Shown: positions 1 through 64,000 of the stretch, one piece after another
Position numbering within the stretch: position 1 is the stretch's first letter
How the letters are laid out: the number at the start of each line of letters is the position of its first letter
Source of the DNA: a bacterium
Lineage (GTDB): Bacteria > Cyanobacteriota > Vampirovibrionia > Gastranaerophilales > Gastranaerophilaceae
Length of the DNA: 64,000 nt
Assembly: GCA_017541465.1 (NCBI GenBank)
Contig: JAFXYZ010000062.1
Location: 1 to 64,000, forward strand
Direction of reading: 5' to 3'
Notes under the pieces: model-generated
What the model was told of the DNA's origin: nothing
The model's database searches: none
What the model saw: the letters and a program-made list of their open reading frames with translations, nothing else
Translations under genes and position numbers: made by a program

Positions 1-2478
1 CCCTTTGGGAATAATTCCTACCTGATGATGGACTCAAACATGCAGTTTGTTCCGTTTTTAGGGTATTTTAAATCAATTTTTACAACGAACACCGATTTTG
101 TTTATTCTTTTTCTAAAGCAGGCGGAAACGGAATGTTCGATTTTAATGCCTACTATATCAATAATCCTCTTAATTTTATCGCGTTTTTGTTTCCCGGTAA
201 CCGCCTCGATTTTGCCGTTCAGGTAATAACAATAATAAAAATGGGACTTGCGGGGCTTTGCTTCAGCATATTTTTAAATTACTCCTCTGCAAAATTTGAC
301 TGGAAAAGTCTTATTTTTTCAACCGCCTACGCACTTTCCACCTGCGCAATATACTATCCGATTACGGTACTTGGATTTGAGGTAATGTACCTTCTTCCTC
401 TTGCGCTAATCGGTATTGAAAAACTCATAAATGAGAGGAAATGTCTTTTATATATTCTGATTACGGCTCTGACCTTCCTTCTTCAGCCTTATGCGGGCTG
501 GGTTGTGCTGTTGTTTTCTTTTTGTTATTTTCTCTATTATTATTCTCTCAATCTCCCCGAAAAGGATTTAAGAAAAAAAGTCTGGGGCATATTTTTCCTT
601 TCGGTTGTGTTCATAATTGCGCTGGGTGCAATAGTCACACTTCCCACAATGTATGCTCTTCAGGGAACTAAATATAAACTCTATTTCCCTAAAAATGTTA
701 TATTATTTATGTTCCAGGACCTTCTCGGTGCATTTTATACAGGCTCAACCTTAAAATCACTCTATTGGGTGCCCGATACCCCTTTAATATATTGCGGAAT
801 ACTTCCCTTCCTCCTTTTTATCTCTTATTTTTTCAACAAAGGAATTGAGAGAAGAGAAAGGTTAATAATGGGGCTTTTTGTCGTACTTCTTTTGTTTATG
901 TACTCGTGGCACATAACCTTCACCCTGTTTAACGGCGGAAATGTTTACCCACAGGGGTGCGTATTCAGATTTTTATATGTATTTTTGATAATTATGCTCT
1001 TAATCGGATATAAAAACCTCTCTAAATTTGAGTTTCACAATAATCTCACTCTCTTATGCCTTACCGTAATCTATGTTCTCGCTACTGTCTTTGTCTATTT
1101 TTACCCTAACGAAATCGTCAACCAAAAAATAATTATTTTCGATTTATTCTTCGGATTGGTTGTTATTTCCCTTTTATTTTTATTAAACAAATACCAAAAA
1201 ATCCTCCTTCCCGTTTTGTTGTCGCTCTTCCTTCTTCACTTCTCAGAGCTGGCTTATAATGGTGTTATTATCCTGGATGCTCAGTCAAGATGCAGATTAT
1301 TCACCCCCGAAAGCTATAAAAACAAATATGATGAACTCTCTCAGGTTATATCTTTTATAAAAGAAAAGGATAAAGGATTTTACCGCATTGAAACAGAAGA
1401 GAGCATAATTGATAAATCAGACTGGTTTGACGGAAGGTGGAATAATCTTCCGATGCTCTTTAACTATAATGCAATTTCGCACTACAGTTCGTTAGGGAAA
1501 ATTCAGTTAAGGCAGACTCTCGATACTCTCGGCTTTGATGTTTTCCCCTTCAGTAACATAATCGAATATAACGACAATATGACAGCCTTCCCCGTAGGTT
1601 TCTTCGGAATAAAGTATATAATAAGCGATAAAGAAGAGCATATAAACCCTTATAAACAGCTAAAAACCTTTGAGGGCTACAAAAAATTGTATTTATATGA
1701 AAATCCTTTTGCGCTCCCCATCGCGTTTATTTCGCAAAAGGATATATTAAATAAGGACCTTCTTGATAAAGACAATATTTTTACTATCTGGAATGAAATA
1801 GCTAAAACTATTACGGGACAAGATTTTGGGGATATATATGATTACAGAAAAATAGAAAATGTTGTTTATTCTGATTATGACAGTTTCGCGATAATGAAGT
1901 TTAGGTCTGATTTTAATGCACCCATATGGCTCTCTCAGTCAGGGGATTCCGTTAAAAAATACAAATATTTAACCTTAAACCGTAAACCTATAAGAGATTC
2001 AAACACAACCACCCTGTTTAACCTTGAATTTTTGGGAAATTTAAACCAAAATGACGAACAGAATTTAATTGCCTATAAATACATTAACTTCATGCCGGGG
2101 GGCAGAATCAGCTTCTTCTATGGGGTTCAGGATGCAGACAGGCTGAAGGAATATTTTGATTTGATCAAAAATAAACCCTGCAATTTAGAGATGATAACCT
2201 CTTCCCGTCTCAGGGGAAATTTCATAACCGATGAAGATGAGCAGGCTCTTTTTATGACAATTCCGTTTGATGAGAACTGGGAAATAAAAATTGACGGCGA
2301 AAAAGCAGTACCAAAGAAGGTTTTAGGCTCGATGACCGGCATTTTAATCAAAACAAAAGGCAATCACACAATAGAGATGAAATACAACCAAAAGGGACTC
2401 AGAGAAGGTAGTCTGATAAGCCTTTTATCCCTAATCTTCCTCCTCCTTCTTGTCGGCAGGCGAAAAATTTTGATATAA
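1..2478 (+). CDS. YfhO-family polytopic membrane protein (5' end outside window)
   Basis: This is a large membrane protein of the YfhO family, GT-C-like proteins linked in Firmicutes to glycosylation of cell-envelope polymers; its substrate here is unknown. The frame is open from base 1, and its first residues (PFG..SYL..DSNMQ) align with residue 37 onward of the next gene, so about 36 N-terminal residues lie outside the window. Roughly the first half is a series of hydrophobic membrane segments. The C-terminal half is soluble and ends in a final hydrophobic helix before RRKILI. Shared signatures with the neighbour include FNGGNVYP and LYENPFALPI. It is followed after 22 bases by its paralogue, so a tandem duplication in one operon is likely. 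The family call is good, the function is inferred. Confidence 0.8.
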   Translation, partial: PFGNNSYLMMDSNMQFVPFLGYFKSIFTTNTDFVYSFSKAGGNGMFDFNAYYINNPLNFIAFLFPGNRLDFAVQVITIIKMGLAGLCFSIFLNYSSAKFDWKSLIFSTAYALSTCAIYYPITVLGFEVMYLLPLALIGIEKLINERKCLLYILITALTFLLQPYAGWVVLLFSFCYFLYYYSLNLPEKDLRKKVWGIFFLSVVFIIALGAIVTLPTMYALQGTKYKLYFPKNVILFMFQDLLGAFYTGSTLKSLYWVPDTPLIYCGILPFLLFISYFFNKGIERRERLIMGLFVVLLLFMYSWHITFTLFNGGNVYPQGCVFRFLYVFLIIMLLIGYKNLSKFEFHNNLTLLCLTVIYVLATVFVYFYPNEIVNQKIIIFDLFFGLVVISLLFLLNKYQKILLPVLLSLFLLHFSELAYNGVIILDAQSRCRLFTPESYKNKYDELSQVISFIKEKDKGFYRIETEESIIDKSDWFDGRWNNLPMLFNYNAISHYSSLGKIQLRQTLDTLGFDVFPFSNIIEYNDNMTAFPVGFFGIKYIISDKEEHINPYKQLKTFEGYKKLYLYENPFALPIAFISQKDILNKDLLDKDNIFTIWNEIAKTITGQDFGDIYDYRKIENVVYSDYDSFAIMKFRSDFNAPIWLSQSGDSVKKYKYLTLNRKPIRDSNTTTLFNLEFLGNLNQNDEQNLIAYKYINFMPGGRISFFYGVQDADRLKEYFDLIKNKPCNLEMITSSRLRGNFITDEDEQALFMTIPFDENWEIKIDGEKAVPKKVLGSMTGILIKTKGNHTIEMKYNQKGLREGSLISLLSLIFLLLLVGRRKILI

Positions 2479-2500
2479 TAACATTCAGGAAACCAATAAA

Positions 2501-5077
2501 ATGACGGACTTATTAAAATATACAAAAAGCAAAGGTTTTATATATTTTCTATCTTTTTTAATCCCGATTTTACTTATGCTGATTGTTTGTGCGCTCATCG
2601 GAGTTTATCCCTTCGGGCATATTTCCTATAATTTCACCGACTCTGATATGCAGGCTATTCCCTACCTCGGGTATTTTAAATCACTGATAACAACAAACAA
2701 CGATTATGTTTATTCCTTCTTTAAAGCGGGCGGAAACGGAATGTTTGACTTTAACTCCTGCTATATAAATAAACCCCTCAACTTTATTGCGTTTCTTTTT
2801 CCCGATAACAGAATTGATATAGCATATCAGACAATAACAATGATAAAAATAGGGCTTTGCGGTTTAGCTTTTAATTATTTTCTGAGTTACAGAAAAGATT
2901 ATGACTGTAAAACTCTTATCTTTTCAACTGCTTATGCGCTTTCCACCTGTGCTATCTTCTTTTCCCAAAATGTTATAGGGTTTGAGGGAATGATATTCCT
3001 GCCCTTTGCAATTGTCGGAATTGAAAAGCTCATAAGAGAAGAAAAATATCTTTTATATACCCTGACTTGCACCGCAGCATTTATTGTTCAGCCATACTGC
3101 GCCTGGGTTATCCTTCTTTTTTCATTTCTTTGGTTTATTTATTTTTATTCTCTCAATGTTCCCGAAAACCCCAAAAAAGTTATTTTAAATTATATTATCT
3201 CAAACGTATTTATAATAGCGCTCAGCTTATTCATAACCCTTCCCGTATGGTTTGCGCTCGAGGGAACAAAATATAAATTAATGCTTCCGAGAAACCTTCT
3301 TCTGTTCAAACTCGGCGACTTTCTTCCCTCGTTTTATACGGGAATAACCCTAAAAAATTTCTTCTATGCGGCGCAGATACCCCTAATCTACGCAGGCATT
3401 CTTCCCTTTATCCTTTTAATTTCGTATTTCTTCAACTCTGCCATAAAAAGAAAAGAAAGACTTATAACCCTTTTGTTTGTTTCTCTTCTGATTTTTATGT
3501 CCTCCTGGCATGTAACCTTCACCCTGTTTAACGGCGGAAATGTTTACCCTAGAGGCTGTATCTATAGGTTTATGTTCATCTTCATTTTTCTTATGCTCTT
3601 TATTTCCTTTAAAAGTTTTTCGGAGATTAAGAATTTAACGAAGAAAAATATCCTTTTCACTTCTCTTATTTACCTTCTCATCACCTTGTTTGTGTATTTT
3701 GAACCGAGAGAAGATATACACCCGATGATAATTTTGTTTGATTTATTCTTTGGAATAGCTGTTATTGCACTGCTTTGGGGCTTAAAACAACAAAAACAAA
3801 AGCTGTTTTTGATAATTCTCGGCTCTCTGGTATTCCTTCATTTTTCGGAGCTCATATTTAATGCAGGTTTCTGTTTTAAACTTCAGGAGGGCGCAAAAAT
3901 ATCAACCCCCGAATATTTCAGACAGCGCTATGACGATTTATCGGGCATTATTTCGGATATAAAAAAGGCGGACAGCGGCTTTTACAGGATAGAAACAGAT
4001 GAGGTTATGTATAAAAAGCTCAAATGGGTTGATACAAAATGGAGTAACCTGCCTCTTCTTCTTCACTACAACGGTATTTCGCACTACAGTTCTCTTGGAA
4101 ACCTTGCCCTCAGGCACACTTACGACAGATTAGGCTTTGATATTTTCCCCTTCAACAATATTATTCTCTATAACGATAATATGACCGCCTTCCCTGTCAG
4201 CCTTACGGGAATAAAATACATCATAAGTTCAAAAGAAGAGCACATTAACCCATATATAAAACTGAAAGAATATGATGCCGAAAAACCTCTTTATTTATAC
4301 GAAAATCCTTTTGCGCTTCCTATAGTGTTTATTTCTGAAAAAGAGATTTTAAACGAAGATTTAACAGGACAGGAAAATATATTTGAGGCTTATAACTCAA
4401 TCGCAAAAGCTCTCTCGGGAGAAGATTTCGGGAATATATACAATATTTTTGAAATCGCTGATGTCAACTACGGACTCTTTAAAAGTTATGCAAATATGAA
4501 TTTTAAAGTTATGACGGAGGAAAAAATCTGGCTCACTCAGGAGGGGCATAAAATAGATAAATACACCTATTTAACCCTGAATGATAAGGTGCTGAGAAGT
4601 TTTGACGCCTCCGTTCACTTTAACCTCGAATACCTCGGGAAATACAATAAAGGCGACGACCTCAACCTCGTTGTTTACCGCTACCCGACACTTATTTCGG
4701 ATACGGAAACAAGATTTTTCTATGCTTCAGAGAATACCGATATTTTAAAAGAATATTTTGATGAAATAAGAAATAAACCCTGCACTGTAAAAGAGATAAC
4801 GTCTTCACACTTGGAAGGAAACTTCACCACAACAGAAGATGAGCAGGTACTCTCGATGACAATTCCGTTTGACGAAAACTGGGAGATAAAAATTGACGGA
4901 CAAAAAGTTTCTCAGCAAAGAATTTTAGGGGCGATGACAGGTATTCTTGTTCCAAACAAAGGACAACACACCTTTGAGATGAGATATAAAGTCAAAGGAT
5001 TTAAAACGGGAATACTTATTTCTCTTATTTCTTTGCTGTTTTTCCTTTTATACCTGAAAAAGAACAAGAATTATTAA
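2501..5077 (+). CDS. YfhO-family polytopic membrane protein, tandem paralogue
   Basis: This is a complete 858-residue paralogue of the preceding gene. It begins with a membrane anchor (residues about 13-35, rich in F, L, I), continues with a loop carrying DSDMQ, then many hydrophobic helices, then a long soluble C-terminal domain and a last helix before the basic tail KKNKNY. Conserved blocks with the neighbour are AGGNGMFDFN, FTLFNGGNVYP and LYLYENPFALPI. YfhO-like proteins are integral membrane proteins thought to act on lipid-linked sugars. That this pair modifies LPS or another envelope glycan is inference from the family and from the lpx and rml genes elsewhere in the window. The start ATG is 23 bases past the upstream stop. 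Confidence 0.82.
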   Translation: MTDLLKYTKSKGFIYFLSFLIPILLMLIVCALIGVYPFGHISYNFTDSDMQAIPYLGYFKSLITTNNDYVYSFFKAGGNGMFDFNSCYINKPLNFIAFLFPDNRIDIAYQTITMIKIGLCGLAFNYFLSYRKDYDCKTLIFSTAYALSTCAIFFSQNVIGFEGMIFLPFAIVGIEKLIREEKYLLYTLTCTAAFIVQPYCAWVILLFSFLWFIYFYSLNVPENPKKVILNYIISNVFIIALSLFITLPVWFALEGTKYKLMLPRNLLLFKLGDFLPSFYTGITLKNFFYAAQIPLIYAGILPFILLISYFFNSAIKRKERLITLLFVSLLIFMSSWHVTFTLFNGGNVYPRGCIYRFMFIFIFLMLFISFKSFSEIKNLTKKNILFTSLIYLLITLFVYFEPREDIHPMIILFDLFFGIAVIALLWGLKQQKQKLFLIILGSLVFLHFSELIFNAGFCFKLQEGAKISTPEYFRQRYDDLSGIISDIKKADSGFYRIETDEVMYKKLKWVDTKWSNLPLLLHYNGISHYSSLGNLALRHTYDRLGFDIFPFNNIILYNDNMTAFPVSLTGIKYIISSKEEHINPYIKLKEYDAEKPLYLYENPFALPIVFISEKEILNEDLTGQENIFEAYNSIAKALSGEDFGNIYNIFEIADVNYGLFKSYANMNFKVMTEEKIWLTQEGHKIDKYTYLTLNDKVLRSFDASVHFNLEYLGKYNKGDDLNLVVYRYPTLISDTETRFFYASENTDILKEYFDEIRNKPCTVKEITSSHLEGNFTTTEDEQVLSMTIPFDENWEIKIDGQKVSQQRILGAMTGILVPNKGQHTFEMRYKVKGFKTGILISLISLLFFLLYLKKNKNY

Positions 5078-5151
5078 CTTTTGTAACAGTTTTTAGATTT
5101 TCTGAAATTATATCTTTTGTATATACTTTATATATATACGAGGTGGATAAA

Positions 5152-5325
5152 ATGTTAGATACGCTTGATGAAAATTTAGAATACAATTTAGAAGATGAAA
5201 CTCTTGAACTTGAAGACAACAAGACTGTTTTCGACTCAGAGAATGCCGAAAAGTTTTGGGAAGCAATGACTTTTATCTCCACCCAAAATCAATTCTTTGT
5301 CGAAAGAATGAAAAGAATTTTATAA
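5152..5325 (+). CDS. Small acidic protein, unknown
   Basis: This 57-residue protein has no family I recognise. It is strongly acidic in its first half (repeated E, D and L) and ends in a more amphipathic stretch (FWEAMTFIST...FVERMKRIL). The ATG at 5152 is preferred because GAGGTG at 5140-5145 lies six bases upstream. A GTG at 5143 is in frame but falls inside that ribosome site. It stands alone between the YfhO pair and a minus-strand membrane gene and has its own candidate terminator directly after it. A small adaptor or regulator is possible, but nothing in the sequence decides this. Confidence 0.5.
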   Translation: MLDTLDENLEYNLEDETLELEDNKTVFDSENAEKFWEAMTFISTQNQFFVERMKRIL

Positions 5326-5358
5326 TGAAATATAGTAATTTAATACAAATTTATCCCA

Positions 5359-5382
5359 AGCCGGCGATGTCGGCTATTTTAT
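5359..5382 (+). terminator. Candidate intrinsic terminator
   Basis: A five-base stem, AGCCG at 5359-5363 pairing with CGGCT at 5371-5375, is followed by ATTTTATT. It lies 34 bases after the small acidic ORF. The stem is short and the T tract interrupted, so it is a moderate candidate. Confidence 0.45.
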
Positions 5383-5386
5383 TGCC

Positions 5387-5611
5387 TTAAATTTTCTTTT
5401 CTCTTCTGTAGTTCTGAAGATAGACATTAATCTTATCGTTAAAGATAAGGAAGAATATCCCGATAAAAACCAGCACCGCGGAATTAAAGAACGCAAACTG
5501 GGCAATCTTGTTTCCGTTGAGCGCTGAAGAGAAATTAAAATATAAACCTAAAGTTAATGTCAAAACCGAGACTGACAAAAACAGTACCGCGAATAATACA
5601 GAATTTCGCAT
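5387..5611 (-). CDS. Small two-helix membrane protein, unknown
   Basis: This is a 74-residue protein with two hydrophobic segments (about residues 4-24 and 36-56) and a short basic C-terminus (NYRREKKI). The ATG at 5611 is chosen over the longer GTG at 5635 because AAGGTG lies six bases before it. The GTG-started version would begin inside that site. No domain is recognised. The gene is convergent with the small acidic gene at 5152 and not clearly in an operon with the minus-strand genes to its right, from which it is separated by about 156 bases. Confidence 0.5.
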   Translation of the reverse strand: MRNSVLFAVLFLSVSVLTLTLGLYFNFSSALNGNKIAQFAFFNSAVLVFIGIFFLIFNDKINVYLQNYRREKKI

Positions 5612-5755
5612 AAAAAACACCTTTTCCTTTTTCACTAAAATATTAAAGACAAACTAAAGCTCAGCCGCCTCAGGTGTCTGATGAAAAAGATAAAATGCTG
5701 TTTAACATGATTTCTAACATATCTGAATTATAACACAGGATGAAAAAAAATGTAA

Positions 5756-5764
5756 GGGGGGGGG
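5756..5764 (+). repeat. Homopolymer G9 (C9 on minus strand)
   Basis: Nine G in a row lie directly 3' of the stop codon of the minus-strand gene ending at 5768. It resembles the C tracts in the prepilin genes but is outside any frame seen here. Confidence 0.7.
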
Positions 5765-5767
5765 AGG

Positions 5768-6127
5768 CTAATTTCCCTGCCATGCCTGTTTGCGTTTTTT
5801 AATCTCTTCAATTTTGGCTTTTATATCCCTGCCCATACTGAGCTCAAATTCTCTGATTTTCCCGAAAACCTCCTTCATTGTGTCGTTCATTTGACTAATA
5901 TCGGGGTTAATATTTGTTCCGTTCAGCTTCATCTTTTCAAGCTCGATTTTCTGCTCATAAATAGTTATAACATCAATTACCTCTTCTATTTCCATTGAGG
6001 TAAACCCGATTTCCCGAAGGTTAGTGCGGAAGGTTTCTTTTATTTTTTCCCTGTCCTGCTTGATTTTCTCGGTTCTTGCACCGCCGTCATTTTTACTGTC
6101 TTTTTTAAACTTATCAAAAAAACTCAT
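5768..6127 (-). CDS. Small coiled-coil protein, unknown
   Basis: This 119-residue soluble protein is rich in E, K and R, with heptad-like stretches over about residues 20-65 and 85-115 that predict helices or coiled coil. It has no signal peptide, membrane segment or recognised family. It follows the radical SAM gene by 12 bases on the same strand, so co-transcription is likely, but no functional link is visible. Its stop is followed at once by a nine-base C tract on its coding strand, an odd feature for a 3' end. Confidence 0.6.
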   Translation of the reverse strand: MSFFDKFKKDSKNDGGARTEKIKQDREKIKETFRTNLREIGFTSMEIEEVIDVITIYEQKIELEKMKLNGTNINPDISQMNDTMKEVFGKIREFELSMGRDIKAKIEEIKKRKQAWQGN

Positions 6128-6139
6128 ATAAAACTCCGA

Positions 6140-7945
6140 TTATAACTTAAGTTTATAATTAATTATATAATCTTTTCCGAATTTGCAAAGGTAGAGGAAA
6201 AGCCACTCACGATACCTCAAATACATCCAGAGCGGATTGCCGTAGGCTTTATTGCATTCCTGAGTGCAGAGTTGAAGTGTTTCGTGAAGTTCCTGTTTTG
6301 TCATACCTATACTTTTAAACTCTATTGTAGGTGAAAAATCAAATTCTGCGGGAATAATCTCGGTTATTCCGTACTTTTCAGGTTCTGCGGCAAGTTTTGC
6401 GTGCTTGCCCATAGAAAAAACACTTCTGCCGTAAGAGTGTATGACATCAGTATTAGCCTTGAGCATTTCAATTGTTTTTTGTGCATCCTCTTTTGTTTCT
6501 GCCGGAAACCCGAAGAAAATAAAAGCAAAATTCCAGATACCCGAATCCGATGCGTCTTTTAAAATCTCAAACCTTTTGTTTATATCAATTCCTTTGTTGA
6601 TTAACTCCATAATCTTATCAGAGCCGGATTCAACACCCCACATAACCATCTCAAGCCCTGTTTGGTGGGCTTTTTCGAGTATTGGTTTTGTAAAAGCACT
6701 TTCAAGCCTTGCATCACAAAAATAATTTATATGAAGTTTTTCTTTTTCAAGCCTGTCGGCGAGTTCTCCCATATACTTTGGACCTACTGATTCATCTATG
6801 AACTCATAGTGGGTTATTCCGTACTTTTCTCTGTAGAGTTTCATTTCCTCTATTGTTTTATCAATGTCTTTGACGTTAAATTCCTGACCGAAGTCCTGAT
6901 CACAGAAACTGCATTTTCCCCAATAACACCCTCTTGATGACTGGAAGGGCAAAACTATTTCGGGAGACATATATTTCTTTAAATCATATCCGTCAAGTGA
7001 TTCAGGGTACATGTCATTGAGTTTTAAAGGTTTCATTTTCTCATTTTCCCTGATTTTACCGTCTTTGACATAGATTAAATTAGGCACCTCTTCAACATTG
7101 ATTTCGCCCTCAATGTATTTTGCAAGTTGAATAATAGGACCTTCACCCTCTTCTACGGAGAGAGAATGAGCAAAAATTTCAAAAAATTCTTCTGTTTCAA
7201 GCAGTTTTTCTTTTACTCTCCCGAAGAAATTTCCGCCGATATTGATATGTGCTTTTGTTTTCTGTTTTAAAAGTGCGCTCAGTGTAAGCCCGGGGACAAC
7301 CTGACTTGAGGAATTAATAGAAACCGCTATAAAATCAGCATTATGTTTCATAATTTCAGGGAGCATGGCTTCGTAATAATCCCAAAACATATTTGTTTCT
7401 CTGTCAAAAACATAGTATTTGATACTGTTATAATTGAGTTTGAACAAAGGATTTGAGTAGTTATCCATTGAAAGTTTTGAGGGGAAATATGGCATTGAAG
7501 CAATTTCAAGCGCCTTATCAAGCAGATTTACTGATTTAACGAGTATTTCAGGAATATAAAAGAGGTTCTTGTCCTTCAGTGCATCTCTTGCGCTGTCAAC
7601 GTAAATTGGGATATCAGAATAAATATCTTTTTTTTGGGACAGCATTTTTTTTATTTCGTGGTATTTTAAAATCTTATTTTGCATCTCTTCGCTGTACTCG
7701 AAGAGTTGTTTATCGGGCCTATATACTTTACCTATTTCGTTTAAAAGTTTTTCCTGCCCCTGAACTGCTTTTTGAAAAGCGTTTTCCAAAAATGAGCGTG
7801 TCAGAATTTTATCGAAGAAATCAATGTTTAAATCCATAACAGAAACGTCAAAACCGCTTCCCTTCAGTTGTCCTAAAAGTGAAGTGAGCGCAAAATGGGG
7901 GCTTATCGGTGTCCACTGAGGCGGAAACAGCAATAAATATTTCAT
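6140..7945 (-). CDS. B12-binding-type radical SAM protein
   Basis: This is a 601-residue protein of the cobalamin-binding radical SAM superfamily. The N-terminus (LLLFPPQWTPISPHFALTSLLGQLKGSGFDVSVMD) looks like the B12-binding Rossmann domain. The [4Fe-4S] cluster motif is RGCYWGKCSFC, about mid-protein. It is spaced C-x4-C-x2-C, one residue longer than the textbook C-x3-C-x2-C but seen in some B12-type members. Downstream are typical TIM-barrel pieces (DESVGPKYMGELADRLE; WGVESGSDKIMELINKG). The reaction cannot be read from sequence; many relatives are methyltransferases. The ATG at 7945 is preferred because AGGAG lies 10 bases upstream; earlier ATGs at 7969 and 7978 lack one. Confidence 0.75.
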   Translation of the reverse strand: MKYLLLFPPQWTPISPHFALTSLLGQLKGSGFDVSVMDLNIDFFDKILTRSFLENAFQKAVQGQEKLLNEIGKVYRPDKQLFEYSEEMQNKILKYHEIKKMLSQKKDIYSDIPIYVDSARDALKDKNLFYIPEILVKSVNLLDKALEIASMPYFPSKLSMDNYSNPLFKLNYNSIKYYVFDRETNMFWDYYEAMLPEIMKHNADFIAVSINSSSQVVPGLTLSALLKQKTKAHINIGGNFFGRVKEKLLETEEFFEIFAHSLSVEEGEGPIIQLAKYIEGEINVEEVPNLIYVKDGKIRENEKMKPLKLNDMYPESLDGYDLKKYMSPEIVLPFQSSRGCYWGKCSFCDQDFGQEFNVKDIDKTIEEMKLYREKYGITHYEFIDESVGPKYMGELADRLEKEKLHINYFCDARLESAFTKPILEKAHQTGLEMVMWGVESGSDKIMELINKGIDINKRFEILKDASDSGIWNFAFIFFGFPAETKEDAQKTIEMLKANTDVIHSYGRSVFSMGKHAKLAAEPEKYGITEIIPAEFDFSPTIEFKSIGMTKQELHETLQLCTQECNKAYGNPLWMYLRYREWLFLYLCKFGKDYIINYKLKL

Positions 7946-8099
7946 TGATTTTTTGCTCCTGTTACTCATTTTTATCATATAGTAAGCAATTTTTTTTAAT
8001 AACCTTTAAACGTTGTATTATTTTTTTTGGGAAAAAGGCAATTTTGATTTGAGAAATGTTTTCATGTATATAAGAGAACATGAGACGAGGGATATTGTT

Positions 8100-9116
8100 A
8101 TGGCAGTAGGAGTTAATTCAGGATATGATGCAGCGGCAGCACAAAGAGCCGCAGAAGAAGAAGCAAGACGCAGAGCGGAAGAAGAAGAACGCCGCAGAGC
8201 GGAAGAAAAGAAACGTGCTCAGGAAGCGCAAAAAGAACAGGAAAGAAAAGAAGCTGAAGAAGCAGCACAAAAAGAAGAAGAACAATCAGTCTTTGAAGAA
8301 GAACAAAATTCAGGATTAAAAACTCAGGAAATAAAAAACTACGATGAGTGGATTCAATCACTTCATGACAGAGGTTTAAGAACCACAAACATCGGTAACG
8401 GTGAAGCAGATTTCAGCGATTACGGCAATGCACTTTCAACAGATTTGCAGCAGAGAATTTTAAACAGTTTTGATAACGATCAGGACTACGTTCTCCAGCA
8501 AAACTTAGCAGCCCTGTTTACTGACGGCAATTTTGAAGGTCAGGGCGACATTATGGCAAAATGCAGACAGATGGGTATTGATGTCAAATGCGAATATGTT
8601 TCAACATCATATATCGTTGATAACAAATACAACGGAGTTTACAATAAAGACCACGCGACAAACGGCAGCATTGCAGTTTACACCTTCTCTGACGGGAAAG
8701 GCGGCGAAATCGTTATCGCAGACGCAAACGGCAACGGCGGACTTGAAACGGAAGAATTGTTTGCAAACGAAATCCTTTCGGGTATCGCATCAGACCTCAA
8801 AGCAGACGCATCAAAGAATATCAAGGGTTCATATTCATCTTCAAACGGCGGAGCAAGAAATGTCGGTGAGATAATGAATTCTATCTTAAACGGCAAGACA
8901 AAATCCTTCTCTGATTTGGTTAAAGCCTTAAAAGAACTCGAAAATCAGGCTGACAGCGAAGGCAAAGAAGTCGGAGACAGAAAAGTTATTTCAAGAGCAA
9001 GTTTTGACCAGATGGTCAGAGAAAAGGCGGAAGAAATAGTTGAAGAAGACGGACTTCAGTATTCTGTAGCCTATAATAAAGCATTAGACGCAGTCAACAA
9101 AGAATACGCAGTATAA
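8100..9116 (+). CDS. Coiled-coil protein with EF-hand-like loop, unknown
   Basis: This 338-residue protein has an N-terminal charged helix (residues about 10-75, repeated EEARRRAEEEE) that should form a long single helix or coiled coil. It continues with a globular part containing FSDGKGGE and an EF-hand-like calcium loop, DANGNGGLETEE, at residues 208-219. No signal peptide or transmembrane segment is visible. The start at 8100 follows GAGGG at a suitable distance; an upstream ATG in frame at 8013 has none. The mix of long charged helix and EF-hand loop recalls the larger protein at 18299-20290. No function is assigned. Confidence 0.65.
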   Translation: MAVGVNSGYDAAAAQRAAEEEARRRAEEEERRRAEEKKRAQEAQKEQERKEAEEAAQKEEEQSVFEEEQNSGLKTQEIKNYDEWIQSLHDRGLRTTNIGNGEADFSDYGNALSTDLQQRILNSFDNDQDYVLQQNLAALFTDGNFEGQGDIMAKCRQMGIDVKCEYVSTSYIVDNKYNGVYNKDHATNGSIAVYTFSDGKGGEIVIADANGNGGLETEELFANEILSGIASDLKADASKNIKGSYSSSNGGARNVGEIMNSILNGKTKSFSDLVKALKELENQADSEGKEVGDRKVISRASFDQMVREKAEEIVEEDGLQYSVAYNKALDAVNKEYAV

Positions 9117-9137
9117 CTCATAGTCAAAATCACATAA

Positions 9138-9170
9138 CAGGCAGGGCAAAAGCCCTGCCTGATTTTTGTA
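9138..9170 (+). terminator. Intrinsic terminator
   Basis: A perfect ten-base stem, CAGGCAGGGC pairing with GCCCTGCCTG across an AAAA loop, is followed by ATTTTTGT. It lies 21 bases after the coiled-coil gene's stop. Confidence 0.9.
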
Positions 9171-9254
9171 AATTTTTTTGTAAAATTAGAGAATATATCA
9201 GCAAAATTTTTTTTGTTCATTTCTTTTTGCCCAAGGAAGAAATTGGAGTGTGTT

Positions 9255-10949
9255 ATGAATATTAGTGCGGTAAATTACAATTATAATCTGCCCGTAAAGT
9301 CTTTGAGTTTTAAGAGAGGAAATATCCCTTTTTCAAACCCTTTAGAGACTGACAGGTTTGAAGGGACTTTAAAACCTTTTGATTCCGGGATTTCAAAGGA
9401 AAATCTTGAAATACTTCAAAACGAACTTTCACGTGCAACGGCAGGTTATAGGGCGCCTTACCCTTACCCTTTTTCTCAGGGTGCAGTAAAACTTTTGACA
9501 CAAGGATACAGTGCATATTTGACCGAACAGGGCAAAAAACCGCAAAATATCGGTAAAAGAGATGTCGTAATAGGCGGTGATACAAGAGTTGCAACAAAAG
9601 AATCACTCCCTGTTATCAGAGATATGCTGACGGAAAACGGATTTAATGTTATATATCAGCCTGATGAAAAAGGGAATATAAAGCCTGTTGCCTCCCCGAT
9701 TTTGGCAGTCGCAACACAGGTTTATGACAACAATATAGGCGGTGTCTTAATGACTGCAAGCCATAACCCTTGGCAAGACGGAGGTTATAACTTCCTAACA
9801 ACCGAAGGCTCTATTGCACCCTCCGAAATTACTTCACAAATAGTTCAGAATATGAACAATATCGTTAAAAATCCTTATACAAACGCAAAAATTTCAGATA
9901 TAAAAGGGAAATCAAAGCCGACAGACCTTTTTGACACCTATAAACAGTACATAGAAGAACATCACCATATTGATTGGGATGCGATTAAAAATGCCAATAT
10001 TGATATTTATTACGAGGGATTTCAGGGAACAGGAAGTCTATATTTCCCTCAAATGCTGAAGGAACACGGAATTAATATTAAAAAAGTATTAAATACAAGG
10101 ACTTTAGGACCTGAACCAAACGAGGAAAACTCTCAGACACTTGCAAACGAAGTAAAAAAAGCCAAAGGAACGAATAAAATCGGGCTCGCTAATGACGGCG
10201 ACTCTGACAGATATGCAATAGTTGACGAAAACGGGAACTTTATCAAAGGGAACGATGTTCTTTTGCTTTTCCTCTATCACATGGCGAAAAACAGACACGA
10301 AGAAGGCCCTGTTGTTTGCTCTCAGGCAGTTTCGGAAAAACTCGTCGAATATGCTCAAAAACTCGGAAAAGAGGTTTACAGAACACCTATCGGGTTTAAG
10401 TTCTTAGGACACGAAATGCTTTCTTTAAGAGCGCAGGATAAAGAGCCTTCTCTGATTTGTGAGCCTCCGGGACTGACTTTTCCGAACCACGTTCCCGAAA
10501 AAGACGGATATCTTGCACTTTTGATGCTCCTTGAACTGACGGCTCAGGAGAAAAAACCGATAGGTGAAATTTTAAAGGACATCAAATCAGGTCTGAAGGC
10601 TGACTATGATTATTTTGAAAACGACATTATGTTTAAGGAATATCAGCAGAAATTCGATTTTGTAAATGCGTTTAAACCTTATAAAGACGGTGAGAAAAAG
10701 ACTTTAGGCGGATATGAGGTTGACACTGAGCGTACTCAAAAGATGTTTGACAGAATGAGCGAACAGAAAGAGGGCGGCGACGGGTATAAGATTTATTTAA
10801 AAGACGGAAGTTCCGCATTAATCAGAATGAGCGGCACAGAACCGAAGGCAAGGGTTTTGCTTGATATTAAACAGCCGAAAAACGGCTCAACAAAAGAAAT
10901 TGAACAAAATATAATGAAAGAGATTAATGAGATTAAAGAAACTCTGTAA
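9255..10949 (+). CDS. Phosphoglucomutase/phosphomannomutase family protein
   Basis: This 564-residue alpha-D-phosphohexomutase moves a phosphate between C6 and C1 of a hexose, feeding nucleotide-sugar synthesis. Visible signatures are the phosphoserine loop TASHNPWQDGGYN (Ser about residue 169), the metal loop NDGDSDRYAIVDENG and the C-terminal phosphate-binding loop RMSGTEPKARVL. Before the catalytic fold sits a 20-30 residue tag (MNISAVNYNYNLPVKSLSFKRG), the N-terminal style shared by other proteins here. The ATG at 9255 has GGAG six bases upstream. Substrate choice (glucose or mannose) cannot be told. The later rmlA-rmlD genes would use glucose-1-phosphate. Confidence 0.88.
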   Translation: MNISAVNYNYNLPVKSLSFKRGNIPFSNPLETDRFEGTLKPFDSGISKENLEILQNELSRATAGYRAPYPYPFSQGAVKLLTQGYSAYLTEQGKKPQNIGKRDVVIGGDTRVATKESLPVIRDMLTENGFNVIYQPDEKGNIKPVASPILAVATQVYDNNIGGVLMTASHNPWQDGGYNFLTTEGSIAPSEITSQIVQNMNNIVKNPYTNAKISDIKGKSKPTDLFDTYKQYIEEHHHIDWDAIKNANIDIYYEGFQGTGSLYFPQMLKEHGINIKKVLNTRTLGPEPNEENSQTLANEVKKAKGTNKIGLANDGDSDRYAIVDENGNFIKGNDVLLLFLYHMAKNRHEEGPVVCSQAVSEKLVEYAQKLGKEVYRTPIGFKFLGHEMLSLRAQDKEPSLICEPPGLTFPNHVPEKDGYLALLMLLELTAQEKKPIGEILKDIKSGLKADYDYFENDIMFKEYQQKFDFVNAFKPYKDGEKKTLGGYEVDTERTQKMFDRMSEQKEGGDGYKIYLKDGSSALIRMSGTEPKARVLLDIKQPKNGSTKEIEQNIMKEINEIKETL

Positions 10950-10954
10950 CCACT

Positions 10955-10976
10955 GGTAGACTAAAGTCTACCCTAC
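10955..10976 (-). repeat. REP-like hairpin, GTAG-headed (GTAGAC type)
   Basis: The palindrome GGTAGACT.AAGTCTACC is followed by CTAC; read on the minus strand it is GTAG plus hairpin. A near copy lies at 38294-38315. The GTAG head is the known recognition tetranucleotide of RAYT-mobilised REPs. Confidence 0.7.
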
Positions 10977-10980
10977 CGCT

Positions 10981-11004
10981 GGGGTGAGGGTTTGCCCGTA
11001 AGGG
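10981..11004 (+). repeat. Relic end of the DUF559-type CTCTCC element
   Basis: GGGGTGAGGGTT followed by GCCCGTAAGGG matches about 21 of 24 bases of 61015-61038, the left end of the DUF559-bearing element and the 3' edge of its gene. Here there is no DUF559 gene, so it looks like a remnant. Confidence 0.55.
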
Positions 11005-11005
11005 T

Positions 11006-11748
11006 TTAATAATTTATCGCACCCTCTCGAAGAACTTTGCAGGCACAAAACCAACCTCCTTGGCTACGGCTACAATCATTTGTTTCGCAACCTGATGGAA
11101 CTAATCCTTTATTTGTCAAATAAAATAAGAAAACATCTAATCCCAACGTATTAGGCTTTCTTTCTCCGTTGATATCAACATAAATCTCGTCACAATATGA
11201 ATCATACAATGAACAATCAGCTGTTGGATATGTCAAAAGCACTTGAACACCATCGGCTAAAACAAACCTTCTATAATAATTACTTGAATCCCAAATTCTA
11301 CTTGAATCTTTATTTAAAGTATATATAGGTTGTACAAAACAACCGCTATTTATACCACATTCTTTTGCATTATGAAGAAATTTTTTATAGAGATTATATA
11401 CATTTTCAGAAGTAGTAGCCCATCCACCTTTGTCTGCTTGTGGTATTCCCTCTTCTGCAATAATTAAATTTGTTGCCTGCGCAAGCGTTGAATACGTTTT
11501 TTTAAGTTTAGAAACATATTCCTGATTATTTGTTTTATTAATCAAAGTCGGAACTGTTATAGCCGCAATTACACCAATAATAACAAGAGTAATTAAAACC
11601 TCGGCTAAGGTAAAAGCCTTATCTTTACCATCACTATGATTTAGTAACTTCTTTATAGAACTTGAAAAACTACGAAAGTTTTCTTGCCTACTTCTTTTAC
11701 AAAAGAAGTGGGGGGGGTAGGAACAGATTTATTTTTCAAATTATACAT
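11006..11748 (-). CDS. Prepilin-like protein, out of frame at a C8 tract (phase OFF)
   Basis: This is a type IV prepilin/pseudopilin-like gene. The start ATG at 11748 begins MYNLKNKSVPTPP, then a run of eight C (G8 at 11710-11717). With eight C translation stops about 18 codons later. With nine, the frame runs through a leader (HFF.KRSRQENFRSFSSSIKKLLNH) into AFTLAEVLITLVIIGVIAA and on to the end. The mature part carries the family's KLKKTYSTLAQATN helix, the DINGERKPNTLGLD motif and the C-terminus CKVLREGAINY. Prepilin peptidase would cut before the F of FTLAEV. The coding body is otherwise intact, so I read it as a switched-off gene, not a decayed one. A sequencing error in the tract is the main alternative. 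Confidence 0.75.
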
Positions 11749-11905
11749 AAAAATCTCTCTTTCTCTAAAATATTTTATTATATATTATCAAATATTCCCA
11801 ATTTTGTAAATTTATAACAAATAAAAAATACTCCCCAAAATACTTCTTTAAAACCTTTTTCTTTTGATGTAAAATCAATTTGAAAATTTAGATAGGAGTA
11901 TTATT

Positions 11906-12412
11906 ATGCACGAAAAACTTGAAAAGGCATTTAACGACCAGATAAACAAAGAATTGTATTCCGAATACCTGTATATGTCAATGTACGCATACTTTGACAG
12001 ACTTAATCTTCAGGGCTTCAAAAACTGGATGAACGTTCAGATGCAGGAAGAACACGCACATGCTATGGGTATGTTCAACTACCTACACGAAAGAGGCGGT
12101 AAGGTAGTTCTTCAGGCTATCGAAAAACCCGAAACCGACTGGGCTTCACCTGTTGAACTGTTTGAACACGTTTTAAAGCACGAAAAATACGTAACTTCTC
12201 TGATTAACTCCCTTATGGACGTTGCGGATGAGGTTAAAGACAGAGCCGCAGTTTCTTTCCTCGACTGGTATTTAAAAGAACAGGTTGAAGAAGAAGCAAA
12301 CGTATCAAAAGTTTTAAAGACACTCAAAATGGTCTGCGACGACAAAAATTCTTTGTATATGTTCGATAAAGAGCTTGCAGCAAGAGTTTTCAATCCGCCC
12401 GTAATCGGATAA
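11906..12412 (+). CDS. ftnA: Ferritin
   Basis: This is a bacterial ferritin of 168 residues that would oxidise Fe(II) and store iron in a 24-mer cage in the cytoplasm. By alignment to E. coli FtnA the ferroxidase ligands are present: E16, E49, H52, E93, Q126 and E129. The motifs ELYSEYLYMSM, QEEHAHAMG and EQVEEE mark the four-helix bundle. Length is normal for the family. The ATG has AGGAG seven bases upstream and there is a strong terminator after the stop, so it is monocistronic. No Fur box was recognised by eye. Confidence 0.95.
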   Translation: MHEKLEKAFNDQINKELYSEYLYMSMYAYFDRLNLQGFKNWMNVQMQEEHAHAMGMFNYLHERGGKVVLQAIEKPETDWASPVELFEHVLKHEKYVTSLINSLMDVADEVKDRAAVSFLDWYLKEQVEEEANVSKVLKTLKMVCDDKNSLYMFDKELAARVFNPPVIG

Positions 12413-12430
12413 AAACTTTAAATAACAATA

Positions 12431-12465
12431 AAAATGCGCCTTTTTTTGAAGGGCGCATTTTTTTA
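12431..12465. terminator. Bidirectional intrinsic terminator
   Basis: The stem AAATGCGCC / GGCGCATTT has T runs on both strands. It lies between the convergent ferritin and rmlA genes and can serve both. Confidence 0.92.
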
Positions 12466-12477
12466 TTTTTAAAAGAG

Positions 12478-13350
12478 TTATTTTATCAAATCGGCAATAT
12501 ATCCGAAATACTCGTTATTCTTATATTGTGAGACTATATTCTTCAGATGTTCTTTTGTTACAAAGCCTTTTCTGTATGCAATTTCTTCTAAGCAGGCAAT
12601 TTTAATCCCCTGGTTCTCTTCAATAGTCTTAATATACTGAGATGCCTGAAGAAGAGAGTGATGAGTTCCGGTATCAAGCCACGCAAAACCTCTTCCGAGC
12701 TTTTCAACACTCAGTTTACCCTGTTTTAAGTAGGTATTATTTAAATCGGTAATCTCTAATTCCCCTCTTGCCGAAGGTTTTTGGGTTTTAACATACTCAA
12801 CAACGTTGTTATCGTAAAAATAGAGCCCTGTTACCGCATAATTTGATTTCGGATGACTTGGTTTTTCCTCGATAGAAAGTGCTTTTCCTCTTCCGTCAAA
12901 GTCAACAACACCAAATCTCTGAGGATCTTTAACGGGATAGCCGAATACAGTTGCACCGCCTTCTTTTTCGGTTCTTTCAACCGCGCGTCTTAAAGTCTTT
13001 GAGAAGCCGCCGCCATAGAAAATATTATCCCCTAAAACCAGGCAGGCACAGTCAGAGCCGATAAAATCTTTACCCAAAATAAATGCCTGGGCAAGTCCAT
13101 CCGGGCTGGGCTGCTCGACATATTCAAACTTAACCCCGAACTGAGAACCGTCTTTTAAGAGTTTTTTAAAGTTCGGCAAATCCTGGGGGGTTGAAATAAT
13201 AAGTATTTCCCTTATTCCTGCGAGCATAAGCACCGAAATCGGGTGATAAATCATCGGTTTATCATAAATCGGCAAAAGTTGTTTTGAAACGACAAGGGTG
13301 GAGGGATAAAGTCTTGTACCCGCACCGCCCGCGAGAATAATACCTTTCAT
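12478..13350 (-). CDS. rmlA: Glucose-1-phosphate thymidylyltransferase
   Basis: RmlA joins glucose-1-phosphate and dTTP to give dTDP-glucose, the first step of dTDP-L-rhamnose synthesis for surface glycans. The 290-residue length is typical. The nucleotide-binding loop [11 protein letters not shown] lies at residues 8-18, followed by [23 protein letters not shown] and WLDTGTH. Its ATG overlaps the rmlD stop (TAATG), so the two are translationally coupled. rmlB and rmlC are not in this window, so the pathway must be completed elsewhere. Confidence 0.95.
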
Positions 13351-14174
13351 TAGTCTTCACTCCTTAACTTCATATAATCCTTCAGGGCAGCCTTCCAGCT
13401 TCTGCAGATACCCTGATTTTCCATAATACTGTTTCTCGGACGGTTCGCAGGACGGGGAAATTCTTCGGTTTTACAGGGAAGAAGGTTAAGTTTATCCCCG
13501 TGAAGTTCAAAAATTTCCTTTGCAAACCCAAACCATGAGGTGTGCCCTGAACCGCAGACCTGATATATACCATAAGGCATCTGCTCATCTATGATTTTAA
13601 CTATGCCGTTTACAAGCTCAACAGTCCAGGTCGGGCAGCCGATTTGGTCATCAACAACTTTTAATTCGGGCTTGGAGGCAAGAGAAAGCATGGTCTCAAC
13701 AAAATTCTTTCCGTGGTGTCCATAGAGCCAGCTGGTTCTTGTGATGTAGTATTTTTCAAGTGTCTGAACGGCTTCCTCGCCTTTTGCTTTGGTTTCGCCG
13801 TAATAATTTATGGGGTTTCTTTTGTCTGAAGGGAGGTATTTTCCCTTCTTAGTGCCGTCAAAAACGTAGTCGGTCGAGATATAGAGCATGGGAATATCGA
13901 GCTTTTTGCATGCCTTAACAAGGTTCTGAGTTCCGGTAACATTGATTTTATAAGCGGTTTCCCTGTCCTCCTCCGCCTTATCGACGTTTGTATAGGCGGC
14001 AAGATGGATAAGAAAATCGGGTTTTGAAGTTTTTGTAAACTCTAAAACCTCCTCAAGGTTTGTAATATCCATATTATCGACATCTGTTTCGATAACCTCG
14101 TGCCCATTGTCCTCTAATGCAGGACAAAGGTCCTGACCTAACATTCCTTTTGCACCTGTAACAAGAATTTTCAT
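13350..14174 (-). CDS. rmlD: dTDP-4-dehydrorhamnose reductase
   Basis: RmlD catalyses the last step of dTDP-L-rhamnose synthesis, an NAD(P)H-dependent reduction. This 274-residue short-chain-type enzyme has the Rossmann loop [10 protein letters not shown] at residues 7-16, STDYVFDG, the catalytic [10 protein letters not shown] (Tyr and Lys) and TSWLYG. GAGGAAG precedes the ATG, and a TATAAT-like box lies near 14213, so rmlD probably leads the rmlD-rmlA unit. L-rhamnose in a diderm is usually found in LPS or capsule; this use is inferred. Confidence 0.93.
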
Positions 14175-14243
14175 TATAATTTCTTCCTCATTTTCTGATA
14201 TTTGATTTAATTATATCAAAAAAAATATGGAAGAATTAAAACT

Positions 14244-15026
14244 TTATCTGACCTCAATAATTAAATTTGTAAATTCAATATCGTCATAGTCAAGCCCGTT
14301 GAGTTTCTTCTGGTTTATCCCTGTTTTAATTGTTAGTTCGTTTCTCTTCCCCTCTTTTGCAAGGCTTCTCGGAAGCATAATTTCCTGACTGTCGCCGTTT
14401 ATTTTGAGTTCGGCAATTTTTTTGCCGTTAAAATAAATCTCAGGCGGACTTGCCCAGGTGGTCGCAACTCTTGTCTGCCTTAAATTCCTTGCGCTCAGAG
14501 TATCTATACCTATTATTGAACCTATGTTTAAATAGATATTCTCGCCATATTCCATTTTTCTTAAATCAAAAATCTTTGAATAGGAATTTCCCGAGGAAAC
14601 AATGGTGAAATCGCCCGCGTTTGCAGAGTGTTCAGAGAAATAATTATCCCCCAAGTGAATAATATCAGTCTCAATTACTATATCGTTTGCGTTTGTTCTT
14701 TCAATTTCTATCAAAATCGGCTCACTCTCAAAATCACGTTCCAAGGTTAAAGAATACGGCTTATAGCCTTCTTTTTTGACAGACATAATGGTTGGGGAAT
14801 TAATCGAGGTGCCGAGTTTAAAGCACCCGTTCTCATCGGTTCTTGTGCGGTAGTGTTTTGAAGGTACTTCTATCAAAACCTCTTTTAAAGGTGCAAGTGT
14901 TGTCCTGTCTATAACCTGATTAGAGTTGTTTTTAATGTTCTTATCGACTTTCCCGACAATAGTTTCGGCGAAAGAAGGAAGAAGAATTGTGTTAAATATT
15001 AATAATATTAGCAAAAATCGTTTCAT
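14244..15026 (-). CDS. Exported protein with carboxypeptidase-regulatory-like domain
   Basis: This 260-residue protein has a clear N-terminal signal peptide (MKRFLLILLIFNTILLPSFAE, cleavage likely near residue 20). Residues about 40-110 look like a CarboxypepD_reg-type beta sandwich (VLIEVPSKHYRTRTDENGCFKLGTS, VKKEGYKPY). The rest is beta-rich with no motif I know. It likely acts in the periplasm or at the surface, perhaps binding glycans or protein; that is inference. A TATTAT box lies exactly six bases before the ATG and there is no ribosome site, so the mRNA is predicted leaderless. Confidence 0.72.
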   Translation of the reverse strand: MKRFLLILLIFNTILLPSFAETIVGKVDKNIKNNSNQVIDRTTLAPLKEVLIEVPSKHYRTRTDENGCFKLGTSINSPTIMSVKKEGYKPYSLTLERDFESEPILIEIERTNANDIVIETDIIHLGDNYFSEHSANAGDFTIVSSGNSYSKIFDLRKMEYGENIYLNIGSIIGIDTLSARNLRQTRVATTWASPPEIYFNGKKIAELKINGDSQEIMLPRSLAKEGKRNELTIKTGINQKKLNGLDYDDIEFTNLIIEVR

Positions 15027-15032
15027 AGTTTT

Positions 15033-15038
15033 ATAATA
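15033..15038 (-). promoter_or_regulatory. -10 box six bases before start codon (leaderless promoter)
   Basis: TATTAT, then AAAACT, then ATG at 15026. With a normal -10 to start distance the transcript would begin at the ATG itself. No Shine-Dalgarno is present. Confidence 0.5.
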
Positions 15039-15157
15039 AAGAGGAAGTTAAAAAAAAATATCCGAAAAAAAGATATGAACGATTGATTAACTTTTTTTAA
15101 CATAACTAGCAAATTATTTTTTTATGAAATTTGTATAAAAAGACAGGAGAAAAAAGA

Positions 15158-15517
15158 ATGTATATATCACCGATTACAGCATATTCACAATGTTCTTTTA
15201 AAGGGTTATTAAACCGTAAACCCCAGCAAAAGCCCGATCCCGTTATCAAAGCTCAGGGCGGAAAAGAACTAAAATACGAAATAAAAGATGAAATATTGTT
15301 CGTTAAAGGTAAGCCTTATACAGGCAAAGTGAGATTAGAATACAAAGAAGGAAATAAAGAAAACAGAGCCTATGAAGAAGGAAGAGTAACTTCTTCCGAC
15401 TTAAACGGAGACGGCAGAGCAAAAGTATATTATGCTTATGAACCGCTTCCTGACGGCAAGGTTAAGCAATACGCATTTTATGAGGATGATGACGGAATTA
15501 AAGGACCAAACGACTAG
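15158..15517 (+). CDS. Small FKG-tagged protein, unknown
   Basis: This 119-residue protein opens with MYISPITAYSQCSFKG, the short N-terminal tag ending in FKG that recurs in this genome. The rest is charged and polar, with repeated short beta-like units (VKGKPYTGKVRLEYKEG; ITSSDLNGDGRAKVYYAYEP-like stretches) and DLNGDG, which might bind calcium. There is no signal peptide or membrane helix. The ATG at 15158 has CAGGAG about eight bases upstream; an in-frame ATG nine codons earlier does not. A strong terminator follows. It looks lineage-specific and I assign no function. Confidence 0.62.
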   Translation: MYISPITAYSQCSFKGLLNRKPQQKPDPVIKAQGGKELKYEIKDEILFVKGKPYTGKVRLEYKEGNKENRAYEEGRVTSSDLNGDGRAKVYYAYEPLPDGKVKQYAFYEDDDGIKGPND

Positions 15518-15543
15518 ATTCCGTTAAGAATATAGAGGAACAA

Positions 15544-15572
15544 TAAAAGAGTGCTTTTAAAAGCACTCTTTT
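15544..15572. terminator. Intrinsic terminator
   Basis: A perfect stem, GAGTGCTTTT pairing with AAAAGCACTC, is flanked by A and T runs. It lies between the FKG-tagged gene and the convergent prepilin gene and could serve both. Confidence 0.9.
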
Positions 15573-15593
15573 TGTTGTTAATATAATTCATAA

Positions 15594-16424
15594 CTAATAA
15601 TTTATCGCACCTTCACGAAGAACTTTACAGGTACATCCCCAGCCTTCTCTATTCGATGCACAATGAGTTGAATCATCGCAACCGACAGGATACAATCCGT
15701 TTTCTTTTAATGCAAACAAAAATGCATCTTTACCAATATCGTTAGGCTTTCTTTCACCGTTTATATCAACCAAAATCAGTCCACAAACATTATTTGAACC
15801 ATGAACCGAACGACTGCAATCATTTGAAAAAGATTCAATATCTACTTGTGTTCCGTCTGCAAGAATTAGTTTTCCTGTAACAAAATCATCTACAACAAGA
15901 CTCCATTCGGAGCCATCCAATTTTGTATATTTTCCTTGTCCAAAACAACCCGTATCAGAACCACATTCTTTTGCGTTAATTAAATGTTTTTTATACAAAT
16001 TAAACATATTTTCATGGGAGGAAGCCCAACCGCCTTTATCTGCTCTTGGTGTTCCTTCTTCCGCAATAATCAAATTAGTTGCCTGAGAAAGAGTTGAATA
16101 TGCTTTTTTGAGTTTAGAAACATATTCCTGTTTATTTGTATTATTCATTAATGTCGGAACGGTTATTGCGGCGATTACACCGATAATAACGAGGGTTATC
16201 AGAACTTCTGCAAGTGTAAAGGCACATTTTTTCCCTCTCCTACGGAGAGAGATTGAGGGAGAGGGTGCATCTGCATCTAAAAACAAATACCCTCTCTTAG
16301 AATTTCTAATGTTTAACAAGTTAAACATTGAAATTCTATTCTCTCCAAGGAGAGAAATGATATTTTTGTTAATATCTTTTTCATAGGGGGGGGTAGGAAG
16401 TAATTTATTTTTTATACTAAACAT
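15594..16424 (-). CDS. Prepilin-like protein, in frame at a C8 tract (phase ON)
   Basis: This is a 276-residue prepilin-like protein. It starts MFSIKNKLLPTPPYEKD, with PTPP encoded across eight C (G8 at 16386-16393), and here the frame stays open. A leader of about 68 residues precedes the cleavage-type motif CAFTLAEVLITLVIIGVIAA. The mature part has KLKKAYSTLSQATN, DINGERKPNDIGKD and CKVLREGAINY, closely like 11006-11748 and 30296-30973. Much of the leader is a palindromic element translated in frame (16233-16356). The ATG at 16424 is preceded by a purine-rich AGAGAGA ribosome site; a longer frame upstream lacks one. It would be an inner-membrane-inserted pilin or minor pilin; assembly genes are not in this window. 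Confidence 0.85.
   Translation of the reverse strand: MFSIKNKLLPTPPYEKDINKNIISLLGENRISMFNLLNIRNSKRGYLFLDADAPSPSISLRRRGKKCAFTLAEVLITLVIIGVIAAITVPTLMNNTNKQEYVSKLKKAYSTLSQATNLIIAEEGTPRADKGGWASSHENMFNLYKKHLINAKECGSDTGCFGQGKYTKLDGSEWSLVVDDFVTGKLILADGTQVDIESFSNDCSRSVHGSNNVCGLILVDINGERKPNDIGKDAFLFALKENGLYPVGCDDSTHCASNREGWGCTCKVLREGAINY
16233..16356. repeat. CTCTCC palindromic element read through inside a prepilin gene
   Basis: It begins CCCTCTCCTACGGAGAGAG and GAGGGAGAGGG. A long AT-rich inverted repeat follows (arms 16298-16317 and 16320-16338, near perfect), and it closes with TTCTCTCC/GGAGAGAA. The plan is the same as at 51111-51190, but here it lies in an open reading frame, between the C tract and the FTLAEV core. 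Confidence 0.7.
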
Positions 16425-16517
16425 AAATTCTCTCTCTTTCTTAATATAATACAAATTTATAATACCACATTTTTCAAAATTATAACAAATATAAAAATCG
16501 ACCATAACGGAGTGAGC

Positions 16518-16755
16518 AATAATTGTTTTGTTTTACAGGGATGCGCTCGCACTTCTTGAATTTTCTTTCCGCTCAAGCAGTCGTCCTTTTGAGGCTTTGC
16601 CTCAGTCGGACTTTTGCTTTCGCTTACCGGACTTACTTGCGGGAATGTGCTTTTGGCTTCGCCAACGCACCCGCTCCCGCAGTTTCGTCCGTCCGAAAAT
16701 TCGCTGTCTGAGCGAAGCGAGTTTGCGAGCTTGAGTAAAACAATTACAAATTATT
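16518..16755. repeat. GC-rich MITE-like intergenic element
   Basis: The ends are imperfect inverted repeats: AATAATTGTTTTGTTTTAC at 16518-16536 and GTAAAACAATTACAAATTATT at 16735-16755. Inside are many short inverted repeats and a base composition unlike its neighbours. No gene is credible within it. This fits a non-autonomous palindromic element. Confidence 0.55.
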
Positions 16756-16788
16756 AGCGAACGGAGTTCAGGTCGAGAGTTTCTTTGT

Positions 16789-16814
16789 AACTTTCTTGTC
16801 GGTACAAGAAAGTT
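16789..16814. repeat. Perfect 11-base hairpin
   Basis: AACTTTCTTGT and ACAAGAAAGTT flank a CGGT loop. It resembles the CTTCTTTT-type palindromes in the prepilin leaders and at 30247-30270. Confidence 0.7.
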
Positions 16815-16893
16815 ATTAAAAGCAAAAGATAATTCAACTCCTTTCAAATGTTTATGCTATCATCAAAATATAGAAAGATTCAGGGAGAGAAAA

Positions 16894-18186
16894 ATGGTAG
16901 AAGTAAGACCTTTAGACGCAATTGTTTACAATCAGGCAAAAGTCAATATGGCAGACGTTATAGCGCCGCCTTATGATGTTATTTCAGATGATTACAGAGA
17001 AAAATTATCCTCAAAAAGCGATTTTAATTTCGTAAACTTAATTCTGCCGCTCGAAAAAGACGGGCTCAACAAATATGAAGCCGCAAATGAAACCTTCCAA
17101 AAATGGCTCAGAGAAAAGGTTTTAATTAAACTCGAAAAACCGACTATTTTATATCTCGTTCAGGAATACAACCTCAACGGCAAAAAAATTACAAGAAAAG
17201 GGTTTATCGCAAGAGTCCGCATAGAAGATTTTTCGACAAAACAAATTCTTCCCCACGAATATACAATGGGCGGACCTAAAGAGGACAGACTAAAGCTCAC
17301 AAAAGAGTGCAAAGCCAATTTCTCCCAGATTTTTATGGTCTATTCAGACAAAACAAGAAAAATCGAAGGTGCGGTTGATTTAACCCAAAAGCCGTTCATT
17401 GACGTAACAGACGACTTTGGTGTCAGAAATGTTGTTTATTTAATCGATGACGAAAAAACTTTAAATCTCATCTCTGAAACCCTCAAACACAAGACTCTGC
17501 TTATAGCAGACGGTCACCACAGATATGAAACGGCAATGAACTACCGCAATTTCATTAACTCACCAAACCCCGAAGATGCCACAAAGTTCGTTATGAGTTA
17601 CTTCACGAACCTTGAAGATGACCTTTTAATCTACCCGACACACAGAATTATCACGAAAAAAATTGATATTGAAAAAGCCTTCAAATCAATCGAAAAATAC
17701 TTTGATATTCAGGAATACCCCTTCAATAACATCGATAAAGACGAGGTCAAAAGATTTCTGCTCGACAAAATCGAACAGGAAGCAAAAAAGAAAATTGCTT
17801 TCGGTTTGTATGTCAAAGGCAGAAAGGTCTTTTATCTGTTAACTTTGAGGGAAGATGTCACGGCGATACTCGAAAAATACGAAGTGCCAAAGGTTTTGAG
17901 AAACCTCGACTTAATTATTCTCCATAAAGTTCTTATTTCTGAAGAATTTGGCTATACACAGGAAGAACAGGCTTCACAAAACGGTATTTTATACATCAAA
18001 CAGGAAAAAGAAGCATTTGATATGATAGACAAAGGAGAAGCAGAAATGTCGTTTATTATGGCATACCCGAAGATTGAGGATATTCACGCAGTTTCGCTTG
18101 CGGGAGAGAGAATGCCCCAAAAATCTACATATTTTTACCCAAAACTTCTCTCAGGGCTTGTCATTTCACCGCTCAGTGAAATCTAA
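16894..18186 (+). CDS. DUF1015 family protein
   Basis: This 430-residue protein belongs to the DUF1015 family. The family signatures are clear: VIAPPYDVISDDYREKL near the N-terminus and ADGHHRYETAMNYR in the middle, with LPHEYTMGGPKEDRL between them. The fold is thought to relate to ParB/SerK-like kinases, so a small-molecule kinase is possible, but the activity is not established. The protein is cytosolic, with no signal peptide. GGGAGAG precedes the ATG. It stands alone, facing a convergent gene. Confidence 0.88.
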   Translation: MVEVRPLDAIVYNQAKVNMADVIAPPYDVISDDYREKLSSKSDFNFVNLILPLEKDGLNKYEAANETFQKWLREKVLIKLEKPTILYLVQEYNLNGKKITRKGFIARVRIEDFSTKQILPHEYTMGGPKEDRLKLTKECKANFSQIFMVYSDKTRKIEGAVDLTQKPFIDVTDDFGVRNVVYLIDDEKTLNLISETLKHKTLLIADGHHRYETAMNYRNFINSPNPEDATKFVMSYFTNLEDDLLIYPTHRIITKKIDIEKAFKSIEKYFDIQEYPFNNIDKDEVKRFLLDKIEQEAKKKIAFGLYVKGRKVFYLLTLREDVTAILEKYEVPKVLRNLDLIILHKVLISEEFGYTQEEQASQNGILYIKQEKEAFDMIDKGEAEMSFIMAYPKIEDIHAVSLAGERMPQKSTYFYPKLLSGLVISPLSEI

Positions 18187-18217
18187 TCCAGTGTCGCCTT
18201 ATGCCGCCTCGTCATCC

Positions 18218-18240
18218 GAGCCGTCATAATGGCTCACCTT
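18218..18240 (+). terminator. Candidate terminator
   Basis: The stem GAGCC / GGCTC is followed by ACCTTTTCT, 30 bases after the DUF1015 stop. It is weak but well placed. Confidence 0.45.
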
Positions 18241-18256
18241 TTCTGCCGCGCCACTC

Positions 18257-18288
18257 GCAAATTTGCTGAACAATTATAGCAAATTTGC
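18257..18288. repeat. Perfect 11-base inverted repeat
   Basis: GCAAATTTGCT and AGCAAATTTGC are separated by GAACAATTAT. It lies 10 bases beyond the stop of the minus-strand gene at 18299 and has no T run, so it is a structural repeat or 3'-end stabiliser more than a terminator. Confidence 0.7.
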
Positions 18289-18298
18289 TCGGACATAA

Positions 18299-20290
18299 TT
18301 AAACAGGAATAAATACTCTGTATTGGTCGCTTCTGCCGCCAACACTTTTATAAATATTCTTCTGGTAGTGGTCGGAAATTTCACCGCCCTGGCCGTCTGC
18401 AATTGTAACATGTCCGTATTGTCTTCCGCCGCCACCGCTGTTTGCTGTATTTTCCCAGCATACAACCGCACCTGCGGGCAAGTTTCTAAGGTCATTTGAG
18501 GAAGGATAATCACTTGTTACCTCTGCAAACATACCTTGTGCAGCAAGTTTTTCCATATTTGTATCCCAATCGCAGCCGTTTCCGTTCATGCTTATTCCAT
18601 ACGCCATTTTAATGGTTCTGCTGACTCCTGTTGCACAGTAACCTGTTGAAGAACCGTATTTAGCGAGCATCTGTTTTGCAACTTCTACAAGTCTCTGACC
18701 TTCTTTCGCATCATAGGCCTCAACCGAATAATCTCTTTCAAGTTCGTGATTTGAATAATTATTGAGTGCAGTTTGGACTTTGTTTACATAAGCCTGAGAT
18801 TCTTCAACTCCTTTTTGTGCTTCAGAAATTTCTTTTGCCTGAGTGGTTTCATAAGTTGTTTTTGCATCATTATATTCTTTAAGCGCATCTGCCATTTCAG
18901 GATGTGCCTCAACAATTTTCTCTTCAAGCGCTTTCATCTGCTCGTTGAGTTTGGTAAGTCCGCCTTCACCATTTTCAAGTTCATCTTTATTTTTATTAAG
19001 TTTGTCTAAGTCTGCCTTGGCATCGTCCCACGCTTTTTTGGCGTTTTCTTCTTCCTTCTTCGCTGCAGGAATTTTATTTTGTTCCAGGTCATTAATTTTT
19101 TGAGTTATTTCGGCTTTTTTCTCATCGCTCATATCCGAAGTATCGGTTGCTTTGAGTTCCTGAAGCGAGCCTTCGAGAGTTTCTCTTGTTGAAACAGCGT
19201 TATTATATGCTGTTTCGCTTTCACTTACAGTCAATTCCTGCTGAGCAATTTGTTTATTATTTTCATCTACTTCGCTTTGTTTTTTGTCGATTGCCTGTTT
19301 TAATTTATCAACCTGCTCTGCCATACCCTTATCCGCTTCTTCAAGTTTTTCATGATAGGTATCATACGCAGTATTAATATTTTCTTTTAATGCGGCAAGT
19401 GTTGATGAAGAACCGTCAAGCGCCTGAGAAAGTTTTGTCTGGTTTTCCGTGAGTTTGCTGTTTGCGTTAGTGAGTTCCGATTTTAGTTCGGACTCGTTCA
19501 TCGTATCGAGTGTCTTTTCTTTCGGTTTATCATCACCGCCTGATGACGGGAAATGACTTCCGCCCGAAGATGATGAAGAAGAACTTCTCTGCTGAGTATC
19601 AACTCTTGCCTGAGTATCTGTCGGTTTTACTTCAGGTACTTTGCTTTCGGGAGTTTGTTCCTCGGGAGTTTCGGTGTCGGATTCCCTTGATGCCAGAATT
19701 TCTTCCGCCTTTGCAGTTGCGTTTTCCATAGCACCCAAAATATCTTCAAGCGAAACATCGTCTTTATTTCCGTCTATTCCGCTAATTTCCTCAAGATACT
19801 TTGAGATTTCCTCCTGACTTAGTGCGCCATCCTGGTCTGTATCTATAATCGTTTTAAAAGTATCTTCCGCAAATAAATTATTTAATAATTCCGCAATATC
19901 GTTTTGGTTATTTTCTTCTTCTTCGGCTGCCTCTTCTGTTTGCTCTTCTGACTGAGCAGAAAGCACTTCGGGAGTTTCAGGTGTTTCCGCTGCTTCTTCA
20001 TCCGCTTCAGCGGGAACAACCTCGTCCCCTGAAACCTCTTCAGGAACAACTTCTTCCGCAGTGGCATCAGGTATAACAAATTCGCCGTTTGCAAATTCAA
20101 GAGAGAGAATATCACCCATATTCATGGAAATCGGGTTTGTTGCATATTCGCTTTTGACATATTCCCTAAATTCTTCAGCATACTCAAAAATACTGATATC
20201 GTCCTGATTTAACTTATCAATATCAGTTTTATGATGTTTTTCAAGCCATCTGAAAAAACTTAATTTTACTGTAGGAAACCCCTGCGTCAT
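18299..20290 (-). CDS. Large EF-hand/coiled-coil protein with C-terminal CHAP-like peptidase domain
   Basis: This 663-residue protein has, in order: a short helical N-terminus; an acidic E/P/A-rich linker (about 75-130); a pair of EF-hand-like loops (DTDQDGALSQEE at 150-161, and IDGNKDDVSLED near 172-183); a serine-rich spacer (about 235-245); a long coiled coil (about 260-520); and a C-terminal domain with Cys552 (GYCATGVSR) and His627 (YGHVTIADGQGG). The Cys/His order and GHVTI fit a CHAP or NlpC/P60-type cysteine peptidase or amidase. It has no ordinary signal peptide. A role in cell-wall cutting or as a secreted hydrolase is inferred; secretion route unknown. Confidence 0.7.
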   Translation of the reverse strand: MTQGFPTVKLSFFRWLEKHHKTDIDKLNQDDISIFEYAEEFREYVKSEYATNPISMNMGDILSLEFANGEFVIPDATAEEVVPEEVSGDEVVPAEADEEAAETPETPEVLSAQSEEQTEEAAEEEENNQNDIAELLNNLFAEDTFKTIIDTDQDGALSQEEISKYLEEISGIDGNKDDVSLEDILGAMENATAKAEEILASRESDTETPEEQTPESKVPEVKPTDTQARVDTQQRSSSSSSSGGSHFPSSGGDDKPKEKTLDTMNESELKSELTNANSKLTENQTKLSQALDGSSSTLAALKENINTAYDTYHEKLEEADKGMAEQVDKLKQAIDKKQSEVDENNKQIAQQELTVSESETAYNNAVSTRETLEGSLQELKATDTSDMSDEKKAEITQKINDLEQNKIPAAKKEEENAKKAWDDAKADLDKLNKNKDELENGEGGLTKLNEQMKALEEKIVEAHPEMADALKEYNDAKTTYETTQAKEISEAQKGVEESQAYVNKVQTALNNYSNHELERDYSVEAYDAKEGQRLVEVAKQMLAKYGSSTGYCATGVSRTIKMAYGISMNGNGCDWDTNMEKLAAQGMFAEVTSDYPSSNDLRNLPAGAVVCWENTANSGGGGRQYGHVTIADGQGGEISDHYQKNIYKSVGGRSDQYRVFIPV

Positions 20291-20367
20291 TAATATTTCT
20301 CTTTATACCCTTATTTATATAAAGTATTTTACCTGAGAAAAATTGACACAGAATTAAAATACCACGT

Positions 20368-20502
20368 TTACCTTTTTCCTGTCGATTGTTCAGGGTGATT
20401 TGAGTTAGAGAGAACAATCTCTCTAAACTCGTTTTTATCTATATTTACACCCATATTTTTTATATTAACGGTAAATTTTTTCTTTTTCTTCTTCTTGTCC
20501 AT
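20368..20502 (-). CDS. 44-residue ORF directly after carB
   Basis: The ATG at 20502 immediately follows the carB stop (TAA then ATG). It encodes a 44-residue peptide starting with a Lys block (MDKKKKKKKF) and ending HPEQSTGKR. The zero-base junction would allow translational coupling to the pyrimidine operon. The Lys run is partly an A-rich DNA effect, so a chance ORF is possible. No family is recognised. Confidence 0.4.
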   Translation of the reverse strand: MDKKKKKKKFTVNIKNMGVNIDKNEFREIVLSNSNHPEQSTGKR

Positions 20503-23500
20503 TTATGCGGAAACCACCTCAACCTGCTTATCGCGGTAAACTTCAATACTGTCAAAGGTCATATCCTTATGAGTTTTATAGTATTCAAGTGCCTGCAAAT
20601 ACGCTTTTGCCGTATCAAGAACGGTGAAACAGGGGGTTGAATACATCTCTGCAATAGTTCTGATTAAGAAGCCCCTGTCCTCAGAGCCGTAACGGATTGA
20701 GTTGTTGTTAGTTGTCGGAGTATTGATAATAAAGCACAAATCTTTATTTTTCATATTCCTCTGCATCTTCTGAATATCGAATTTTTCGATTTCCTTCGAC
20801 TCAATTCCGTTCAGTTTGAGGAATTTATGGGTTCCCGTCGTTGCAATAAGGTGATAACCCAGTCGGACAAGAGTTCTTGCAACATCAACCGATGCCTTTT
20901 TGTAGTGGTCATTGATTGAAATAAGAACATTCCCCGTTCCCTCTTTGAAGGTATATCCCGCCGCAAGAAAGCCCTTCACAAGCGCTCTTTCATAAGTACT
21001 GTCGATTCCGAGGACTTCACCCGTTGATTTCATCTCGGGCGCAAGCGCAGGATCGATTCTGTTGAGCTTCTGGAAGGAAAATATAGGCACCTTCACGCAG
21101 ACCAGCGGTTTCTTCGGTAAAAGTCCGACAGGATAGCCCTGTTCAATGATTGATTTGCCCATAATCGCATCAATGCTGATTTTTACCATAGGAATATTTG
21201 TAACCTTGCTGAAAATCGGCACTGTTCTTGAAGCTCTCGGATTTACCTCAATAATATAAACCTTATCGTCCTTCATAACAAACTGAATGTTCATCAACCC
21301 TTTGATTTTGAGCTCTCTTGCAATTTTTGTCGCATAGTCAACAATGTTATTTATGATGTTCTGAGGAATATTTTGTGTCGGGTAAATCGCAATAGAATCA
21401 CCGGAGTGAACCCCCGCTCTTTCGATATGTTCCGTTATCGCAGGAATTAAAACATTTTCCCCATCGGAAACCGCATCAAGCTCAAGCTCTTTACCCTCAA
21501 TATACTGGTCTATCAAAATCGGGTGCTCATCTGAGAATTTAATAGCGCCTTCAATATAGGAAATAAGCTCATCTTTATTATAGACAACCTGCATACCCCT
21601 TCCGCCGATTACGTAAGAAGGACGGACAAGCAGCGGATAGCCTATTTCTTTTGCTACCTCCACCGCCTCGGACGGCGTTCTGACCGCAGCACCCTTCGGC
21701 TGAGGAATATTTAACTTTTTGAGAAGTTGCTCGAAGAGTTTTCTGTCTTCAGCTATATTTATTGATTCAAGACTTGTTCCGAGTATCTTAACACCTTGCT
21801 CGGCAAGTTTCGGGGCAAGATTAATTGCCGTCTGACCGCCGAACTGAACCATTACGCCCTCAGGGTTTTCTTTTTCAATAATATTCATAACATTTTCAAT
21901 GTTCATCGGCTCAAAGAAAAGTTTATCGGCAACATCAAAATCGGTACTGAGTGTTTCGGGGTTTGAATTGACAATTAACGACTTATACCCTGCCTTTTTG
22001 ACCTCCCAGGCTGCATGAACCGAGCAATAATCGAACTCTATCCCCTGACCTATCCTGATAGGACCTGAGCCTAAAATCAGAACGCTCTTTTGGTTTTTTT
22101 CGACAACATCCTCGTCTTTCTCGCCATAGGTCGAGTAATAATAAGGTGTATATGCCTCAAACTCTGCCGCGCAGGTATCCGCAATTTTGAAACTTGCGCT
22201 TATTCCGTTTTTCTTTCTGAGCTCTTTGATTTTGTCCAGAGGAATTTTTGTAAAATCTGCTATTTCCTTATCCAAAAACCCTTTTTCTTTTGCTTCAAGA
22301 TAGAGCGCAGGGGTTAAAGTTGTTGTTTTGATTGTGTTTTCAAAATCAACCAGCCCTTTTATCTTATAAATAAACCATTTGTCGATTTTTGTTATCTTTG
22401 AAATCTCTTCAACACTGATACCGCGGTTAAGCGCCTCGGCAACCCTGAAAATCCTTCTGTCATCCTGAACGTGAAGAAGAGCTTTAATTTCATCCTCGCT
22501 GCATTCAAGGTGCATAGGTCTTAAAAGCCCCGTATATTTGGATTCGATAGATGTTACCGCCTTTTTAAACGAACTTTCAAAGGTTCTGCCGATAGCCATA
22601 ACCTCACCCGTCGCCTTCATTTTGGTTCCTAAGATTCTGTCTCCGTGTTTAAACTTATCAAACGGCCATTTCGGAATTTTTGTAACGACGTAATCTATCG
22701 CAGGCTCAAAGGCTGCAACCGTTTTCTTTGTTATGGAGTTTGGAATTTCGTGGAGCATATAGCCGATAGCAATTTTTGTCGTAACTTTTGCAATAGGATA
22801 GCCCGTTGCCTTTGAAGCAAGCGCTGAAGAACGGCTTACTCTCGGGTTTACCTCGATTACATAATACTGATTACTCAAAGTATCAAGTGCAAACTGAACA
22901 TTACACCCGCCCTCAATCTTCAAAGCACGTATAATCTTAATTGCGGCAGACCTCAGCATCTGGCATTCTTTGTTTGTCAGGGTTTGAGTCGGCGCAACAA
23001 CGAAGCTGTCACCGGTATGAATACCGATAGGATCAATATTTTCCATATTGCAGATGACTATACTCGTATCGTTCGCATCTCTCATAACCTCGTATTCAAT
23101 TTCCTTATACCCTGCGATACTTTTCTCAACAAGGATTTGGGAAATCGGGCTGAGCGAAAGTCCTGTATAAACAATATCTTCATACTCATCAAAGTTATTG
23201 GCAATACCTCCGCCCGTACCGCCTAAGGTATAAGCAGGTCTGACGATTATCGGGAAGCCTATCTTCTGGGCAAATTTCTTTGCGTCCTCAAGGTTTGAAA
23301 CAATATCACTCTCGGGAATAGGCTCACCTATTTCCTTCATAAGGTTTTTAAACGCCTCTCTGTCCTCCGCTTTTCTGATAGAATCTATCTGAGCACCCAA
23401 AAGCGCAACTCCGTATTCCTTCAGAACCCCTTTTTCATTCAGCGCAACCGCAAGGTTTAAGCCCGTCTGACCGCCTAAGGTTGCAATAAGCCCGTCAGGA

Positions 23501-23745
23501 CGCTCTTTTGAGATTATATAAGTCAAGGATTCCATCGTCAGCGGTTCTATATAGACCTTATCGGCTATGTTCTCATCCGTCATAATCGTTGCAGGGTTTG
23601 AGTTTACAAGAACAACCTTTATCCCCTCTTCTCTTAGCGCTCTGCAGGCCTGAACACCAGCATAATCAAACTCCGCAGCCTGACCGATTACAATCGGGCC
23701 CGAGCCTATAACCAATACTTTTTTGATATTTTTATTTAACGGCAT
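20503..23745 (-). CDS. carB: Carbamoyl-phosphate synthase large subunit
   Basis: CarB makes carbamoyl phosphate from bicarbonate, ATP and ammonia delivered by CarA. The 1080-residue length is normal. Two homologous ATP-grasp halves are visible, each opening with the P-loop-like SGPI.IGQ..EFDY (residues about 14-27 and again near 550-563), and EVNPR..RSSALASKATG appears with its second-half twin EVNPRASRTVP. The C-terminus is the MGS-like regulatory domain (NDHYKKASVDVARTLVRLGYHLIATTGT), where UMP or ornithine bind in other species. It lies 12 bases after the pyrF-carA fusion and is the last large gene of the pyrimidine operon. Confidence 0.97.
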   Translation of the reverse strand: MPLNKNIKKVLVIGSGPIVIGQAAEFDYAGVQACRALREEGIKVVLVNSNPATIMTDENIADKVYIEPLTMESLTYIISKERPDGLIATLGGQTGLNLAVALNEKGVLKEYGVALLGAQIDSIRKAEDREAFKNLMKEIGEPIPESDIVSNLEDAKKFAQKIGFPIIVRPAYTLGGTGGGIANNFDEYEDIVYTGLSLSPISQILVEKSIAGYKEIEYEVMRDANDTSIVICNMENIDPIGIHTGDSFVVAPTQTLTNKECQMLRSAAIKIIRALKIEGGCNVQFALDTLSNQYYVIEVNPRVSRSSALASKATGYPIAKVTTKIAIGYMLHEIPNSITKKTVAAFEPAIDYVVTKIPKWPFDKFKHGDRILGTKMKATGEVMAIGRTFESSFKKAVTSIESKYTGLLRPMHLECSEDEIKALLHVQDDRRIFRVAEALNRGISVEEISKITKIDKWFIYKIKGLVDFENTIKTTTLTPALYLEAKEKGFLDKEIADFTKIPLDKIKELRKKNGISASFKIADTCAAEFEAYTPYYYSTYGEKDEDVVEKNQKSVLILGSGPIRIGQGIEFDYCSVHAAWEVKKAGYKSLIVNSNPETLSTDFDVADKLFFEPMNIENVMNIIEKENPEGVMVQFGGQTAINLAPKLAEQGVKILGTSLESINIAEDRKLFEQLLKKLNIPQPKGAAVRTPSEAVEVAKEIGYPLLVRPSYVIGGRGMQVVYNKDELISYIEGAIKFSDEHPILIDQYIEGKELELDAVSDGENVLIPAITEHIERAGVHSGDSIAIYPTQNIPQNIINNIVDYATKIARELKIKGLMNIQFVMKDDKVYIIEVNPRASRTVPIFSKVTNIPMVKISIDAIMGKSIIEQGYPVGLLPKKPLVCVKVPIFSFQKLNRIDPALAPEMKSTGEVLGIDSTYERALVKGFLAAGYTFKEGTGNVLISINDHYKKASVDVARTLVRLGYHLIATTGTHKFLKLNGIESKEIEKFDIQKMQRNMKNKDLCFIINTPTTNNNSIRYGSEDRGFLIRTIAEMYSTPCFTVLDTAKAYLQALEYYKTHKDMTFDSIEVYRDKQVEVVSA

Positions 23746-23757
23746 TTTTTATTTCCT

Positions 23758-25590
23758 TTATACTTTCAAAATTGTTTTATCCATTGAGCTAACCCAGTCA
23801 TAGAAAATGGTATTTGTGTCATAAGGCCCTGAAGCACGCTCGGGGTGGAACTGTACGGTTTCAATGTTGTATTTTTCGCACTTGAGCCCCTCTATCGTGC
23901 CGTCATTGAGGTTTTTATAGGTAACTCTGACACCCTCGGGAAGCGAATTTTCATCAACCGCATAACTGTGATTCTGGCTTGAAATATAGACTTTATTTGT
24001 TTCAAGATTTATAACAGGGTGATTTCCTCCTCTGTGTCCGTATTTCAGCTTATAAGTATCAGCGCCCAGCGCCAGAGCAAGGATTTGGTGACCTAAACAA
24101 ATTCCGTAGAGTTTGATTTTACCTAAAAGCTCTTTTGCACATAGGATTGCGCACTCAACATCTTTAGGATTGCCCGGGCCGTTCGAGAACAGTACCGCAT
24201 CAAAATTGCCTTCCAAAAGTTCTTTTGAACTGACATCGGCAGGAAAAATCGTTATATCGCAATTCAGTTCCTTCAAATCGGAAATTATACTCTTCTTAAC
24301 CCCAAAATCAACAAGCGCAAGTTTTGCACCGCTCCCCGCAATTCTTTCCGTTTTATAGGTTGTAACCTCCTGAACGATATTTCTGTTCGGCTCATACTTT
24401 TCGAGTTCTTCCTTGAGCTCTTTTGTTACAGGGCCTGTCGTCATAACGCATTTCATAGAACCGTAATCTCTTATAACCTGTGTCAGCCCCCTTGTATCAA
24501 CGTTGCTTATTCCTATGATATTATTTTGTTTTAAATAGTCAGAGAGGGAACAAATGCTCTTGTAGTGCGACTCATGGGCGCAGATATTTTTGACAATCAA
24601 ACCTCTGACGTAAATCTTTCCGCTCTCTGAATCCTCTCTGTTTATCCCGTAGTTTCCGATTTCGGGGTAGGTCATTACGACCATCTGCTGAGAATAAGAG
24701 GGATCGGTCATAATTTCCTGATAGCCGACCATTGAAGTGTTGAAAACCAGTTCCCCGAAAGAAGTTGTATCCGCACCAAAAGATTCACCCTCAAATATCA
24801 TACCATTTTCGAGCAATATTTTAGCTTTTGAAGTCGAATAAGACTCGTTTTGGGTTAAAATAGCATTTTCAATTTCGTCATAAATTCTCTGAATGGCTTC
24901 AAGTCTGTTTTCGGCTGAGGTAACGGCTCTTCCGATAACAAGATAATCAGCACCCTCTTTTATTGCGGCTTTCGGAGTTGCAAGTCTCTTCTGGTCGTTG
25001 CTCGATGCCCATTCAGGTCTTATACCCGGGCAAAGCACTTTAAAATCTTTACCGCAAATCTGTTTAATCTGTTTTGCTTCCCAGACACTTGCAACAACCC
25101 CGTCAAGCCCGCTTCTCTGGGCATTCAGAGCTAAATTAAGCGCATAATCAGTGGTTTTATATGAAACTTTCAGTTCAGAAGAGAGCATTTCTTCATTGAT
25201 ACTGGTTAAAAGTGTAACCGCAAGTATTGTAGGAGCGGGTTTTCCGAGCTCTTCAGCCGCCTTCTTTGCCGCCTGAACAGAGGCCTTCATCATCTCGCTT
25301 CCGCCCATCGCGTGTATATTAAAGAAGGTCGCGCCGTTTCTTACGACGTTCTCTGAGGCTTTTGCAACGGTGTTCGGAATATCGCAGAGTTTTATATCAA
25401 AGAAAAACTTGATATTCTGCTCGTTCATGAACTTAAAAATCTCACCGCCGTTTGCCGTATAAAGCTGGAGACCGACTTTAAATACCCCGACATAGTCCTT
25501 TAGTTCCATTATCATTGCTTTTGCATCATCAATATTATCAACATCGAGCGCAAGTACAATCTTTTCCTTAATTTTTTCGTTTATTTTCAT
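23758..25590 (-). CDS. Fusion: orotidine-5'-phosphate decarboxylase + carbamoyl-phosphate synthase small subunit
   Basis: One 610-residue frame encodes two pyrimidine enzymes. Residues 1-245 are PyrF: LALDV at 13-17, catalytic DIKLCD at 65-70 (Asp65, Lys67, Asp70) followed by IPNT, and GIRPEW and VIGRAVT. Residues about 255-610 are CarA: an N-terminal domain (LLENGMIFEGESFG, NTSMVGYQEIMTDPSY) and a class I glutaminase with Cys498 in GICLGHQ and His582/Glu584 in VQFHPE. A ten-residue linker (TQNESYSTSK) joins them, with no stop, frameshift or internal start seen. It joins the last step of UMP synthesis to the glutamine-using half of the first. The frame overlaps pyrC by four bases. Both active sites look intact. 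Confidence 0.95.
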   Translation of the reverse strand: MKINEKIKEKIVLALDVDNIDDAKAMIMELKDYVGVFKVGLQLYTANGGEIFKFMNEQNIKFFFDIKLCDIPNTVAKASENVVRNGATFFNIHAMGGSEMMKASVQAAKKAAEELGKPAPTILAVTLLTSINEEMLSSELKVSYKTTDYALNLALNAQRSGLDGVVASVWEAKQIKQICGKDFKVLCPGIRPEWASSNDQKRLATPKAAIKEGADYLVIGRAVTSAENRLEAIQRIYDEIENAILTQNESYSTSKAKILLENGMIFEGESFGADTTSFGELVFNTSMVGYQEIMTDPSYSQQMVVMTYPEIGNYGINREDSESGKIYVRGLIVKNICAHESHYKSICSLSDYLKQNNIIGISNVDTRGLTQVIRDYGSMKCVMTTGPVTKELKEELEKYEPNRNIVQEVTTYKTERIAGSGAKLALVDFGVKKSIISDLKELNCDITIFPADVSSKELLEGNFDAVLFSNGPGNPKDVECAILCAKELLGKIKLYGICLGHQILALALGADTYKLKYGHRGGNHPVINLETNKVYISSQNHSYAVDENSLPEGVRVTYKNLNDGTIEGLKCEKYNIETVQFHPERASGPYDTNTIFYDWVSSMDKTILKV

Positions 25591-26870
25591 TTTTCTGCCT
25601 TACAATCAAATATTTTACCTTTAATTATTGTTTTTACCGCTCTCCCGGTTAATTCCATGCCGTCAAACGGTGATATTCTGCATTTTGACACAAACTTAGA
25701 AGCATTAACAGTCCATTTTTCGTTTAAGTCAATAACCGTAAGATTTGCGTCCTGCCCAACTTCAATATTTCCCTGCCCTTTTATGTTAAAAATTTCAGAA
25801 GGGGAAGAGGTCAGTTTAGATATAGCCTCTGAGAGGGTTAATCTGTTTTTGTGTACAAGGTTTGTGAGAGTCAGCCCGAGCGCCGTTTCAAACCCGACAA
25901 TTCCCATGGGCGAATTTTGAATGGGAAGTTGTTTTTCGTGGACTTTATGAGGCGCGTGGTCGGTCGCAATTATATCAATAGTGCCGTCTTTGAGCCCTTC
26001 AACAATTGCGTTTAAATCTTCATTTGTCCTCAGAGGAGGGTTCATCTTAAACCTTGCATCATAAGGGAGCATGTCGTCTTGTGTCAGACTGAAGTAATGA
26101 GGAGCGGTTTCGCAGGTAACTCTTAGCCCATCTTTCTTTGCCTGCCTTATTAATTCAACACTTCTCTTTGTTGAAATATGCGCAAAATGGTATTTGCACC
26201 CTGTTTCTCTTACTATCTCGAGCTCTCTTGCAACCGCGATACTCTCTGCAAGATAAGGTATTCCTTTCAGCCCCAGTTTAGCGCTGATTTCACCCTCGTT
26301 AATAACTCCGCCTCTTGCAAGAGAAGAATCTTCGGAGTGAGAAATAATAAATGAGCCCAGAGAATTGATATATTTAAGCGCACACCTGAGTAAATTCAAA
26401 TCTTCAACGGGCTTTCCGTCATCGGAAAAAGCAACCGCACCGCCGTCAATCAGCTCTGAAACATTTACTATATTTGTACCTTCAAGGTTTTTGGTAACCG
26501 CACAAATCGGATAAAAACCGATTTCAGCCACTTCTTTTGCCTTTGCAAACATATAAGAGAGTGTCATAAGGTTATCATTAACGGGTTTTGTATTTGCCAT
26601 CGGACAAATGCCCGTATATCCGCCCTGAATAGCAGAGAGAATACCTGTTTTAATGGTTTCCTTTGCGTTATATCCGGGCTCTCTCAGGTGACAGTGAACA
26701 TCTACGAGCCCGGGGGTAATGACAAGCCCCGAAAAGTCGTGTGTTTCCTCGTTTTCCTGAGGTGATATACCCTTTGAGATTTCAGATATTTTACCGTTTT
26801 CAATTCTTATATCTGAAATCCCATCAAATTTGGTTTTGGGATTAATAATTCTTGCGTTTTTAAGAAGCAT
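25587..26870 (-). CDS. pyrC: Dihydroorotase
   Basis: PyrC cyclises carbamoyl-aspartate to dihydroorotate. This 427-residue protein is of the longer class I type, with the zinc motif DVHCHLREPG at about 57-66, the ATDHAPH motif near 305-311 and GFETALGLTLT. It overlaps pyrB upstream by 11 bases and the fusion gene downstream by four, the sign of a tightly coupled operon. It is cytosolic. All metal ligands expected from the motifs are present, so an inactive pseudo-dihydroorotase is unlikely. Confidence 0.96.
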   Translation of the reverse strand: MLLKNARIINPKTKFDGISDIRIENGKISEISKGISPQENEETHDFSGLVITPGLVDVHCHLREPGYNAKETIKTGILSAIQGGYTGICPMANTKPVNDNLMTLSYMFAKAKEVAEIGFYPICAVTKNLEGTNIVNVSELIDGGAVAFSDDGKPVEDLNLLRCALKYINSLGSFIISHSEDSSLARGGVINEGEISAKLGLKGIPYLAESIAVARELEIVRETGCKYHFAHISTKRSVELIRQAKKDGLRVTCETAPHYFSLTQDDMLPYDARFKMNPPLRTNEDLNAIVEGLKDGTIDIIATDHAPHKVHEKQLPIQNSPMGIVGFETALGLTLTNLVHKNRLTLSEAISKLTSSPSEIFNIKGQGNIEVGQDANLTVIDLNEKWTVNASKFVSKCRISPFDGMELTGRAVKTIIKGKIFDCKAEK

Positions 26871-27786
26871 AATGAGCCTCGCTTCCTTCTTTTAAGAGCT
26901 TATTCAGTATCGCCATTCGCACAAACACACCGTTTTGCGCCTGCTCAAGAATAGTTCTGCCGATTTTGTTATCAAGAAGCTCGGAGGAAACCTCTATATT
27001 TCTGTTTGCAGGCCCTGGGTGCATTAAAATCACGTTCGGCGAAGCATACTCTTTTAAGAGTTTTGAATCAACCTCATACAAGCGTTTATACTCGAAAGAA
27101 TCTGGGAAAACCTCGTATTCGAGCCGTTCATTCTGAACGCGCAGAAGCATAACAATATCAGCATCTTTTATTGCGGTTTTTAAATCTCTGTGGACCGTTG
27201 CCTTAAAGCACTCTGTATTTTCAAATGCCAGATATTCGGGTGAGCAAAGGTGAATATCAGCACCGAATTTAGAAAGCAGCGCTATATTTGACCTTGCAAC
27301 CCTTGAGTGTTTAATATCGCCGACTATAACAACTTTTTTACCCTCAACCGAGCCTGTTTTTTCAAGCATAGTATAAAAATCAAGAAGTGCCTGGGATGGA
27401 TGCGCGTGGCTTCCGTCACCTGCGTTGATAAAACTTATAGGATATTTCACCTGAGCTCTTGTGTTCTCGACAATACCCGCGAGCGAATGGCGGATAACAA
27501 CCGCATCAACACCCAGGTAGTAAAGGTTTTCGATAGTATCCTTCAGAGATTCACCTTTTGAAAGCGAAGAACTCTTTGCCTCAAAGTTTATGACGTTCGC
27601 CCCGAGTTTTTTTGCGGCTATCTCAAAACTGCACCTTGTTCTCGTTGAATTTTCATAAAACATCAGAGCAACCGTCTTGCCCCCGACCTCCGACTGAGCG
27701 GAATTTGCTTTAAACTTTTTCGCTAAGTCAATAATTTCAAGGATTTCTTCTTTTGAAAGATGTTCTATGTCGGTTAAATGTTTCAT
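26860..27786 (-). CDS. pyrB: Aspartate carbamoyltransferase catalytic subunit
   Basis: PyrB condenses carbamoyl phosphate and aspartate, the committed step of the pathway. The carbamoyl-phosphate loop NSTRTRCSFE lies at about residues 46-55, with SSLSKGESLKDT, HPSQALLD and HPGPANR following. The 308-residue length is typical. No pyrI regulatory subunit gene is nearby. It starts one base after pyrE ends and overlaps pyrC by 11 bases. Confidence 0.96.
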   Translation of the reverse strand: MKHLTDIEHLSKEEILEIIDLAKKFKANSAQSEVGGKTVALMFYENSTRTRCSFEIAAKKLGANVINFEAKSSSLSKGESLKDTIENLYYLGVDAVVIRHSLAGIVENTRAQVKYPISFINAGDGSHAHPSQALLDFYTMLEKTGSVEGKKVVIVGDIKHSRVARSNIALLSKFGADIHLCSPEYLAFENTECFKATVHRDLKTAIKDADIVMLLRVQNERLEYEVFPDSFEYKRLYEVDSKLLKEYASPNVILMHPGPANRNIEVSSELLDNKIGRTILEQAQNGVFVRMAILNKLLKEGSEAHYAS

Positions 27787-28365
27787 TTAAGCCTTAACTC
27801 CTTTTTCGGTTCTGCTCCCCGGTTTAACGAGAGGTACATTTTCCCTGCAAAGAGGGCAATTATCGGGCTCATAGACAACAGGCGACATCTGAAGAAGTGA
27901 TTTGATGTTAAACTCGGTCTTTCCATCGGTTCTGTCAACTATGCAGCCGACCGCCGCTATTTCGCAGCCAAAATCTTTAATCGCCTCTTTTGTTTCCTTA
28001 ATCGTTCTTGCGGTAGTAATTACATCTTCAATAATGACAACCTTTTCGCCCTTCTGAAGGGTATAACCTCTTCTTAATTGCATCTCCCCGTCTTTTCGCT
28101 CAACAAACAAATTCCTTTTTCCTGCCTGCTTTGCGGTTTCATAACCGATTATAACCGCACCTATCGCGGGAGCAACTATCGTATCAAATTCAACATCTTT
28201 AAGTTTTTCAGCGAGCATCTTCCCGAGTTTTTCAACAATTTCAGGATATTGATAGAGTTTTGCACACTGAAAATATATATTTGAATGAAGCCCCGAGGTA
28301 AGGCAAAAATGCCCGTGGAGTACCCCCTCAGCCGATTCTAAAAGTTCTAAAACATCATTGTTCAT
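27787..28365 (-). CDS. pyrE: Orotate phosphoribosyltransferase
   Basis: PyrE joins orotate to PRPP, giving OMP. The PRPP-binding motif VVIIEDVITTARTI and FVERKDGEMQLRRGY are clear in this 192-residue protein. The C-terminus carries DNCPLCRENVPLVKPGSR, a Cys-containing tail found in one long PyrE subgroup. It sits between pyrD (11-base overlap) and pyrB (no gap). Confidence 0.95.
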   Translation of the reverse strand: MNNDVLELLESAEGVLHGHFCLTSGLHSNIYFQCAKLYQYPEIVEKLGKMLAEKLKDVEFDTIVAPAIGAVIIGYETAKQAGKRNLFVERKDGEMQLRRGYTLQKGEKVVIIEDVITTARTIKETKEAIKDFGCEIAAVGCIVDRTDGKTEFNIKSLLQMSPVVYEPDNCPLCRENVPLVKPGSRTEKGVKA

Positions 28366-29287
28366 TGAAGCACGTCCTTATCTTATTCTTTAAATCATCT
28401 AAATCTTTGAAATTATTCTTTATGATATACTCTCTGAGCTCGTCCTGAAGTTTTTTTGCAATGTCAGGATAAGTGAAATTGGCAGTGCCGATTTGAATTG
28501 CGTCAGCACCGACCGCGAAGAATTTAAGCATATCTTCAAGTGTATAAATTCCGCCCATACCGATAATCGGGAGGTCAACCGCCTGCCTTATTCTGTTCAC
28601 CATAGAAAGTGCAACGGGCTGAATCCCAACTCCCGAGTACCCGCCCTGAACTTTGGTCTTTCTGAATTTGCCGTTTACGAGTTCAAATTTGACTTCAAGC
28701 CCTTTTAAGGTGTTAATGGCGCTTATGCAGTCCGCCCCCGCACGTTTGCAGGCAAGCGCAAGCTCTTCTATAGAGGTTACATTCGGGGTTAATTTAACTA
28801 TCAAAAACCCGTCATAGTTTTCTCTTACCTTTGAAACCAGATTATAAAGACTGTCAGCGGAAACACCGAACTCCAGACAGCCTGATTTGACGTTCGGGCA
28901 TGAAACATTGAGTTCAATGGCTTTTATGTTATTCTGAGAGCAAATTTCACCGAGCAGCGCGTATTCTTCCATACTTGAGCCTGCAATATTCATTATAAAA
29001 TCAATGTTTTTCGCTCTCAGGACGGGAAGTTTTTTTTCTAAAAACCCTTCAATTCCGAGGTTTTCAAGCCCGATAGAGTTAATCATGCCCGCCTGCGTTT
29101 CAATTATTCTTGTGTGTTTGTTGCCTTCTCTTGGCTTCAGGGATATTGCTTTTGTTACAATAGCGCCGATTTCGGACACATCAAGAAAATCATCGTATTC
29201 ATCAGCATAGCCGTAAGTCCCCGATGCCGTAAAAACGGGGCTTTTAAAGGTCAAATGAGCGAGTTTTGTCTGAATTATATTTTCCAT
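28355..29287 (-). CDS. pyrD: Dihydroorotate dehydrogenase, class 1B catalytic subunit
   Basis: PyrD oxidises dihydroorotate to orotate on FMN. The class 1 active-site cysteine is in ELNVSCPNVKSG, and the FMN-binding barrel ends in GMGGIYTLEDMLKFFAVGADAIQIGTA. The 310-residue length fits. Class 1B enzymes need PyrK, and pyrK overlaps it directly upstream by 13 bases, so this is the NAD-linked heterotetrameric type. Confidence 0.96.
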   Translation of the reverse strand: MENIIQTKLAHLTFKSPVFTASGTYGYADEYDDFLDVSEIGAIVTKAISLKPREGNKHTRIIETQAGMINSIGLENLGIEGFLEKKLPVLRAKNIDFIMNIAGSSMEEYALLGEICSQNNIKAIELNVSCPNVKSGCLEFGVSADSLYNLVSKVRENYDGFLIVKLTPNVTSIEELALACKRAGADCISAINTLKGLEVKFELVNGKFRKTKVQGGYSGVGIQPVALSMVNRIRQAVDLPIIGMGGIYTLEDMLKFFAVGADAIQIGTANFTYPDIAKKLQDELREYIIKNNFKDLDDLKNKIRTCFNEQ

Positions 29288-30030
29288 ACGACCTCACTCC
29301 CTTTAAAGACAGGCCCATCCTTGCAGACAGAAGCATTTTGAACTTGTCCTTCTTTAATCACATCAATTACACAACCCCGGCAAACACCGATTGAACATGC
29401 CATAACCTTTTCCATAGAAACCTGAGCTTCAATACCCAGCTCTTTAGCGAGTTCTGAGGACTTTTTCAAAACTATCAAAGGTCCGCAGGAATAGATTATT
29501 TCGGGATTAAATTCTTTCACTTTTAAGCGCGCAAAATCAATGACGTTAGATTTTATCCCGTTTGAACCATCGTCTGTTACAATAAAATCACTGTTTAAGC
29601 ATGAAGGAATATCGTCTTTATCACGAAATCCCGAAATAAGAAGGCTTTCAATACCTCTTTTTTCAAGCTCTGTTTTCAAATAAGAAACAGGAGCAACCCC
29701 GGCGCCTGCACCGATTAAGAGAGCTCTTTTGTTTTTAATCTCAAACCCGTTTCCAAAGGGTCCCGAGAAATCGACAATATCATTCTCTTTTAATGACGTC
29801 AGATATTTTGTTCCCTTCCCTATTTCTCTGAACAGTACAGAGACAGTGTTTCCGTCATTTTGATAAATGCTGAACGGACGGCGAAGAGTTCTTTCACAAA
29901 AGATTGAAATAAACTGCCCTGCCGTTGAAACAAAAGAAGTTTCACTCTCAAGTTCAAGCAGATAAATGTCCTTTGAACATTTTTTGAGATTTTTAACTAT
30001 TCCTTTGTGTATTTTCTTGTGTTCAGCCAT
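29275..30030 (-). CDS. pyrK: Dihydroorotate dehydrogenase electron-transfer subunit
   Basis: PyrK carries electrons from PyrD to NAD+ through FAD and a [2Fe-2S] cluster. This 251-residue protein has the FAD motif RRPFSIY (about residues 51-57), a nucleotide domain (LIGAGAGVAPVSYL) and the cluster motif CSIGVCRGCVIDV with a fourth Cys in SVCKDG near the C-terminus. It is the first structural gene of the operon, about 140 bases after the predicted start of transcription. AAGGA lies rather far (about 13-15 bases) before the ATG. Confidence 0.95.
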   Translation of the reverse strand: MAEHKKIHKGIVKNLKKCSKDIYLLELESETSFVSTAGQFISIFCERTLRRPFSIYQNDGNTVSVLFREIGKGTKYLTSLKENDIVDFSGPFGNGFEIKNKRALLIGAGAGVAPVSYLKTELEKRGIESLLISGFRDKDDIPSCLNSDFIVTDDGSNGIKSNVIDFARLKVKEFNPEIIYSCGPLIVLKKSSELAKELGIEAQVSMEKVMACSIGVCRGCVIDVIKEGQVQNASVCKDGPVFKGSEVVWKI

Positions 30031-30054
30031 TTTTATTTTTAATTTTCCTTTATT

Positions 30055-30076
30055 GTCGGGCTAAAGCCCGACCTAT
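30055..30076 (-). repeat. REP-like hairpin (CGGGC type) in the pyr leader
   Basis: The perfect palindrome GTCGGGCT.AAGCCCGAC is followed by CTAT, so on the minus strand the head is ATAG. It lies between the leader terminator and pyrK and would be transcribed in the pyr leader. Confidence 0.75.
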
Positions 30077-30086
30077 GATTTTTTAC

Positions 30087-30116
30087 AAAAAAAAAGAAAC
30101 AGTAATGTTTCTTTTT
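30087..30116 (-). terminator. Leader terminator / candidate attenuator upstream of pyrK
   Basis: On the minus strand AAGAAACA, loop TTAC and TGTTTCTT are followed by about ten T. It lies some 55 bases after the predicted start of transcription and 57 before pyrK, so it can end pyr transcription early. It could also simply end transcripts arriving from the prepilin gene upstream. Confidence 0.65.
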
Positions 30117-30127
30117 CTTGATTATAT

Positions 30128-30157
30128 TCAACTTTTAATATACTTCTTTGTTCTCAT
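30128..30157 (-). other. Possible nine-codon leader peptide ORF
   Basis: ATG at 30157 encodes MRTKKYIKS then stop, between the pyr promoter and the leader terminator. Only a weak purine-rich site precedes it. Such an ORF could couple translation to attenuation, but chance is a real alternative. Confidence 0.2.
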
Positions 30158-30178
30158 GACTTTTCTTTCGTTTTTCTA

Positions 30179-30207
30179 ATTATCGTTCCAACAGAAAAAG
30201 AAGTCAA
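30179..30207 (-). promoter_or_regulatory. Predicted housekeeping promoter of the pyr operon
   Basis: On the minus strand TTGACT (30207-30202), a 17-base spacer and GATAAT (30184-30179). Transcription would start near 30172. This is the clearest -35/-10 pair in the region. Confidence 0.65.
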
Positions 30208-30246
30208 TTTTTGTTGTAGAAATGTAAAAATGAAATTAATAATTCA

Positions 30247-30270
30247 CCTTCTTTTTTGTAAAAAAGAAGG
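30247..30270. repeat. CTTCTTTT-type palindrome
   Basis: CCTTCTTTTTT and AAAAAAGAAGG, 11-base arms with a two-base centre, then CAAAAAACTTTTCGAGTG. The arrangement matches the palindromes inside the prepilin leaders at 11648-11709, 41795-41860 and 57650-57720, but here it is intergenic, after a prepilin stop. Confidence 0.6.
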
Positions 30271-30295
30271 CAAAAAACTTTTCGAGTGAACTATA

Positions 30296-30973
30296 CTAAT
30301 AATTCATCGCCCCCTCACGAAGAACTTTGCAGGCACATGCATAACCAACATTGTTTTTATTACATTTGTTTTGAATATCGCAACCACTTGGGAAAAGACC
30401 ATCTTTTTTCAATAAAAACACAAAAACATCTCTGCCAACGGTATTAGGTTTCTTCATACCATTTAGATCAACTTCCATAAACATACAAACATTTTCTGCT
30501 CCTGCACGATCAGAAGTATCAGAACATGCGGGATTGAAAGGTTCAAAACGTATCTGAATACCATCAGCAAGAATCAATTTGTAAAAATCATCCATTTGGT
30601 CATCCCATTGAATCGTTGTTCCGCCGTTTAAAAATTTATATTTACCTTGTTCAAAACAACCGGTACCTGCTCCACATTCTTTTGCATTAATCAATTTACT
30701 TTTATAGAAATTATGAACAACAGAACTATCTTCGCCCCAACTTTGAACATGACCTTCTTCCATAATAATTTGATTTGTTGCCTGGGCTAAAGTAGAATAT
30801 GCCTTTTTGAGTTTTGAAACGAATTCCTCATTATTTGTATTATTCATCAAAGTAGGAACTGTCATAGCAGCAATAACGCCGATAATAACAAGAGTTATAA
30901 GCACCTCTGCTAACGTAAAAGCATTGTTACTGCAGGAGGGGGTAGGAACGAGCTTATTTTTGGAATTAAACAT
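30296..30973 (-). CDS. Prepilin-like protein without a long C tract
   Basis: This is a 225-residue prepilin-like protein. It starts MFNSKNKLVPTPSCSNNAFTLAEV, so the leader is only about 17 residues and the tract is interrupted (five C only); the frame cannot slip as easily as in its paralogues. The core is FTLAEVLITLVIIGVIAAMTVP, then KLKKAYSTLAQATNQ, DLNGMKKPNTVGRD and CKVLREGAMNY. It is closest to the proteins at 11006 and 15594. A GAGAGAGG ribosome site precedes the ATG. It may be the constitutive member of the family; that is inference. Confidence 0.88.
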   Translation of the reverse strand: MFNSKNKLVPTPSCSNNAFTLAEVLITLVIIGVIAAMTVPTLMNNTNNEEFVSKLKKAYSTLAQATNQIIMEEGHVQSWGEDSSVVHNFYKSKLINAKECGAGTGCFEQGKYKFLNGGTTIQWDDQMDDFYKLILADGIQIRFEPFNPACSDTSDRAGAENVCMFMEVDLNGMKKPNTVGRDVFVFLLKKDGLFPSGCDIQNKCNKNNVGYACACKVLREGAMNY

Positions 30974-31132
30974 AATTATCCTCTCTCTTTCATTATTACG
31001 AGTTTATAATATCAAATATTCCCAAAACTGTAAATTAATAACAAAATGTAAAAAAAAATTCAATTTAGGGTTAAAACGGGTTTGAAAAAGTTTTATTATA
31101 TATAAGGAAATAAGTAAAACTTTGGAGTTTTA

Positions 31133-31579
31133 ATGTTTAATGTCGGTTTTTCATATCCGGGCATAAGTCAGCAGGGACAAGCTAATCAGGGACAAGGCGC
31201 CCAAAATCAGAATGCCCAAAACTCTCAGCAGGCGAAGTGGCAGGAAGCAAAGCAAAAAAGATATAATGAAGTATATCAGCACGAGCTTGCCCACAAAAAC
31301 GCAGCAGGTTCGCTTGGCGGAAACATCGTCATTGAACAGGATTCAAACGGCTGGGCTTACGGCGGACATGTCAATATAACTATCCCCGGGCTCAACACCG
31401 AAAACCCCGAAGAAACAAGAGAACAGGCGCTGACCGTTATCAAATCGGCTATGGCACCCTCCGATCCTTCAGGGCAGGACTACAAGGTTGCAGGCGAAGG
31501 CAGAGCCCTTCTCGCAGCTGCAAATGAACAGATAGAAAAAAATAAAACAGTCGGAAACAAGCTCGATATTTCAGCATAA
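31133..31579 (+). CDS. SprA-related putative metalloprotease
   Basis: This 148-residue protein has the core of the SprA-related family: VYQHELAHKNAAGSLGG (an HExxH-like zinc motif, HELAH, about residues 50-54) followed by GWAYGGHVNITIPG. Before it lies a Q/N/G-rich flexible N-terminus (SQQGQANQGQGAQNQNAQ). It has no signal peptide or membrane segment, and it is shorter than many relatives, so it may be the catalytic core only. Protease activity is predicted for the family, not proved here. TTGGAG lies shortly before the ATG. Confidence 0.75.
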   Translation: MFNVGFSYPGISQQGQANQGQGAQNQNAQNSQQAKWQEAKQKRYNEVYQHELAHKNAAGSLGGNIVIEQDSNGWAYGGHVNITIPGLNTENPEETREQALTVIKSAMAPSDPSGQDYKVAGEGRALLAAANEQIEKNKTVGNKLDISA

Positions 31580-31621
31580 TTATTGCCCGACTTTAGTTTG
31601 ATATATTTAATATTTCTACAT

Positions 31622-31770
31622 AAACGATTTAATTCCTGAATTGTTTATATTAGAATGATTCTGTAAGGAAACAAGGGTGTAATTCCCTGACCGGGACGCG
31701 GCCGTTAAAGTCGGAATGCTTACAGACTTAGTTCGCGTTCCCGAGAACCGAAATTTTAAGTATGTTGAGT
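31622..31770 (+). ncRNA. Candidate structured leader RNA / riboswitch-like aptamer, class unknown
   Basis: Successive paired elements are visible. A first hairpin has arms 31622-31629 and 31639-31646. A closing stem TCTGTAAG / CTTACAGA (31660-31667 with 31719-31726) encloses AGGG-loop-CCCT (31674-31688) and GACCGG..CGGCCGTTAAAGTCGG. Then comes TTCG-c-GTTC-ccga-GAAC-CGAA (31732-31752). Stretches such as AGGGTGTAATTCCCTGACC and GTTAAAGTCGGAATG recall FMN-riboswitch core sequence, but the element is about half the size and lacks other conserved arms. It leads directly into a hairpin that hides the next gene's ribosome site. No class is assigned. Confidence 0.5.
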
Positions 31771-31799
31771 ATCCTTACGCTTATTAGTAAGGATTTTTT
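31771..31799 (+). promoter_or_regulatory. Terminator-like hairpin that contains the Shine-Dalgarno site
   Basis: ATCCTTAC (31771-31778) pairs perfectly with GTAAGGAT (31787-31794) and is followed by T5. AAGGA inside the right arm is the only ribosome site for the ATG at 31801. Formation of the hairpin would end transcription, block translation, or both. Confidence 0.65.
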
Positions 31800-31800
31800 A

Positions 31801-32508
31801 ATGAGCGTAAATGCAGTTTCACAAACATCAAACAATCTTTGCCCTCACGGACTACCCCCGGGAGCTTGTCCTGCGTGCAGCGGCGGGGGCGGTGGTCATA
31901 AAAAACTGCACTCTAACCCGGTTAAGAAAAGCAACCAGTGGAGTTATGCAAAGTGTTATTCCGTCTGGCAAAGTATGAAAGCGCAAAAAGCAGCCGCAGA
32001 GCAAAAAGCACTCAACGAAGCCCGTCAGCTCGAAACCGCAAAAGCCCTTCAGACAAAGCTGAACAAAATAATGACAAAGTTCCAGAACCTTGCAACAACT
32101 CTGACAAATATGCTCCCCGAAGGTGTCAGAGCAACGTTCGCAAAGGTGTTTAACTCTGTCATCACACCGATGATGAACCTTATCAATAAACTTCCTCAGT
32201 TAGGGGAAAATATCAAAAATTTCCTTAACGATATAAAAGCCCAAATTCTTTCGGTCAGTGAAAAACTGACGGCAATATACGGCGAAATCAAGAACTTCGT
32301 TGAAAGGAAAATAGCTCAAAGATACAAAAAACTCACAAAATCACTCATTAAGCTGTTTGTCTTTAATTTAGAAGACGAAAACTACTCTGATGACGAAGAA
32401 CTCAGAATATTTAAGTCAAGAGAACTAAGAAAAATCAGGCACGCAGTTATGAGCGTAACAAAAGAAAGTGAAAGCAGTAATGAAAATTCTCCCAAAACAC
32501 ACAAATAA
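31801..32508 (+). CDS. CPHGLPPGACPACSG-tagged protein, unknown
   Basis: This 235-residue protein has a Cys/Gly-rich N-terminal motif CPHGLPPGACPACSGGGGG (about residues 13-31) that could bind a metal through its three Cys and a His. Most of the rest is charged helix (about 45-215) and it ends in a polar tail. It has no signal peptide. The start at 31801 uses AAGGA seven bases upstream; a longer frame from 31762 would run through the hairpin and lacks a ribosome site. It overlaps the next gene by 29 bases, so the two are coupled. Metal binding is a guess from the motif. Confidence 0.65.
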   Translation: MSVNAVSQTSNNLCPHGLPPGACPACSGGGGGHKKLHSNPVKKSNQWSYAKCYSVWQSMKAQKAAAEQKALNEARQLETAKALQTKLNKIMTKFQNLATTLTNMLPEGVRATFAKVFNSVITPMMNLINKLPQLGENIKNFLNDIKAQILSVSEKLTAIYGEIKNFVERKIAQRYKKLTKSLIKLFVFNLEDENYSDDEELRIFKSRELRKIRHAVMSVTKESESSNENSPKTHK

Positions 32509-34012
32509 CGTTAAGTTAAGTCCTATAAACGTGGATAAAGAGCCCATAAACAAAACTCTCGAAGGTGTTTTAATCAATAACCACTACAAAAAGGATAACT
32601 TCGCAGAGGATATTGTTGATTTCAGCGAGATTTCAAATAATCTGCTCATCTCGGAGAGCTCTTACGACAATTCAAAAGACCTGAAAAACAATAAAGAACA
32701 GTCTTTTGACCTCAAAAAAGCTATGATGCCCCTCCTGATAGCTGCAGGCTGCACCCTAGCGGCTACACTCGGCGTTAGTGCACTGCTTTCAAAAGTTTCA
32801 AAAAATATTCTGAACATCAATATTTCAGAGCAGCTCCCCGACCTTGCCCTCAATATGAATATTAAACAGGAGCCGCATTTTGCGACCTACAGAATGCTCA
32901 GAGATCCGAGCTTTAAAAACATGATAGGTGCTGCTGCCGTCTTTGCGTTTTCGGGGCTGACAATTATGGGAAGGAACTTCCTGAGCGCAACAAAAGAAGT
33001 CTGGGTTAAAAAGCAGCAGGCAGACATTGAAAGAGATTTGCAGGAAAACCTCATTGACGTTGAAGCACAGGCATTTTCAGGCAAATTAAAGGTCGTAAAC
33101 AATATGCTCAACGAAAATGTCAAATATTTTAAACGGGTACTTAACCCTCAGACAAAAATTCCGCTCTCGGTAAACACTATGCCCTATATGAATTTTAAGG
33201 GTAAAATTGAGGACAACACCAAAGAAACAAAACCCCAAAAAGACAATAAAACAAACAACAAAAAACAGGGTATTTTATTAGGGCTGACGACACTCGGTGT
33301 TTGCCTTGCAGGGTTCTTTGTCGGGCGCTATGCCTTCAGAAACCTCAGAAAAACAATGAATCTCGCAAACGATTACACAAACAACTACGCGACAAAAATC
33401 ATCAACGATATTGAACAAACGGTTGAAGCAGGGATTAAATCTCCCGAAGTTACAACAAGGCTCGATAACTGTTTCCAGGCTATCAGCGCAAAGCCGGAGC
33501 GCATAAGAGAGGTTATGGGAAAACTCAAATATTCCGCTGAAGAAATTGACGGAATGATAGCAAGTTGCACGGAAGCAAAACGCACTATTTTCGCGGATGC
33601 GCCGACCGCTCTCGGAGGTATTCCAAAGAAAATTCAATACTACTGCTACCTCGACGAGAACAGGGGACACCTCTATAACTGGGTTATCCACCCCGAAAAC
33701 AAGTTCACAAAGTATGTTTTCCTGTCCTTCACCGCGGTGAGTGTTGTCGGAGCAATCGTTGAGAATGCTTTCGATATGCTCAAAATGGTCGGAGTTGAGA
33801 AGGAAAACGCAAAAACAGAACTCAACCTCAAGAAAAGACTTGTAGATGTTGAGATTAGAAACTTTAAAGCAAAGAAGGACAGCGCAATAAGACCGTTGAT
33901 AGATGATTTTAACAAAAAACTAGAGGCAGGTGCTGATAAACAGGAATTGAGACAAAAAGCGGATAATATTCTTGTTGAAATCAAAAACGGACCTCCGTAC
34001 GTTTATTCATAA
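32480..34012 (+). CDS. Multi-helix membrane protein, unknown
   Basis: This is a protein of about 510 residues with about four hydrophobic segments (MPLLIAAGCTLAATLGVSALL; MIGAAAVFAFSGLTIM; GILLGLTTLGVCLAGFFVG; YVFLSFTAVSVVGAIVENAF) separated by long charged helical regions. PYMNFKG in the middle repeats the FKG tag seen at N-termini elsewhere. Start choice is uncertain (GTG 32468 or ATG 32480, both with weak ribosome sites). It overlaps the upstream gene and is followed seven bases later by the next, so three genes form one unit under the structured leader. I recognise no family. Confidence 0.62.
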   Translation: MKILPKHTNNVKLSPINVDKEPINKTLEGVLINNHYKKDNFAEDIVDFSEISNNLLISESSYDNSKDLKNNKEQSFDLKKAMMPLLIAAGCTLAATLGVSALLSKVSKNILNINISEQLPDLALNMNIKQEPHFATYRMLRDPSFKNMIGAAAVFAFSGLTIMGRNFLSATKEVWVKKQQADIERDLQENLIDVEAQAFSGKLKVVNNMLNENVKYFKRVLNPQTKIPLSVNTMPYMNFKGKIEDNTKETKPQKDNKTNNKKQGILLGLTTLGVCLAGFFVGRYAFRNLRKTMNLANDYTNNYATKIINDIEQTVEAGIKSPEVTTRLDNCFQAISAKPERIREVMGKLKYSAEEIDGMIASCTEAKRTIFADAPTALGGIPKKIQYYCYLDENRGHLYNWVIHPENKFTKYVFLSFTAVSVVGAIVENAFDMLKMVGVEKENAKTELNLKKRLVDVEIRNFKAKKDSAIRPLIDDFNKKLEAGADKQELRQKADNILVEIKNGPPYVYS

Positions 34013-34024
34013 GGAGTTGAGCAA

Positions 34025-34498
34025 ATGAAAATTACTCCTTTTCTTTCATACCAAATATCTCAGCTCGGTAAAGATGTTTCTCTTCCAAACAGCAAGCGGA
34101 ATTATTGCAAAGTTAATGAGACAAAAATCAATAATATTGCGGAGTACGGAGAAAATGCGCTCGGCGAAGTTGATATGTTTTTAAAAACCGCAAGGACGGA
34201 AGAGCAGGTCATTGACGGACTTTTCGTACTCGACAAAATGCTCGATAACAAGGTTTCGGGGATAGACAAACTATATCCGACACTCTCAAGGTTTAACGAA
34301 ACAAACTCACCGAATATTCAGGTTATGCTCGCAGGGATTTACAGAAAAACGTTAGTGCCCGATGCTTTCGGCCCGCTGAATAAAATGCTTTATAAACAAA
34401 TCACTAAGCCAAACTCACCCTATTTTGACGCGACAGAAGAAATAGGCGGTGCGGTGCTCGAGTACATCACAAACTACAAACCACACACACATATATAA
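34025..34498 (+). CDS. Small helical protein, unknown
   Basis: This 157-residue protein is predicted mostly helical, with no signal peptide. It starts MKITPFLSYQISQLG, in the style of other short tagged proteins here, but without FKG. GGAG just after the upstream stop (34012) serves as its ribosome site, so it is co-translated with the membrane protein. Blocks such as LDKMLDNKVSGIDKLYPTL and QVMLAGIYRKTLVPDAFGPL suggest a HEAT-like or helical-bundle fold, without firm support. Confidence 0.6.
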   Translation: MKITPFLSYQISQLGKDVSLPNSKRNYCKVNETKINNIAEYGENALGEVDMFLKTARTEEQVIDGLFVLDKMLDNKVSGIDKLYPTLSRFNETNSPNIQVMLAGIYRKTLVPDAFGPLNKMLYKQITKPNSPYFDATEEIGGAVLEYITNYKPHTHI

Positions 34499-34535
34499 AA
34501 AGTTGGGCGATTCTGCCCAACTTTTCCCCTTTTTT
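34497..34535 (+). terminator. Intrinsic terminator built on a REP-like palindrome
   Basis: AAAAGTTGGGC pairs with GCCCAACTTTT across ATTCT-like loop bases and is followed by CCCCTTTTTTTT. The stem is the same GTTGGGC/GCCCAAC palindrome as the REPs beside the RAYT gene. Confidence 0.85.
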
Positions 34536-34611
34536 TTAAAATTATTTTATTTCCTTAAATATTTAAAGTAATGGAACAATTTTTCAAAATGTTTTATTTA
34601 TACCAAACAGG

Positions 34612-34638
34612 GTAAGTTGGGCTTTCCAGCCCAACAAA
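34612..34638 (+). repeat. REP upstream of the RAYT gene
   Basis: GTAA head, then GTTGGGC-TTTCCA-GCCCAAC, then AAA. All 27 bases are identical to 35197-35223 in the same orientation, so the transposase gene lies between two direct copies. Confidence 0.9.
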
Positions 34639-34645
34639 AAAGATG

Positions 34646-34651
34646 TATAAT
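34646..34651 (+). promoter_or_regulatory. -10 box six bases before the RAYT start (leaderless promoter)
   Basis: TATAAT, TTTTTT, ATG at 34658, with no ribosome site. The box lies just after the left REP. Confidence 0.55.
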
Positions 34652-34657
34652 TTTTTT

Positions 34658-35191
34658 ATGAATTACAGACGGGTTTTTATACAGAACAGTTATGTTCATT
34701 TGGTTATTCTTGCATATAAGCGCCAAAATATTTTTACGGATAATATTGAGCTTTTAAGGTGTGCTTTTAAAAATGCAAAAAAATATTTTAAATTTGAAAT
34801 ATTGACAATATGTGTTCTGCCTAACCACATACATATGATTTTAAAACCTGATAATATTTCGGAATATCCGAGAATTATTACTTCCATAAAATATTATTTT
34901 TCTAAAAATATTAATTATGTTGGGCAGGAATGCCCAACTTACGGCTATATGAACAAAAGAGAGCGGGGAATATTCCAAAGAAGATACTATGAACATACTA
35001 TTAAATCTGAAGATGAATTTAATAATCACATTAATTATATTCACTTTAATCCTGTGAAACACGGACTTGTTAATGCGGTTAAGGACTGGGAATACTCAAG
35101 TTTTCATCAATTTGTCAAGAAAGGCTTGTACGAAGTAAACTGGGGTAGTGAAGCAGATGTTGAAAGTATTAAAAATTTGGATTTTGGATAA
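34658..35191 (+). CDS. REP-associated tyrosine transposase (RAYT, Y1_Tnp/TnpA_REP)
   Basis: RAYTs are HUH-type single-strand DNA nucleases that bind and move REP hairpins. In this 177-residue protein the HUH motif is His57-Ile-His59 (VLPNHIHMIL). The catalytic-tyrosine helix is NYIHFNPVKHGLV (Tyr127), followed by the family's DWEYSSFHQFVKKGLY. The gene lies between identical direct REPs. A third REP (34919-34942) lies inside the gene and is translated as residues 88-95 (VGQECPTY), between SKNIN and RERGIFQRRYYEH where relatives have no such segment as far as I recall. The start at 34658 is preferred over 34643 for its -10 spacing. It looks intact. Confidence 0.92.
   Translation: MNYRRVFIQNSYVHLVILAYKRQNIFTDNIELLRCAFKNAKKYFKFEILTICVLPNHIHMILKPDNISEYPRIITSIKYYFSKNINYVGQECPTYGYMNKRERGIFQRRYYEHTIKSEDEFNNHINYIHFNPVKHGLVNAVKDWEYSSFHQFVKKGLYEVNWGSEADVESIKNLDFG
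34919..34942 (-). repeat. REP inside the RAYT coding sequence
   Basis: GTTGGGCAGG.ATGCCCAAC followed by TTAC; on the minus strand the head is GTAA, as in the flanking copies. It is 24 bases long (eight codons), so the frame is kept. Confidence 0.85.
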
Positions 35192-35196
35192 CAATA

Positions 35197-35223
35197 GTAA
35201 GTTGGGCTTTCCAGCCCAACAAA
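35197..35223 (+). repeat. REP downstream of the RAYT gene
   Basis: Identical over 27 bases to 34612-34638, same orientation, six bases after the RAYT stop. Confidence 0.9.
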
Positions 35224-35231
35224 TAACAAAC

Positions 35232-35262
35232 AGAGGTTGCTCAAAAGAACAACCTCTTAATT
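35232..35262. terminator. Candidate bidirectional terminator
   Basis: AGAGGTTG pairs with CAACCTCT. It lies between the convergent RAYT and acyl-CoA synthetase genes. T tracts are short on both sides. Confidence 0.55.
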
Positions 35263-35284
35263 TATACTCTCAATCTCAATCTGT

Positions 35285-37126
35285 TTATCTGTACATACTT
35301 GCGATTTTGTCTGCGTATCTTTCAAGTACGACATTCTTTTTAATCTTCGCAGTCTGAGTCATCATACCGTTTTCGGGGGTAAATTCCTCATCCACGAAAG
35401 CTATATCCGCAATTCTCTCAAAAGCTCTGTAGCAGGTTCTCTGCTGAACTTTTTCTCTGATGTCTTTGAGAACTTCATTTTTAAAGTTCTGGTTTGAAAG
35501 CGGATTTGAAATATTTTTCTTTTGCGCATATTCATTAATTGCGTTCATATCGGGAACGATTAATGCACTCAGATATTCTCTGTCCTGACCGGTTAAAACA
35601 ACCTGTTTTACGAACGGGCTTGTCATACAGGACTGTTCAATAGATTCAGGCTCAATATTTTCACCGTTTGAAAGAACGATAGTATCCTTCATTCTGCCTG
35701 TCAAAATCAAAGAACCGTCATCAGTCAGCCAGCCGAGGTCACCTGTGATAAAATATCCGTTTGAAAGAAGGACCTTCTTTGTAGCCTCTGGATCTTTATA
35801 GTAGCCCTGCATAACCTGAGGACCTTTTACCATAACCATACCTTTTTCGCCCTGTTTTACAGGCTGAAGAGTATTAGGATCAACGATTAAAAATCTTGTC
35901 TGAGGAAGCGGAACGCCAGCAGAGAGCGCTTTTCTGTTGCTGTCTGTTCTGACAGAAAGAACGGGCGAAGTTTCCGTTAAACCGTAACCCTCATATATTT
36001 CAACATCAATGGTTTCGAGGAAGTCATCAAGATATTCACCAAGAGCGCCGCCGCCCGAAATACCTCTTATAAACCTTCCGCCAAGTGCTTTATGAAATTT
36101 TGAATAAATCATCTTGCTGGCTAACGCGTGCAAAGGCAGGCAAATAAGTGCAAGAGCATTGTTTGCAAACGCACAGTATGCGCTCGGATGCGGATGGTAA
36201 ATATCACGGTTTTGAGCAATTCTTCTTGATTTAACACGAACTTTTGAAACTGCCAGAAGCATTTTGATAAAGTTCTTGAGAAGGAACGGCTTTTTATTAA
36301 TTTCGCCTGTAAACGAAGAATAAATCGATTCCCAGATTCTCGGTACACAGAACATATAGTGTGGTGCGTATTTCGGCAAATCTTTTTTGAGGTTTTTAAC
36401 GTTGGTATAGCAAAGAGTTATACCGATTGAACTTGCGTAATATTCGCAGGTTCTTTCGTAAGCATGCCAGATGGGAAGGATTAAAAGTGCGGTTTTGCAC
36501 TCCTTCAGAGCGATATGCTGATGAACAACCTCGACCTGACTTGCAATGTTACCATGTGAAAGCATTGCGCCTTTGGGTTTTCCTGTTGTACCCGAGGTGA
36601 AAATCAGAGTACAAAGGTCTTTTTCAGAGATTTCAACGGGTTTAAATTCTATTTTTAAACCTATCTCAAGCATTTTTCTGAAGGTCATAACGGGGATGCC
36701 GTTGATATTATCTCTGTCAAGTTCTTTTTTACCTATATAAACCACAAATTTAGCCTGTTTTGAGGTTAAAATATCTTTTAAGTCCTCAATAACCTGAAGG
36801 CTGTCCGTAACGAGGGCTTCGCAGTCGGCATAGTCATAAATATATTCAAGCTCTGCCTTAGGTGCGAGCGAACCTCTGACTGCGTTAACACCGCCTGCCA
36901 TCATAATGGCGTGGTCAACCATAAACCATGGCGAGCAATTTTCGGAAAACATCGCTATATGCGTTCCTTTGACAACACCGAAGTGCTGAAGCGCACATGC
37001 CATAGATTCAATATCGTTATAAAGTTCTCTGTAGGTAACGACATAACCGCTGTAATCATCTCGCAAGGCTATTCTGCTACCATATTTATAAGAACACTCT
37101 TTAATAATTTCTGTTAATAATTTCAA
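35285..37126 (-). CDS. Long-chain acyl-CoA synthetase (AMP-forming)
   Basis: This 613-residue enzyme activates long-chain fatty acids with ATP and CoA. The AMP-binding signature FTSGTTGKPKGAMLSH lies near residues 175-190, and YGLTETSPVL, TGDLGWL and GRMKDTIVLSNGENIEP follow, typical of the FAA1/long-chain branch. The start is a TTG at 37126, supported by AAGGAG eight bases upstream; GGAG-TTA-CTCC around it could form a small hairpin that masks the site. It may supply acyl groups for membrane lipids or use exogenous fatty acids. Confidence 0.92.
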   Translation of the reverse strand: MKLLTEIIKECSYKYGSRIALRDDYSGYVVTYRELYNDIESMACALQHFGVVKGTHIAMFSENCSPWFMVDHAIMMAGGVNAVRGSLAPKAELEYIYDYADCEALVTDSLQVIEDLKDILTSKQAKFVVYIGKKELDRDNINGIPVMTFRKMLEIGLKIEFKPVEISEKDLCTLIFTSGTTGKPKGAMLSHGNIASQVEVVHQHIALKECKTALLILPIWHAYERTCEYYASSIGITLCYTNVKNLKKDLPKYAPHYMFCVPRIWESIYSSFTGEINKKPFLLKNFIKMLLAVSKVRVKSRRIAQNRDIYHPHPSAYCAFANNALALICLPLHALASKMIYSKFHKALGGRFIRGISGGGALGEYLDDFLETIDVEIYEGYGLTETSPVLSVRTDSNRKALSAGVPLPQTRFLIVDPNTLQPVKQGEKGMVMVKGPQVMQGYYKDPEATKKVLLSNGYFITGDLGWLTDDGSLILTGRMKDTIVLSNGENIEPESIEQSCMTSPFVKQVVLTGQDREYLSALIVPDMNAINEYAQKKNISNPLSNQNFKNEVLKDIREKVQQRTCYRAFERIADIAFVDEEFTPENGMMTQTAKIKKNVVLERYADKIASMYR

Positions 37127-37227
37127 TGGAGTAACTCCTTTTTTGTTTTGTAATAAAATACAACATACATAAATTTGCTAGTCATAATTTGTTATTGTAA
37201 ACTATGCTTAACATTTCCCTTTTTAAA

Positions 37228-38163
37228 TCAGACCGTTTGTTCGTTTCTTTTGTCCGATTTTATTATCTGAACGTTTCTCGTTTCCGAAAAACTCTGCCTT
37301 GCCGCCATAATTTTCTCTCTTATCTCGGGGCTGACACTCTGAGAAGAGATTAATCTGTCAACAAAATTGTTATTGAGCTTGACCGCCTTTGGAAGCGCGC
37401 CGAGTTCATCGAGCAAATCTTTTATTTCGACAAAGTCATAAGCATACCCCTGCTTTGACTGGTATATAAGGGTTTCACCCGTAGGGGAATGAATTTCCTG
37501 TCCGCCCTGCTCAAAATAAAGTCTGAAAACCGATTTCAAATCCTGGAGTTCCGACTGCATTGTCTGAACTGCCTGCTGGATTCTCAAATACCTCTCAAAC
37601 AGGTATTCAACGTTATCGAGTTGCTGAACCTGCCAGGAATATTTTTTCTGATAAAGTTCTTTTAACTGAGGATATGCTTTAGCCAGGCCTTCTGTATCTG
37701 CCATAGCCCTGTGGCGGGTTGAAAATTCGACATTAAATTTTCTCATTAAACTCTCAAGTCCGCAGGATTCAAGGTCAGGGTAAATTTCCTTAAACATCAT
37801 CTGACTGTCGATGTATTTGTTCGGAATTGGTTTGCCTGTCTGCCTTATAGCCGCTTCGTTTATAAAGCTGTAGTCAAAAATCGCGTTGTGGGCAACTATG
37901 GGGTAATCGCCGATAAACTCGAGGATTTTCGGCATCGCCTCTGCCTCGGTCGGGGCATCCTTAACCATTTCCTCGGTTATCCCGTGAACTGCTATACTTG
38001 ACTTTCTTATATGCTGTTCAGGATTTATGAGTGTTTCAAACCTGTCTTTTATCTTGCCGTTTTCAAGTCTGAGTGCGGCAAACTCAACCATTCTTTCTTT
38101 TTTATGGTCCAGTCCCGTTGTTTCAACATCAAGGACTATCTCTATTATCTTCTTCCTTGGCAA
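37228..38163 (-). CDS. DEDDh 3'-5' exonuclease (DNA polymerase III epsilon/PolC-type)
   Basis: This 311-residue protein has the DEDDh exonuclease fold: Exo I VLDVETTGLD (Asp and Glu near residues 8-10), Exo II HNAIFDYSFIN and Exo III HRAMADTEG with the His and Asp. Residues past about 175 form a helical extension rich in Q and E that ends in a basic tail. It may proofread for a replicative polymerase or act in repair; which one is unknown. The start is TTG at 38163 with GGAGG six bases upstream. It is on the same strand as the SNF2 gene, separated by about 185 bases. Confidence 0.88.
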   Translation of the reverse strand: MPRKKIIEIVLDVETTGLDHKKERMVEFAALRLENGKIKDRFETLINPEQHIRKSSIAVHGITEEMVKDAPTEAEAMPKILEFIGDYPIVAHNAIFDYSFINEAAIRQTGKPIPNKYIDSQMMFKEIYPDLESCGLESLMRKFNVEFSTRHRAMADTEGLAKAYPQLKELYQKKYSWQVQQLDNVEYLFERYLRIQQAVQTMQSELQDLKSVFRLYFEQGGQEIHSPTGETLIYQSKQGYAYDFVEIKDLLDELGALPKAVKLNNNFVDRLISSQSVSPEIREKIMAARQSFSETRNVQIIKSDKRNEQTV

Positions 38164-38293
38164 AATCTTCCTCCGCCTTCCCTAATCTGAGGCACACATC
38201 TTTTGCCAATATAATAACATACTTTTTATTTTTGGGCTTATTGTTAAGATATTTGATTAATCGACCGAAAATGTAGGTCAGACAACTATAACA

Positions 38294-38315
38294 GTAGGGT
38301 AGACTTCAGTCTACC
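38294..38315 (+). repeat. REP-like hairpin, GTAG-headed (GTAGAC type)
   Basis: GTAG head, then GGTAGACT-TC-AGTCTACC. Same type as 10955-10976, opposite strand. Confidence 0.75.
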
Positions 38316-38348
38316 AAGCAAAATTAACCATTATAAAGCCTGACAATC

Positions 38349-41300
38349 TTAATCCACCGAGAAAATATCCTCTAGGTCTGCATAAGTCAGAGATTTTCCT
38401 ATGTTTCTGTCAATTGAAATTACGGAATCGACAAGATTTCTCTTTCTCTGTTTGAGTTTTTGAATTTTCTCTTCAACACTGCCTTTTGTGATTAATCTGT
38501 AAACAAAAACCTTCTTAGTCTGCCCGATACGGTAAGCTCGGTCTGTTGCCTGGTCCTCAACCGCGGGATTCCACCAGGGATCGTAATGGATAACATAATC
38601 TGCGCCCGTCAGGTTCAGCCCTGTTCCGCCTGCCTTCAGACTGATTAAGAATATAGGAATTGAGTCATCGTTATTAAACCTTTCGACAACCTCCTGGCGG
38701 TTTTTAGTGCTTCCCGTCAGATATTCAAACTTAATACCCTCTTTAACGAGCCATTCCTTAATAATATCGAGCATATTAACAAACTGCGAGAACAAAAGTA
38801 TTCTGTGGTTTTCCGATATAATCTGTTCGAGCATACCCTTGAGCGCCTCAAATTTACCCGAAGGAATACCGCCCTTAAAATCTTCTTTATCGTAAAGTTT
38901 CGGGTGACAACAAATCTGGCGCAGGCGAAGAAGTGCAGAGAAGATGGACATTCTGCTCTTTTCAAGTCCTTTTTCCTCAATAGACTTAAACAATTCTTCC
39001 TTCGTACTGTCAAGAACATCAAGATAGAAGTCTTTCTGCTCGGGTGTCATTTCGCAATATGCAATATTTTCAACCTTATCCGGCAAATCTTTCGCAACAT
39101 CGCGCTTGATACGTCTCAGAATAAACGGATAAATCTGCGATTTTAAGCGCTTTTCGACCGATTTATCCTCTCTGTCAACAATCGGTGTAACATAGCGGTA
39201 ATTGAACTCAGACTGAGTGAGAAGAAATCCCGGCATAAGAAAATCAAATACCGACCAGAGCTCTTCGAGTTTATTCTCAATCGGAGTACCGGAAAGCGCC
39301 AGTTTGTGTTTTGCATCAAGCTGTTTAATCGACTGAGCCGTCAGTGATTCCGAATTTTTAATATTCTGAGATTCATCAAGGATAATATATCTGAACTCAT
39401 ATTTCTTCAGTTTTTCAATATCCCGCCTGATTAGAGCATAACTCGTTATGACAATATCATAATTCGGAATGTCCTTAAACAAATCTTTTCTTTCCGTTCC
39501 GCTGAGTTTCAGGCAGGAAAGAGAGGGAATGAACTTCTGAATTTCGTTTTCCCAGTTGAATACAACCGAAGTCGGACAAATAACGAGTGTGGGCGCAGGC
39601 CCGTCTTTTTCTTTTGCCTTTTGCAAAACGGCAAGCGCCTGAAGTGTTTTTCCAAGCCCCATATCATCAGCGAGAATACCGTTTAGGCCGTAACTGTATA
39701 AAAACCAGAGCCAGCTGAAGCCTTTATACTGATATTCACGAAGCTCTGCATTAACGCTCTTTGGCACTTCAACATTATCCATGGTCGAAAAGGTCGAAAT
39801 CTGATTCCAAAATTCCGTAAACTTATCGGTCATATTTAAAGTCATACCGAGGTTTTTCATCTCTGAAACCAAACCCGCACGGTAGGTTTTTACAACGTAT
39901 TTGTTATCCTCATTCCTGAAAACATCAAACGTATTAAAGGATTTCATAAGAGCATAAACGTCTGATGAAGGCAATTCAGCAAATCCGAGGTTTTTAACTC
40001 TGAAATACTTATCCCCTTCTATAATTGCGCTGTACATTTCTTCAAAGGAAATTATCTCGTCTCCGACTTTTCCAAAGAGTTCTACGACAAAACTGTCGGT
40101 CGAATCGACATTAAAATCAATGTTTGCGCAGAGTTCAAACGGCGACTCGGCGATTTTGAAGAAGGACATATCATCTTTTTCGTCAAATCTCCAGCCCTCG
40201 CCTGCCTGTTTTAAGTAATAGTTATAAAAATCAATTGCGTTTTCTTTTTCAAGCGCAAGATTATTCGTCTGCATCGGCGCAAACTTGCAAGCTAAGAGCA
40301 TTTGATATGCTCTCTCTTCGTGGGGAACGTTGCGTTTCACCCAGTATAATAAATCTTCTTTAGGTTTCTTTATTGTAACATAAGGGCTTTTAGATGCTGA
40401 TTTTGAATAAGGAACTCTTGTTCCGTCATAATCAAACTCCAGTTCAGCCTTCAGAGAACCGTCATAATCAAGCCCCATAGTAACTATGTTCAATGGCGGT
40501 TTTTGTTCAAGAGTGAGCTTGTTAATCATATCAGACACTCTGCATGGCAGGAGTTCTCTCAATTTCGGGAGTTCTTCATAGAGGAACTTAGCACCGTCAG
40601 CATCTTTAACGTCTGTAAAGGTTTGTTTTGTCAGGTTCTGAGGAAGTGTTGAAACCGCAACATTTGTCGGGAATATAATATTTTTATACCTTCCCCACCT
40701 TAATTGTCTTGAAAAATAGCGCACTTCTTCAAACGGTAGGATGTCATCCTTGTCAGGTCGTTCCCAATATAGCGCAAGAAGTACATTTCCGACCATTGAG
40801 AAATTGACCGAAAGTGTGAGCTTCCACTCATCGTCAACAAATCTGATTAAATCCTTTGTTTTACCGTCAATAACTTCTTCTGCCATTGAAAGAAGCTGGA
40901 AGAAGTTGTCAAACTTGGCTATCGGAATATCATACCAACCTGCTTTTTTGTCGAGTCTTGAATTTTTAAGGAGGTTCTGCATTATAGCAAGTTCGACCTT
41001 TTGTGCACTGTTAAGAACAAAATTCTCATCAGCTTTTTGGGCAGCAATAAGCGCTTTTAAAATACCTTCTATGTCTCTTATAACTTTGCCCGTGCTGCGA
41101 TCCATAACAAGAATTGAAAAGAAGTTCTGACGGCGCTTTGGGTTGAAGTGGAAGATATAATTCCCTTCCTTGTTCTCTTTTTGGGGAACAATTTCATCTG
41201 AATAATCGGGCTCAACCCCGAATTTTTTATGCATAAAATCTTCAAAGGCATGCTCATTTATTGCCTTCATCGCAAGCGCAACAGAGTGTTTACACCATTT

Positions 41301-41525
41301 TTCCGTCAAAGGACACGAGCATTGGGGCTCAACCCCGTTCTTTTTGAACTTTAGCTGAGTGTCATAAAACGACTTAAAATTGCCTGCCACTTTGGCTTTG
41401 ACGATATTATTTTCAACACGGTAATCCTGCACCTGAGCTTTCTGGTGGTATTCATAACCCCTTCTCCAGCTTCCTGCAGATGCGTTATCGTGTAGATACT
41501 TAAAATTAAAGGTAAATTCAGACAT
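38349..41525 (-). CDS. SNF2-family DEAD-like helicase with SWIM zinc finger
   Basis: This 1058-residue SF2 ATPase has a SWIM zinc finger at residues 69-80 (CSCPLTEKWCKH, the C-x-C-x6-C-x-H pattern) and a long middle region. The SNF2 core follows: GILADDMGLGKTLQAL (motif I), ILDESQNIKN (motif II), ALSGTPIEN (motif III), LFSQFVNMLDI, and DPWWNPAVEDQATDRAYRIGQ (motifs V-VI). Such proteins translocate on DNA and remodel protein-DNA complexes; bacterial roles in transcription recycling or repair are proposed. ATG at 41525 is preferred over a TTG at 41546. It is monocistronic by spacing. Confidence 0.93.
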   Translation of the reverse strand: MSEFTFNFKYLHDNASAGSWRRGYEYHQKAQVQDYRVENNIVKAKVAGNFKSFYDTQLKFKKNGVEPQCSCPLTEKWCKHSVALAMKAINEHAFEDFMHKKFGVEPDYSDEIVPQKENKEGNYIFHFNPKRRQNFFSILVMDRSTGKVIRDIEGILKALIAAQKADENFVLNSAQKVELAIMQNLLKNSRLDKKAGWYDIPIAKFDNFFQLLSMAEEVIDGKTKDLIRFVDDEWKLTLSVNFSMVGNVLLALYWERPDKDDILPFEEVRYFSRQLRWGRYKNIIFPTNVAVSTLPQNLTKQTFTDVKDADGAKFLYEELPKLRELLPCRVSDMINKLTLEQKPPLNIVTMGLDYDGSLKAELEFDYDGTRVPYSKSASKSPYVTIKKPKEDLLYWVKRNVPHEERAYQMLLACKFAPMQTNNLALEKENAIDFYNYYLKQAGEGWRFDEKDDMSFFKIAESPFELCANIDFNVDSTDSFVVELFGKVGDEIISFEEMYSAIIEGDKYFRVKNLGFAELPSSDVYALMKSFNTFDVFRNEDNKYVVKTYRAGLVSEMKNLGMTLNMTDKFTEFWNQISTFSTMDNVEVPKSVNAELREYQYKGFSWLWFLYSYGLNGILADDMGLGKTLQALAVLQKAKEKDGPAPTLVICPTSVVFNWENEIQKFIPSLSCLKLSGTERKDLFKDIPNYDIVITSYALIRRDIEKLKKYEFRYIILDESQNIKNSESLTAQSIKQLDAKHKLALSGTPIENKLEELWSVFDFLMPGFLLTQSEFNYRYVTPIVDREDKSVEKRLKSQIYPFILRRIKRDVAKDLPDKVENIAYCEMTPEQKDFYLDVLDSTKEELFKSIEEKGLEKSRMSIFSALLRLRQICCHPKLYDKEDFKGGIPSGKFEALKGMLEQIISENHRILLFSQFVNMLDIIKEWLVKEGIKFEYLTGSTKNRQEVVERFNNDDSIPIFLISLKAGGTGLNLTGADYVIHYDPWWNPAVEDQATDRAYRIGQTKKVFVYRLITKGSVEEKIQKLKQRKRNLVDSVISIDRNIGKSLTYADLEDIFSVD

Positions 41526-41645
41526 ATACTCTCTTGTTTCCAACAAACACTTTAAGCAAAAAAGCCACCTGTTGAGAAACTATAATTAACTGATATCTTG
41601 ATTACTATTATACATAAACTTTTTATTTAAGCAATAATTTTTTTA

Positions 41646-41665
41646 TCGGGCAGGAAAGCCGACCT
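41646..41665 (-). repeat. Degenerate REP-like hairpin
   Basis: TCGGGCAGGAAAGCCGACC; one C is missing from the right arm. It lies in the gap of about 230 bases between the helicase gene and the prepilin gene at 41755, which otherwise holds only the prepilin promoter region. Confidence 0.45.
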
Positions 41666-41754
41666 TTTATAATTAATTCAAGATTTATGTTATTTTTTTC
41701 AGAAAATATGGTATTATATAAAATAAGGTTACATTTTGAGAAAGAGAGAATAAT

Positions 41755-42525
41755 ATGTTTAATTTAAAAAATAAACTCGTTCCTACCCCCCCCCACTTCT
41801 TTTGGAAAAGAAGTAGGCAAGAAAACTTTCGTAGTTTTTCAAGTTCTATCAAGAATTTACTAAATCATTGTGATAGTAAAAATAATGGTTTTACTCTTGC
41901 GGAGGTTTTAATCACTCTCGTCATCATCGGTGTTATTGCAGCTATAACTATTCCAAGTTTGATTGCCAAATATCACGACCAGCAACTGACTTCGCAATTC
42001 AAAAAAGCTTTTTCAACAATGTCCAATGCAATAAACAAAACAAACGTAATTGATTTCAATGGGCAGGCTGCTTGCTATTATGGTTTAGATGGTTTATCTG
42101 ATGACCATAGTGATTGCACATCATTTTTTAATCAACTGACAAAAAATTTAAATATACAAAAAACCTGCAAAGGACATGCAAAAGCAGACGGTTGTGTTCC
42201 GACTTATTCAAGTTATCCGACAAGTTCAGGTTGTACGGGATATAGTGAAAGCCGTATAAATGAAACAGATTATGCATATGTTTTATCTGACGGACAAATA
42301 ATAATTACATATATGAGTATGAATAGCGAAAATGGTGCTCTTTTTCTTATTGATATTAATGGATTTAAAGGTCCAAATAAATACGGATATGATTTATTTA
42401 GTTTTGATATAAGAAAAAGTCAAAAGAAAAGTTTGCATTTAGCTACTGGTCGTTGTTATCTTCCTGAAACAGGCGGTCGTACAACTGAAGAAATGATAAA
42501 ACACGCATTTGCAGGTCAAGAATAA
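41755..42525 (+). CDS. Prepilin-like protein, in frame at a C9 tract (phase ON)
   Basis: This is a 256-residue prepilin-like protein. It starts MFNLKNKLVPTPPHFF, with nine C at 41786-41794, and here nine keeps the frame. The leader (about 45 residues) includes WKRSRQENFRSFSSSIKNLLNHCD, encoded by a palindromic repeat shared with the genes at 11006 and 56950. Then comes GFTLAEVLITLVIIGVIAAITIP. The mature part diverges from the other paralogues (KYHDQQLTSQFKKAFSTMSNAINK) but keeps DINGFKGPNKYGYD. It lacks the REGAINY end. GAGAAAGAGAGA precedes the ATG. It is likely a pilin or pseudopilin subunit. Confidence 0.87.
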   Translation: MFNLKNKLVPTPPHFFWKRSRQENFRSFSSSIKNLLNHCDSKNNGFTLAEVLITLVIIGVIAAITIPSLIAKYHDQQLTSQFKKAFSTMSNAINKTNVIDFNGQAACYYGLDGLSDDHSDCTSFFNQLTKNLNIQKTCKGHAKADGCVPTYSSYPTSSGCTGYSESRINETDYAYVLSDGQIIITYMSMNSENGALFLIDINGFKGPNKYGYDLFSFDIRKSQKKSLHLATGRCYLPETGGRTTEEMIKHAFAGQE

Positions 42526-42530
42526 ATTAT

Positions 42531-42554
42531 GTAGGTCGTGTTGTCAAACACGAC
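42531..42554 (+). repeat. REP-like hairpin, GTAG-headed (GTCGTG type)
   Basis: GTAG head, then GTCGTGTT.TCAAACACGAC. A reverse-orientation relative is at 55452-55475. Confidence 0.75.
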
Positions 42555-42561
42555 AAATAAT

Positions 42562-42590
42562 AAAAAAGTCGGGATAAAACCCGACTTTTT
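42562..42590. terminator. Bidirectional intrinsic terminator
   Basis: AAAAAGTCGGG pairs with CCCGACTTTTT, with A and T runs on both sides. It lies between the convergent prepilin and mazG genes. Confidence 0.93.
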
Positions 42591-43356
42591 ATACTTTATC
42601 TTCCAGTCTCTTCTTCGCCTGTTTCCACAAAGTATCCCATTCTTCGAGGGTATATTTGTTTAAATCCTTTGTAGCGAGTTCTTCCATGGTTCTGAAGCGC
42701 GCCATAAACTTTTTATTCGCTCTCAAAAGCGCCTGCTCGGCATCTATTTTATTCCACCTTGCAAGATTTACAACGGCAAAGAGAATATCACCAAACTCAT
42801 CTTCTTTCTCGTCCTGAGTTTTGGCATTTTTAAACTCCTCAAACTCAGACATAACGCATTTCATAAGTTCCTGTTCATCGGGCCACTCAAACCCAACAGA
42901 AACGGCTTTTTTACTTATTTTCTGAGCGCTCATCAGGGCTGACTGAGCTTTGGAAATACCGTCCATGATAGACTTTCTGTGCGGTTTTTCTTCTTTTTTG
43001 AGTTTTTCCCAGTTATCCAGAATTTCCTGTGTATTTTGAACCTTAACATCCCCAAAAACGTGGGGGTGGCGGTGGATGAGCTTTTCATTTAAGGTTTTCG
43101 CGACATCTTCAATATTGAATTCACCCGCTTCTTTTGAAATCTGGGCATGCAAAACGACCTGAAGAAGAACATCGCCGAGCTCTTCTTTCAAGTGTTTTGC
43201 ATCGTTGTCGTTTATTGCATCAACGGCTTCATAAGCTTCCTCGAGCATATTTCGTTTTAAAGTGTCGTGAGTCTGCTCCCTGTCCCACTTACATCCGTTT
43301 GGAGAGCGGAGAATATCAATAATTTCAATTAATTTTTCGATTTCAGGATAATTCAT
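42589..43356 (-). CDS. mazG: Nucleoside triphosphate pyrophosphohydrolase
   Basis: MazG hydrolyses (d)NTPs to monophosphates and cleans the pool of aberrant nucleotides. The 255-residue protein has two MazG repeats, as in E. coli. Motifs include LRSPNGCKWDREQTHDTL, LEEAYEAVDAI, LKEELGDVLLQVVLHA and, in the second half, DEFGDILFAVVNLARW. It follows hisG by two bases and ends 2-3 codons into the shared terminator. The operon with hisG may be only a chance grouping; both enzymes act on ATP-like substrates. Confidence 0.94.
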   Translation of the reverse strand: MNYPEIEKLIEIIDILRSPNGCKWDREQTHDTLKRNMLEEAYEAVDAINDNDAKHLKEELGDVLLQVVLHAQISKEAGEFNIEDVAKTLNEKLIHRHPHVFGDVKVQNTQEILDNWEKLKKEEKPHRKSIMDGISKAQSALMSAQKISKKAVSVGFEWPDEQELMKCVMSEFEEFKNAKTQDEKEDEFGDILFAVVNLARWNKIDAEQALLRANKKFMARFRTMEELATKDLNKYTLEEWDTLWKQAKKRLEDKV

Positions 43357-43358
43357 TT

Positions 43359-44240
43359 TTATTCCACCATCTGATCAACCGTCATAATCAAAATACCCCT
43401 GCCGCCTATGGCTTTGAGGTGTTCTATGCTCTCATAAACCTTATCGGAATCAACGACAACGTGGATAACGACATTGTTTTCGTCCCCTAAAAGCGGCATA
43501 ATCGTTGGAGAAGAAAGCCCGGGGAGAAAAGTTTTAATTTCATCGAGCGCATTTTTGGGCACGTGCGCCATCAAGTATTTCTTTTCTCTTGCATCAATTA
43601 CGGATTTTAAAGCCCTCAAAAGACTGCTGACGGAAGCTCTTTTCTCATCGTTCAGGTCTTTATTTGAGATGACTATTGCGGTTGATTCCATAATTTTATC
43701 TATAATTCTTAACTTATTCGACTTTAAAGTTGCACCCGATGAGGTAATATCAACAACAACATCGGATAAGCCAAGACGCGGTGTTATTTCCGTTGCCCCC
43801 GAGACTTCAATGACGGTTGCGTTTTTCCCGAGTTTTGAAAAATACTCTTTTGAAATATTCGGGAACGAAGTTGCAACATTAATATTTGTCGGTAAATCGT
43901 TCGGAGATACAACCTCGTCCTCTTCCTTTACCGCAACGACCATTTCACAGTACCCGAAGTCTAAATCCATTATCTTATCTACATTTGACTTTAATTCGGT
44001 AACAATATCAAACCCAGTAAACCCGACATCAGCAACACCGACCTCGACAAAGCGGGGAATATCCTGTGTTCTGACGAAAATCAGTGAATATTTTCCGTTT
44101 TTTGTCGTTACCTGAAGGGTGCGTTCCTCTTTTGAAGGGAAATTCAGCCCTGCGCAGGCAAGAAGGTCATAGATTTTTTCAGACAGTCTGCCCTTGTTCG
44201 GAATTGCTATTTTGAGCATATTATCGGTATTTTCACTCAT
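43359..44240 (-). CDS. hisG: ATP phosphoribosyltransferase (long form)
   Basis: HisG joins ATP and PRPP, the first step of histidine synthesis. The 293-residue length marks the long form with a C-terminal regulatory (HisG_C) domain (PTIMPLLGDENNVVIHVVVDSDKVYESIEHLKAIGGRGILI) that senses histidine. N-terminal blocks are IAIPNKGRLSEKIYDLL and RTQDIPRFVEVGVADVGFTGFD. Other his genes are absent from the window, so this is an isolated copy. AAAAGGA overlaps the end of the LCP gene and serves its ATG. It sits in an LCP-hisG-mazG unit. Confidence 0.95.
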   Translation of the reverse strand: MSENTDNMLKIAIPNKGRLSEKIYDLLACAGLNFPSKEERTLQVTTKNGKYSLIFVRTQDIPRFVEVGVADVGFTGFDIVTELKSNVDKIMDLDFGYCEMVVAVKEEDEVVSPNDLPTNINVATSFPNISKEYFSKLGKNATVIEVSGATEITPRLGLSDVVVDITSSGATLKSNKLRIIDKIMESTAIVISNKDLNDEKRASVSSLLRALKSVIDAREKKYLMAHVPKNALDEIKTFLPGLSSPTIMPLLGDENNVVIHVVVDSDKVYESIEHLKAIGGRGILIMTVDQMVE

Positions 44241-44243
44241 AAT

Positions 44244-45617
44244 TTATCCTTTTAAAATGTAGTCATTTGCGATAATGACCGTAAAATCACTCTCACCGCA
44301 GAAATTTTTCGTGGAATCGTTATCCATAGGAACGGTGCTTATTTCTGAAATTTTGCTCACTATCCCCCTCACGACATCTCTTGAAACGGAGGACTGCTGA
44401 TAAATAATTCTGGTTCTGTCAAAATGCCCTCTTCCGATGCAGTTTACCGCACAGCCGTTGAGTCTCAGCTGTTCCTTAATCCGCATAGCATCCTCCTGCT
44501 TGTCTCTTGAGTACATTATTCCGACCGTTATAATTTTATCCTCTGTTTCTTGTTTTTTGTGGTAAATCATTGAGTCTATGACTTTTTGGGTTTTATCGGG
44601 ATCTAAAATCCAGTAGCTGACGTGTCCTCTCTTGTTCGGACCTCCCGGAAGGGTTGTAATCGTGACACTGTCGGAATCAATTTCTCTTGCAAGCGCAGCA
44701 TACTGAGAGAGCTGATATAAACTCATATCCGTTTTGATGTTTTCATTTGCGATTTTGAGTGCTACCGGAATAGTTTTAATGGAATCGGGCGATTTGAGTT
44801 TTTCAAGCAGTGCCTTTAAAAATGTTTGCTGGCGATAAGTTCGTCCGATGTCCCCAAGCAGGTCTTTTCTGAACCTCAGATACCCTTCAGCATCTTTTCC
44901 GTTAAGGACATGAGCACCTTTTTTGAGGTCGATAAAGAGTTTTCCCGAATAATCGGTGTAGTGCATAGGTTTTTCGATGTATATTGAAACACCGCCCAGT
45001 GCATCGACCAGATTTCTTACTCCGCCTGAGTTTACGATAATATAGTTATTGATTTTAACACCCAAAGTCTCTTCTATGGTCTTTCTTGTTAAATCAATAC
45101 CGCCAAGGGCATAAGCTGCGTTGATTTTCTGAATACCATGGTTATCCGAAATATAAACTTTACTGTCACGCGGGATAGATATTGCATTTATAACCTTATC
45201 CTTCGTGTCAACATTAATGAGGACAATGGTATCAGAGCGCACACCCTTATACGCGTCAGTTCCGATACCGTTTGAGTCAAGACCTAAAAGCAAAATGTTC
45301 TGGTAGCGGTTGAAAAATTTAAACGAAAATTTTCTTGACTTATGTTTAGAGACCTTTTCAAACTCTTTTTGTACTGTCTGTTCAGTTATTGACGGGGTAT
45401 TTGAAGCTGATTCCTCTGCAAATTTACTGCTGACATACATCTTTGCGCTTTCCCAGTTGTCTCTTACGAAATTAAAGAGCGCAAGAACAATCATCACAAA
45501 CAAAACGAACTTAAACAGACGGGAAAAATTCCTGAGGGTTCTTTCCTGAGAAACCTTTTCACTGTCGAGTTTAAGATATTTTTTATATTGTTCGTCTTTG
45601 TCTTTTAATTCGCCCAT
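44244..45617 (-). CDS. LytR-CpsA-Psr (LCP) family protein with LytR_C domain
   Basis: LCP proteins transfer polymers from a lipid carrier to the cell wall or another acceptor. This 457-residue protein has a cytoplasmic N-terminus of about 35 residues, one membrane helix (FKFVLFVMIVLALFNFV), and an LCP domain with LLGLDSNG, RSDTIVLINVD, AISIPRDSKVYI, INAAYALGG and LRFRKD (conserved Asp and Arg of the active site). A C-terminal LytR_C domain of about 90 residues (VGIMYSRDKQEDAMRIKEQL) follows. The substrate is unknown. It is divergent from lpxI. Confidence 0.9.
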   Translation of the reverse strand: MGELKDKDEQYKKYLKLDSEKVSQERTLRNFSRLFKFVLFVMIVLALFNFVRDNWESAKMYVSSKFAEESASNTPSITEQTVQKEFEKVSKHKSRKFSFKFFNRYQNILLLGLDSNGIGTDAYKGVRSDTIVLINVDTKDKVINAISIPRDSKVYISDNHGIQKINAAYALGGIDLTRKTIEETLGVKINNYIIVNSGGVRNLVDALGGVSIYIEKPMHYTDYSGKLFIDLKKGAHVLNGKDAEGYLRFRKDLLGDIGRTYRQQTFLKALLEKLKSPDSIKTIPVALKIANENIKTDMSLYQLSQYAALAREIDSDSVTITTLPGGPNKRGHVSYWILDPDKTQKVIDSMIYHKKQETEDKIITVGIMYSRDKQEDAMRIKEQLRLNGCAVNCIGRGHFDRTRIIYQQSSVSRDVVRGIVSKISEISTVPMDNDSTKNFCGESDFTVIIANDYILKG

Positions 45618-45714
45618 TTCAATAAAAAATCAGCCATCCTAACTTTAATATTCTAACTTAAAAACACAAAAATATCACCCGATTAAGAATAATTTCATCT
45701 GATATGCGTAAAGA

Positions 45715-45743
45715 TTGATGTTTTTTCATGTTGAATATATAAT
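45715..45743 (+). promoter_or_regulatory. Predicted promoter of lpxI-lpxB
   Basis: TTGATG, 17 bases, TATAAT, then AGGAAG before the ATG at 45767. Confidence 0.6.
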
Positions 45744-45766
45744 TGTAAGCATAAAAGGAAGAAAAA

Positions 45767-46582
45767 ATGTCTATCACACTTGAGCACAAACAGGCACTTG
45801 TTGCGGGCAACGGACTTTTGCCCGTAGTATTTTCACAAAACGCACAGGCAAACGGATTTGAGGTTGTCGCAATTTCACTGTCCTCGGACAACAGAAACCA
45901 GCTGAAAAAATATTGCTCAAAGGTGTATGACTGCGCCCCCGGAGAGCTCATCAAGATAAGAGAAATTCTCGAAAAAGAGGGAATAAAGCAATTAACTTTT
46001 ATAGGGAAAGTATCAAAAAGCCTTGTTATTAAAAGACCTAAGTTTGATTCATTCGCACTGGAACTTCTGAAGAAGGTTAAAAAACTCAATGATGATGCGG
46101 TAATGCTTACCATAGTTGATGTTCTTGCCCAGGCAGGGATAACAGTGCTTGACCAGACTATTTTTATCAAAAACCTTATGGCACCAAAAGGTGTACTCGG
46201 TGCAATTCAGCCTACGGAAGCAGATTTGAACGATGTAAACTACGGGTTTGAGATAGCAAAAGAAATGGGCAAACTCGACATAGGGCAGTCCGTAGTCATC
46301 AAAGACCGCATGATTATGGCGATAGAAGCTATTGAAGGCACAGATAAATGTATTAAAAGAGGGGCAAAACTCGCAAAAGAAAATGCCGTTATCGTAAAAG
46401 TAGCAAAACCCCAGCAGGACAAAAGGTTTGATATTCCTGCGTTCGGGCTTAAAACACTAAAGACAATGCACAAATATAACGCAAGACTGATAGCGGTGGA
46501 GGCGGGCGAAACCATTCTCGTTGACCAGAAAAAGACTATTGATTACGCAAATAAGCACAATATAATCGTAATGGCGGTATGA
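45767..46582 (+). CDS. lpxI: UDP-2,3-diacylglucosamine pyrophosphatase (LpxI type)
   Basis: LpxI cleaves UDP-2,3-diacylglucosamine to lipid X and UMP for lipid A. The 271-residue protein has the LpxI (DUF1009) layout: an N-terminal nucleotide domain (AGNGLLPVVFSQNAQANGFEVVAISL) and a C-terminal catalytic domain (GQSVVIKDRMIMAIEAIEGTD, VKVAKPQQDKRFDIPAFGLKT). This type replaces LpxH in alphaproteobacteria, cyanobacteria-related and other lineages. It overlaps lpxB by four bases, which confirms the pathway. The presence of lipid A genes shows an outer membrane. Confidence 0.93.
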   Translation: MSITLEHKQALVAGNGLLPVVFSQNAQANGFEVVAISLSSDNRNQLKKYCSKVYDCAPGELIKIREILEKEGIKQLTFIGKVSKSLVIKRPKFDSFALELLKKVKKLNDDAVMLTIVDVLAQAGITVLDQTIFIKNLMAPKGVLGAIQPTEADLNDVNYGFEIAKEMGKLDIGQSVVIKDRMIMAIEAIEGTDKCIKRGAKLAKENAVIVKVAKPQQDKRFDIPAFGLKTLKTMHKYNARLIAVEAGETILVDQKKTIDYANKHNIIVMAV

Positions 46583-47706
46583 AGAAAATATTTATCATCA
46601 CAGGCGAATATTCAGGCGACAAGCACGCGGCGGATTTAGTGCGTGCGCTTCAGAAACTCAGGCCTGACCTTCAGATTGAAGCAATAGGCGGGGATAACCT
46701 CAAATCAACAGGGATAAAACTCTTCGCCGACCACAGCAAAATGTCCGCAATGGGTTTAGGACTAAAGATTATCTTTGACCACATTATGCTCGGCAGACAG
46801 GTTGCAAAATATTTAAAAGAGGAATATAAGCCCGACTTGGTTGTCCTTATTGACTACGGAGGGTTTAACCTTAACCTCTCAAAAGTCCTGAAAAAATACG
46901 GAATGAAGATTTTTTATTATATTCCCCCACAAATCTGGGCATCGAGAAAATGGCGGTTAAACACAGTCAAAAAGTGTATAGATAAAGTTATTACGATATT
47001 TCCGTTTGAAGAAAAAATGTACAAAGACGCAGGTGTTGATGTTGAATACGCAGGACACCCGCTTCTGAATCAAATTCCGCCAAAGACGGACAAGGACAGG
47101 TTTTTTGAAGAAACAGGGCTCGACAAAAACAAAAAACTTATTTCAATTTTCCCGGGCTCGAGGAAGTTTGAGATTAACAATCTTCTTCGCCTGTTTCTGG
47201 AATCTGCAAGGCTGATAAAACAAAAACACCCCTCAATTCAGTTTGCTCTCTGCCAGGCGCCGACTATTGATGATGATTTAATTATGCCCGACCTCAAATT
47301 TTACGAGGATTTAAACATAAAAGTCCTTAAAAACAGGAACTATGAGCTTTTAAGCACCTCTGATGCCCTTATGCTGGCTTCGGGTACGGTAGCACTTGAA
47401 GCTGCAATATATAACACACCGATGATTATCAGCTACAAAGGACCTCGGCTCTTTTATTATATCTATCTTTTAGTCAGATGTATAAAGCGGGTATGCCTGC
47501 CCAACATCATTCTTGATGAGGATATTGTGCCCGAACTCGTTCAGAATAAGGCAAAGAGCGAAATTATCTCTGATGAACTGTGCAAAATTTTAGAGGATGA
47601 GAGTTATAAAAGAGAATTTGTTAACAAATTGCAACATGTTGTAAATGCACTTACTGTCGGAAATTCGGCCGAAAATGCAGCAAGAATTATCATACAAAAT
47701 ATATAG
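46579..47706 (+). CDS. lpxB: Lipid-A-disaccharide synthase
   Basis: LpxB joins lipid X and UDP-diacylglucosamine to give the lipid A disaccharide. The GT-B type protein has 375 residues, normal for the family. Signatures are IITGEYSGDKHAADLVRAL at the start, GGFNLNLSK, YYIPPQIWASRKWR, HPLLNQ, FPGSRKFEINN and ASGTVALEAAI. It acts at the inner face of the cytoplasmic membrane. Translation is coupled to lpxI through ATGA. Confidence 0.95.
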   Translation: MKKIFIITGEYSGDKHAADLVRALQKLRPDLQIEAIGGDNLKSTGIKLFADHSKMSAMGLGLKIIFDHIMLGRQVAKYLKEEYKPDLVVLIDYGGFNLNLSKVLKKYGMKIFYYIPPQIWASRKWRLNTVKKCIDKVITIFPFEEKMYKDAGVDVEYAGHPLLNQIPPKTDKDRFFEETGLDKNKKLISIFPGSRKFEINNLLRLFLESARLIKQKHPSIQFALCQAPTIDDDLIMPDLKFYEDLNIKVLKNRNYELLSTSDALMLASGTVALEAAIYNTPMIISYKGPRLFYYIYLLVRCIKRVCLPNIILDEDIVPELVQNKAKSEIISDELCKILEDESYKREFVNKLQHVVNALTVGNSAENAARIIIQNI

Positions 47707-47938
47707 ATTTTTTAATTAACACTTTAAATCTTTAAAAAAAAGTTCTATTATATAAAAAAGGTTGAACAGAAATAACAAGTAAATGGTTTTATTAGAATGG
47801 TGTTGAAGGCTATGTTTACGCTCAGTCGAATTATTCTACGAATGCGGTTGATATAACGAATTGTAATAGTTTTTTTTTAAAACTAACAAATTTTTAAAAA
47901 ACGTGGTTTATAGAATAAGTGCGATTTGAGAAGTATAA
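47707..47938 (+). other. Intergenic stretch with a short coding-like remnant
   Basis: Between lpxB and the GGDEF gene, about 47800-47880 read in one frame as NGVEGYVYAQSNYSTNAVDITNCN, followed by a T9 run and then stops. It has no start or ribosome site and is bounded by AT-rich DNA. It may be the tail of a decayed gene or may be chance. Confidence 0.25.
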
Positions 47939-49783
47939 ATGAACAGTAAATCAAAATTACAAAATAAAAATAATACCCCTATAAAAAATATATTGTCGAG
48001 CAACCCCCTTACCCAGGGTGATTTGGTCAAAAAGCTCAACAATTTAAACAACGGAATCAGCTCGGGGACATATACGGGAAGAATTTCTTCGTTAATCGAG
48101 AAACCCTCGAACAGAATTGATTATCCCGAACTGCTTAAAATGCTCAATAAAGCGGTTCAGAAGGCTACCGATGCAAATAAGCTGTTTTCGACAATCCACA
48201 ACTCGTTTTTAACGAGTATCGGCGCGTCCTTCAGCGCTATCGGAATAATCAACGAGCACTCAAAATGTATCAATTTAAGACTGCTTGATAAGGACAGTGT
48301 TGTTTATTCTTCAAGAATTTTCCAGAATGACACTTCAAACGAGATAATAAAAGCTATCGAAAACGACCTTATTGTTTCGGTAAACAACAATTCATTCCTG
48401 AAGGTTCCGCACCTCGAGGACTCCCCCGCCATCATCCTTCCTCTGAAGAATGACAACAATATTGTCGGGGTATTCATCGTAGGCGATTACAGTATTGTTA
48501 ATCACATAAACATCTATGAGCTTATCGCAAGCTACTTTGGGCTTTTCTATAAAAACAACGAAGCTATGAGAAAAGTTTTCCAGAATACGACAGTCGATAA
48601 CCTCACAAACCTCTATTCCCACAGAAGATTTCAGGAGCTGCTCTCGGAGGAACTCCAAAAAGCGAAGAGGGACGAGCAAATGCTCTCTGTTCTCATCTTC
48701 GATATTAACGAAATATCAATAATCAATAAGGAATACGGACACTCAAAAGGTGACGAGGTTATTAAGCACGTCGCGGAAAAAATCAGCCAGAATATCAGAA
48801 AACAGGATATTGCGGGCAGATACGGCGGTGACGAGATAGCCGTTATCCTTCCCGGTATGGATACAAACGAAGCAAAATATATCGCGGAATATATTACCTA
48901 CGTCATTTCCTGTACGTTCATTGATGATGTCGGACCTGTTAAGGTCTCTGTCGGTGTTGCGACTTATCCGAAGGACTCTACCGACCAGGAAAAACTTCTG
49001 ATTTTGACCGAACAGGGCGTATTTGTTTCGAGAAACAAGGGCTACAAAAACGGAACATCAACAATTGTCAGCACTCAGGACTACGATTTTTGGGATGATA
49101 CCGCTCTCAACTCGTTTGCGTCAGTTATCGCAAAACGTCATTCTCAGATAGGTATCAATTTTGAGGAATCTCTGCTTGATAAATTCCAGCACGAGAATAA
49201 CTTAACTCAGACTCACTTAATCGAAATCGTTACCTCGCTTGCAAGTGCAATCGATGCTAAGGACGAATACACAAAAGACCACTCGGCTTCGGTTTCAAGA
49301 TATGCCGTTGCGCTTGCAAAGGCAATAAATCTTCCCGATAAAGACATCGAGAGAATCAAACTCGGTGCGCTTTTACACGATATCGGGAAAATCGGTATCC
49401 CTGAAAACGTACTCAGAAAGCCGACCGTTCTGACGGAAGAAGAATGGGCTGTTTTAAGACAGCACCCGACCATCGGCGCAGACAAGATTTTGAAGCCAAA
49501 CCCCTCACTTCACGACTTAATACCTATCGTTAAATACCACCACGAAAGATGGGACGGCGGAGGCTATCCTGAAGGACTGAAGGGCAAAGAAATACCGCTT
49601 TATGCCAGAATCGTTGCAATTGCGGACTCTTACCACGCGCTCATCAGTGACAGACCGTACAGAAAAGGTCTGAGCATAGATAAGGCGTGCAAAATTCTGG
49701 AAGAAGGCGCAGATAAACAGTGGGATAAAGAACTCGTCAGACAGTTCATCTTAATCGCAGAATCGCTGGGTACAAAGATTTAG
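47939..49783 (+). CDS. GAF-GGDEF-HD-GYP cyclic-di-GMP protein
   Basis: This 614-residue signalling protein has a GAF-like sensor domain (about 75-210), a diguanylate cyclase domain (about 215-378) and an HD-GYP phosphodiesterase domain (about 425-614). The cyclase signature is GGDEI at 296-300, one conservative change from GGDEF. An inhibitory-site motif RKQD lies at 287-290, the standard five residues before it. The HD-GYP part keeps HD at 480-481, HHERWDGGGYP at 534-544 and ADSYHALISDRPYR. Both catalytic halves look active by motif. No membrane segment is present. The ligand of the GAF domain is unknown. Confidence 0.93.
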   Translation: MNSKSKLQNKNNTPIKNILSSNPLTQGDLVKKLNNLNNGISSGTYTGRISSLIEKPSNRIDYPELLKMLNKAVQKATDANKLFSTIHNSFLTSIGASFSAIGIINEHSKCINLRLLDKDSVVYSSRIFQNDTSNEIIKAIENDLIVSVNNNSFLKVPHLEDSPAIILPLKNDNNIVGVFIVGDYSIVNHINIYELIASYFGLFYKNNEAMRKVFQNTTVDNLTNLYSHRRFQELLSEELQKAKRDEQMLSVLIFDINEISIINKEYGHSKGDEVIKHVAEKISQNIRKQDIAGRYGGDEIAVILPGMDTNEAKYIAEYITYVISCTFIDDVGPVKVSVGVATYPKDSTDQEKLLILTEQGVFVSRNKGYKNGTSTIVSTQDYDFWDDTALNSFASVIAKRHSQIGINFEESLLDKFQHENNLTQTHLIEIVTSLASAIDAKDEYTKDHSASVSRYAVALAKAINLPDKDIERIKLGALLHDIGKIGIPENVLRKPTVLTEEEWAVLRQHPTIGADKILKPNPSLHDLIPIVKYHHERWDGGGYPEGLKGKEIPLYARIVAIADSYHALISDRPYRKGLSIDKACKILEEGADKQWDKELVRQFILIAESLGTKI

Positions 49784-49788
49784 CCGTT

Positions 49789-51033
49789 TTAAATGTCTTT
49801 ATCCTCAAGCACTTTTTCGACTATTCCTTTAAGCGCAATTTTGACGTGCGCATAATTTAGTCCGCCCTGCATATAGACGGCATAAGGCGGTCTGACAGGC
49901 CCGTCCGCCGAAAGTTCAATGGTTGAGCCTTCAATGAAGGAACCGCCCGCCATAATGAGCTTGTTATCATACCCCGGGACCTCATCGGGAACGGGTGTAA
50001 GATAGGACTCTATCGGGGAAAGCGACTGAAGTGTTTTGCAAAATTCAAGCAGGGGCTTTTCTTTATCAAACCTTATTGTCTGAATTAAATCTGTTCTTAT
50101 TTCGTGAGGCTTCGGTGTTGAGATGTAGCCGATGTCCTCAAAAACCTGAGAAGCAAGAATTGCGCCTTTTATTGCTTCAGAAACTATGGAAGGTGCCATA
50201 AAAACGCCCTGAAAGATAAGCCTTAACTGGTTGAGCATAGCACCGCCCTCACCTGCAATTCCGGGGGCTGTAAGTTGGCAGGCACTTTGATAGACATACT
50301 CTTCTTTTCCCGCAATATATCCACCCGTTTCAACTATTCCGCCGCCCACGTTTTTGATGAGAGAACCTGCGATTAAATCAGCACCAACCTCAAGCGGTTC
50401 AAGTTTTTCAACAAATTCGCCGTAGCAGTTATCCACAAAACAAATGCAGTTCGGGTTTTTCGCTTTTACAATTTCTATCATCTTTCTGATAGTCTCAATG
50501 TTGAGAGATTTTCTGAGCGAATACCCCCGGGATCGCTGAATTAAAACCATATTAACCGAGGTATCGATTTTTTCTCTTATTGCGTCAAAATCAACGTCCA
50601 TATCGTTAATTAAAGGAATTTCCTCGTATTTTACCCCGTGCCCGATTAAAGATGAGCGCTTATCCCCTCTTTTCCCGATGACCTCTTCCATAGTGTCATA
50701 GGGCGCACCTGCAAGAGATACGAGCTTTTCGCCATAACGGAGGTTTCCGAAAAGACAACAGGCGAGGGTGTGAGTTCCCGAAACGAAATGGTTTCTGACA
50801 ATGGCTTTTTCGGCTTTAAAAATGTCGGCAAAAACATTGTCGAGGGCTTCTCTTCCCATATCGTCGTGACCGTAGCCCGAGACAGTCGCAAAGTGTTCAA
50901 GCCCGATTTTGTTCTTTATAAAGGCACGAAGAACTTTTTCCTGATTATATTCTTTGACCTCATCAACGAAATCAAAGTATTTTTTAACCTTTTCTTCGGC
51001 AGTTTTTACAATGTTTTCAGCAATCTTGTTCAT
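49789..51033 (-). CDS. YnbB-type PLP-dependent methionine gamma-lyase family protein
   Basis: This protein of about 414 residues is a fold-type I PLP enzyme of the family annotated methionine gamma-lyase-like or aluminium-resistance protein. The PLP lysine is in AGSLIKNVGGGI. Other blocks are SGYGHDDMGREALD, VRNHFVSGTHTLA, CFVDNCYGEF and APSIVSEAIKGA. True substrates are poorly known in the family. ATG at 51033 is chosen over a longer frame; neither has a clear ribosome site. It converges with the GGDEF gene, leaving only five bases between stops. Confidence 0.85.
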   Translation of the reverse strand: MNKIAENIVKTAEEKVKKYFDFVDEVKEYNQEKVLRAFIKNKIGLEHFATVSGYGHDDMGREALDNVFADIFKAEKAIVRNHFVSGTHTLACCLFGNLRYGEKLVSLAGAPYDTMEEVIGKRGDKRSSLIGHGVKYEEIPLINDMDVDFDAIREKIDTSVNMVLIQRSRGYSLRKSLNIETIRKMIEIVKAKNPNCICFVDNCYGEFVEKLEPLEVGADLIAGSLIKNVGGGIVETGGYIAGKEEYVYQSACQLTAPGIAGEGGAMLNQLRLIFQGVFMAPSIVSEAIKGAILASQVFEDIGYISTPKPHEIRTDLIQTIRFDKEKPLLEFCKTLQSLSPIESYLTPVPDEVPGYDNKLIMAGGSFIEGSTIELSADGPVRPPYAVYMQGGLNYAHVKIALKGIVEKVLEDKDI

Positions 51034-51110
51034 AGAATAATCAAAACACAAAAATAAGACAAAATAAAGCAAATTAAATTTCCTCCTCTCCTTGGATATT
51101 CGTGTTAAAT

Positions 51111-51190
51111 CCCTCGCCCCTTGAGGGAGAGGGGTAGTTTTTCGAGTTTAAAATCGGAGATTTTCAACTCAGAAAAACGGGGAGAGGGGT
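51111..51190. repeat. CTCTCC palindromic element (intergenic copy)
   Basis: It begins CCCTCGCCCCTTGAGGGAGAGGGG, here in two pieces, then a long inverted repeat (arms 51137-51155 and 51159-51178, one extra base), then GGGGAGAGGGGTT. Same plan as the copy inside the prepilin gene at 16233-16356. Confidence 0.65.
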
Positions 51191-51300
51191 TAAAAAACAA
51201 ATTATTAAGTTTTGTTAAGCAAATTACTATTCTACAAATAGCTTACTATTGTTGAATGTTGAGGAATTTTTTAAAATTAAAAAAACAAAAGTTGAAAAAT

Positions 51301-51459
51301 TTTTCTATACATCCACCATGATGTGTGGTTTAATTGAAACATACAAGGATGGGCTTTTGAGAAAGCCGACCATACAAAAGATTTAGCCAAGAAATTGGCT
51401 GTATTAGGGGAGGAGATTTGGAAAAATCCAAATTCGAGCCGCAATTAAGCGGCTTTTTT
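51301..51459 (+). ncRNA. Hairpin-rich transcript candidate, class unknown
   Basis: Successive hairpins are CATCC...GGATG enclosing CCAC..GTGG; ATGG-GCTTT..AAAGC..CCAT; AGCCAA-GAAA-TTGGCT with a GNRA loop; and TTTGGA..TCCAAA. A good terminator (51437-51459) follows. It fits a small RNA of about 150 bases or a leader. A short open frame (ADHTKDLAKKLAVLGEE...) also crosses it without a start codon, so a gene remnant is the alternative. Confidence 0.35.
51437..51459 (+). terminator. Intrinsic terminator
   Basis: AGCCGC, AATTAA, GCGGCT followed by T6. No annotated gene ends here, which supports a short transcript upstream. Confidence 0.8.
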
Positions 51460-51548
51460 GTTGTTTATAAATATTCCGAAATTATGTTATAATTTCGAAA
51501 AATGTGGTATTATAAATATAAGATAATTTAAGAGAAAGAGAGATTTTT

Positions 51549-52275
51549 ATGTCAAATTTAAAAAATAAAGTTATTCCTACCCCCCCCCTATAAATATCAT
51601 GGGTTTACATTAGCAGAAACTCTGATAACTCTTGTCATCATCGGAGTTATTGCGGCAATAACTGTTCCAACCTTAATAATGAAACATCAAAAAGAAGAAA
51701 TGGTTACAAGGTTAAAAAAAGCGTATTCTTCTCTTGCTCAAACTACATCAAGAGCAATTGCCGATAATGGTCCGATTAACACTTGGGAAGTTCTTAGTGC
51801 AGGTAATGATGGTTCTAATATTTTTAATAAAAAATATTTGTTACCATATCTTAATGTGATGAAAGACTGTGGTAGCAGAACTGATGCAGAGTGTGAGTTT
51901 GTTACACATTATATAGATGGTACTAATGAAGAAGTTTTGTCAGATACTTTTGCAAGATTTTTTCTTAGTGATGGAACTTTTATTGCAACCAGAGCTTGGG
52001 TAAATGACAATTACAAATATATTACTCTCCGAATTGATATTAACGGCAGAAAAGGACCAAATCGCTTTGGAAAAGACATATTCAAATATCAGTATCATAT
52101 TACAAGAAATGATGTTGAAAATGGTTCAACTATTGAAGGCAAATTTTTACCTGAAGGTTTTAATGGTACTCCGGAGCAAATCCTTAACAATTGCAGCAGA
52201 ACAGGTACAGGAGAAGTCTGCGCTACTAAAATAATGAGAGACAGCTGGCAGATAAAAGACGACTATCCTATGTAA
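51549..52275 (+). CDS. Prepilin-like protein, out of frame at a C9 tract (phase OFF)
   Basis: The ATG at 51549 begins MSNLKNKVIPTPP, then nine C (51580-51588). With nine, the next codons are CTA TAA and translation stops. With eight, the frame reads PTPPYKYHGFTLAETLITLVI and on through IMKHQKEEMVTRLKKAYSSLAQTT, DINGRKGPNRFGKD and IMRDSWQIKDDYPM. The whole span is 727 bases, one more than a multiple of three. The leader is short (about 17 residues). The body resembles the gene at 56950. GAGAAAGAGAGA precedes the ATG. Frame restoration by loss of a single C makes this a candidate switch; a sequencing error is the alternative. Confidence 0.75.
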
Positions 52276-52316
52276 ACTGTAAGTTTAACATACCTGCCCA
52301 AAAATTTTAAAATAAT

Positions 52317-52350
52317 AAAAAAGCAGAGATTATAAAATCTCTGCTTTTTT
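52317..52350. terminator. Bidirectional intrinsic terminator
   Basis: AAAAAGCAGAGATT pairs with AATCTCTGCTTTTT. It lies between the convergent prepilin and gdhA genes. Confidence 0.93.
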
Positions 52351-52367
52351 GTATAAATAATAATTTA

Positions 52368-53720
52368 TTAAACTACGCCCTGTTCTTTCATTACTCTTGC
52401 GAGTTTTCTGAAGGCGGCTATGTTTGCACCTGCGACATAGTTGTTGCCGAGCCCGTAAGTATCACAGGCTGATGAACAGTCGTTAAAGATATTCGTCATT
52501 ATGCCGTTCAGAGTTGTGAGGACTCTTTCCTTATCCCAGGCATAGCGCATAGAGTTTTGTGCCATTTCAAGTGCTGATGTTGCTACACCGCCTGCGTTTG
52601 CTGCTTTTGCCGGAGCAAGAGGGACATTGTTTTTATGGAAATATTCAATAGCCTCAAGAGTTGTAGGCATATTTGCACCTTCACCGACTGCCTTAACACC
52701 GTTTTTAACAAGTGTTTGTGCATCTTCAAGACTGATGTCGTTTTGGGTTGCGCAGGGAAGTGCAATATCTGTCTTTATTTCCCAGATACCTTTTTTGCCG
52801 TTTGATGTTTCAATATATTCAGCCTCGGGGTGTTTCGTCAGATATTCTTTAATTCTTCCTCTCTTAACCTCTTTGATTTGTTTAATTAGAGCGAGGTCAA
52901 TGCCGTTTTTATCGTAAATACAACCGTTTGAATCGCTCATTGCAACGACATTTGCGCCTGATTTTTGTGCGAGTTCACACGCATAAATTGCAACGTTGCC
53001 CGAGCCTGAAATTGTTACTGTCTTACCCTGAAAATCACCAAGCCCGTTTGCTTTCAGGAGTTCTCTCATAAAATAAACAAGCCCGTAGCCCGTTGCTTCC
53101 GTTCTTCCGAGAGAACCGCCGTAGCCTAAGCCTTTTCCTGTCAAAACACCTGCTTCATAAACGTCTTTAATTCTTTTATACTGACCGAAGAGATAACCTA
53201 TTTCCCTTCCCCCGACACCGATGTCGCCTGCGGGAACATCTGTATCGTGAGAGATATGTCTCTGAAGCTCTGTCATAAAGCTCTGGCAAAACTTCATTAT
53301 TTCAACTTCGCTTTTGCCTTTCGGATCAAAATCGCTTCCGCCCTTTCCTCCTCCTATCGGGAGACCTGTGAGGGCATTTTTAAAAATTTGTTCAAACCCC
53401 AAAAATTTCATAATACTGAGGTTTACACTCGGGTGAAATCTCAAACCGCCTTTATAAGGCCCTATCAAACTGCTGAACTGAACCCTGTATCCTCTGTTTA
53501 CTCTGATTTTACCGTTATCGTCTATCCACGGAACTCTGAACATCACTGTTCTTTCGGGTTCGACAAAACGCTCAAGAATAGAAAGTTCTTCATATTCAGG
53601 GTGAGCATTGATTACAGGCTCAATTGTTGTTAAGACTTCCTGAACCGCCTGCAGAAATTCAGGTTCTGTTGTGTTCTTGGCTATAGTTTCTTCCAGCACT
53701 CGTTGAATGTAACTGTTCAT
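52368..53720 (-). CDS. gdhA: Glutamate dehydrogenase (probably NADP-specific)
   Basis: GdhA interconverts 2-oxoglutarate plus ammonia and glutamate. The 450-residue hexameric-type enzyme has the catalytic lysine region PIGGGKGGSDFDPKGKS, FQGKTVTISGSGNVAIYACE (Rossmann loop) and SLGRTEATGYG. Length and sequence resemble the E. coli-type NADP enzyme, so ammonia assimilation is the likely direction; cofactor is inferred. GAAGGGA precedes the ATG. It diverges from the serine dehydratase genes, whose product releases ammonia. Confidence 0.96.
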   Translation of the reverse strand: MNSYIQRVLEETIAKNTTEPEFLQAVQEVLTTIEPVINAHPEYEELSILERFVEPERTVMFRVPWIDDNGKIRVNRGYRVQFSSLIGPYKGGLRFHPSVNLSIMKFLGFEQIFKNALTGLPIGGGKGGSDFDPKGKSEVEIMKFCQSFMTELQRHISHDTDVPAGDIGVGGREIGYLFGQYKRIKDVYEAGVLTGKGLGYGGSLGRTEATGYGLVYFMRELLKANGLGDFQGKTVTISGSGNVAIYACELAQKSGANVVAMSDSNGCIYDKNGIDLALIKQIKEVKRGRIKEYLTKHPEAEYIETSNGKKGIWEIKTDIALPCATQNDISLEDAQTLVKNGVKAVGEGANMPTTLEAIEYFHKNNVPLAPAKAANAGGVATSALEMAQNSMRYAWDKERVLTTLNGIMTNIFNDCSSACDTYGLGNNYVAGANIAAFRKLARVMKEQGVV

Positions 53721-53813
53721 ACATATCCCTTCGTTTATGTCATGTAGTGTAAAATTTCGTGGTTAATAGTAACATATTTTTTTTTCATGCGCAATATTTT
53801 TGTGAAGAAATTA

Positions 53814-53841
53814 TTGCAAGAACTTTGAAATATACTATAAT
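53814..53841 (+). promoter_or_regulatory. Promoter of sdaAB with -10 box six bases before the ATG
   Basis: TTGCAA (53814-53819), 16 bases, TATAAT (53836-53841), TATTTT, ATG at 53848. No ribosome site lies between, so the mRNA should be leaderless. Confidence 0.65.
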
Positions 53842-53847
53842 TATTTT

Positions 53848-54510
53848 ATGAAGCAGCACTCACTTTTTGATATTATTTCGCCCGTAATGATAGGGCCTTC
53901 AAGCTCGCACATGGCAGGGGCTATAAGGCTCGGGCTTATGGCGGGGAAAATTTATTCTTCCACGATAAAAAAAGTCACTTTTAAACTCTATAACTCTTTT
54001 GCGGAAACGGGAAAAGGACACGGCACCGACAAAGGACTTATGGCAGGGTTAATAGGACTTAGCGCCGATGATATAAGGGTTAGAACAGTTTTTGACCTCG
54101 AAGAAGTAAAGAAAATTGATTATAAATATGAATTTTCTCATAACCTCGACAGACACCCGAATGCGGTTGATTTCATAATTAACGATGAAACGGTTATCTC
54201 AGGGAACTCTACGGGGGGCGGAAATATCGAGATAACAAAAATTAACGAGTTTGAAACCTCTATCTCGGGCGAATATCCGACCATAATCGTCTTTTATAAA
54301 GATAAACCCGGTATGATTTCAAGGGTTACGGAGCTGATTCTCGAAAAACACATCAATGTTGCCACCTTAAACTGCACAAGAAACGCAAAAGGTGAAACGG
54401 CTTCAATGTGTATCTGCCTCGATTCGCCCGCTGAAAACGGGGTTGCAGAGAAGATAAGCGCCCTCGAGGACGTTTATTTCGTCAGAAATATCGATAAAAT
54501 GGACAGCTAA
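53848..54510 (+). CDS. sdaAB: L-serine dehydratase, iron-sulfur-dependent, beta subunit
   Basis: The beta subunit of the two-chain [4Fe-4S] serine dehydratase, which turns L-serine into pyruvate and ammonia. This 220-residue protein has GPSSSHMAGAIRLG near the N-terminus, HGTDKGLMAGLIG-like text, and a C-terminal ACT domain (TIIVFYKDKPGMISRVTELILEKHINVATLNC). It precedes the alpha subunit by two bases. It starts directly after a -10 box with no ribosome site (leaderless). Confidence 0.95.
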   Translation: MKQHSLFDIISPVMIGPSSSHMAGAIRLGLMAGKIYSSTIKKVTFKLYNSFAETGKGHGTDKGLMAGLIGLSADDIRVRTVFDLEEVKKIDYKYEFSHNLDRHPNAVDFIINDETVISGNSTGGGNIEITKINEFETSISGEYPTIIVFYKDKPGMISRVTELILEKHINVATLNCTRNAKGETASMCICLDSPAENGVAEKISALEDVYFVRNIDKMDS

Positions 54511-54512
54511 CT

Positions 54513-55391
54513 ATGATTAAATCCCTTAACACCTTTGAAACACTGCTCTCTTATTCCGAGGAAAACAACCTTCCCATATATAAAATTATGGAGGAGGTTG
54601 AGTCAAGAGCCTTTGATATTACTGTTGAAGAGATAAGAAAAAAGGTTAAACACAATGTTGATGAGATGAAAAACTCTATTAAAAACGGTTTAGCCTGCAG
54701 GGAAAAATCACAAAGCGGTTTATCAGGGGGAGACTGCGCTAAATTAAGGGAAAAATTTAAAACAACCCCTGCGCTCTTCGGTTCGTTATATGAAAAAATT
54801 TCAACCTATTCTTTAGCCGTTATTGAAGAAAACGCGAGAATGGGCAAAATCGTTGCCTGCCCGACTGCAGGCTCGTGCGGAATAGTTTCCTCCGTTCTTG
54901 TTGCCCTGAGTGAAGAGCTGAATTTAACTGAAGAAGATGAAATTAATATGCTCATCACCGCAGGTGCGATAGGACATATTGTTTCAATAAAACTTGCCCC
55001 CGCAGGTGCGGTCGGCGGTTGTCAGGCAGAATGCGGTCTTGCAAGTGCTATGGCAGCGGCAGCTTGCACCTGTGCGAGAAAAGGCACAACAAAACAGATT
55101 ATCCACTCGGCAACTTTGGCACTCAAAAATATTCTCGGATTAACCTGCGATCCTGTTTTAGGGCTTGTAGAAGTGCCCTGCGTTAAAAGAAATGTGTTTC
55201 TTGCAACGTATTCAATAACCGCGTCAGAGCTGGCAATGGCGGGTATTGAGAGCAAAATTGCACCCGATGATGTTGTAGATGCGCTTGTTCAGACGGGACA
55301 GTTAATGTCACCTCTTTTAAAAGAAACCTCTCAGGGCGGTTTAGCCTTCACAAAAAGCGCTGATAATTTTAAAGAAACGATAAAGTTTTAA
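54513..55391 (+). CDS. sdaAA: L-serine dehydratase, iron-sulfur-dependent, alpha subunit
   Basis: The catalytic alpha subunit carries the iron-sulfur cluster. This 292-residue protein has CPTAGSCGIVSSVL (about residues 115-128), GAVGGCQAECG and CDPVLGLVEVPC, which include the conserved cysteines. It is typical in length. Together with sdaAB it makes serine a carbon and energy source, fitting a fermentative lifestyle. Oxygen sensitivity of the cluster would fit an anaerobe; this is inference. Confidence 0.95.
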   Translation: MIKSLNTFETLLSYSEENNLPIYKIMEEVESRAFDITVEEIRKKVKHNVDEMKNSIKNGLACREKSQSGLSGGDCAKLREKFKTTPALFGSLYEKISTYSLAVIEENARMGKIVACPTAGSCGIVSSVLVALSEELNLTEEDEINMLITAGAIGHIVSIKLAPAGAVGGCQAECGLASAMAAAACTCARKGTTKQIIHSATLALKNILGLTCDPVLGLVEVPCVKRNVFLATYSITASELAMAGIESKIAPDDVVDALVQTGQLMSPLLKETSQGGLAFTKSADNFKETIKF

Positions 55392-55394
55392 TTT

Positions 55395-55418
55395 GTCGGG
55401 CAGGAATGCCCAACTTAT
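55395..55418 (-). repeat. REP-like hairpin (YGGGC type)
   Basis: GTCGGGCAGG.ATGCCCAAC then TTAT; one mismatch in the stem. It follows the sdaAA stop closely. Confidence 0.65.
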
Positions 55419-55451
55419 AATTTCTACAAATAAGTCAAGCAGACTTCATTT

Positions 55452-55475
55452 GTCGTGTTTTACAACACGACCTAT
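55452..55475 (-). repeat. REP-like hairpin (GTCGTG type)
   Basis: GTCGTGTT.TACAACACGAC then CTAT. Relative of 42531-42554 in the opposite orientation. Confidence 0.65.
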
Positions 55476-55588
55476 GCCTTTCTGTAACAAATTCTTAACA
55501 CTTCTCTTAAAAAAGTAAATCCGAAGTATTGAGGGTGGTTTTATAGATACCGCAAAAAATGAAATTTTAATAAGGAAGGTAAGAAAAA

Positions 55589-56146
55589 ATGAGTACAGTA
55601 GCATTCGCAAACCCCAAAACAGCATTATACGACAGAACAAAAGGAAATTTCCAAAACAGAGTTCAGTGCTCAGCCGAACATATGAATAATCATTCAAAAA
55701 CAGCTATCGGCACTGCGGCAGGTGTCGGTGCGGCTGCGTTTTTAGGCGACTGTCTCATTAAATCAGGTATGAAGGACCTTGCAAAACCAGATTATTTAAA
55801 TTTGTTCAAGACTTCAAAGGGCTTTGACAAGGTTACAAACGGAGCAAAATTCGTCTATTCAAAGGCTCAGGACAGTGTTATAAATCTTCTGCAAAAGCCT
55901 GCTGTCAGCAAAAAATTAGGCAAATCAGATAAATTCATTAATAAATACACAAAACTTGCAAAAACAAAACTTGGCAAATTAACCAAAACAAAAGGCGGTA
56001 AAACAGGTTTGGCGGTTGCTCTCATAGGCGGTGCGCTCGTTGTTCTCGGCAACATAGCCAACCATTTTTATAAAGCTGGTCAAATCGACCAAAAATATAC
56101 GGATAAAGCCAAAATGGCAAAAGCCGTAAATATTCAGAAGTACTAA
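55589..56146 (+). CDS. Membrane-associated protein, lineage-specific paralogue A
   Basis: This 185-residue protein of unknown function has two Gly/Ala-rich hydrophobic segments (TAIGTAAGVGAAAFLGDCLI near residues 39-58; GLAVALIGGALVVLGNIA near 143-160), with a basic Lys/Thr-rich stretch between (KLAKTKLGKLTKTKGGK). The arrangement matches the next gene: both have GGAL..., then N-F-x-K/R, then a charged C-terminus with K..AK. AAGGAAGG precedes the ATG. Each gene has its own 3' hairpin, so they are not clearly co-transcribed. Confidence 0.6.
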   Translation: MSTVAFANPKTALYDRTKGNFQNRVQCSAEHMNNHSKTAIGTAAGVGAAAFLGDCLIKSGMKDLAKPDYLNLFKTSKGFDKVTNGAKFVYSKAQDSVINLLQKPAVSKKLGKSDKFINKYTKLAKTKLGKLTKTKGGKTGLAVALIGGALVVLGNIANHFYKAGQIDQKYTDKAKMAKAVNIQKY

Positions 56147-56166
56147 TTTTTCAATTAACCTTCACA

Positions 56167-56202
56167 AAAAATCGGGACTTAACTAAAAGCCCCGATTTCT
56201 TT
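56167..56202 (+). terminator. Intrinsic terminator
   Basis: AAATCGGG pairs with CCCGATTT, and an inner CTT/AAG pair extends the stem. TCTTTT follows. Confidence 0.8.
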
Positions 56203-56262
56203 TGTGTGTTGAATTTTTAATTCCGTTCAATTATAATATTATTCCCAACAAGGAGTAACTTT

Positions 56263-56868
56263 ATGTTTGAAATAAACCCTGCTGATAAATTATATAACAC
56301 TATAAATAATATAGAGCGAATAAGAACAAATAACGAACGAAGCAAAAACAGCGCTCTGAGAGGAAATATAGTCAAAACCGCTGCAAAAATCGGGGTTGTT
56401 TCCTCTGCCGTTCCGTTTACCGCCGCTGCCATAATGTTTTCGGGGGTTGATGAAGCTGTCTTTGAAAACGCAAATGTAACTTATCATATCCCAAAGTTTT
56501 TTGAAAAATCGGAAACACTCAAAAAAATCGGCTATGCAATAGATGAAAAAATATATCATGCGCTCGATAAAACTGCCTCTTTTCTGAGGAAACCAAAGGC
56601 ACAGGAGATTATTGAGAAAACAGACGGTTTTGTGGATAATATTGCGACCAAAGTGTTTAAACAGGATAATGAGCTGAAACACGTTACGGGCGGTATGACT
56701 GTGCTAGGGCTGAAGGTCCTGGGCGGGGCGCTTTTAGGCGGTATTGTTATCAAACATTTTATAAACCGAAATAAAATAAACAAAGACTATGAAGCAAAAC
56801 AGAAATTAGCAAAACAATATCAGATGCAGGCGATAGAAAAACATCTTGATAAAACACAAAATTTATAA
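56263..56868 (+). CDS. Membrane-associated protein, lineage-specific paralogue B
   Basis: This 201-residue protein resembles the preceding gene. It has a first hydrophobic segment near residues 47-65 (VVSSAVPFTAAAIMFSG), a helical middle, a second segment (GLKVLGGALLGGIVIKHFINR near 150-170) and a charged C-terminal helix (NKDYEAKQKLAKQYQMQ). No family is recognised and no signal peptide is seen. AAGGAG precedes the ATG. A tandem duplication followed by strong divergence is the likely origin of the pair. Confidence 0.6.
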   Translation: MFEINPADKLYNTINNIERIRTNNERSKNSALRGNIVKTAAKIGVVSSAVPFTAAAIMFSGVDEAVFENANVTYHIPKFFEKSETLKKIGYAIDEKIYHALDKTASFLRKPKAQEIIEKTDGFVDNIATKVFKQDNELKHVTGGMTVLGLKVLGGALLGGIVIKHFINRNKINKDYEAKQKLAKQYQMQAIEKHLDKTQNL

Positions 56869-56888
56869 TAAAAAATAAAATTGTAATT

Positions 56889-56945
56889 GTCGGGCTAAAG
56901 CCCGACCTATTTTTTTGTACTGTAAGTTGGGCTTTCCAGCCCGAC
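56889..56945. repeat. Pair of facing REP hairpins (REPIN/BIME-like)
   Basis: The first is GTCGGGCT.AAGCCCGAC then CTAT (minus orientation, 56889-56910). The second is GTAA then GTTGGGC-TTTCCA-GCCCGAC (plus orientation, 56922-56945). Two REPs in opposite orientation with a spacer of 11 bases form the usual mobile unit of such families. Confidence 0.75.
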
Positions 56946-56949
56946 ACTA

Positions 56950-57868
56950 TTACCACGGATAGCCGTCAGGAATAGTCCAGCCTGATTTCATGATGACAGC
57001 TGCACAACTTCCTCCTGCATAAGAAGCATTTTTATTACAACAACTAGAACCAGTACATGTCAATAAATTATTTATACTATAGTCATTATCATAAGGAAGA
57101 AGTTTTCCAGATAAAGAAGATTCTGGATAATTTATATAATAAATAAAAGAGAATAAATCACGTCCCATTTTGTTAGGTTTGCTTTGTCCGTTTATATCTA
57201 TAAATACTCCGGCCATTTTTCTGGTTGTATTTGTAACAAATACTCCAATTAAAGAACCATCTTGAAGATAAAAACGATATATATAATTAGCAAAAGAAGA
57301 GGAATCATTATTATTCAAATATCTATAAGAATATTGACACTCACTTGTTGTTCCAAGTCCACAGTCTCTTGAAATACTTAAATATGGTTTAAGGTATTTT
57401 TCAAAAAAATCTTTTGCAGCTTGTCCTGAATAATCTTCTCCTATCTCCCACGTTTCTATTGGACCATTGTCCGCAATCGCTTTTTGAGTTGTCTGAGCAA
57501 TGGTCGAATAAGATTTTTTTAATCTTGTTATAGTTTCTTCTTTTTGATGTTTAATAATCAATGTCGGAACAGTTATAGCTGCGATAACACCAATGATGAC
57601 AAGAGTAATCAAAACCTCTGCCAGAGTGAAAGCATTATTTTTACCAACACAATGATTTAGTAAATTATTGATAGAACCTGAAAAACTACGAAAGTTTTCT
57701 CGCCTACTTCTTTTCCAAAAGCAAAATCTCGGACGGAATGAAATTCCGGAAAGCGAGGTTTGATGTTGCGACTGCGAATCGCAAAAGCAACTACAAAACC
57801 GAGCGCAAAGGGATTTCAAGACGAAGTAGGGGGGGGGTAGGAACAAGTTTATTTTTCAAATTAAACAT
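56950..57868 (-). CDS. Prepilin-like protein, out of frame at a C9 tract (phase OFF from its normal start)
   Basis: The ATG at 57868 begins MFNLKNKLVPTPP, then nine C (G9 at 57829-57837). In this state the frame ends after about 12 more codons. With eight C it continues through an 80-residue leader (YFVLKSLCARF...FWKRSRRENFRSFSGSINNLLNH) into AFTLAEVLITLVIIGVIAA. The body has IIKHQKEETITRLKKSYSTIAQTT, DINGQSKPNKMGRD and ends KSGWTIPDGYPW, like 51549-52275. The span of 919 bases is one over a multiple of three. A TTG at 57846 is in frame with the body and could give some product in the OFF state. The leader holds a long palindrome. Confidence 0.75.
57643..57803. repeat. Palindromic elements inside the leader of the prepilin gene
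   Basis: 57643-57719 is the ACTTCTTTT-type repeat shared with the genes at 11006 and 41755. Next to it lies an extra block with CGGAAT-gaa-ATTCCG and a long imperfect palindrome (arms 57754-57769 and 57787-57803) enclosing GCGAATCGC. The extra block is absent from the other two leaders. All are in the reading frame of the body. Confidence 0.65.
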
Positions 57869-57945
57869 AAATTTATCCTCTCATCTCAATATTTATAGTT
57901 TTATATTAGCATATTGCCCCAATAATGTAAATTTCTAACACAAAA

Positions 57946-57974
57946 AAACGGAGTTTAAATTAAACTCCGTTTTC
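57946..57974. terminator. Intrinsic terminator of fusA
   Basis: AAAACGGAGTTT pairs with AAACTCCGTTTT; T run on the minus strand too. It serves fusA. Confidence 0.85.
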
Positions 57975-57975
57975 T

Positions 57976-58000
57976 GTAGTGGTCGGGTTTACGAACCCGC
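57976..58000 (+). repeat. REP-like hairpin, GTAG-headed
   Basis: GTAG, one T, then GGTCGGGTT-TACG-AACCCGCC. It lies between the fusA stop and its terminator. Confidence 0.55.
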
Positions 58001-58005
58001 CAAAA

Positions 58006-60093
58006 TTATTTTGTTGCAGCACCTGCTTTTGAGATAATCTCAGCTTCGATGTTGCCCGGTACCTGTTCATATTTGAGGAATTCCATTGAGAAGGTGCCTC
58101 TTCCCTGAGTATTTGATCTCAGGTCTGTAGCATAACCGAACATATTTGCAAGAGGAACGATTGCTCTTACAATTACGTTACCTGTGTTGCCGATAGGTTC
58201 CTGACCTTCAACTCTTCCTCTTCTTCTTGAAATGTCACCGATAATCGTTCCCGTAAATTCGTCAGGAATTTCGATTTCGACTTTCATAACAGGCTCAAGT
58301 ATGCAGGGAGATGCTTTTTTGCAACCCTCTTTAATTGCCATAGAACCTGCGATTTTGAATGCCATTTCAGAAGAGTCAACTTCGTGGTAAGAACCGTCGT
58401 AGAGTTCAACCTTAACGTCAATCATCGGGAATCCTGCTAAGATACCGCCTTCAAGCGCTTCTTCCATACCTTTTCTTGCAGGTTCGATGTATTCTTTCGG
58501 AATTGCACCACCGACGATTTTGTTTTCAAATACAAATCCTGCATTTTCTTCTGCCGGTGAAATTTTAACTTTACAATGTCCGTATTGACCTTTACCACCT
58601 GACTGACGGATAAACTTAGAATCCTGGTCAGCAGTTCCTCTGATTGTTTCTCTGTATGCAACCTGAGGTTTACCGATGTTAGCATCAACGTGGAATTCTC
58701 TGAGCATACGGTCAACGATGATTTCGAGGTGGAGTTCGCCCATACCCGAAATGATTGTCTGGCCTGTTTCGTTATCTGTTTTAACCTGGAAGGAAGGATC
58801 TTCTTCTGCAAGCTTCTGAAGAGCGATACCCATTTTATCCTGGTCTGCTTTTGTTTTAGGTTCGATAGCAACGCTGATAACAGGAGTCGGGAAAGTCATT
58901 TTTTCTAAGATGATAGGTGCTTTTTCATCGCAGAGAGTATCACCTGTTGTTGTATCTTTCAAACCGACAGCCGCACAAATGTCGCCTGCGTGAACTTCCT
59001 GAATTTCGTTTCTTTGGTCTGCGTACATCTGAACAAGTCTTGAAATTCTTTCTTTTTTGCCGTTTGTAGCATTAAGAACATAAGAACCTGACTGAAGAAC
59101 GCCTGAATAAACCCTCATAAATGTCAAACGACCAACATAGGGGTCTGTCATAACCTTGAAAGCAAGTGCTGAGAAAGGTTCTTCATCAGAAGAATGTCTT
59201 TCAACAGTTGTTCCGTCTTCGAGTTCGCCCTGAATAGCCTTAACATCAACAGGTGAAGGCATATAATCAACAACTGCATCTAAGAGCAACTGAACACCTT
59301 TGTTCTTAAAAGCTGTACCGCAGCATACGGGAACGATTTGGTTGTTGATGGTTGCTTTTCTTAAACCTGCTTTGAGTTCTTCAACGGTTGCTTCTTCACC
59401 TTCCAAGAACTTCATCATTAATTCATCATCAAATTCAGAAATTGCTTCAACCAACTCTGCTCTATATTGTTTTGCTTTTTCGAGCATATCTGCAGGAATT
59501 TCTTCTTCTTTAATATCTGTACCCAAATCGTTAGTGTAGATTTCAGCTTTCATTCTCAAAAGGTCGATTAACCCTGTGAATTTATCCTCTGCGCCGATAG
59601 GAAGTTGAATCGGGTGAGCGTTTCCGCCGAGTCTTGTTTTGATTTGTTCAACGACTCTGTAGAAGTTAGCGCCGACTCTGTCCATTTTGTTTACGAATAC
59701 CATACGGGGTACTTCATATCTGTTAGCCTGTCTCCAGACTGTTTCAGACTGAGATTGAACACCGCCGACTGCGCAGAAAACTGCAACAACGCCATCGAGA
59801 ACTCTCAGAGAACGTTCAACCTCAATTGTGAAGTCAACGTGGCCCGGGGTGTCGATAATGTTAATTTGGTGGTTTTTCCAGTAAGAAGTAACTGCTGCAG
59901 ACTGAATTGTGATACCACGTTCACGTTCCTGATCCATAAAGTCTGTTACGGCAGCACCATCGTGTACTTCACCGATTTTGTGTGTTTTACCTGTATAGAA
60001 TAAGATTCTTTCGGTAGTGGTTGTCTTACCTGCGTCGATGTGAGCGGCAATACCGATGTTTCTTACTCTCTCTAAGGGTACTTGTCTTGCCAT
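58006..60093 (-). CDS. fusA: Translation elongation factor G
   Basis: EF-G is the GTPase that moves the ribosome along mRNA. The 695-residue protein has the G1 motif [15 protein letters not shown] at residues 17-31, [12 protein letters not shown] (switch I), DTPGHVDF and NKMDR, followed by domains II-V ([15 protein letters not shown] and others). It ends VAAATK. It is alone; rpsL, rpsG and tuf are not beside it. AAGGAT precedes the ATG. Confidence 0.98.
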
Positions 60094-60294
60094 TTTTTTA
60101 TCCTTATCTATTTGTACATCAATTTTAAGAGCGATATGCTCTCAAAAATATTCTCACATAAACATAAAAATTTTTAAAATATTTTTTTATTTGGGAATAA
60201 TTTTAGTTAAAAATAATTAATATTGTTATTTTTTACAAATTGCAGGGAATATGATAATATGTACTTGAAGAGATTTTAAGAGAGGTTTTTAATT

Positions 60295-60987
60295 ATGATA
60301 AACAAAAATAAACAAGTCTCTACCCCCCCCTACAGACATAACGCGTTCACTCTTGCTGAAGTTTTAATTACACTTGTCATCATTGGTGTTATTGCAGCAA
60401 TAACCATTCCGACAATGATGAACAGTAAAAATAACGAGGAATTAAGAGCAGGACTCTTGAAAGCACAATCTACCCTCGCAGGTGCTTTAGAAATGTATTA
60501 TGCAAAGAATGGAGAAAGAATTACTCCTTCAACTCTTGGTAGTCATGAATTAAAAACAAAGATTTTACCTTATATTTCGACTGCAAAAGATTGTGGGTTA
60601 TCCTCCTGTGTTTCGTCAACCAATGCAAGCGAAATATATAAAACTTTAAATAATGAAAGTCTAAACGCTTATTATATTGATGACGGTCAATTTATTATGA
60701 ATGATTCGATGTTTGTTTTCATTGAAAATTCAGGCGCTAATAATGGTAATTTAGTTTTTATGGCTGTTGATGTAAACGGATTCAAAAAGAAACCAAATAA
60801 AGCCGGTCATGATTTGTTTATGTTTGAACTAAATTCAAAGGGGAATTTAATTCCTATGGGAACAAGAGGAAGTTATATGTCAGATCAAACAACATATTGC
60901 TCAATGACTTCATCTCATAAATTAAATGGTCTTGGCTGTACGGCAAAGGCTCTGGCAGACCCCAACTATTTTAAAAATCTGCACTAA
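60295..60987 (+). CDS. Prepilin-like protein, in frame at a C8 tract (phase ON)
   Basis: This 230-residue prepilin-like protein starts MINKNKQVSTPPYRHNAFTLAEV. Eight C (60323-60330) encode the TPP part and the frame is open. The leader is only about 18 residues. The core FTLAEVLITLVIIGVIAAITIP is followed by MNSKNNEELRAGLLKAQSTLAGALEMYYA, and the family motif appears as DVNGFKKKPNKAGHD. The C-terminal part (YCSMTSSHKLNGLGCTAKALAD) differs from the other paralogues. AGAGAGG precedes the ATG. It diverges from fusA and ends just before the DUF559 element. Confidence 0.88.
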   Translation: MINKNKQVSTPPYRHNAFTLAEVLITLVIIGVIAAITIPTMMNSKNNEELRAGLLKAQSTLAGALEMYYAKNGERITPSTLGSHELKTKILPYISTAKDCGLSSCVSSTNASEIYKTLNNESLNAYYIDDGQFIMNDSMFVFIENSGANNGNLVFMAVDVNGFKKKPNKAGHDLFMFELNSKGNLIPMGTRGSYMSDQTTYCSMTSSHKLNGLGCTAKALADPNYFKNLH

Positions 60988-61032
60988 TCTCTCCCTCTCC
61001 TATGGGAGAGGGCTGGGGTGAGGGTTATCCCG

Positions 61033-61386
61033 TCAGGGCATTACCAATTCTGAAATTGTTTTGTATATTTTGTCGTAAACACCCTCAAGATTTTCGTTAA
61101 CTTCATTATTCCAAAATCTAATAATTGTAAATCCTAAAGATGAAAGAAAAATTGTTCGTTCCTCATCATATTTTATATTTTGAGTTTCGTTATGCTGCCC
61201 GCCATCAAGTTCTATGATTAATTTTATATCTGGGGCGACAAAATCAACAATATATTTTCCTATAGGATATTGTCGTTTAAATTTTATATTTTGAATTTTG
61301 CGGTTTCTAACCAAATTCCAAATAATTTTTTCCTGTGGGGTTTGTTGTTTTCTCAATATTTTTGCTAAGTTATAGTTTTTGCTCAT
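61033..61386 (-). CDS. DUF559 (Vsr-like endonuclease fold) protein
   Basis: This 117-residue protein belongs to the DUF559 family of small restriction-endonuclease-fold nucleases related to Vsr. It has LRKQQTPQEKIIWNLVRNRKI, FKRQYPIGKYIVDFVAPDIKLIIELDGGQH with the likely catalytic Asp/Glu, then YDEERTIFLSSLGFTIIRFWNNEV. It lies wholly inside two facing 34-base repeats. The last codons run into the left repeat region. A TATAAT box lies six bases before the ATG with no ribosome site. Substrate DNA is unknown; action on the repeats is a hypothesis. Confidence 0.9.
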   Translation of the reverse strand: MSKNYNLAKILRKQQTPQEKIIWNLVRNRKIQNIKFKRQYPIGKYIVDFVAPDIKLIIELDGGQHNETQNIKYDEERTIFLSSLGFTIIRFWNNEVNENLEGVYDKIYKTISELVMP

Positions 61387-61392
61387 AACTTA

Positions 61393-61398
61393 ATTATA
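61393..61398 (-). promoter_or_regulatory. Extended -10 box six bases before the DUF559 start
   Basis: On the minus strand TGTTATAAT, TAAGTT, ATG at 61386. The promoter lies just inside the right terminal repeat. Confidence 0.55.
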
Positions 61399-61460
61399 AC
61401 ATACAATCAACCCTCACCCTAACCCTCTCCCAGAGGAGAGGGAAATTGCCGGCAAATTGA

Positions 61461-62402
61461 CTATATCCTATTATCCTCGTGGAGTTCGAGGTTTTCATAT
61501 GCCAAAAGTGCCGCCCCGACCATGCCTGCGTTATTCTTTAACTCCGCAGGGACGATTTTGACAGGATCGACAACAATATTGTGATTTACCTCTTTTTCGA
61601 GTTTCTTGCAGTCAACAACCTCGCCCATACCTCCTGAGAGAACAACAATTTCGGGATCAAAAATATTAACAAGGCTGATTATCCCGAGCGCAACGTGATG
61701 CTGCCAGGTTTCAAAAACCTCTTTTGCAAACTCATCACCCCTCTGGGCTGATTTAATCAGGTCTATCGTTGTTATATCCTCAACTCTCGCATTTCTGTAT
61801 ACACCTTTTCTGAAGGACGGTCTGATTTTTGCTAGCCTTCTTATGGTTTCCTTCATACCTGTACCTGAAGCATAGGCTTCCCAGCAGTCAAAATTATGAC
61901 AAGTACATTCGCGAACGGCATCTGTATGTATTTTTATACTTCCGACCTCACCGGCTTTTCCCGATTTACCTCTCAAAAGTTTCCTGTTGATGATAATTCC
62001 GCCCCCGATACCTGTTCCGAGAGTAATAACAATAATATTCTTATACCCTCTTGCCGCACCTTTTTTATACTCGCCCCACGCCGCCGCGTTTGCATCATTT
62101 TCAACAAAAATATTTGACTTGCTTACCCTTGAAAAATCGAGGTTGCGGTAGCCCTCGGGCATATTCGGGGTTGATGAGCGGACAAGTGTATTTTCAAGAT
62201 TGACAGCCCCCGCAGTCGCGAAGGAAACGTAGTCAAACTGCCCCTCATTCTCGTTTGTTATCTGGCAGAGCATAAAAAACAACTCTTCTACAGTTTTTGG
62301 GGTTGATTTTTTGTGTATTCCCGAGCAAATCTTCCCTTTTTCATCAACTATCGCATAGCTTAACTTCGTTCCGCCTATATCAAACGATAAAAACTTTGTC
62401 AT
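61461..62402 (-). CDS. nanK: ROK-family sugar kinase, probably N-acetylmannosamine kinase
   Basis: This protein of about 313 residues is a ROK kinase: FDIGGTKLSYAIV (ATP loop) near the start, ENDANAAAWGEYKKGAA, LGTGIGGGIIINRKLLRGKSGKAGEVGS and the zinc site CTCHNFDCWEAYASG. The start ATG at 62402 overlaps the stop of the epimerase gene (ATGA), which supports a ManNAc kinase working with NanE: ManNAc to ManNAc-6-P. Sugar choice rests on this context. No sialic acid lyase or transporter is in the window. Confidence 0.87.
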   Translation of the reverse strand: MTKFLSFDIGGTKLSYAIVDEKGKICSGIHKKSTPKTVEELFFMLCQITNENEGQFDYVSFATAGAVNLENTLVRSSTPNMPEGYRNLDFSRVSKSNIFVENDANAAAWGEYKKGAARGYKNIIVITLGTGIGGGIIINRKLLRGKSGKAGEVGSIKIHTDAVRECTCHNFDCWEAYASGTGMKETIRRLAKIRPSFRKGVYRNARVEDITTIDLIKSAQRGDEFAKEVFETWQHHVALGIISLVNIFDPEIVVLSGGMGEVVDCKKLEKEVNHNIVVDPVKIVPAELKNNAGMVGAALLAYENLELHEDNRI

Positions 62403-63091
62403 TTCTTTAACCCTCTTGTACAAAACCTTTTTGTAATAAGCTGGGGACGTGTTACGGCAGAGCCTATCACAACCGAGTGCGCCCCGAGTTCAAATGCCCT
62501 GTTTACCTCTTCAACCGTCCAGATTCTGCCTTCAAGCACAACGGGGCAATCCACCACCTTAACGAGTTTTTCGAGCATGCCAAAATCAGGTGTGGTTAAA
62601 TCCGATTTTGATTCCAATGTGTAGCCCGAAAGTGTTGTTGAAATAATATCAGCCCCCAAAGCCCTCGCAGCAATACCTTCCTGGACAGTCGAAACATCCG
62701 CCATAGAGATTTTATTATTCATTCTGATATATTTGATGATTTTCCTCAAATCGTCTTTAGGTCTTGGTCTTGAAGTACCGTCAAAAGCAATTATATCAGC
62801 CCCTGCGCCGATTAAAAGTTTAACATCTTTAATCGTAGGAGTGATATAGACAATACTCATCCAGTTTTCGGGGATAACATCAGGTTTGGTTAAGCCGATG
62901 ACGACAATATCTTTAAACATCTCTTTTGCGTTCCTGATGTCTCTTTCCCCTGCAAGCCTGAGTGCCTGAGCCCCGCCTTTCACGACAGAGGACATCATCG
63001 CCTTCATACAAACCTCATTATATAAAGGTTCTGACGGCATCGCCTGAACGGATATAACAACCTTATTCTTAATTCTCTCAACAACATCCAT
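62399..63091 (-). CDS. nanE: Putative N-acetylmannosamine-6-phosphate 2-epimerase
   Basis: NanE converts ManNAc-6-P to GlcNAc-6-P, linking sialic acid or ManNAc to amino-sugar metabolism. This 230-residue TIM-barrel protein has VSVQAMPSEPLYN near the N-terminus, ALRLAGERDIRN, DGTSRPRPKD, GADIISTTLSGYT and LEGRIWTVEEVNRAFELGAHSVVIGSAVTRP. These match the family. The ATG follows a TATAAT box by six bases without a ribosome site, so it is predicted leaderless. It is the first gene of a two-gene unit. Confidence 0.93.
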   Translation of the reverse strand: MDVVERIKNKVVISVQAMPSEPLYNEVCMKAMMSSVVKGGAQALRLAGERDIRNAKEMFKDIVVIGLTKPDVIPENWMSIVYITPTIKDVKLLIGAGADIIAFDGTSRPRPKDDLRKIIKYIRMNNKISMADVSTVQEGIAARALGADIISTTLSGYTLESKSDLTTPDFGMLEKLVKVVDCPVVLEGRIWTVEEVNRAFELGAHSVVIGSAVTRPQLITKRFCTRGLKK

Positions 63092-63422
63092 AAAATAATT
63101 ATATCATGACCACAAATTTTGACAGAGAAAAATTATTGTCATTTTCGGTGTCAGAAATTGAACCATACTGTTTCAGGTCAAATATATTTAGAAATGTAAA
63201 GTTGAATTTTTCGGATGCGTTTTTAATGATTTTTTATTAAAGATACGACATTTTAGATAAAAAATCGGATAAAAATTTTAGATTTTTGAAGTAATTTTTT
63301 CAAAAAAGAGGATTTTTTTGATTTTTTTCTGAGGTGTAAAAGCCCATGACACGCAACTAAATTTGTATTCATGTTTTGAAGGTATTAGTATTGCAATGGT
63401 GCAAAAGTAAGTCAAGATAAGT
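63092..63422. other. AT-rich divergent intergenic region of 331 bases
   Basis: The left edge holds an extended -10 box for nanE (63098-63103, TGATATAAT on the minus strand, six bases before its ATG). The rest is AT-rich with T runs around 63290-63330 and no ORF, repeat family member or clear RNA structure that I can see. It must hold the promoter of the gene at 63423. Confidence 0.5.
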
Positions 63423-64000
63423 ATGCAAATCAACAAAACAGTTATTAATTATAAAGGTAGTTCATATTTAGCCCCTTCTCCCAAGCTGAACCAAAAACAA
63501 CAAAGTTTTGGGGGTGTAGGTGATGTTCTGACCGCAGGGCTTCAGACCTTTGACAAGTACCCGATGATTGGCGTCAGCTTTATTGACACCGTTTCAACAA
63601 ATATCCCGAGAACCGTTGTTGATTTGAAGACAGGTATTCCTGCAGCTCTCGAAACTGCAAGAAGAGAGTTTTCGGGCTTGTTCGTAAACTGCCTGATGCC
63701 AAGTTTTATCGTTTTAGGTGTTGCAAAAAAATTAAACCCTCAATTCCAAAAGCACTTTAAGGGAATTGACATGGCGCACTCCTGGGCTAACCAGAGTGTT
63801 ATTGAATTTTTAAGTCCTATCTATAAGCACGCCAAAAAATCGGGCGAGCCCGAAAAAGTAGCAAAAGAATTTGCAAGAGAAACCCTTTCAAAACTTGAAG
63901 GTCTTGACGGAAAAACCTGGGTTAAGTTCTCTGATAAAATCGGAACTGAAAACTTTGAAAAAGCCGTTGATATTTTGGGCAACACAATTTCAAGATTCGG
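63423..64000 (+). CDS. FGG-tagged protein, unknown (3' end outside window)
   Basis: An open frame starts at ATG 63423 and runs off the window, 192 residues visible. The N-terminus MQINKTVINYKGSS...QQSFGG carries the short tag ending in FGG typical of this genome. A semi-hydrophobic stretch (LFVNCLMPSFIVLGVAKKL, about residues 86-104) may be membrane-associated. The rest is helical and charged. The ribosome site is weak (AAGTAAG-type text about ten or more bases upstream). No family is recognised. Confidence 0.65.
   Translation, partial: MQINKTVINYKGSSYLAPSPKLNQKQQSFGGVGDVLTAGLQTFDKYPMIGVSFIDTVSTNIPRTVVDLKTGIPAALETARREFSGLFVNCLMPSFIVLGVAKKLNPQFQKHFKGIDMAHSWANQSVIEFLSPIYKHAKKSGEPEKVAKEFARETLSKLEGLDGKTWVKFSDKIGTENFEKAVDILGNTISRF

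Follow-up and report, generated by a model that had tools for sequence, protein, structure and literature searches.

A PyrF–CarA fusion protein in the pyrimidine operon of gut Gastranaerophilales

It is in the window, meaning here the whole stretch of 64,000 nucleotides that was analysed, where a single minus-strand gene joins the last enzyme of UMP synthesis, the OMP decarboxylase (OMPDC or PyrF), to the glutaminase subunit of the first one, the small subunit CarA of carbamoyl-phosphate synthase (CPSase), and judged by its sequence this gene encodes a true PyrF–CarA fusion carrying both active sites. The pairing is real and conserved in related genomes, and it is apparently undescribed, no account of a PyrF–CarA fusion having been found in the freely available papers searched. 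We consider it likely that the product works as a bifunctional chain, with OMPDC at the N-terminus followed by a CPSase small subunit expected to bind CarB, that it arose in two events by replacement of the pyrF/carA junction with a linker, and that the joining would serve the 1:1 co-assembly of both enzymes.

The fused gene and its operon

The fusion gene runs from position 25590 down to 23758 on the minus strand as a frame of 610 codons, from its ATG to one terminal stop, encoding a protein of 610 amino acids with a computed mass of 67.5 kDa, and the plus strand of the same interval has many stops in frame 1. The OMPDC domain (residues 10–236, 24883..25563, minus; Pfam OMPdecase and Foldseek 1dbt_B) carries the catalytic residues D65, K67 and D70 in the DxKxxD catalytic motif of OMP decarboxylases, and the PyrF half scores 252.9 bits against NCBIfam PRK00230, whose curated cut-off is 193. 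A linker follows (residues 243–254, 24829..24864, minus), conserved in the clade of groups g1, g41 and g32, with neither a stop nor a start codon having a ribosome site. Beyond it lie the CPSase small-chain N-terminal domain (residues 259–382, 24445..24816, minus; Pfam CPSase_sm_chain) and a class-I glutamine amidotransferase domain (residues 426–596, 23803..24315, minus; Pfam GATase and Foldseek 1cs0_B), in which the catalytic C498, H582 and E584 align with C269, H353 and E355 of E. coli CarA; the CarA half scores 441.3 bits against TIGR01368 (cut-off 307.35). The original prediction had claimed an uninterrupted PyrF–CarA frame with two intact active sites, and both claims are borne out, the first by translation together with the Pfam and NCBIfam matches of the two halves, and the second by the presence of all six residues it named (D, K, D, C, H and E at positions 65, 67, 70, 498, 582 and 584).

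An AlphaFold2 model of the fusion, built with 44 sequences, has two well-formed domains (mean pLDDT 86.9, pTM 0.58), and in Foldseek its halves match E. coli CarA (1cs0_B) and B. subtilis OMPDC (1dbt_B). The last OMPDC helix of the model extends over residues 229–250 and thereby spans most of the linker, and residues 248–252 have a pLDDT below 50; this low value and the pTM leave the relative orientation of the two domains unfixed by the model. The halves share their fold, active-site residues and family models with bacterial OMPDC (1dbt_B, 1eix_A) and E. coli CarA (1cs0_B), although these are separate proteins, unlike the fusion.

The fusion stands sixth in an operon that encodes every step of UMP synthesis, pyrK-D-E-B-C-(F-carA)-carB, and that extends from 30030 to 20503 of the window with intergenic gaps of −13 to +12 nt and AAGG-like sequences upstream of most of its starts. 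The order on the minus strand is a pyrK-like gene for the electron-transfer subunit of dihydroorotate dehydrogenase (29275..30030, its best model scoring below the curated cut-off), followed by pyrD, dihydroorotate dehydrogenase (28355..29287), pyrE, orotate phosphoribosyltransferase or OPRT (27787..28365), pyrB, aspartate carbamoyltransferase or ATCase (26860..27786), and pyrC, dihydroorotase or DHOase (25587..26870), these four assigned by family models, and then the fusion and, directly 3' of it, the cognate carB for the CPSase large subunit (20503..23745), with 1511.7 bits to TIGR01369. Downstream of carB, a 663-residue protein (18299–20290, minus) has an EF-hand-like stretch and, at its C-terminus, a weak match to CHAP that narrowly misses the Pfam cut-off. 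On the plus strand, an AdoCbl-II riboswitch match (31651–31729, 39.4 bits with a cut-off of 36.5) is closely followed by an ORF at 31762.

Ahead of pyrK, the minus strand has a promoter-like TTGACT-N17-GATAAT (30179..30207, a consensus match only), a 9-codon leader ORF read from the sequence as MRTKKYIKS (30128..30157) and, just after the end of this ORF, an intrinsic terminator found by a perfect-stem scan between the promoter and pyrK (30091..30116). Perfect-stem terminators precede pyrK in 51 of 58 upstream regions, the window included, compared with 8 of 1160 dinucleotide shuffles, and in 48 of the 58 a short ORF ends near the terminator; a stricter rule, by which the ORF has to begin at the first ATG that follows the best-scoring promoter, is satisfied by 29 of 51 regions vs. 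269 of 2550 in the control. No Rfam family matched the leader region ahead of pyrK. A leader ORF and an intrinsic terminator placed between a promoter-like site and the first gene correspond to E. coli pyrBI, which has a leader peptide and an intrinsic terminator before its pyrimidine genes (PMC5021804 and PMC4824070), and probably the region works as a pyrBI-like attenuator of the whole operon, conserved in relatives. The layouts differ in part: the pyrBI terminator is inside its 135-bp leader gene, whereas the leader of the window is far shorter, ends before the hairpin and, unlike pyrBI, precedes a whole-pathway operon.

The fusions already known in this pathway pair OMPDC with OPRT (PMC2705460) and CPSase with ATCase (PMC3155505). 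UMP synthase (OPRT–OMPDC) and the reverse OMPDC–OPRT resemble the present fusion in joining OMPDC to another pyrimidine enzyme and in their independent origins, but the partner in UMP synthase is the preceding enzyme PyrE, which is a separate gene in the window, whereas here it is the CPSase small subunit, from the opening step of the pathway. Similarly, CAD and the CPSase–ATCase fusions include the glutaminase part of CPSase in a multifunctional pyrimidine protein (PMC3155505 and PMC6022934), but they join CPSase to the next steps, ATCase and DHOase, whereas in the present protein CarA is linked to the final step, CarB is separate, and pyrB and pyrC are also genes of their own. The proposal that this pairing is unlike CAD and UMP synthase is therefore upheld.

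Distribution and origin of the fusion

Among 383 genomes surveyed from Gastranaerophilales, an order placed by NCBI taxonomy in Candidatus Melainabacteria, the full-length fusion was found as one frame without a stop in 35, namely the window's own genome (G000, group g1), G031 (g32), G019 (g20) and 32 genomes of g41. The 35 matched genomes of g41 include, besides these 32, G342 with its frame broken inside CarA, and G396 and G397 (90% and 84% complete), each with a single match whose strength is accounted for by the other PyrF alone; in g20, G055 has the fusion without the GATase domain. A second set of 80 loci retrieved from GTDB contigs, largely of the same species as the survey, has both domains in one frame in 37 loci (36 full-length and L190 broken in CarA) and split genes in 43. 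Many of the related genomes are MAGs from rabbit, ruminant or chicken gut, and among the matches listed by score from 386 genomes of the phylum, none outside family f1 had a fused frame. Two loci, L179 and L205, are labelled Heliobacteriaceae and Fusobacterium, yet their fusion or operon genes closely match Gastranaerophilales, and these are probably mislabelled MAGs.

The original prediction had suggested looking in relatives for split genes, and pyrF and carA are indeed separate in many: of the 70 loci around carA that were read, 9 are fused, 52 have the two genes as neighbours in the same operon order, and 9 have carA away from pyrF. The split relatives have the ancestral order pyrC-pyrF-carA-carB, and in most of them the junction is either a TAATG-like overlap or a gap of some tens of nucleotides; three junctions are longer (G014, G050 and G008). 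Given that pyrF and carA were already neighbours in an ancestral whole-pathway operon, the fusion simply joined adjacent genes. Exactly one in-frame stop is found at the pyrF/carA junction in 11 of the 70 loci (4 of g33, 1 of g36 and 6 of g21); these eleven (L054–L064), at first taken as fused because their matches spanned both domains, are really two genes in one frame that a lone stop separates, either a single step short of fusion or possibly subject to readthrough. At L072 and L074, both of g15, the match to PyrF is separated from that to CarA by a partly repetitive stretch of 193–313 nt.

A tree of eight concatenated operon proteins, with 36 rows and made by a quick method, brings g1, g41 and g32 together with a support of 100 and places g20 elsewhere, grouped with g50, g33, g19, g10 and g29, and the AU test rejects all fused rows as a single clade (p-AU 6.8e-07), thus ruling out a single origin of that kind. 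The linkers of g1, g41 and g32 share the motif LLTQNKSYAxS with small changes, the linker of G019 reads ALNKKPFKIHYAKP, and that of G055 is different again. Because the operon trees separate the fused groups and the linkers are unrelated, two fusion events are the simplest reading, one in the ancestor of g1, g41 and g32 and another separately in g20. One fused ancestor followed by two or more later splits is possible, but it needs more events and leaves the different linkers unexplained.

Catalytic sites kept and lost

The OMPDC catalytic residues are intact in all 36 fused rows, and the glutaminase residues are not kept in three of them, where the C, H and E positions read GHD in L175, CYE in L177 and GHE in L178; L175 and L177 are titled as goat gut genomes, and L178 as Cyanobacteria bacterium SIG29. 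Among split relatives, five have lost the Cys and His of CarA, these being G377, G352, G222 and G238 (g21) and G041 (g3), and the residues are intact in 73 of the 80 rows of that CarA set, in 42 of the 43 split rows of the GTDB-contig loci, the remaining row being cut by a contig end, and in all of 20 further CarAs. Taken together, split and fused loci with a loss of Cys and/or His are L064, L140, L141, L142, L143, L175, L178 and L177 (the same as L052). This pattern may reflect repeated evolution towards an ammonia-type CPSase, in which case the lineages lacking the site may use ammonia. In G055, an uninterrupted frame of 1491 codons (L066:3771-8243, G055:C22, minus) encodes PyrF–CPSase_sm–CarB without GATase, and it could possibly be an ammonia-dependent trifunctional chain, or else an assembly join.

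Since the glutaminase site is lost in some fused lineages, what is conserved in the fusion is something other than glutaminase activity. A catalytic Cys or His is gone from three of the 36 fused rows and the OMPDC residues are kept in every one, which means that the pair of activities is not invariably retained, and this, along with the neighbour origin, narrows the idea of a union of first and last enzyme.

What the joining may do

In the bifunctional chain that we favour, the stop/start junction of neighbouring pyrF and carA would have been replaced by a short linker in gut Gastranaerophilales, the N-terminal OMPDC and the C-terminal CarA would both be active in one chain, and the CarA half would bind CarB. 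OMPDC is a dimer, and because of this its usual dimerisation would tether two CarA–CarB pairs, with the main effect being a fixed 1:1 supply and co-assembly of OMPDC and CarA. Direct channelling is unlikely because OMP and UMP are not CPSase substrates, and any purpose of the joining, whether the joint feedback or fixed stoichiometry that the original prediction proposed or a local UMP sensing, is a guess.

A less likely alternative is a real fusion in which both halves work and the joining has no effect, adjacent, translationally coupled genes having run together and being hard to separate again. The immediate adjacency and short junctions in most split relatives would agree with this, as would the many split relatives that also lack OTCase and manage unfused, and the unrelated linkers of the two events. 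What speaks against it is that the fused state persists in 32 of 35 g41 genomes and that the linker is under constraint: in 37 sequences, residues 243–253 have a pN of 0.114, with 43% of the gene's 11-codon windows equally or more variable, and a pN/pS of 0.20 (bootstrap 0.07–0.41), compared with 0.15 for PyrF and 0.20 for CarA. By these measures, the linker is as constrained as the domains in the g1, g41 and g32 clade, a constraint that could reflect folding alone. Regarding OTCase, 33 of the 383 genomes overall have one over the cut-off, and none was found in G000 or elsewhere among the 37 genomes with a full or partial fusion, so the CPSase of G000 probably serves pyrimidines only. We discarded OTCase loss as the cause of the fusion, given that many split relatives are also without it; such a loss permits the fusion and does not explain it.

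The bolder reading, local UMP feedback, we regard as doubtful. It supposes a self-sensing complex that evolved twice, in which the OMPDC dimer holds two CPSase units and UMP would hit the site of the bound CarB before mixing with the pool, going further in g20 with a PyrF–CPSase_sm–CarB chain that would run on free ammonia. In E. coli CPSase, UMP acts as an inhibitor at the C-terminal end of CarB, with Thr977 and Lys993 as important residues (PMC6245113). By alignment, the window's CarB has the equivalents of T977, K993, Ser948 and Thr1042; of 10 fused rows compared, all have T977, 9 have S948 and 7 have K993. With these UMP-site residues kept, UMP feedback is to be expected whether the genes are fused or not.

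It is very improbable that CarA is also, or only, made separately, either from an internal start at Met264 or because the linker is cleaved. An internal start and a missed stop in the linker were the two findings that the original prediction named as able to overturn it; no stop is present there in any of the 36 full-length fused relatives, and the sole widely common ATG is that of Met264, present in 36 of 38 fused sequences examined, with no Shine-Dalgarno-like sequence upstream, unlike the annotated operon starts. Moreover, split CarAs at the G054 and G321 junctions have an ATG at the equivalent place, so this is a native codon; it lies between the first two strands of CarA, so that a start there would remove the first strand; and the linker itself has no common start codon.

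Slightly less credible still is the view that the fused OMPDC acts only as a tether while a standalone PyrF does the decarboxylation. Second PyrFs with intact catalytic residues do exist in G000, G031 and G048, that of G000 (G000:C18:84787-85530, L109) being 44% identical and apparently intact, so that the fused OMPDC may be dispensable in that genome. Nevertheless, the fused rows have all kept their OMPDC residues, and the standalone PyrFs form in the tree an old separate clade with an Ala in 16 of 21 rows at the position of Gly189 of the operon PyrFs; members of this clade also occur where no match to pyrB or pyrE was obtained, for example in G001, G005 and G006, which suggests another role. 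No other PyrF at E ≤ 0.001 was found in g20, in either G019 (95% complete) or G055 (92% complete), the other PyrF-search matches of G019 falling in the amidotransferase region, and there the fused OMPDC is probably functional and probably the sole OMPDC. As for an assembly or sequencing artefact, which the predominance of MAGs among the related genomes might suggest, its probability is negligible, because it is refuted in practice by the recurrence of the same open frame across dozens of genomes that were assembled separately and have diverged in their DNA.

With this fusion, the short list of pyrimidine-pathway fusions gains an odd pair, the last enzyme plus a subunit of the first. The two apparent origins, the in-frame neighbours separated by one stop and the split relatives constitute a natural series on why operon neighbours fuse, and the lineages where no other PyrF was found provide a clean setting for studying how the fused protein functions. 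Local UMP feedback, if true, would be a new wiring of end-product inhibition.

Follow-up and report, generated by a model that had tools for sequence, protein, structure and literature searches.

The segment 31622–31800 of a 64,000-nucleotide stretch of DNA from a member of the Gastranaerophilaceae (the window) stands directly before an uncharacterised operon, and raises two questions: what does this leader sense, and what do the genes behind it do? A first-pass annotation had read it as a candidate new riboswitch. The structured leader is real, and that reading is partly supported. The fold is more stable than those of dinucleotide-shuffled sequences (z = −2.74), 1 of 200 shuffles being equally good. 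A scan of the region returned 2 terminator-like sites versus 0.3 in shuffles, the 31771–31794 hairpin among them. The eight-base stem described in the annotation is exact, 31660–31667 (TCTGTAAG) pairing with 31719–31726 (CTTACAGA). The bulged hairpin is present at 31731–31748, and the perfect hairpin at 31771–31794 has 8 bp and six T's. Its right arm holds the ribosome site, AAGGA at 31789–31793, 7 nt upstream of the ATG at 31801. The downstream gene codes for CPHGLPPGACPACSG and is the first of a three-gene unit, the order of which is kept in relatives.

On the same strand, directly 5′ of the leader, lies a SprA-related gene (31133–31579; Pfam PF12118 above cut-off). A near-perfect AT-rich hairpin, AAACGATTTAATTCCTGAATTGTTT, occupies 31622–31646, immediately 5′ of the aptamer, and is possibly the terminator of the upstream gene or an operator. 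Further upstream, the minus-strand ORF 30296–30973 appears by eye to be type IV pilin-like, with a FTLAEVLITLVIIGVIAA motif, and similar ORFs are present in several related loci.

All 4227 Rfam families were scanned, and a single above-threshold match was obtained in the 64-kb window. RF01689 (AdoCbl-II, class II cobalamin) aligned over positions 1–81 of its 81 at 39.4 bits, which surpasses the gathering cut-off of 36.5 by only 2.9 bits (E = 2.9e-8 with cmscan on the leader alone). The 189-position, class I-type model RF00174 (Cobalamin) gave no match at this locus. By its sequence, the leader RNA is a catalogued vitamin B12 (cobalamin) riboswitch, a new member and not a new class. The covariance-model search proposed in the annotation thus gave a clear, full-length match to a known class, and the claim of novelty is not retained. 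The aptamer-plus-platform design is upheld, as is, in kind, the suggestion of a cofactor ligand, which from the class and the regulon would be cobalamin.

A whole-genome search found one further RF01689 element in the same genome, on contig C7 (7656–7733, 44 bits; L117:1150–1560). This second class II element precedes a 94-aa ORF of no known function, followed by a gene whose product is apparently exported. It was also the only locus returned by RF00174 in this genome, below threshold.

Table 1. Coordinates of the riboswitch elements and of the operon genes in the window.
Feature	Position	Strand	Basis
Class II cobalamin (AdoCbl-II, RF01689) aptamer	31651–31729	+	cmscan
P3 closing helix, 31660–31667 with 31719–31726, 8 bp	31660–31726	+	sequence, covariation
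P4 (31674–31677/31685–31688), loop L4 TGTAATT	31674–31688	+	covariation
P5 (CCG/CGG), loop L5 GGACG (31694–31698)	31691–31701	+	two-sided change, covariation
P6 (CCG/CGG), loop L6 TTAAAGT, then J6/3 AATG	31702–31714	+	alignment of relatives
P13 hairpin (GTTC/GAAC), loop L13 GCGTTCC (31735–31741)	31731–31748	+	L5–L13 covariation
Putative expression platform: 8-bp hairpin ATCCTTAC/GTAAGGAT with Shine-Dalgarno AAGGA (31789–31793), then T run; sequestor and/or intrinsic terminator	31771–31799	+	sequence, terminator scan, similar leaders
Gene 1, CPHG protein, 235 aa; invariant Cys14, His16, Cys23, Cys26, Cys52	31801–32508	+	
Gene 2, about 510 aa, all-helical, hydrophobic stretches, internal duplication	32480–34012	+	
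Gene 3, 157 aa, C-terminal half strongly conserved	34025–34498	+	

In terms of the class II fold, the closing stem of the first reading is P3, the bulged hairpin is P13, and the perfect hairpin is a terminator-like element that hides the Shine-Dalgarno (SD) sequence. Helix pairing was counted on segments anchored on the aptamer core, because the MAFFT alignment misplaced P3 between groups differing in J3/4 length. Against shuffles that ignore the relatedness among aptamers, 135 distinct aptamers had 523 of 540 cells paired in P4 (shuffle maximum 416), 375 of 405 in P5 (368) and 646 of 1080 in P3 (618), the outer pairs of which are weak here. In a 44-member set, 276 of 352 P3 cells were paired, with a shuffle maximum of 227. 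Within the four-helix core, P3, P4 and P5 exceed all shuffles; P6 is nearly invariant and therefore brings little covariation information. The CCG/CGG of P5 in the window is a two-sided change relative to the common CTG/CAG.

L13 is predicted to pair with L5 through a one-base bulge, forming a kissing loop that follows the rule CG-N-rc(L5). The rule is satisfied by 34 of 77 leaders (mean of 12.3 and maximum of 21 in 1000 shuffles), and by 40 of the 135 aptamers (shuffled mean 13.7, maximum 24). The window has a rare L5, GGACG, and the matching CGTTCC is present in its own P13 loop. From these alignments, P3, P4, P5 and the L5–L13 contact covary across relatives, with changes in the window itself, so that the comparison of homologous leaders called for in the annotation returned strong covariation. 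The kissing loop of env8HyCbl is bulged or mismatched (PMC10653944). The window copy resembles RF01689 by the full-length match, the P3–P6 core, the L4 and L6 loops and the kissing loop, and is of the form without the long P6 extension. It differs by a score barely above the cut-off, by the rare P5 and L5 with matching L13, and by the uncharacterised operon that it would govern.

The switch is widespread among relatives, and its position is constant. RF01689 matches were found in 52 of 59 related genomes, and a CPHG gene lay 3′ of 42 of the 78 elements. In a same-family sample, 32 of 36 genomes had a CPHG gene, always with the switch directly 5′ (32/32); among the four others, three were without the switch and one had it before a TonB receptor. 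The named homologous loci are mostly from metagenome-assembled genomes of Candidatus Gastranaerophilales or Melainabacteria, many from animal gut, some being labelled just 'bacterium' or otherwise. There, a class II aptamer signature was found 5′ of 79 of 80 CPHG genes, 134–486 nt upstream of the CPHG codons, and nowhere else in the 1.77 Mb on both strands; as the order itself supplied the members on which the signature is based, and the 80 loci may overlap with the other genome sample, this proportion gauges specificity and is not an independent discovery. Elsewhere in the order, the switch precedes genes for NrdD, an NrdA-type reductase, MetE, CobT and BtuB-like TonB receptors. The targets examined are largely B12-repressed or B12-linked genes, nrdD, metE, cobT and the BtuB-like receptor genes being classic B12-repressed ones. 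Behind other copies, in four loci of related genomes, are genes for an OprB-type porin, B12-binding radical SAM proteins and a CbpB-type peptide-modifying radical SAM maturase.

Class membership, covariation, kissing loop and conserved operon linkage are thus established by computation, and the segment 31651–31800 is very probably a class II cobalamin riboswitch that acts as an OFF switch for the three-gene operon. We infer that cobalamin is bound and that its effect is repression, at the translational or the transcriptional level. Cobalamin would bind the P3–P6 core, and L5 would kiss L13, stabilising P13. The downstream RNA would then form the 31771–31794 hairpin, in which the ribosome-binding site is hidden; with the T run that follows, this hairpin could also terminate transcription. 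Without ligand, the 3′ part of the aptamer would pair with bases preceding and inside the left arm of the hairpin, which would not form, and the genes would be expressed.

Folding models are consistent with this scheme. In the unconstrained optimum, the sequestor hairpin is missing, bases preceding and inside its left arm being paired with the 3′ part of the aptamer; it returns when the aptamer and P13 are imposed on the fold. Imposing the core over 99 leaders lowered the mean SD accessibility from 0.28 to 0.21 (37 lower, 13 higher, p = 7e-6). Together, the restored hairpin and the lower accessibility favour an OFF switch. For the window's own leader, the modelled change was small, from 0.79 to 0.65 with the core alone imposed. 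A like SD hairpin, with GGATTTTTT, is found in many CPHG leaders.

Another anti-sequestor, formed between the aptamer GTAAGGA (31663–31669, repeated at 31787–31793) and the left arm of the hairpin, has 7 pairs in the window, yet 219 of 2000 permutations of the leaders were as good, and it was rejected. An alternative hairpin could form between the start-codon region (TAATGAGCGTAA, 31799–31810) and its complement on the loop side of the SD hairpin (TTACGCTTATTA, 31775–31786); in the model, it frees the SD but buries the AUG.

Control of a ribosome-binding site or terminator hairpin by P13 and the kissing loop has been demonstrated experimentally in other cobalamin riboswitches (PMC10653944). 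In the metE riboswitch of Priestia megaterium, the kissing loop likewise stabilises P13 and promotes the off hairpin (PMC10653944). In P. megaterium, it is the 3′ side of P13 that pairs with the terminator arm; in the window, the model gives the competing role to 3′ bases of the aptamer. Compared with the marine class II riboswitch env8HyCbl, the window leader differs in the T run behind its SD hairpin, which makes termination possible as well.

A new class with an FMN-like core, sensing FMN, a metal or another cofactor, is hardly credible. The resemblance to the FMN aptamer seen in the annotation is real but weak, and amounts to a local similarity of short loop text. The FMN model (RF00050) scores 20.3 bits, far under its gathering cut-off of 66.2, and class membership was rejected on this score; big portions of the model are also absent from the leader. 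The similar text plausibly consists of T-loop-type loops, which we take to be common to both aptamers. RF01689 fits end to end instead, the related switches stand 5′ of B12-linked genes, and the L5–L13 pair, typical of cobalamin riboswitches, covaries.

Within the cobalamin fold, the effector could be another corrinoid or a corrinoid precursor, or the output could be activation, as several corrinoids can act on cobalamin riboswitches and one activating riboswitch is known (PMC9600662, PMC10653944). This is improbable, as the genes that make up the regulon of the order are ones that B12 usually represses and the SD hairpin design suits repression. More improbable still is that the downstream hairpin merely terminates the leader or an upstream unit without any switching. 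The T run and the terminator-like score of the hairpin speak for this, but it holds the SD of the next gene, the ATG of which comes immediately after, and many CPHG leaders have the same layout, preceded by a covarying aptamer and P13. An OFF switch responding to cobalamin is therefore preferred.

What the switch would control is less familiar. The encoded proteins typically have about 230, 500 and 160 residues; for gene 2, the start was assumed to be the ATG at 32480, while the ORF list starts at the GTG at 32468. Searches of Pfam, NCBIfam and PDB sequences with the three proteins returned no family, just coiled-coil-type noise, and gene 3 had no relative in the PDB by sequence search. Gene 2 contains a duplicated helical unit, residues 75–235 matching 390–514 (probability 97.3, E = 2.8e-11). 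Its AlphaFold2 model from a 71-sequence alignment is all-helical, with a pLDDT of 74.5 indicating moderate confidence; the prediction without alignment was uninformative (pLDDT 37). Foldseek gave no match to this model at E ≤ 0.001 and comparison with helical bundles gave middling Z scores (best 8.6), so no fold was assigned. Gene 1 is present in 347 of 383 genomes of the family, with a single match outside it in a sample of the class; the CPHG genes located 3′ of the switch in other families of the order are more divergent. Gene 2 is limited to the family but for one weak match in a sample of the phylum. No relative of gene 1 was found in the viral contigs searched, and the open literature searched yielded nothing about either the operon or B12 switches in Gastranaerophilales. 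Just 3′ of the operon, the ORF 34643–35191 resembles by eye a REP-associated (Y1-type) transposase.

The B12 setting gives a clue to function. A TonB receptor barrel is encoded in just 4 of 36 same-family genomes, and in 3 of the 32 with a CPHG gene; a FecCD permease is present in 3 of 24 same-family genomes. The MetH activation domain is absent from all sampled genomes of the order, the lone match being in another family of the class. NrdJ, the B12-dependent reductase, was above threshold in 16 of 20 near-complete genomes with the CPHG gene versus 1 of 11 without (Fisher p = 0.0004 by genome and 0.01 by genus, uncorrected for phylogeny). The scarcity of TonB receptors and FecCD permeases, together with the retention of NrdJ alongside CPHG, is in keeping with an operon involved in B12 acquisition or handling, and such a role is plausible. 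Contig C28 of the window's own genome encodes both a TonB receptor and a FecCD permease, and the operon is therefore not necessarily the sole B12 route there.

The operon may tentatively be proposed, as a possibility we would not favour strongly, to be a so far undescribed system for acquiring or handling cobalamin, which under repression by the riboswitch would serve gut Gastranaerophilaceae as their main machinery for scavenging B12. These bacteria use NrdJ and mostly are without BtuB-type receptors and, in the sampled genomes, BtuC-type permeases. The invariant Cys/His cluster of gene 1 might then have a part in the handling of cobalt or corrinoids. A B12-sparing role, or one unrelated to transport, is also conceivable.

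At the RNA level, the window contributes a further member of the class II cobalamin riboswitches, distinguished by a rare variant of the kissing loop. The new point is that an uncharacterised operon, placed behind this switch in nearly every relative, is marked as a member of the B12 regulon. A conserved operon of no known family is thereby tied to B12 status across an entire order of gut bacteria, most of them uncultured, which provides a testable handle on how B12 is supplied where most genomes lack TonB receptors.

Follow-up and report, generated by a model that had tools for sequence, protein, structure and literature searches.

A small gene for a DUF559 nuclease lying between inverted repeats raises the question whether gene and repeats travel together as a mobile element and, if so, which enzyme moves them. 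In the window, i.e., the whole stretch of 64,000 nucleotides analysed here, the two arms of such a locus match in inverted orientation at 32 of 35 bases (Table 1), an agreement first put at 31 of 34 in an earlier note on this DNA and confirmed here with arms one base longer. The note had also described a hairpin of the CTCTCC/GGAGAG type at each end and DUF559 as the only gene in between, and both descriptions hold: each arm is a hairpin of CCCTCTCC and GGAGAGGG with an 8-bp stem, followed by YTR-GGGTGAGGG, and the R1-N3-R2 cores are exact at both ends. No Y1 (HUH) transposase lies between the repeats, no GTAG/CGTC-tagged palindrome is found in the ends, and no intron family matches within the element. 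A defence role of the cassette was considered and rejected, PADLOC matches being weak at best.

Table 1. Features of the repeats and of the nuclease gene, in positions of the window.
Feature	Position	Strand	Description
Left terminal repeat	60992..61026	+	on the 3' side of the nuclease gene, with the triplex motif Y CCCTCTCC - loop - R1 GGAGAGGG - CTG - R2 GGGTGAGGG
Right terminal repeat	61409..61443	-	on the 5' side of the nuclease gene; repeats the left arm in inverted orientation
DUF559 (PF04480) nuclease gene, Vsr/EDxHD fold	61033..61386	-	117 aa; sole gene between the arms
Gene-less satellite, two end units in inverted orientation	16233..16356		second unit 16290-16356, - strand, its R1 and R2 separated by a long palindromic linker
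Single end unit	51111..51189	+	CCCTCGCCCC-loop-GGGAGAGGGG-palindrome-GGGGAGAGGGG; the palindrome separates the second and third strands
Relic of one end	10980..11006	+	GGGGTGAGGGTTTGCCCGTAAGGG; also given as GGGTGAGGGTTTGCCCGTAAGGG

The ends and the protein

Judged by their sequence, the ends of the cassette are the BoxC/PIT/TM intrastrand-triplex repeat, and they are therefore an already known element and not a new one. The TM motif has the consensus CCCTCNCCC-N3-6-GGGNGAGGG-N3-GGGNGAGGG and occurs in more than 260 genomes; its E. coli form was shown to fold into an intrastrand triplex in vitro, and no genetic-mobility genes were reported at its sites (Holder et al., 2015, PMC4666352). The window ends fit this consensus. 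Across the DUF559 loci collected for this study (see below) the hairpin arm R1 took 79 distinct sequences, and R2 mirrored its own R1 when an A to T exchange was allowed (GGGGAAGG with GGATGGGG, GGGGGAGG with GGTGGGGG, AGGAGAGGG with GGGTGAGGT). The R2-mirror score was 0.69 for the own R1 as compared to 0.46 for shuffled R1 and 0.48 for the R1 of other loci (p~1e-23 with both strands scored, a value weakened by kinship among the loci), and the mirror prevailed over the direct R1-R2 match by 77:8, a contrast that this kinship leaves unaffected. Such covariation of the third strand agrees with an intrastrand triplex. Duplication does not produce a mirror relation, which an antiparallel purine triplex requires, and the folded structure of the end is therefore probably a target of selection.

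The protein matches the PF04480 profile with 134 bits against a gathering score of 20.6 (E=2e-39), and its AlphaFold2 model (pLDDT 92.9) predicts a Vsr-like fold with an acidic/His active site as in EDxHD homing endonucleases. Foldseek placed PDB 3hrl (N. gonorrhoeae NGO0050) first, I-Bth0305I (3r3p, E=1e-5, TM-score 0.70) second and Vsr third. E19, Q39, D48, E59, D61, H65, D74, R77, and R90 were invariant in 44 sequences with 38-66% identity to the window protein and, since the catalytic residues are among them, a functional active site is being maintained. I-Bth0305I is a homing endonuclease of the EDxHD family (PMC3943268), under which DUF559 has also been filed (PMC9403480), and a role in very-short-patch repair has been proposed for VsrA, a DUF559 protein of Caulobacter (PMC12907096). 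The earlier statement that no mobilisation role is established for DUF559 has therefore to be read beside the homing kinship of the fold and of the family; in the open PMC papers searched, neither flanking repeats nor mobility was linked to YcjD, NGO0050 or VsrA, and no link between DUF559 and BoxC was found. In evolution experiments with Legionella, three segments carrying a transposase and DUF559 were hotspots of mutation and recombination (PMC12308824), which may represent a related activity.

Recurrence across phyla and copies inside genes

Following a proposal of the earlier note, inverted repeats were scored around many DUF559 genes. The loci came from related and unrelated genomes (n=112 after removal of duplicates). 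For each of them the 250-nt stretches on either side of the domain were compared motif-free for their best-scoring inverted repeat, with a threshold of at least 14, and 1131 control intervals of equal size were taken from other parts of these loci. The threshold was reached by 76 of the 112 loci and by 6 of the 1131 control intervals (0.5%), a strong enrichment near DUF559 over other places, on which the note had made its reading depend. Outside the Gastranaerophilales 19 of 21 loci passed, in Alpha-, Beta- and Gammaproteobacteria, Nitrospirales, Spirochaetes and candidate phyla. Of the 112 loci, 103 had a purine-rich hairpin within 250 nt on one or both sides, 77 of them on both, as compared to 2.5% of the control windows. 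The orientation of the end units relative to the gene was mixed (hairpin outward in 73, inward in 49). Among stand-alone DUF559 loci 33 of 79 remained under the inverted-repeat threshold, and 30 of the 33 domains located in long reading frames lay between inverted ends. In one Rhodospirillales locus (L068) DUF559 is fused to the N-terminus of TilS and the end repeats are absent, perhaps a domesticated copy.

The hosts of the in-frame cassette in the Gastranaerophilales were priA, ispE, hydE, prmA and a carboxypeptidase-like gene, to which metG (MetRS) of a betaproteobacterium and valS (ValRS) of an alphaproteobacterium have to be added. These genic copies contain no intron or intein and are read through in frame, leaving the host frame intact, and translation of their ends gives PHPNPLPQGERE- or SPSPAGRGK-like peptides; repetitive peptides like PHPNPLPQGERE in annotated proteins are accordingly suggested to be translated repeat ends. 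One priA linker carried full, short (scar) and empty or scarred alleles in genera g7, g38, and g11, full and empty alleles in g27, and full and short alleles in g35. The search for empty sites, also proposed in the note, found them within genera at priA. Between strains it yielded neither a clean junction nor a target-site duplication, the relatives of the window site being too diverged and the E. coli alleles complex; nor was a target-site duplication seen at the hydE and ispE junctions, which lie in fast-evolving linkers.

The nuclease sequences group by insertion site (priA, hydE, ispE) and not by genome, those of priA falling into a single clade. For seven priA copies, three resolutions of the host topology were rejected (AU p 0.001-0.046 with protein and 0.005-0.027 with DNA), although one of the trees tested had been picked with these very data and the backbone of the host tree is weak. 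The evidence that one site was reinvaded between genera is accordingly moderate, and it suggests a homing-like process at the priA site. Taken to its end, this line of thought makes DUF559 a free-standing homing endonuclease and nothing more, with the ends acting as target or homology arms and being spread by something else. The I-Bth0305I fold (EDxHD, PMC3943268), the clustering of copies by site, the conflict of the priA tree with the host and the resemblance of empty, scarred and full alleles to a homing cycle all speak for it, but it would leave unexplained both the copies that stand alone between genes and the way in which repeat number depends on DUF559 across whole genomes, as described below. 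Moreover, the gene is flanked by two whole inverted units, whereas a single split target would give half-sites, and the lack of an intron or intein is at odds with it as well. We consider homing by itself an unlikely explanation.

Satellites, repeat number and the RAYT gene

Three places of the window had been thought to hold gene-less relatives of the cassette. The one at 16233 is indeed a satellite with an inverted pair of ends, although its palindrome proved to be a linker within the second unit; the one at 51111, previously read as a two-ended element, consists of one unpartnered unit whose linker is palindromic; the relic at 10980 was recovered, and its 3' extension is the same as in solitary copies elsewhere in its own genome. 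This genome (2.1 Mb, 74 contigs) harbors about 60 dispersed end copies at up to 3 mismatches, 20 of them exact and most of them solitary, with the consensus YTCCCTCTCC-loop-GGGAGAGGG-YTR-GGGTGAGGGTTG, often followed by TACCCGTTAGGG. Its three DUF559 genes, that of the window among them, all lie between such ends, one of the three with a CCCGCCC variant. In a further genome (G085) about six inverted-pair satellites of ~220 nt carry the extended ends of its own DUF559 element. The picture of an autonomous element with MITE-like satellites consequently stands as far as the sharing of ends with a resident DUF559 element is concerned, but loses one of its supposed satellites in the window to a single end unit.

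The satellite at 16233 borders directly on a prepilin-type gene at its start codon, and here as in two other loci (L005, L007) end units are placed a few bases 5' of prepilin-type start codons (MFAFTLAEVLIT...), where GGAGAGGG-AA-ATG could act as a Shine-Dalgarno sequence. A GTAG-type palindrome, GGTAGACTAAAGTCTACC, is located at 10956-10973, beside the relic. The window also bears a gene for a RAYT-like Y1 transposase at 34643-35191 (+ strand, 182 aa, PF01797 E=8.5e-13), so that a RAYT and a DUF559 system are both represented in it.

Repeats of three sequence types were counted in 146 genomes of the family. At least three repeats were present in 36 of the 51 genomes with DUF559 and in 9 of the 95 without (p=4e-14), an association that was also significant under within-genus permutation (p=5e-5). 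RAYT occurred in 50 of the 146 genomes; in those free of it, at least three repeats were found in 17 of 21 with DUF559 and in 5 of 75 without (p=4e-11). When both genes entered one regression, DUF559 reached t=8.1 and RAYT t=1.05. The flanks of RAYT genes showed these hairpins in 2 of 34 cases, several having GTAG-type REPs instead. RAYT as the mover of BoxC-type ends was rejected both as a predictor and for these GTAG flanks of its own. With RAYT joined to GTAG REPs and DUF559 to triplex ends, two repeat-enzyme pairings coexist in the same genomes, and the parallel to RAYT-REP with a different enzyme, drawn in the earlier note, survives.

Some genomes depart from this pattern. Even a dedicated profile did not detect a DUF559 gene in the repeat-rich G045, G082 (57% complete), and G091, and the three searched repeat types were missing in eight DUF559-positive genomes. 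G045 and G091 have ~50 repeats each, and the autonomous copy may have been lost from them or a different mover may be at work. The paired repeats could be moved in trans by another transposase, with DUF559 as cargo or as a host-repair gene that profits from them, a role that would be in line with the very-short-patch repair proposed for VsrA (PMC12907096) as well as with repeats kept without DUF559 in these two genomes. Against this stand the lack of a further gene in the element, the recurrence of DUF559 across phyla as its sole cargo and the failure of RAYT, the commonest candidate, which comes with GTAG repeats of its own and contributes nothing to the prediction; we regard such a passenger role as improbable. 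A reading of the inverted repeats as ordinary terminators, or as hairpins arisen by chance round a small host gene, has next to nothing in its favor: hairpins can terminate transcription, but neither window arm was called by a terminator scan, and the comparison of DUF559 loci with control intervals refutes it. It is also excluded by the mirror covariation of the third strand, the recurrence across phyla, the dispersal of copies and the in-frame insertions into genes.

In E. coli K-12 the one DUF559 gene checked, ycjD, has three BoxC units within ~230 nt, all on its 3' side and one overlapping its 3' end; with 23 BoxC units in the whole genome, such proximity is estimated at ~0.5% by chance. 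In three loci (L072, L077, L079) the fabI-sapF interval holds either ycjD with BoxC units or the eefRABCD efflux operon (PMC12817139), an alternation that is possibly a replacement at a repeat-rich locus. At hrpB-mrcB and fepB-entC of E. coli, BoxC alleles are absent, replaced or collapsed and larger or replaced stretches differ, with no simple empty-site junction at either place; in E. coli O111:H8 (L075) a deletion between the hairpins of the hrpB-mrcB BoxC pair left one recombinant hairpin.

A candidate mover and its known relatives

The reading we favor, and hold to be probable, is a nuclease-driven mobile cassette with REP-like satellites that operates in a homing or REP-like mode. Architecture, recurrence across phyla, covariation of the ends, dispersal of the repeat and the presence, scarring or absence of copies at given sites all emerge from comparing sequences, and on these grounds the mobility of the cassette is well supported; that DUF559 itself is the catalyst, and by which chemistry, we infer. 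As the mover proposed in the earlier note it gains from the way repeat number tracks the gene, but the priA pattern would be at least partly homing rather than REP-like transposition. Against the favored reading count the mixed orientation of the end units, the stand-alone loci under the threshold, the repeat-rich genomes without DUF559, the DUF559-positive genomes without the repeats searched, the one-sided BoxC units of ycjD and the failure to find a clean insertion junction. Because the cassette is a nuclease gene between two BoxC/PIT copies in many phyla, the DUF559 nuclease appears to be the best candidate yet for the spreader of this repeat.

In this reading the minimal element consists of a gene for a nuclease of ~117 residues between two inverted units, each a Y/R1 hairpin with R2, and its non-autonomous relatives of one or two end units. 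The nuclease may recognise the end in its folded state, which probably arises by extrusion on single-stranded DNA or on the lagging strand, and nick or cut at or near it or at the empty allele, after which host repair would copy or join the cassette. One outcome would be that fixed sites (priA, hydE, ispE) are invaded anew in a homing-like manner and another that an end unit is occasionally copied elsewhere, giving rise to BoxC/PIT satellites; the homing mode could explain the genic copies, and the REP-like mode would be needed for the dispersed units. In its most far-reaching form, put forward here only tentatively, the cassette would be a transposable element of a new class, in which a lone Vsr-fold nuclease would recognise a triplex end, move its own cassette as well as non-autonomous copies, insert in frame into housekeeping genes without splicing and be the source of BoxC/PIT in hundreds of bacterial species.

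Many bacteria harbor BoxC/PIT repeats, which are tied to genome instability and previously had no known mover. With YcjD a candidate can now be named that is open to test in E. coli K-12, a standard laboratory strain. A cellular context would thereby be given to a natural intrastrand DNA triplex, and a likely role to a large uncharacterised nuclease family.

Among known systems, the published BoxC/PIT/TM elements (PMC4666352) have sequence and architecture in common with the cassette ends, together with single and inverted-pair copies and strain polymorphism; here, in contrast, they are linked to the DUF559 gene and their triplex relation covaries over many sequence types, the covariation of the third strand as the mirror image of the hairpin arm and the position of ycjD among BoxC units being new. 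Whalefall-1 (RF01762), the top Rfam match for both window ends (27.2 bits for the right and 22.4 bits for the left, below the gathering score of 37), shares their layout of hairpin, 24-nt hairpin linker and AGGGUGAGG; it has been described as a noncoding RNA, but a DNA repeat of the present class is the more probable identity. YcjD of E. coli, NGO0050 (PDB 3hrl) and VsrA of Caulobacter share the Pfam family and the active site of the window protein. With I-Bth0305I and other EDxHD homing endonucleases the cassette has in common the fold, the small size, the same-site clades and presence or absence within genes, but it differs from them by its in-frame read-through without intron or intein, its inverted triplex flanks and its dispersed satellites. 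The RAYT-REP/REPIN system (Bertels and Rainey, 2011, PMC3116915) likewise places an enzyme gene between inverted structured repeats and likewise occurs in solitary, paired and gene-bearing forms with genome-specific repeat types. The DUF559 cassette has neither its Y1/HUH domain nor its GTAG foot and coexists with real RAYT-REP, also in the window; new in this respect are the different (GTAG) repeats of the RAYT genes in the same genomes and a genome copy number that follows DUF559, not RAYT, also within genera.
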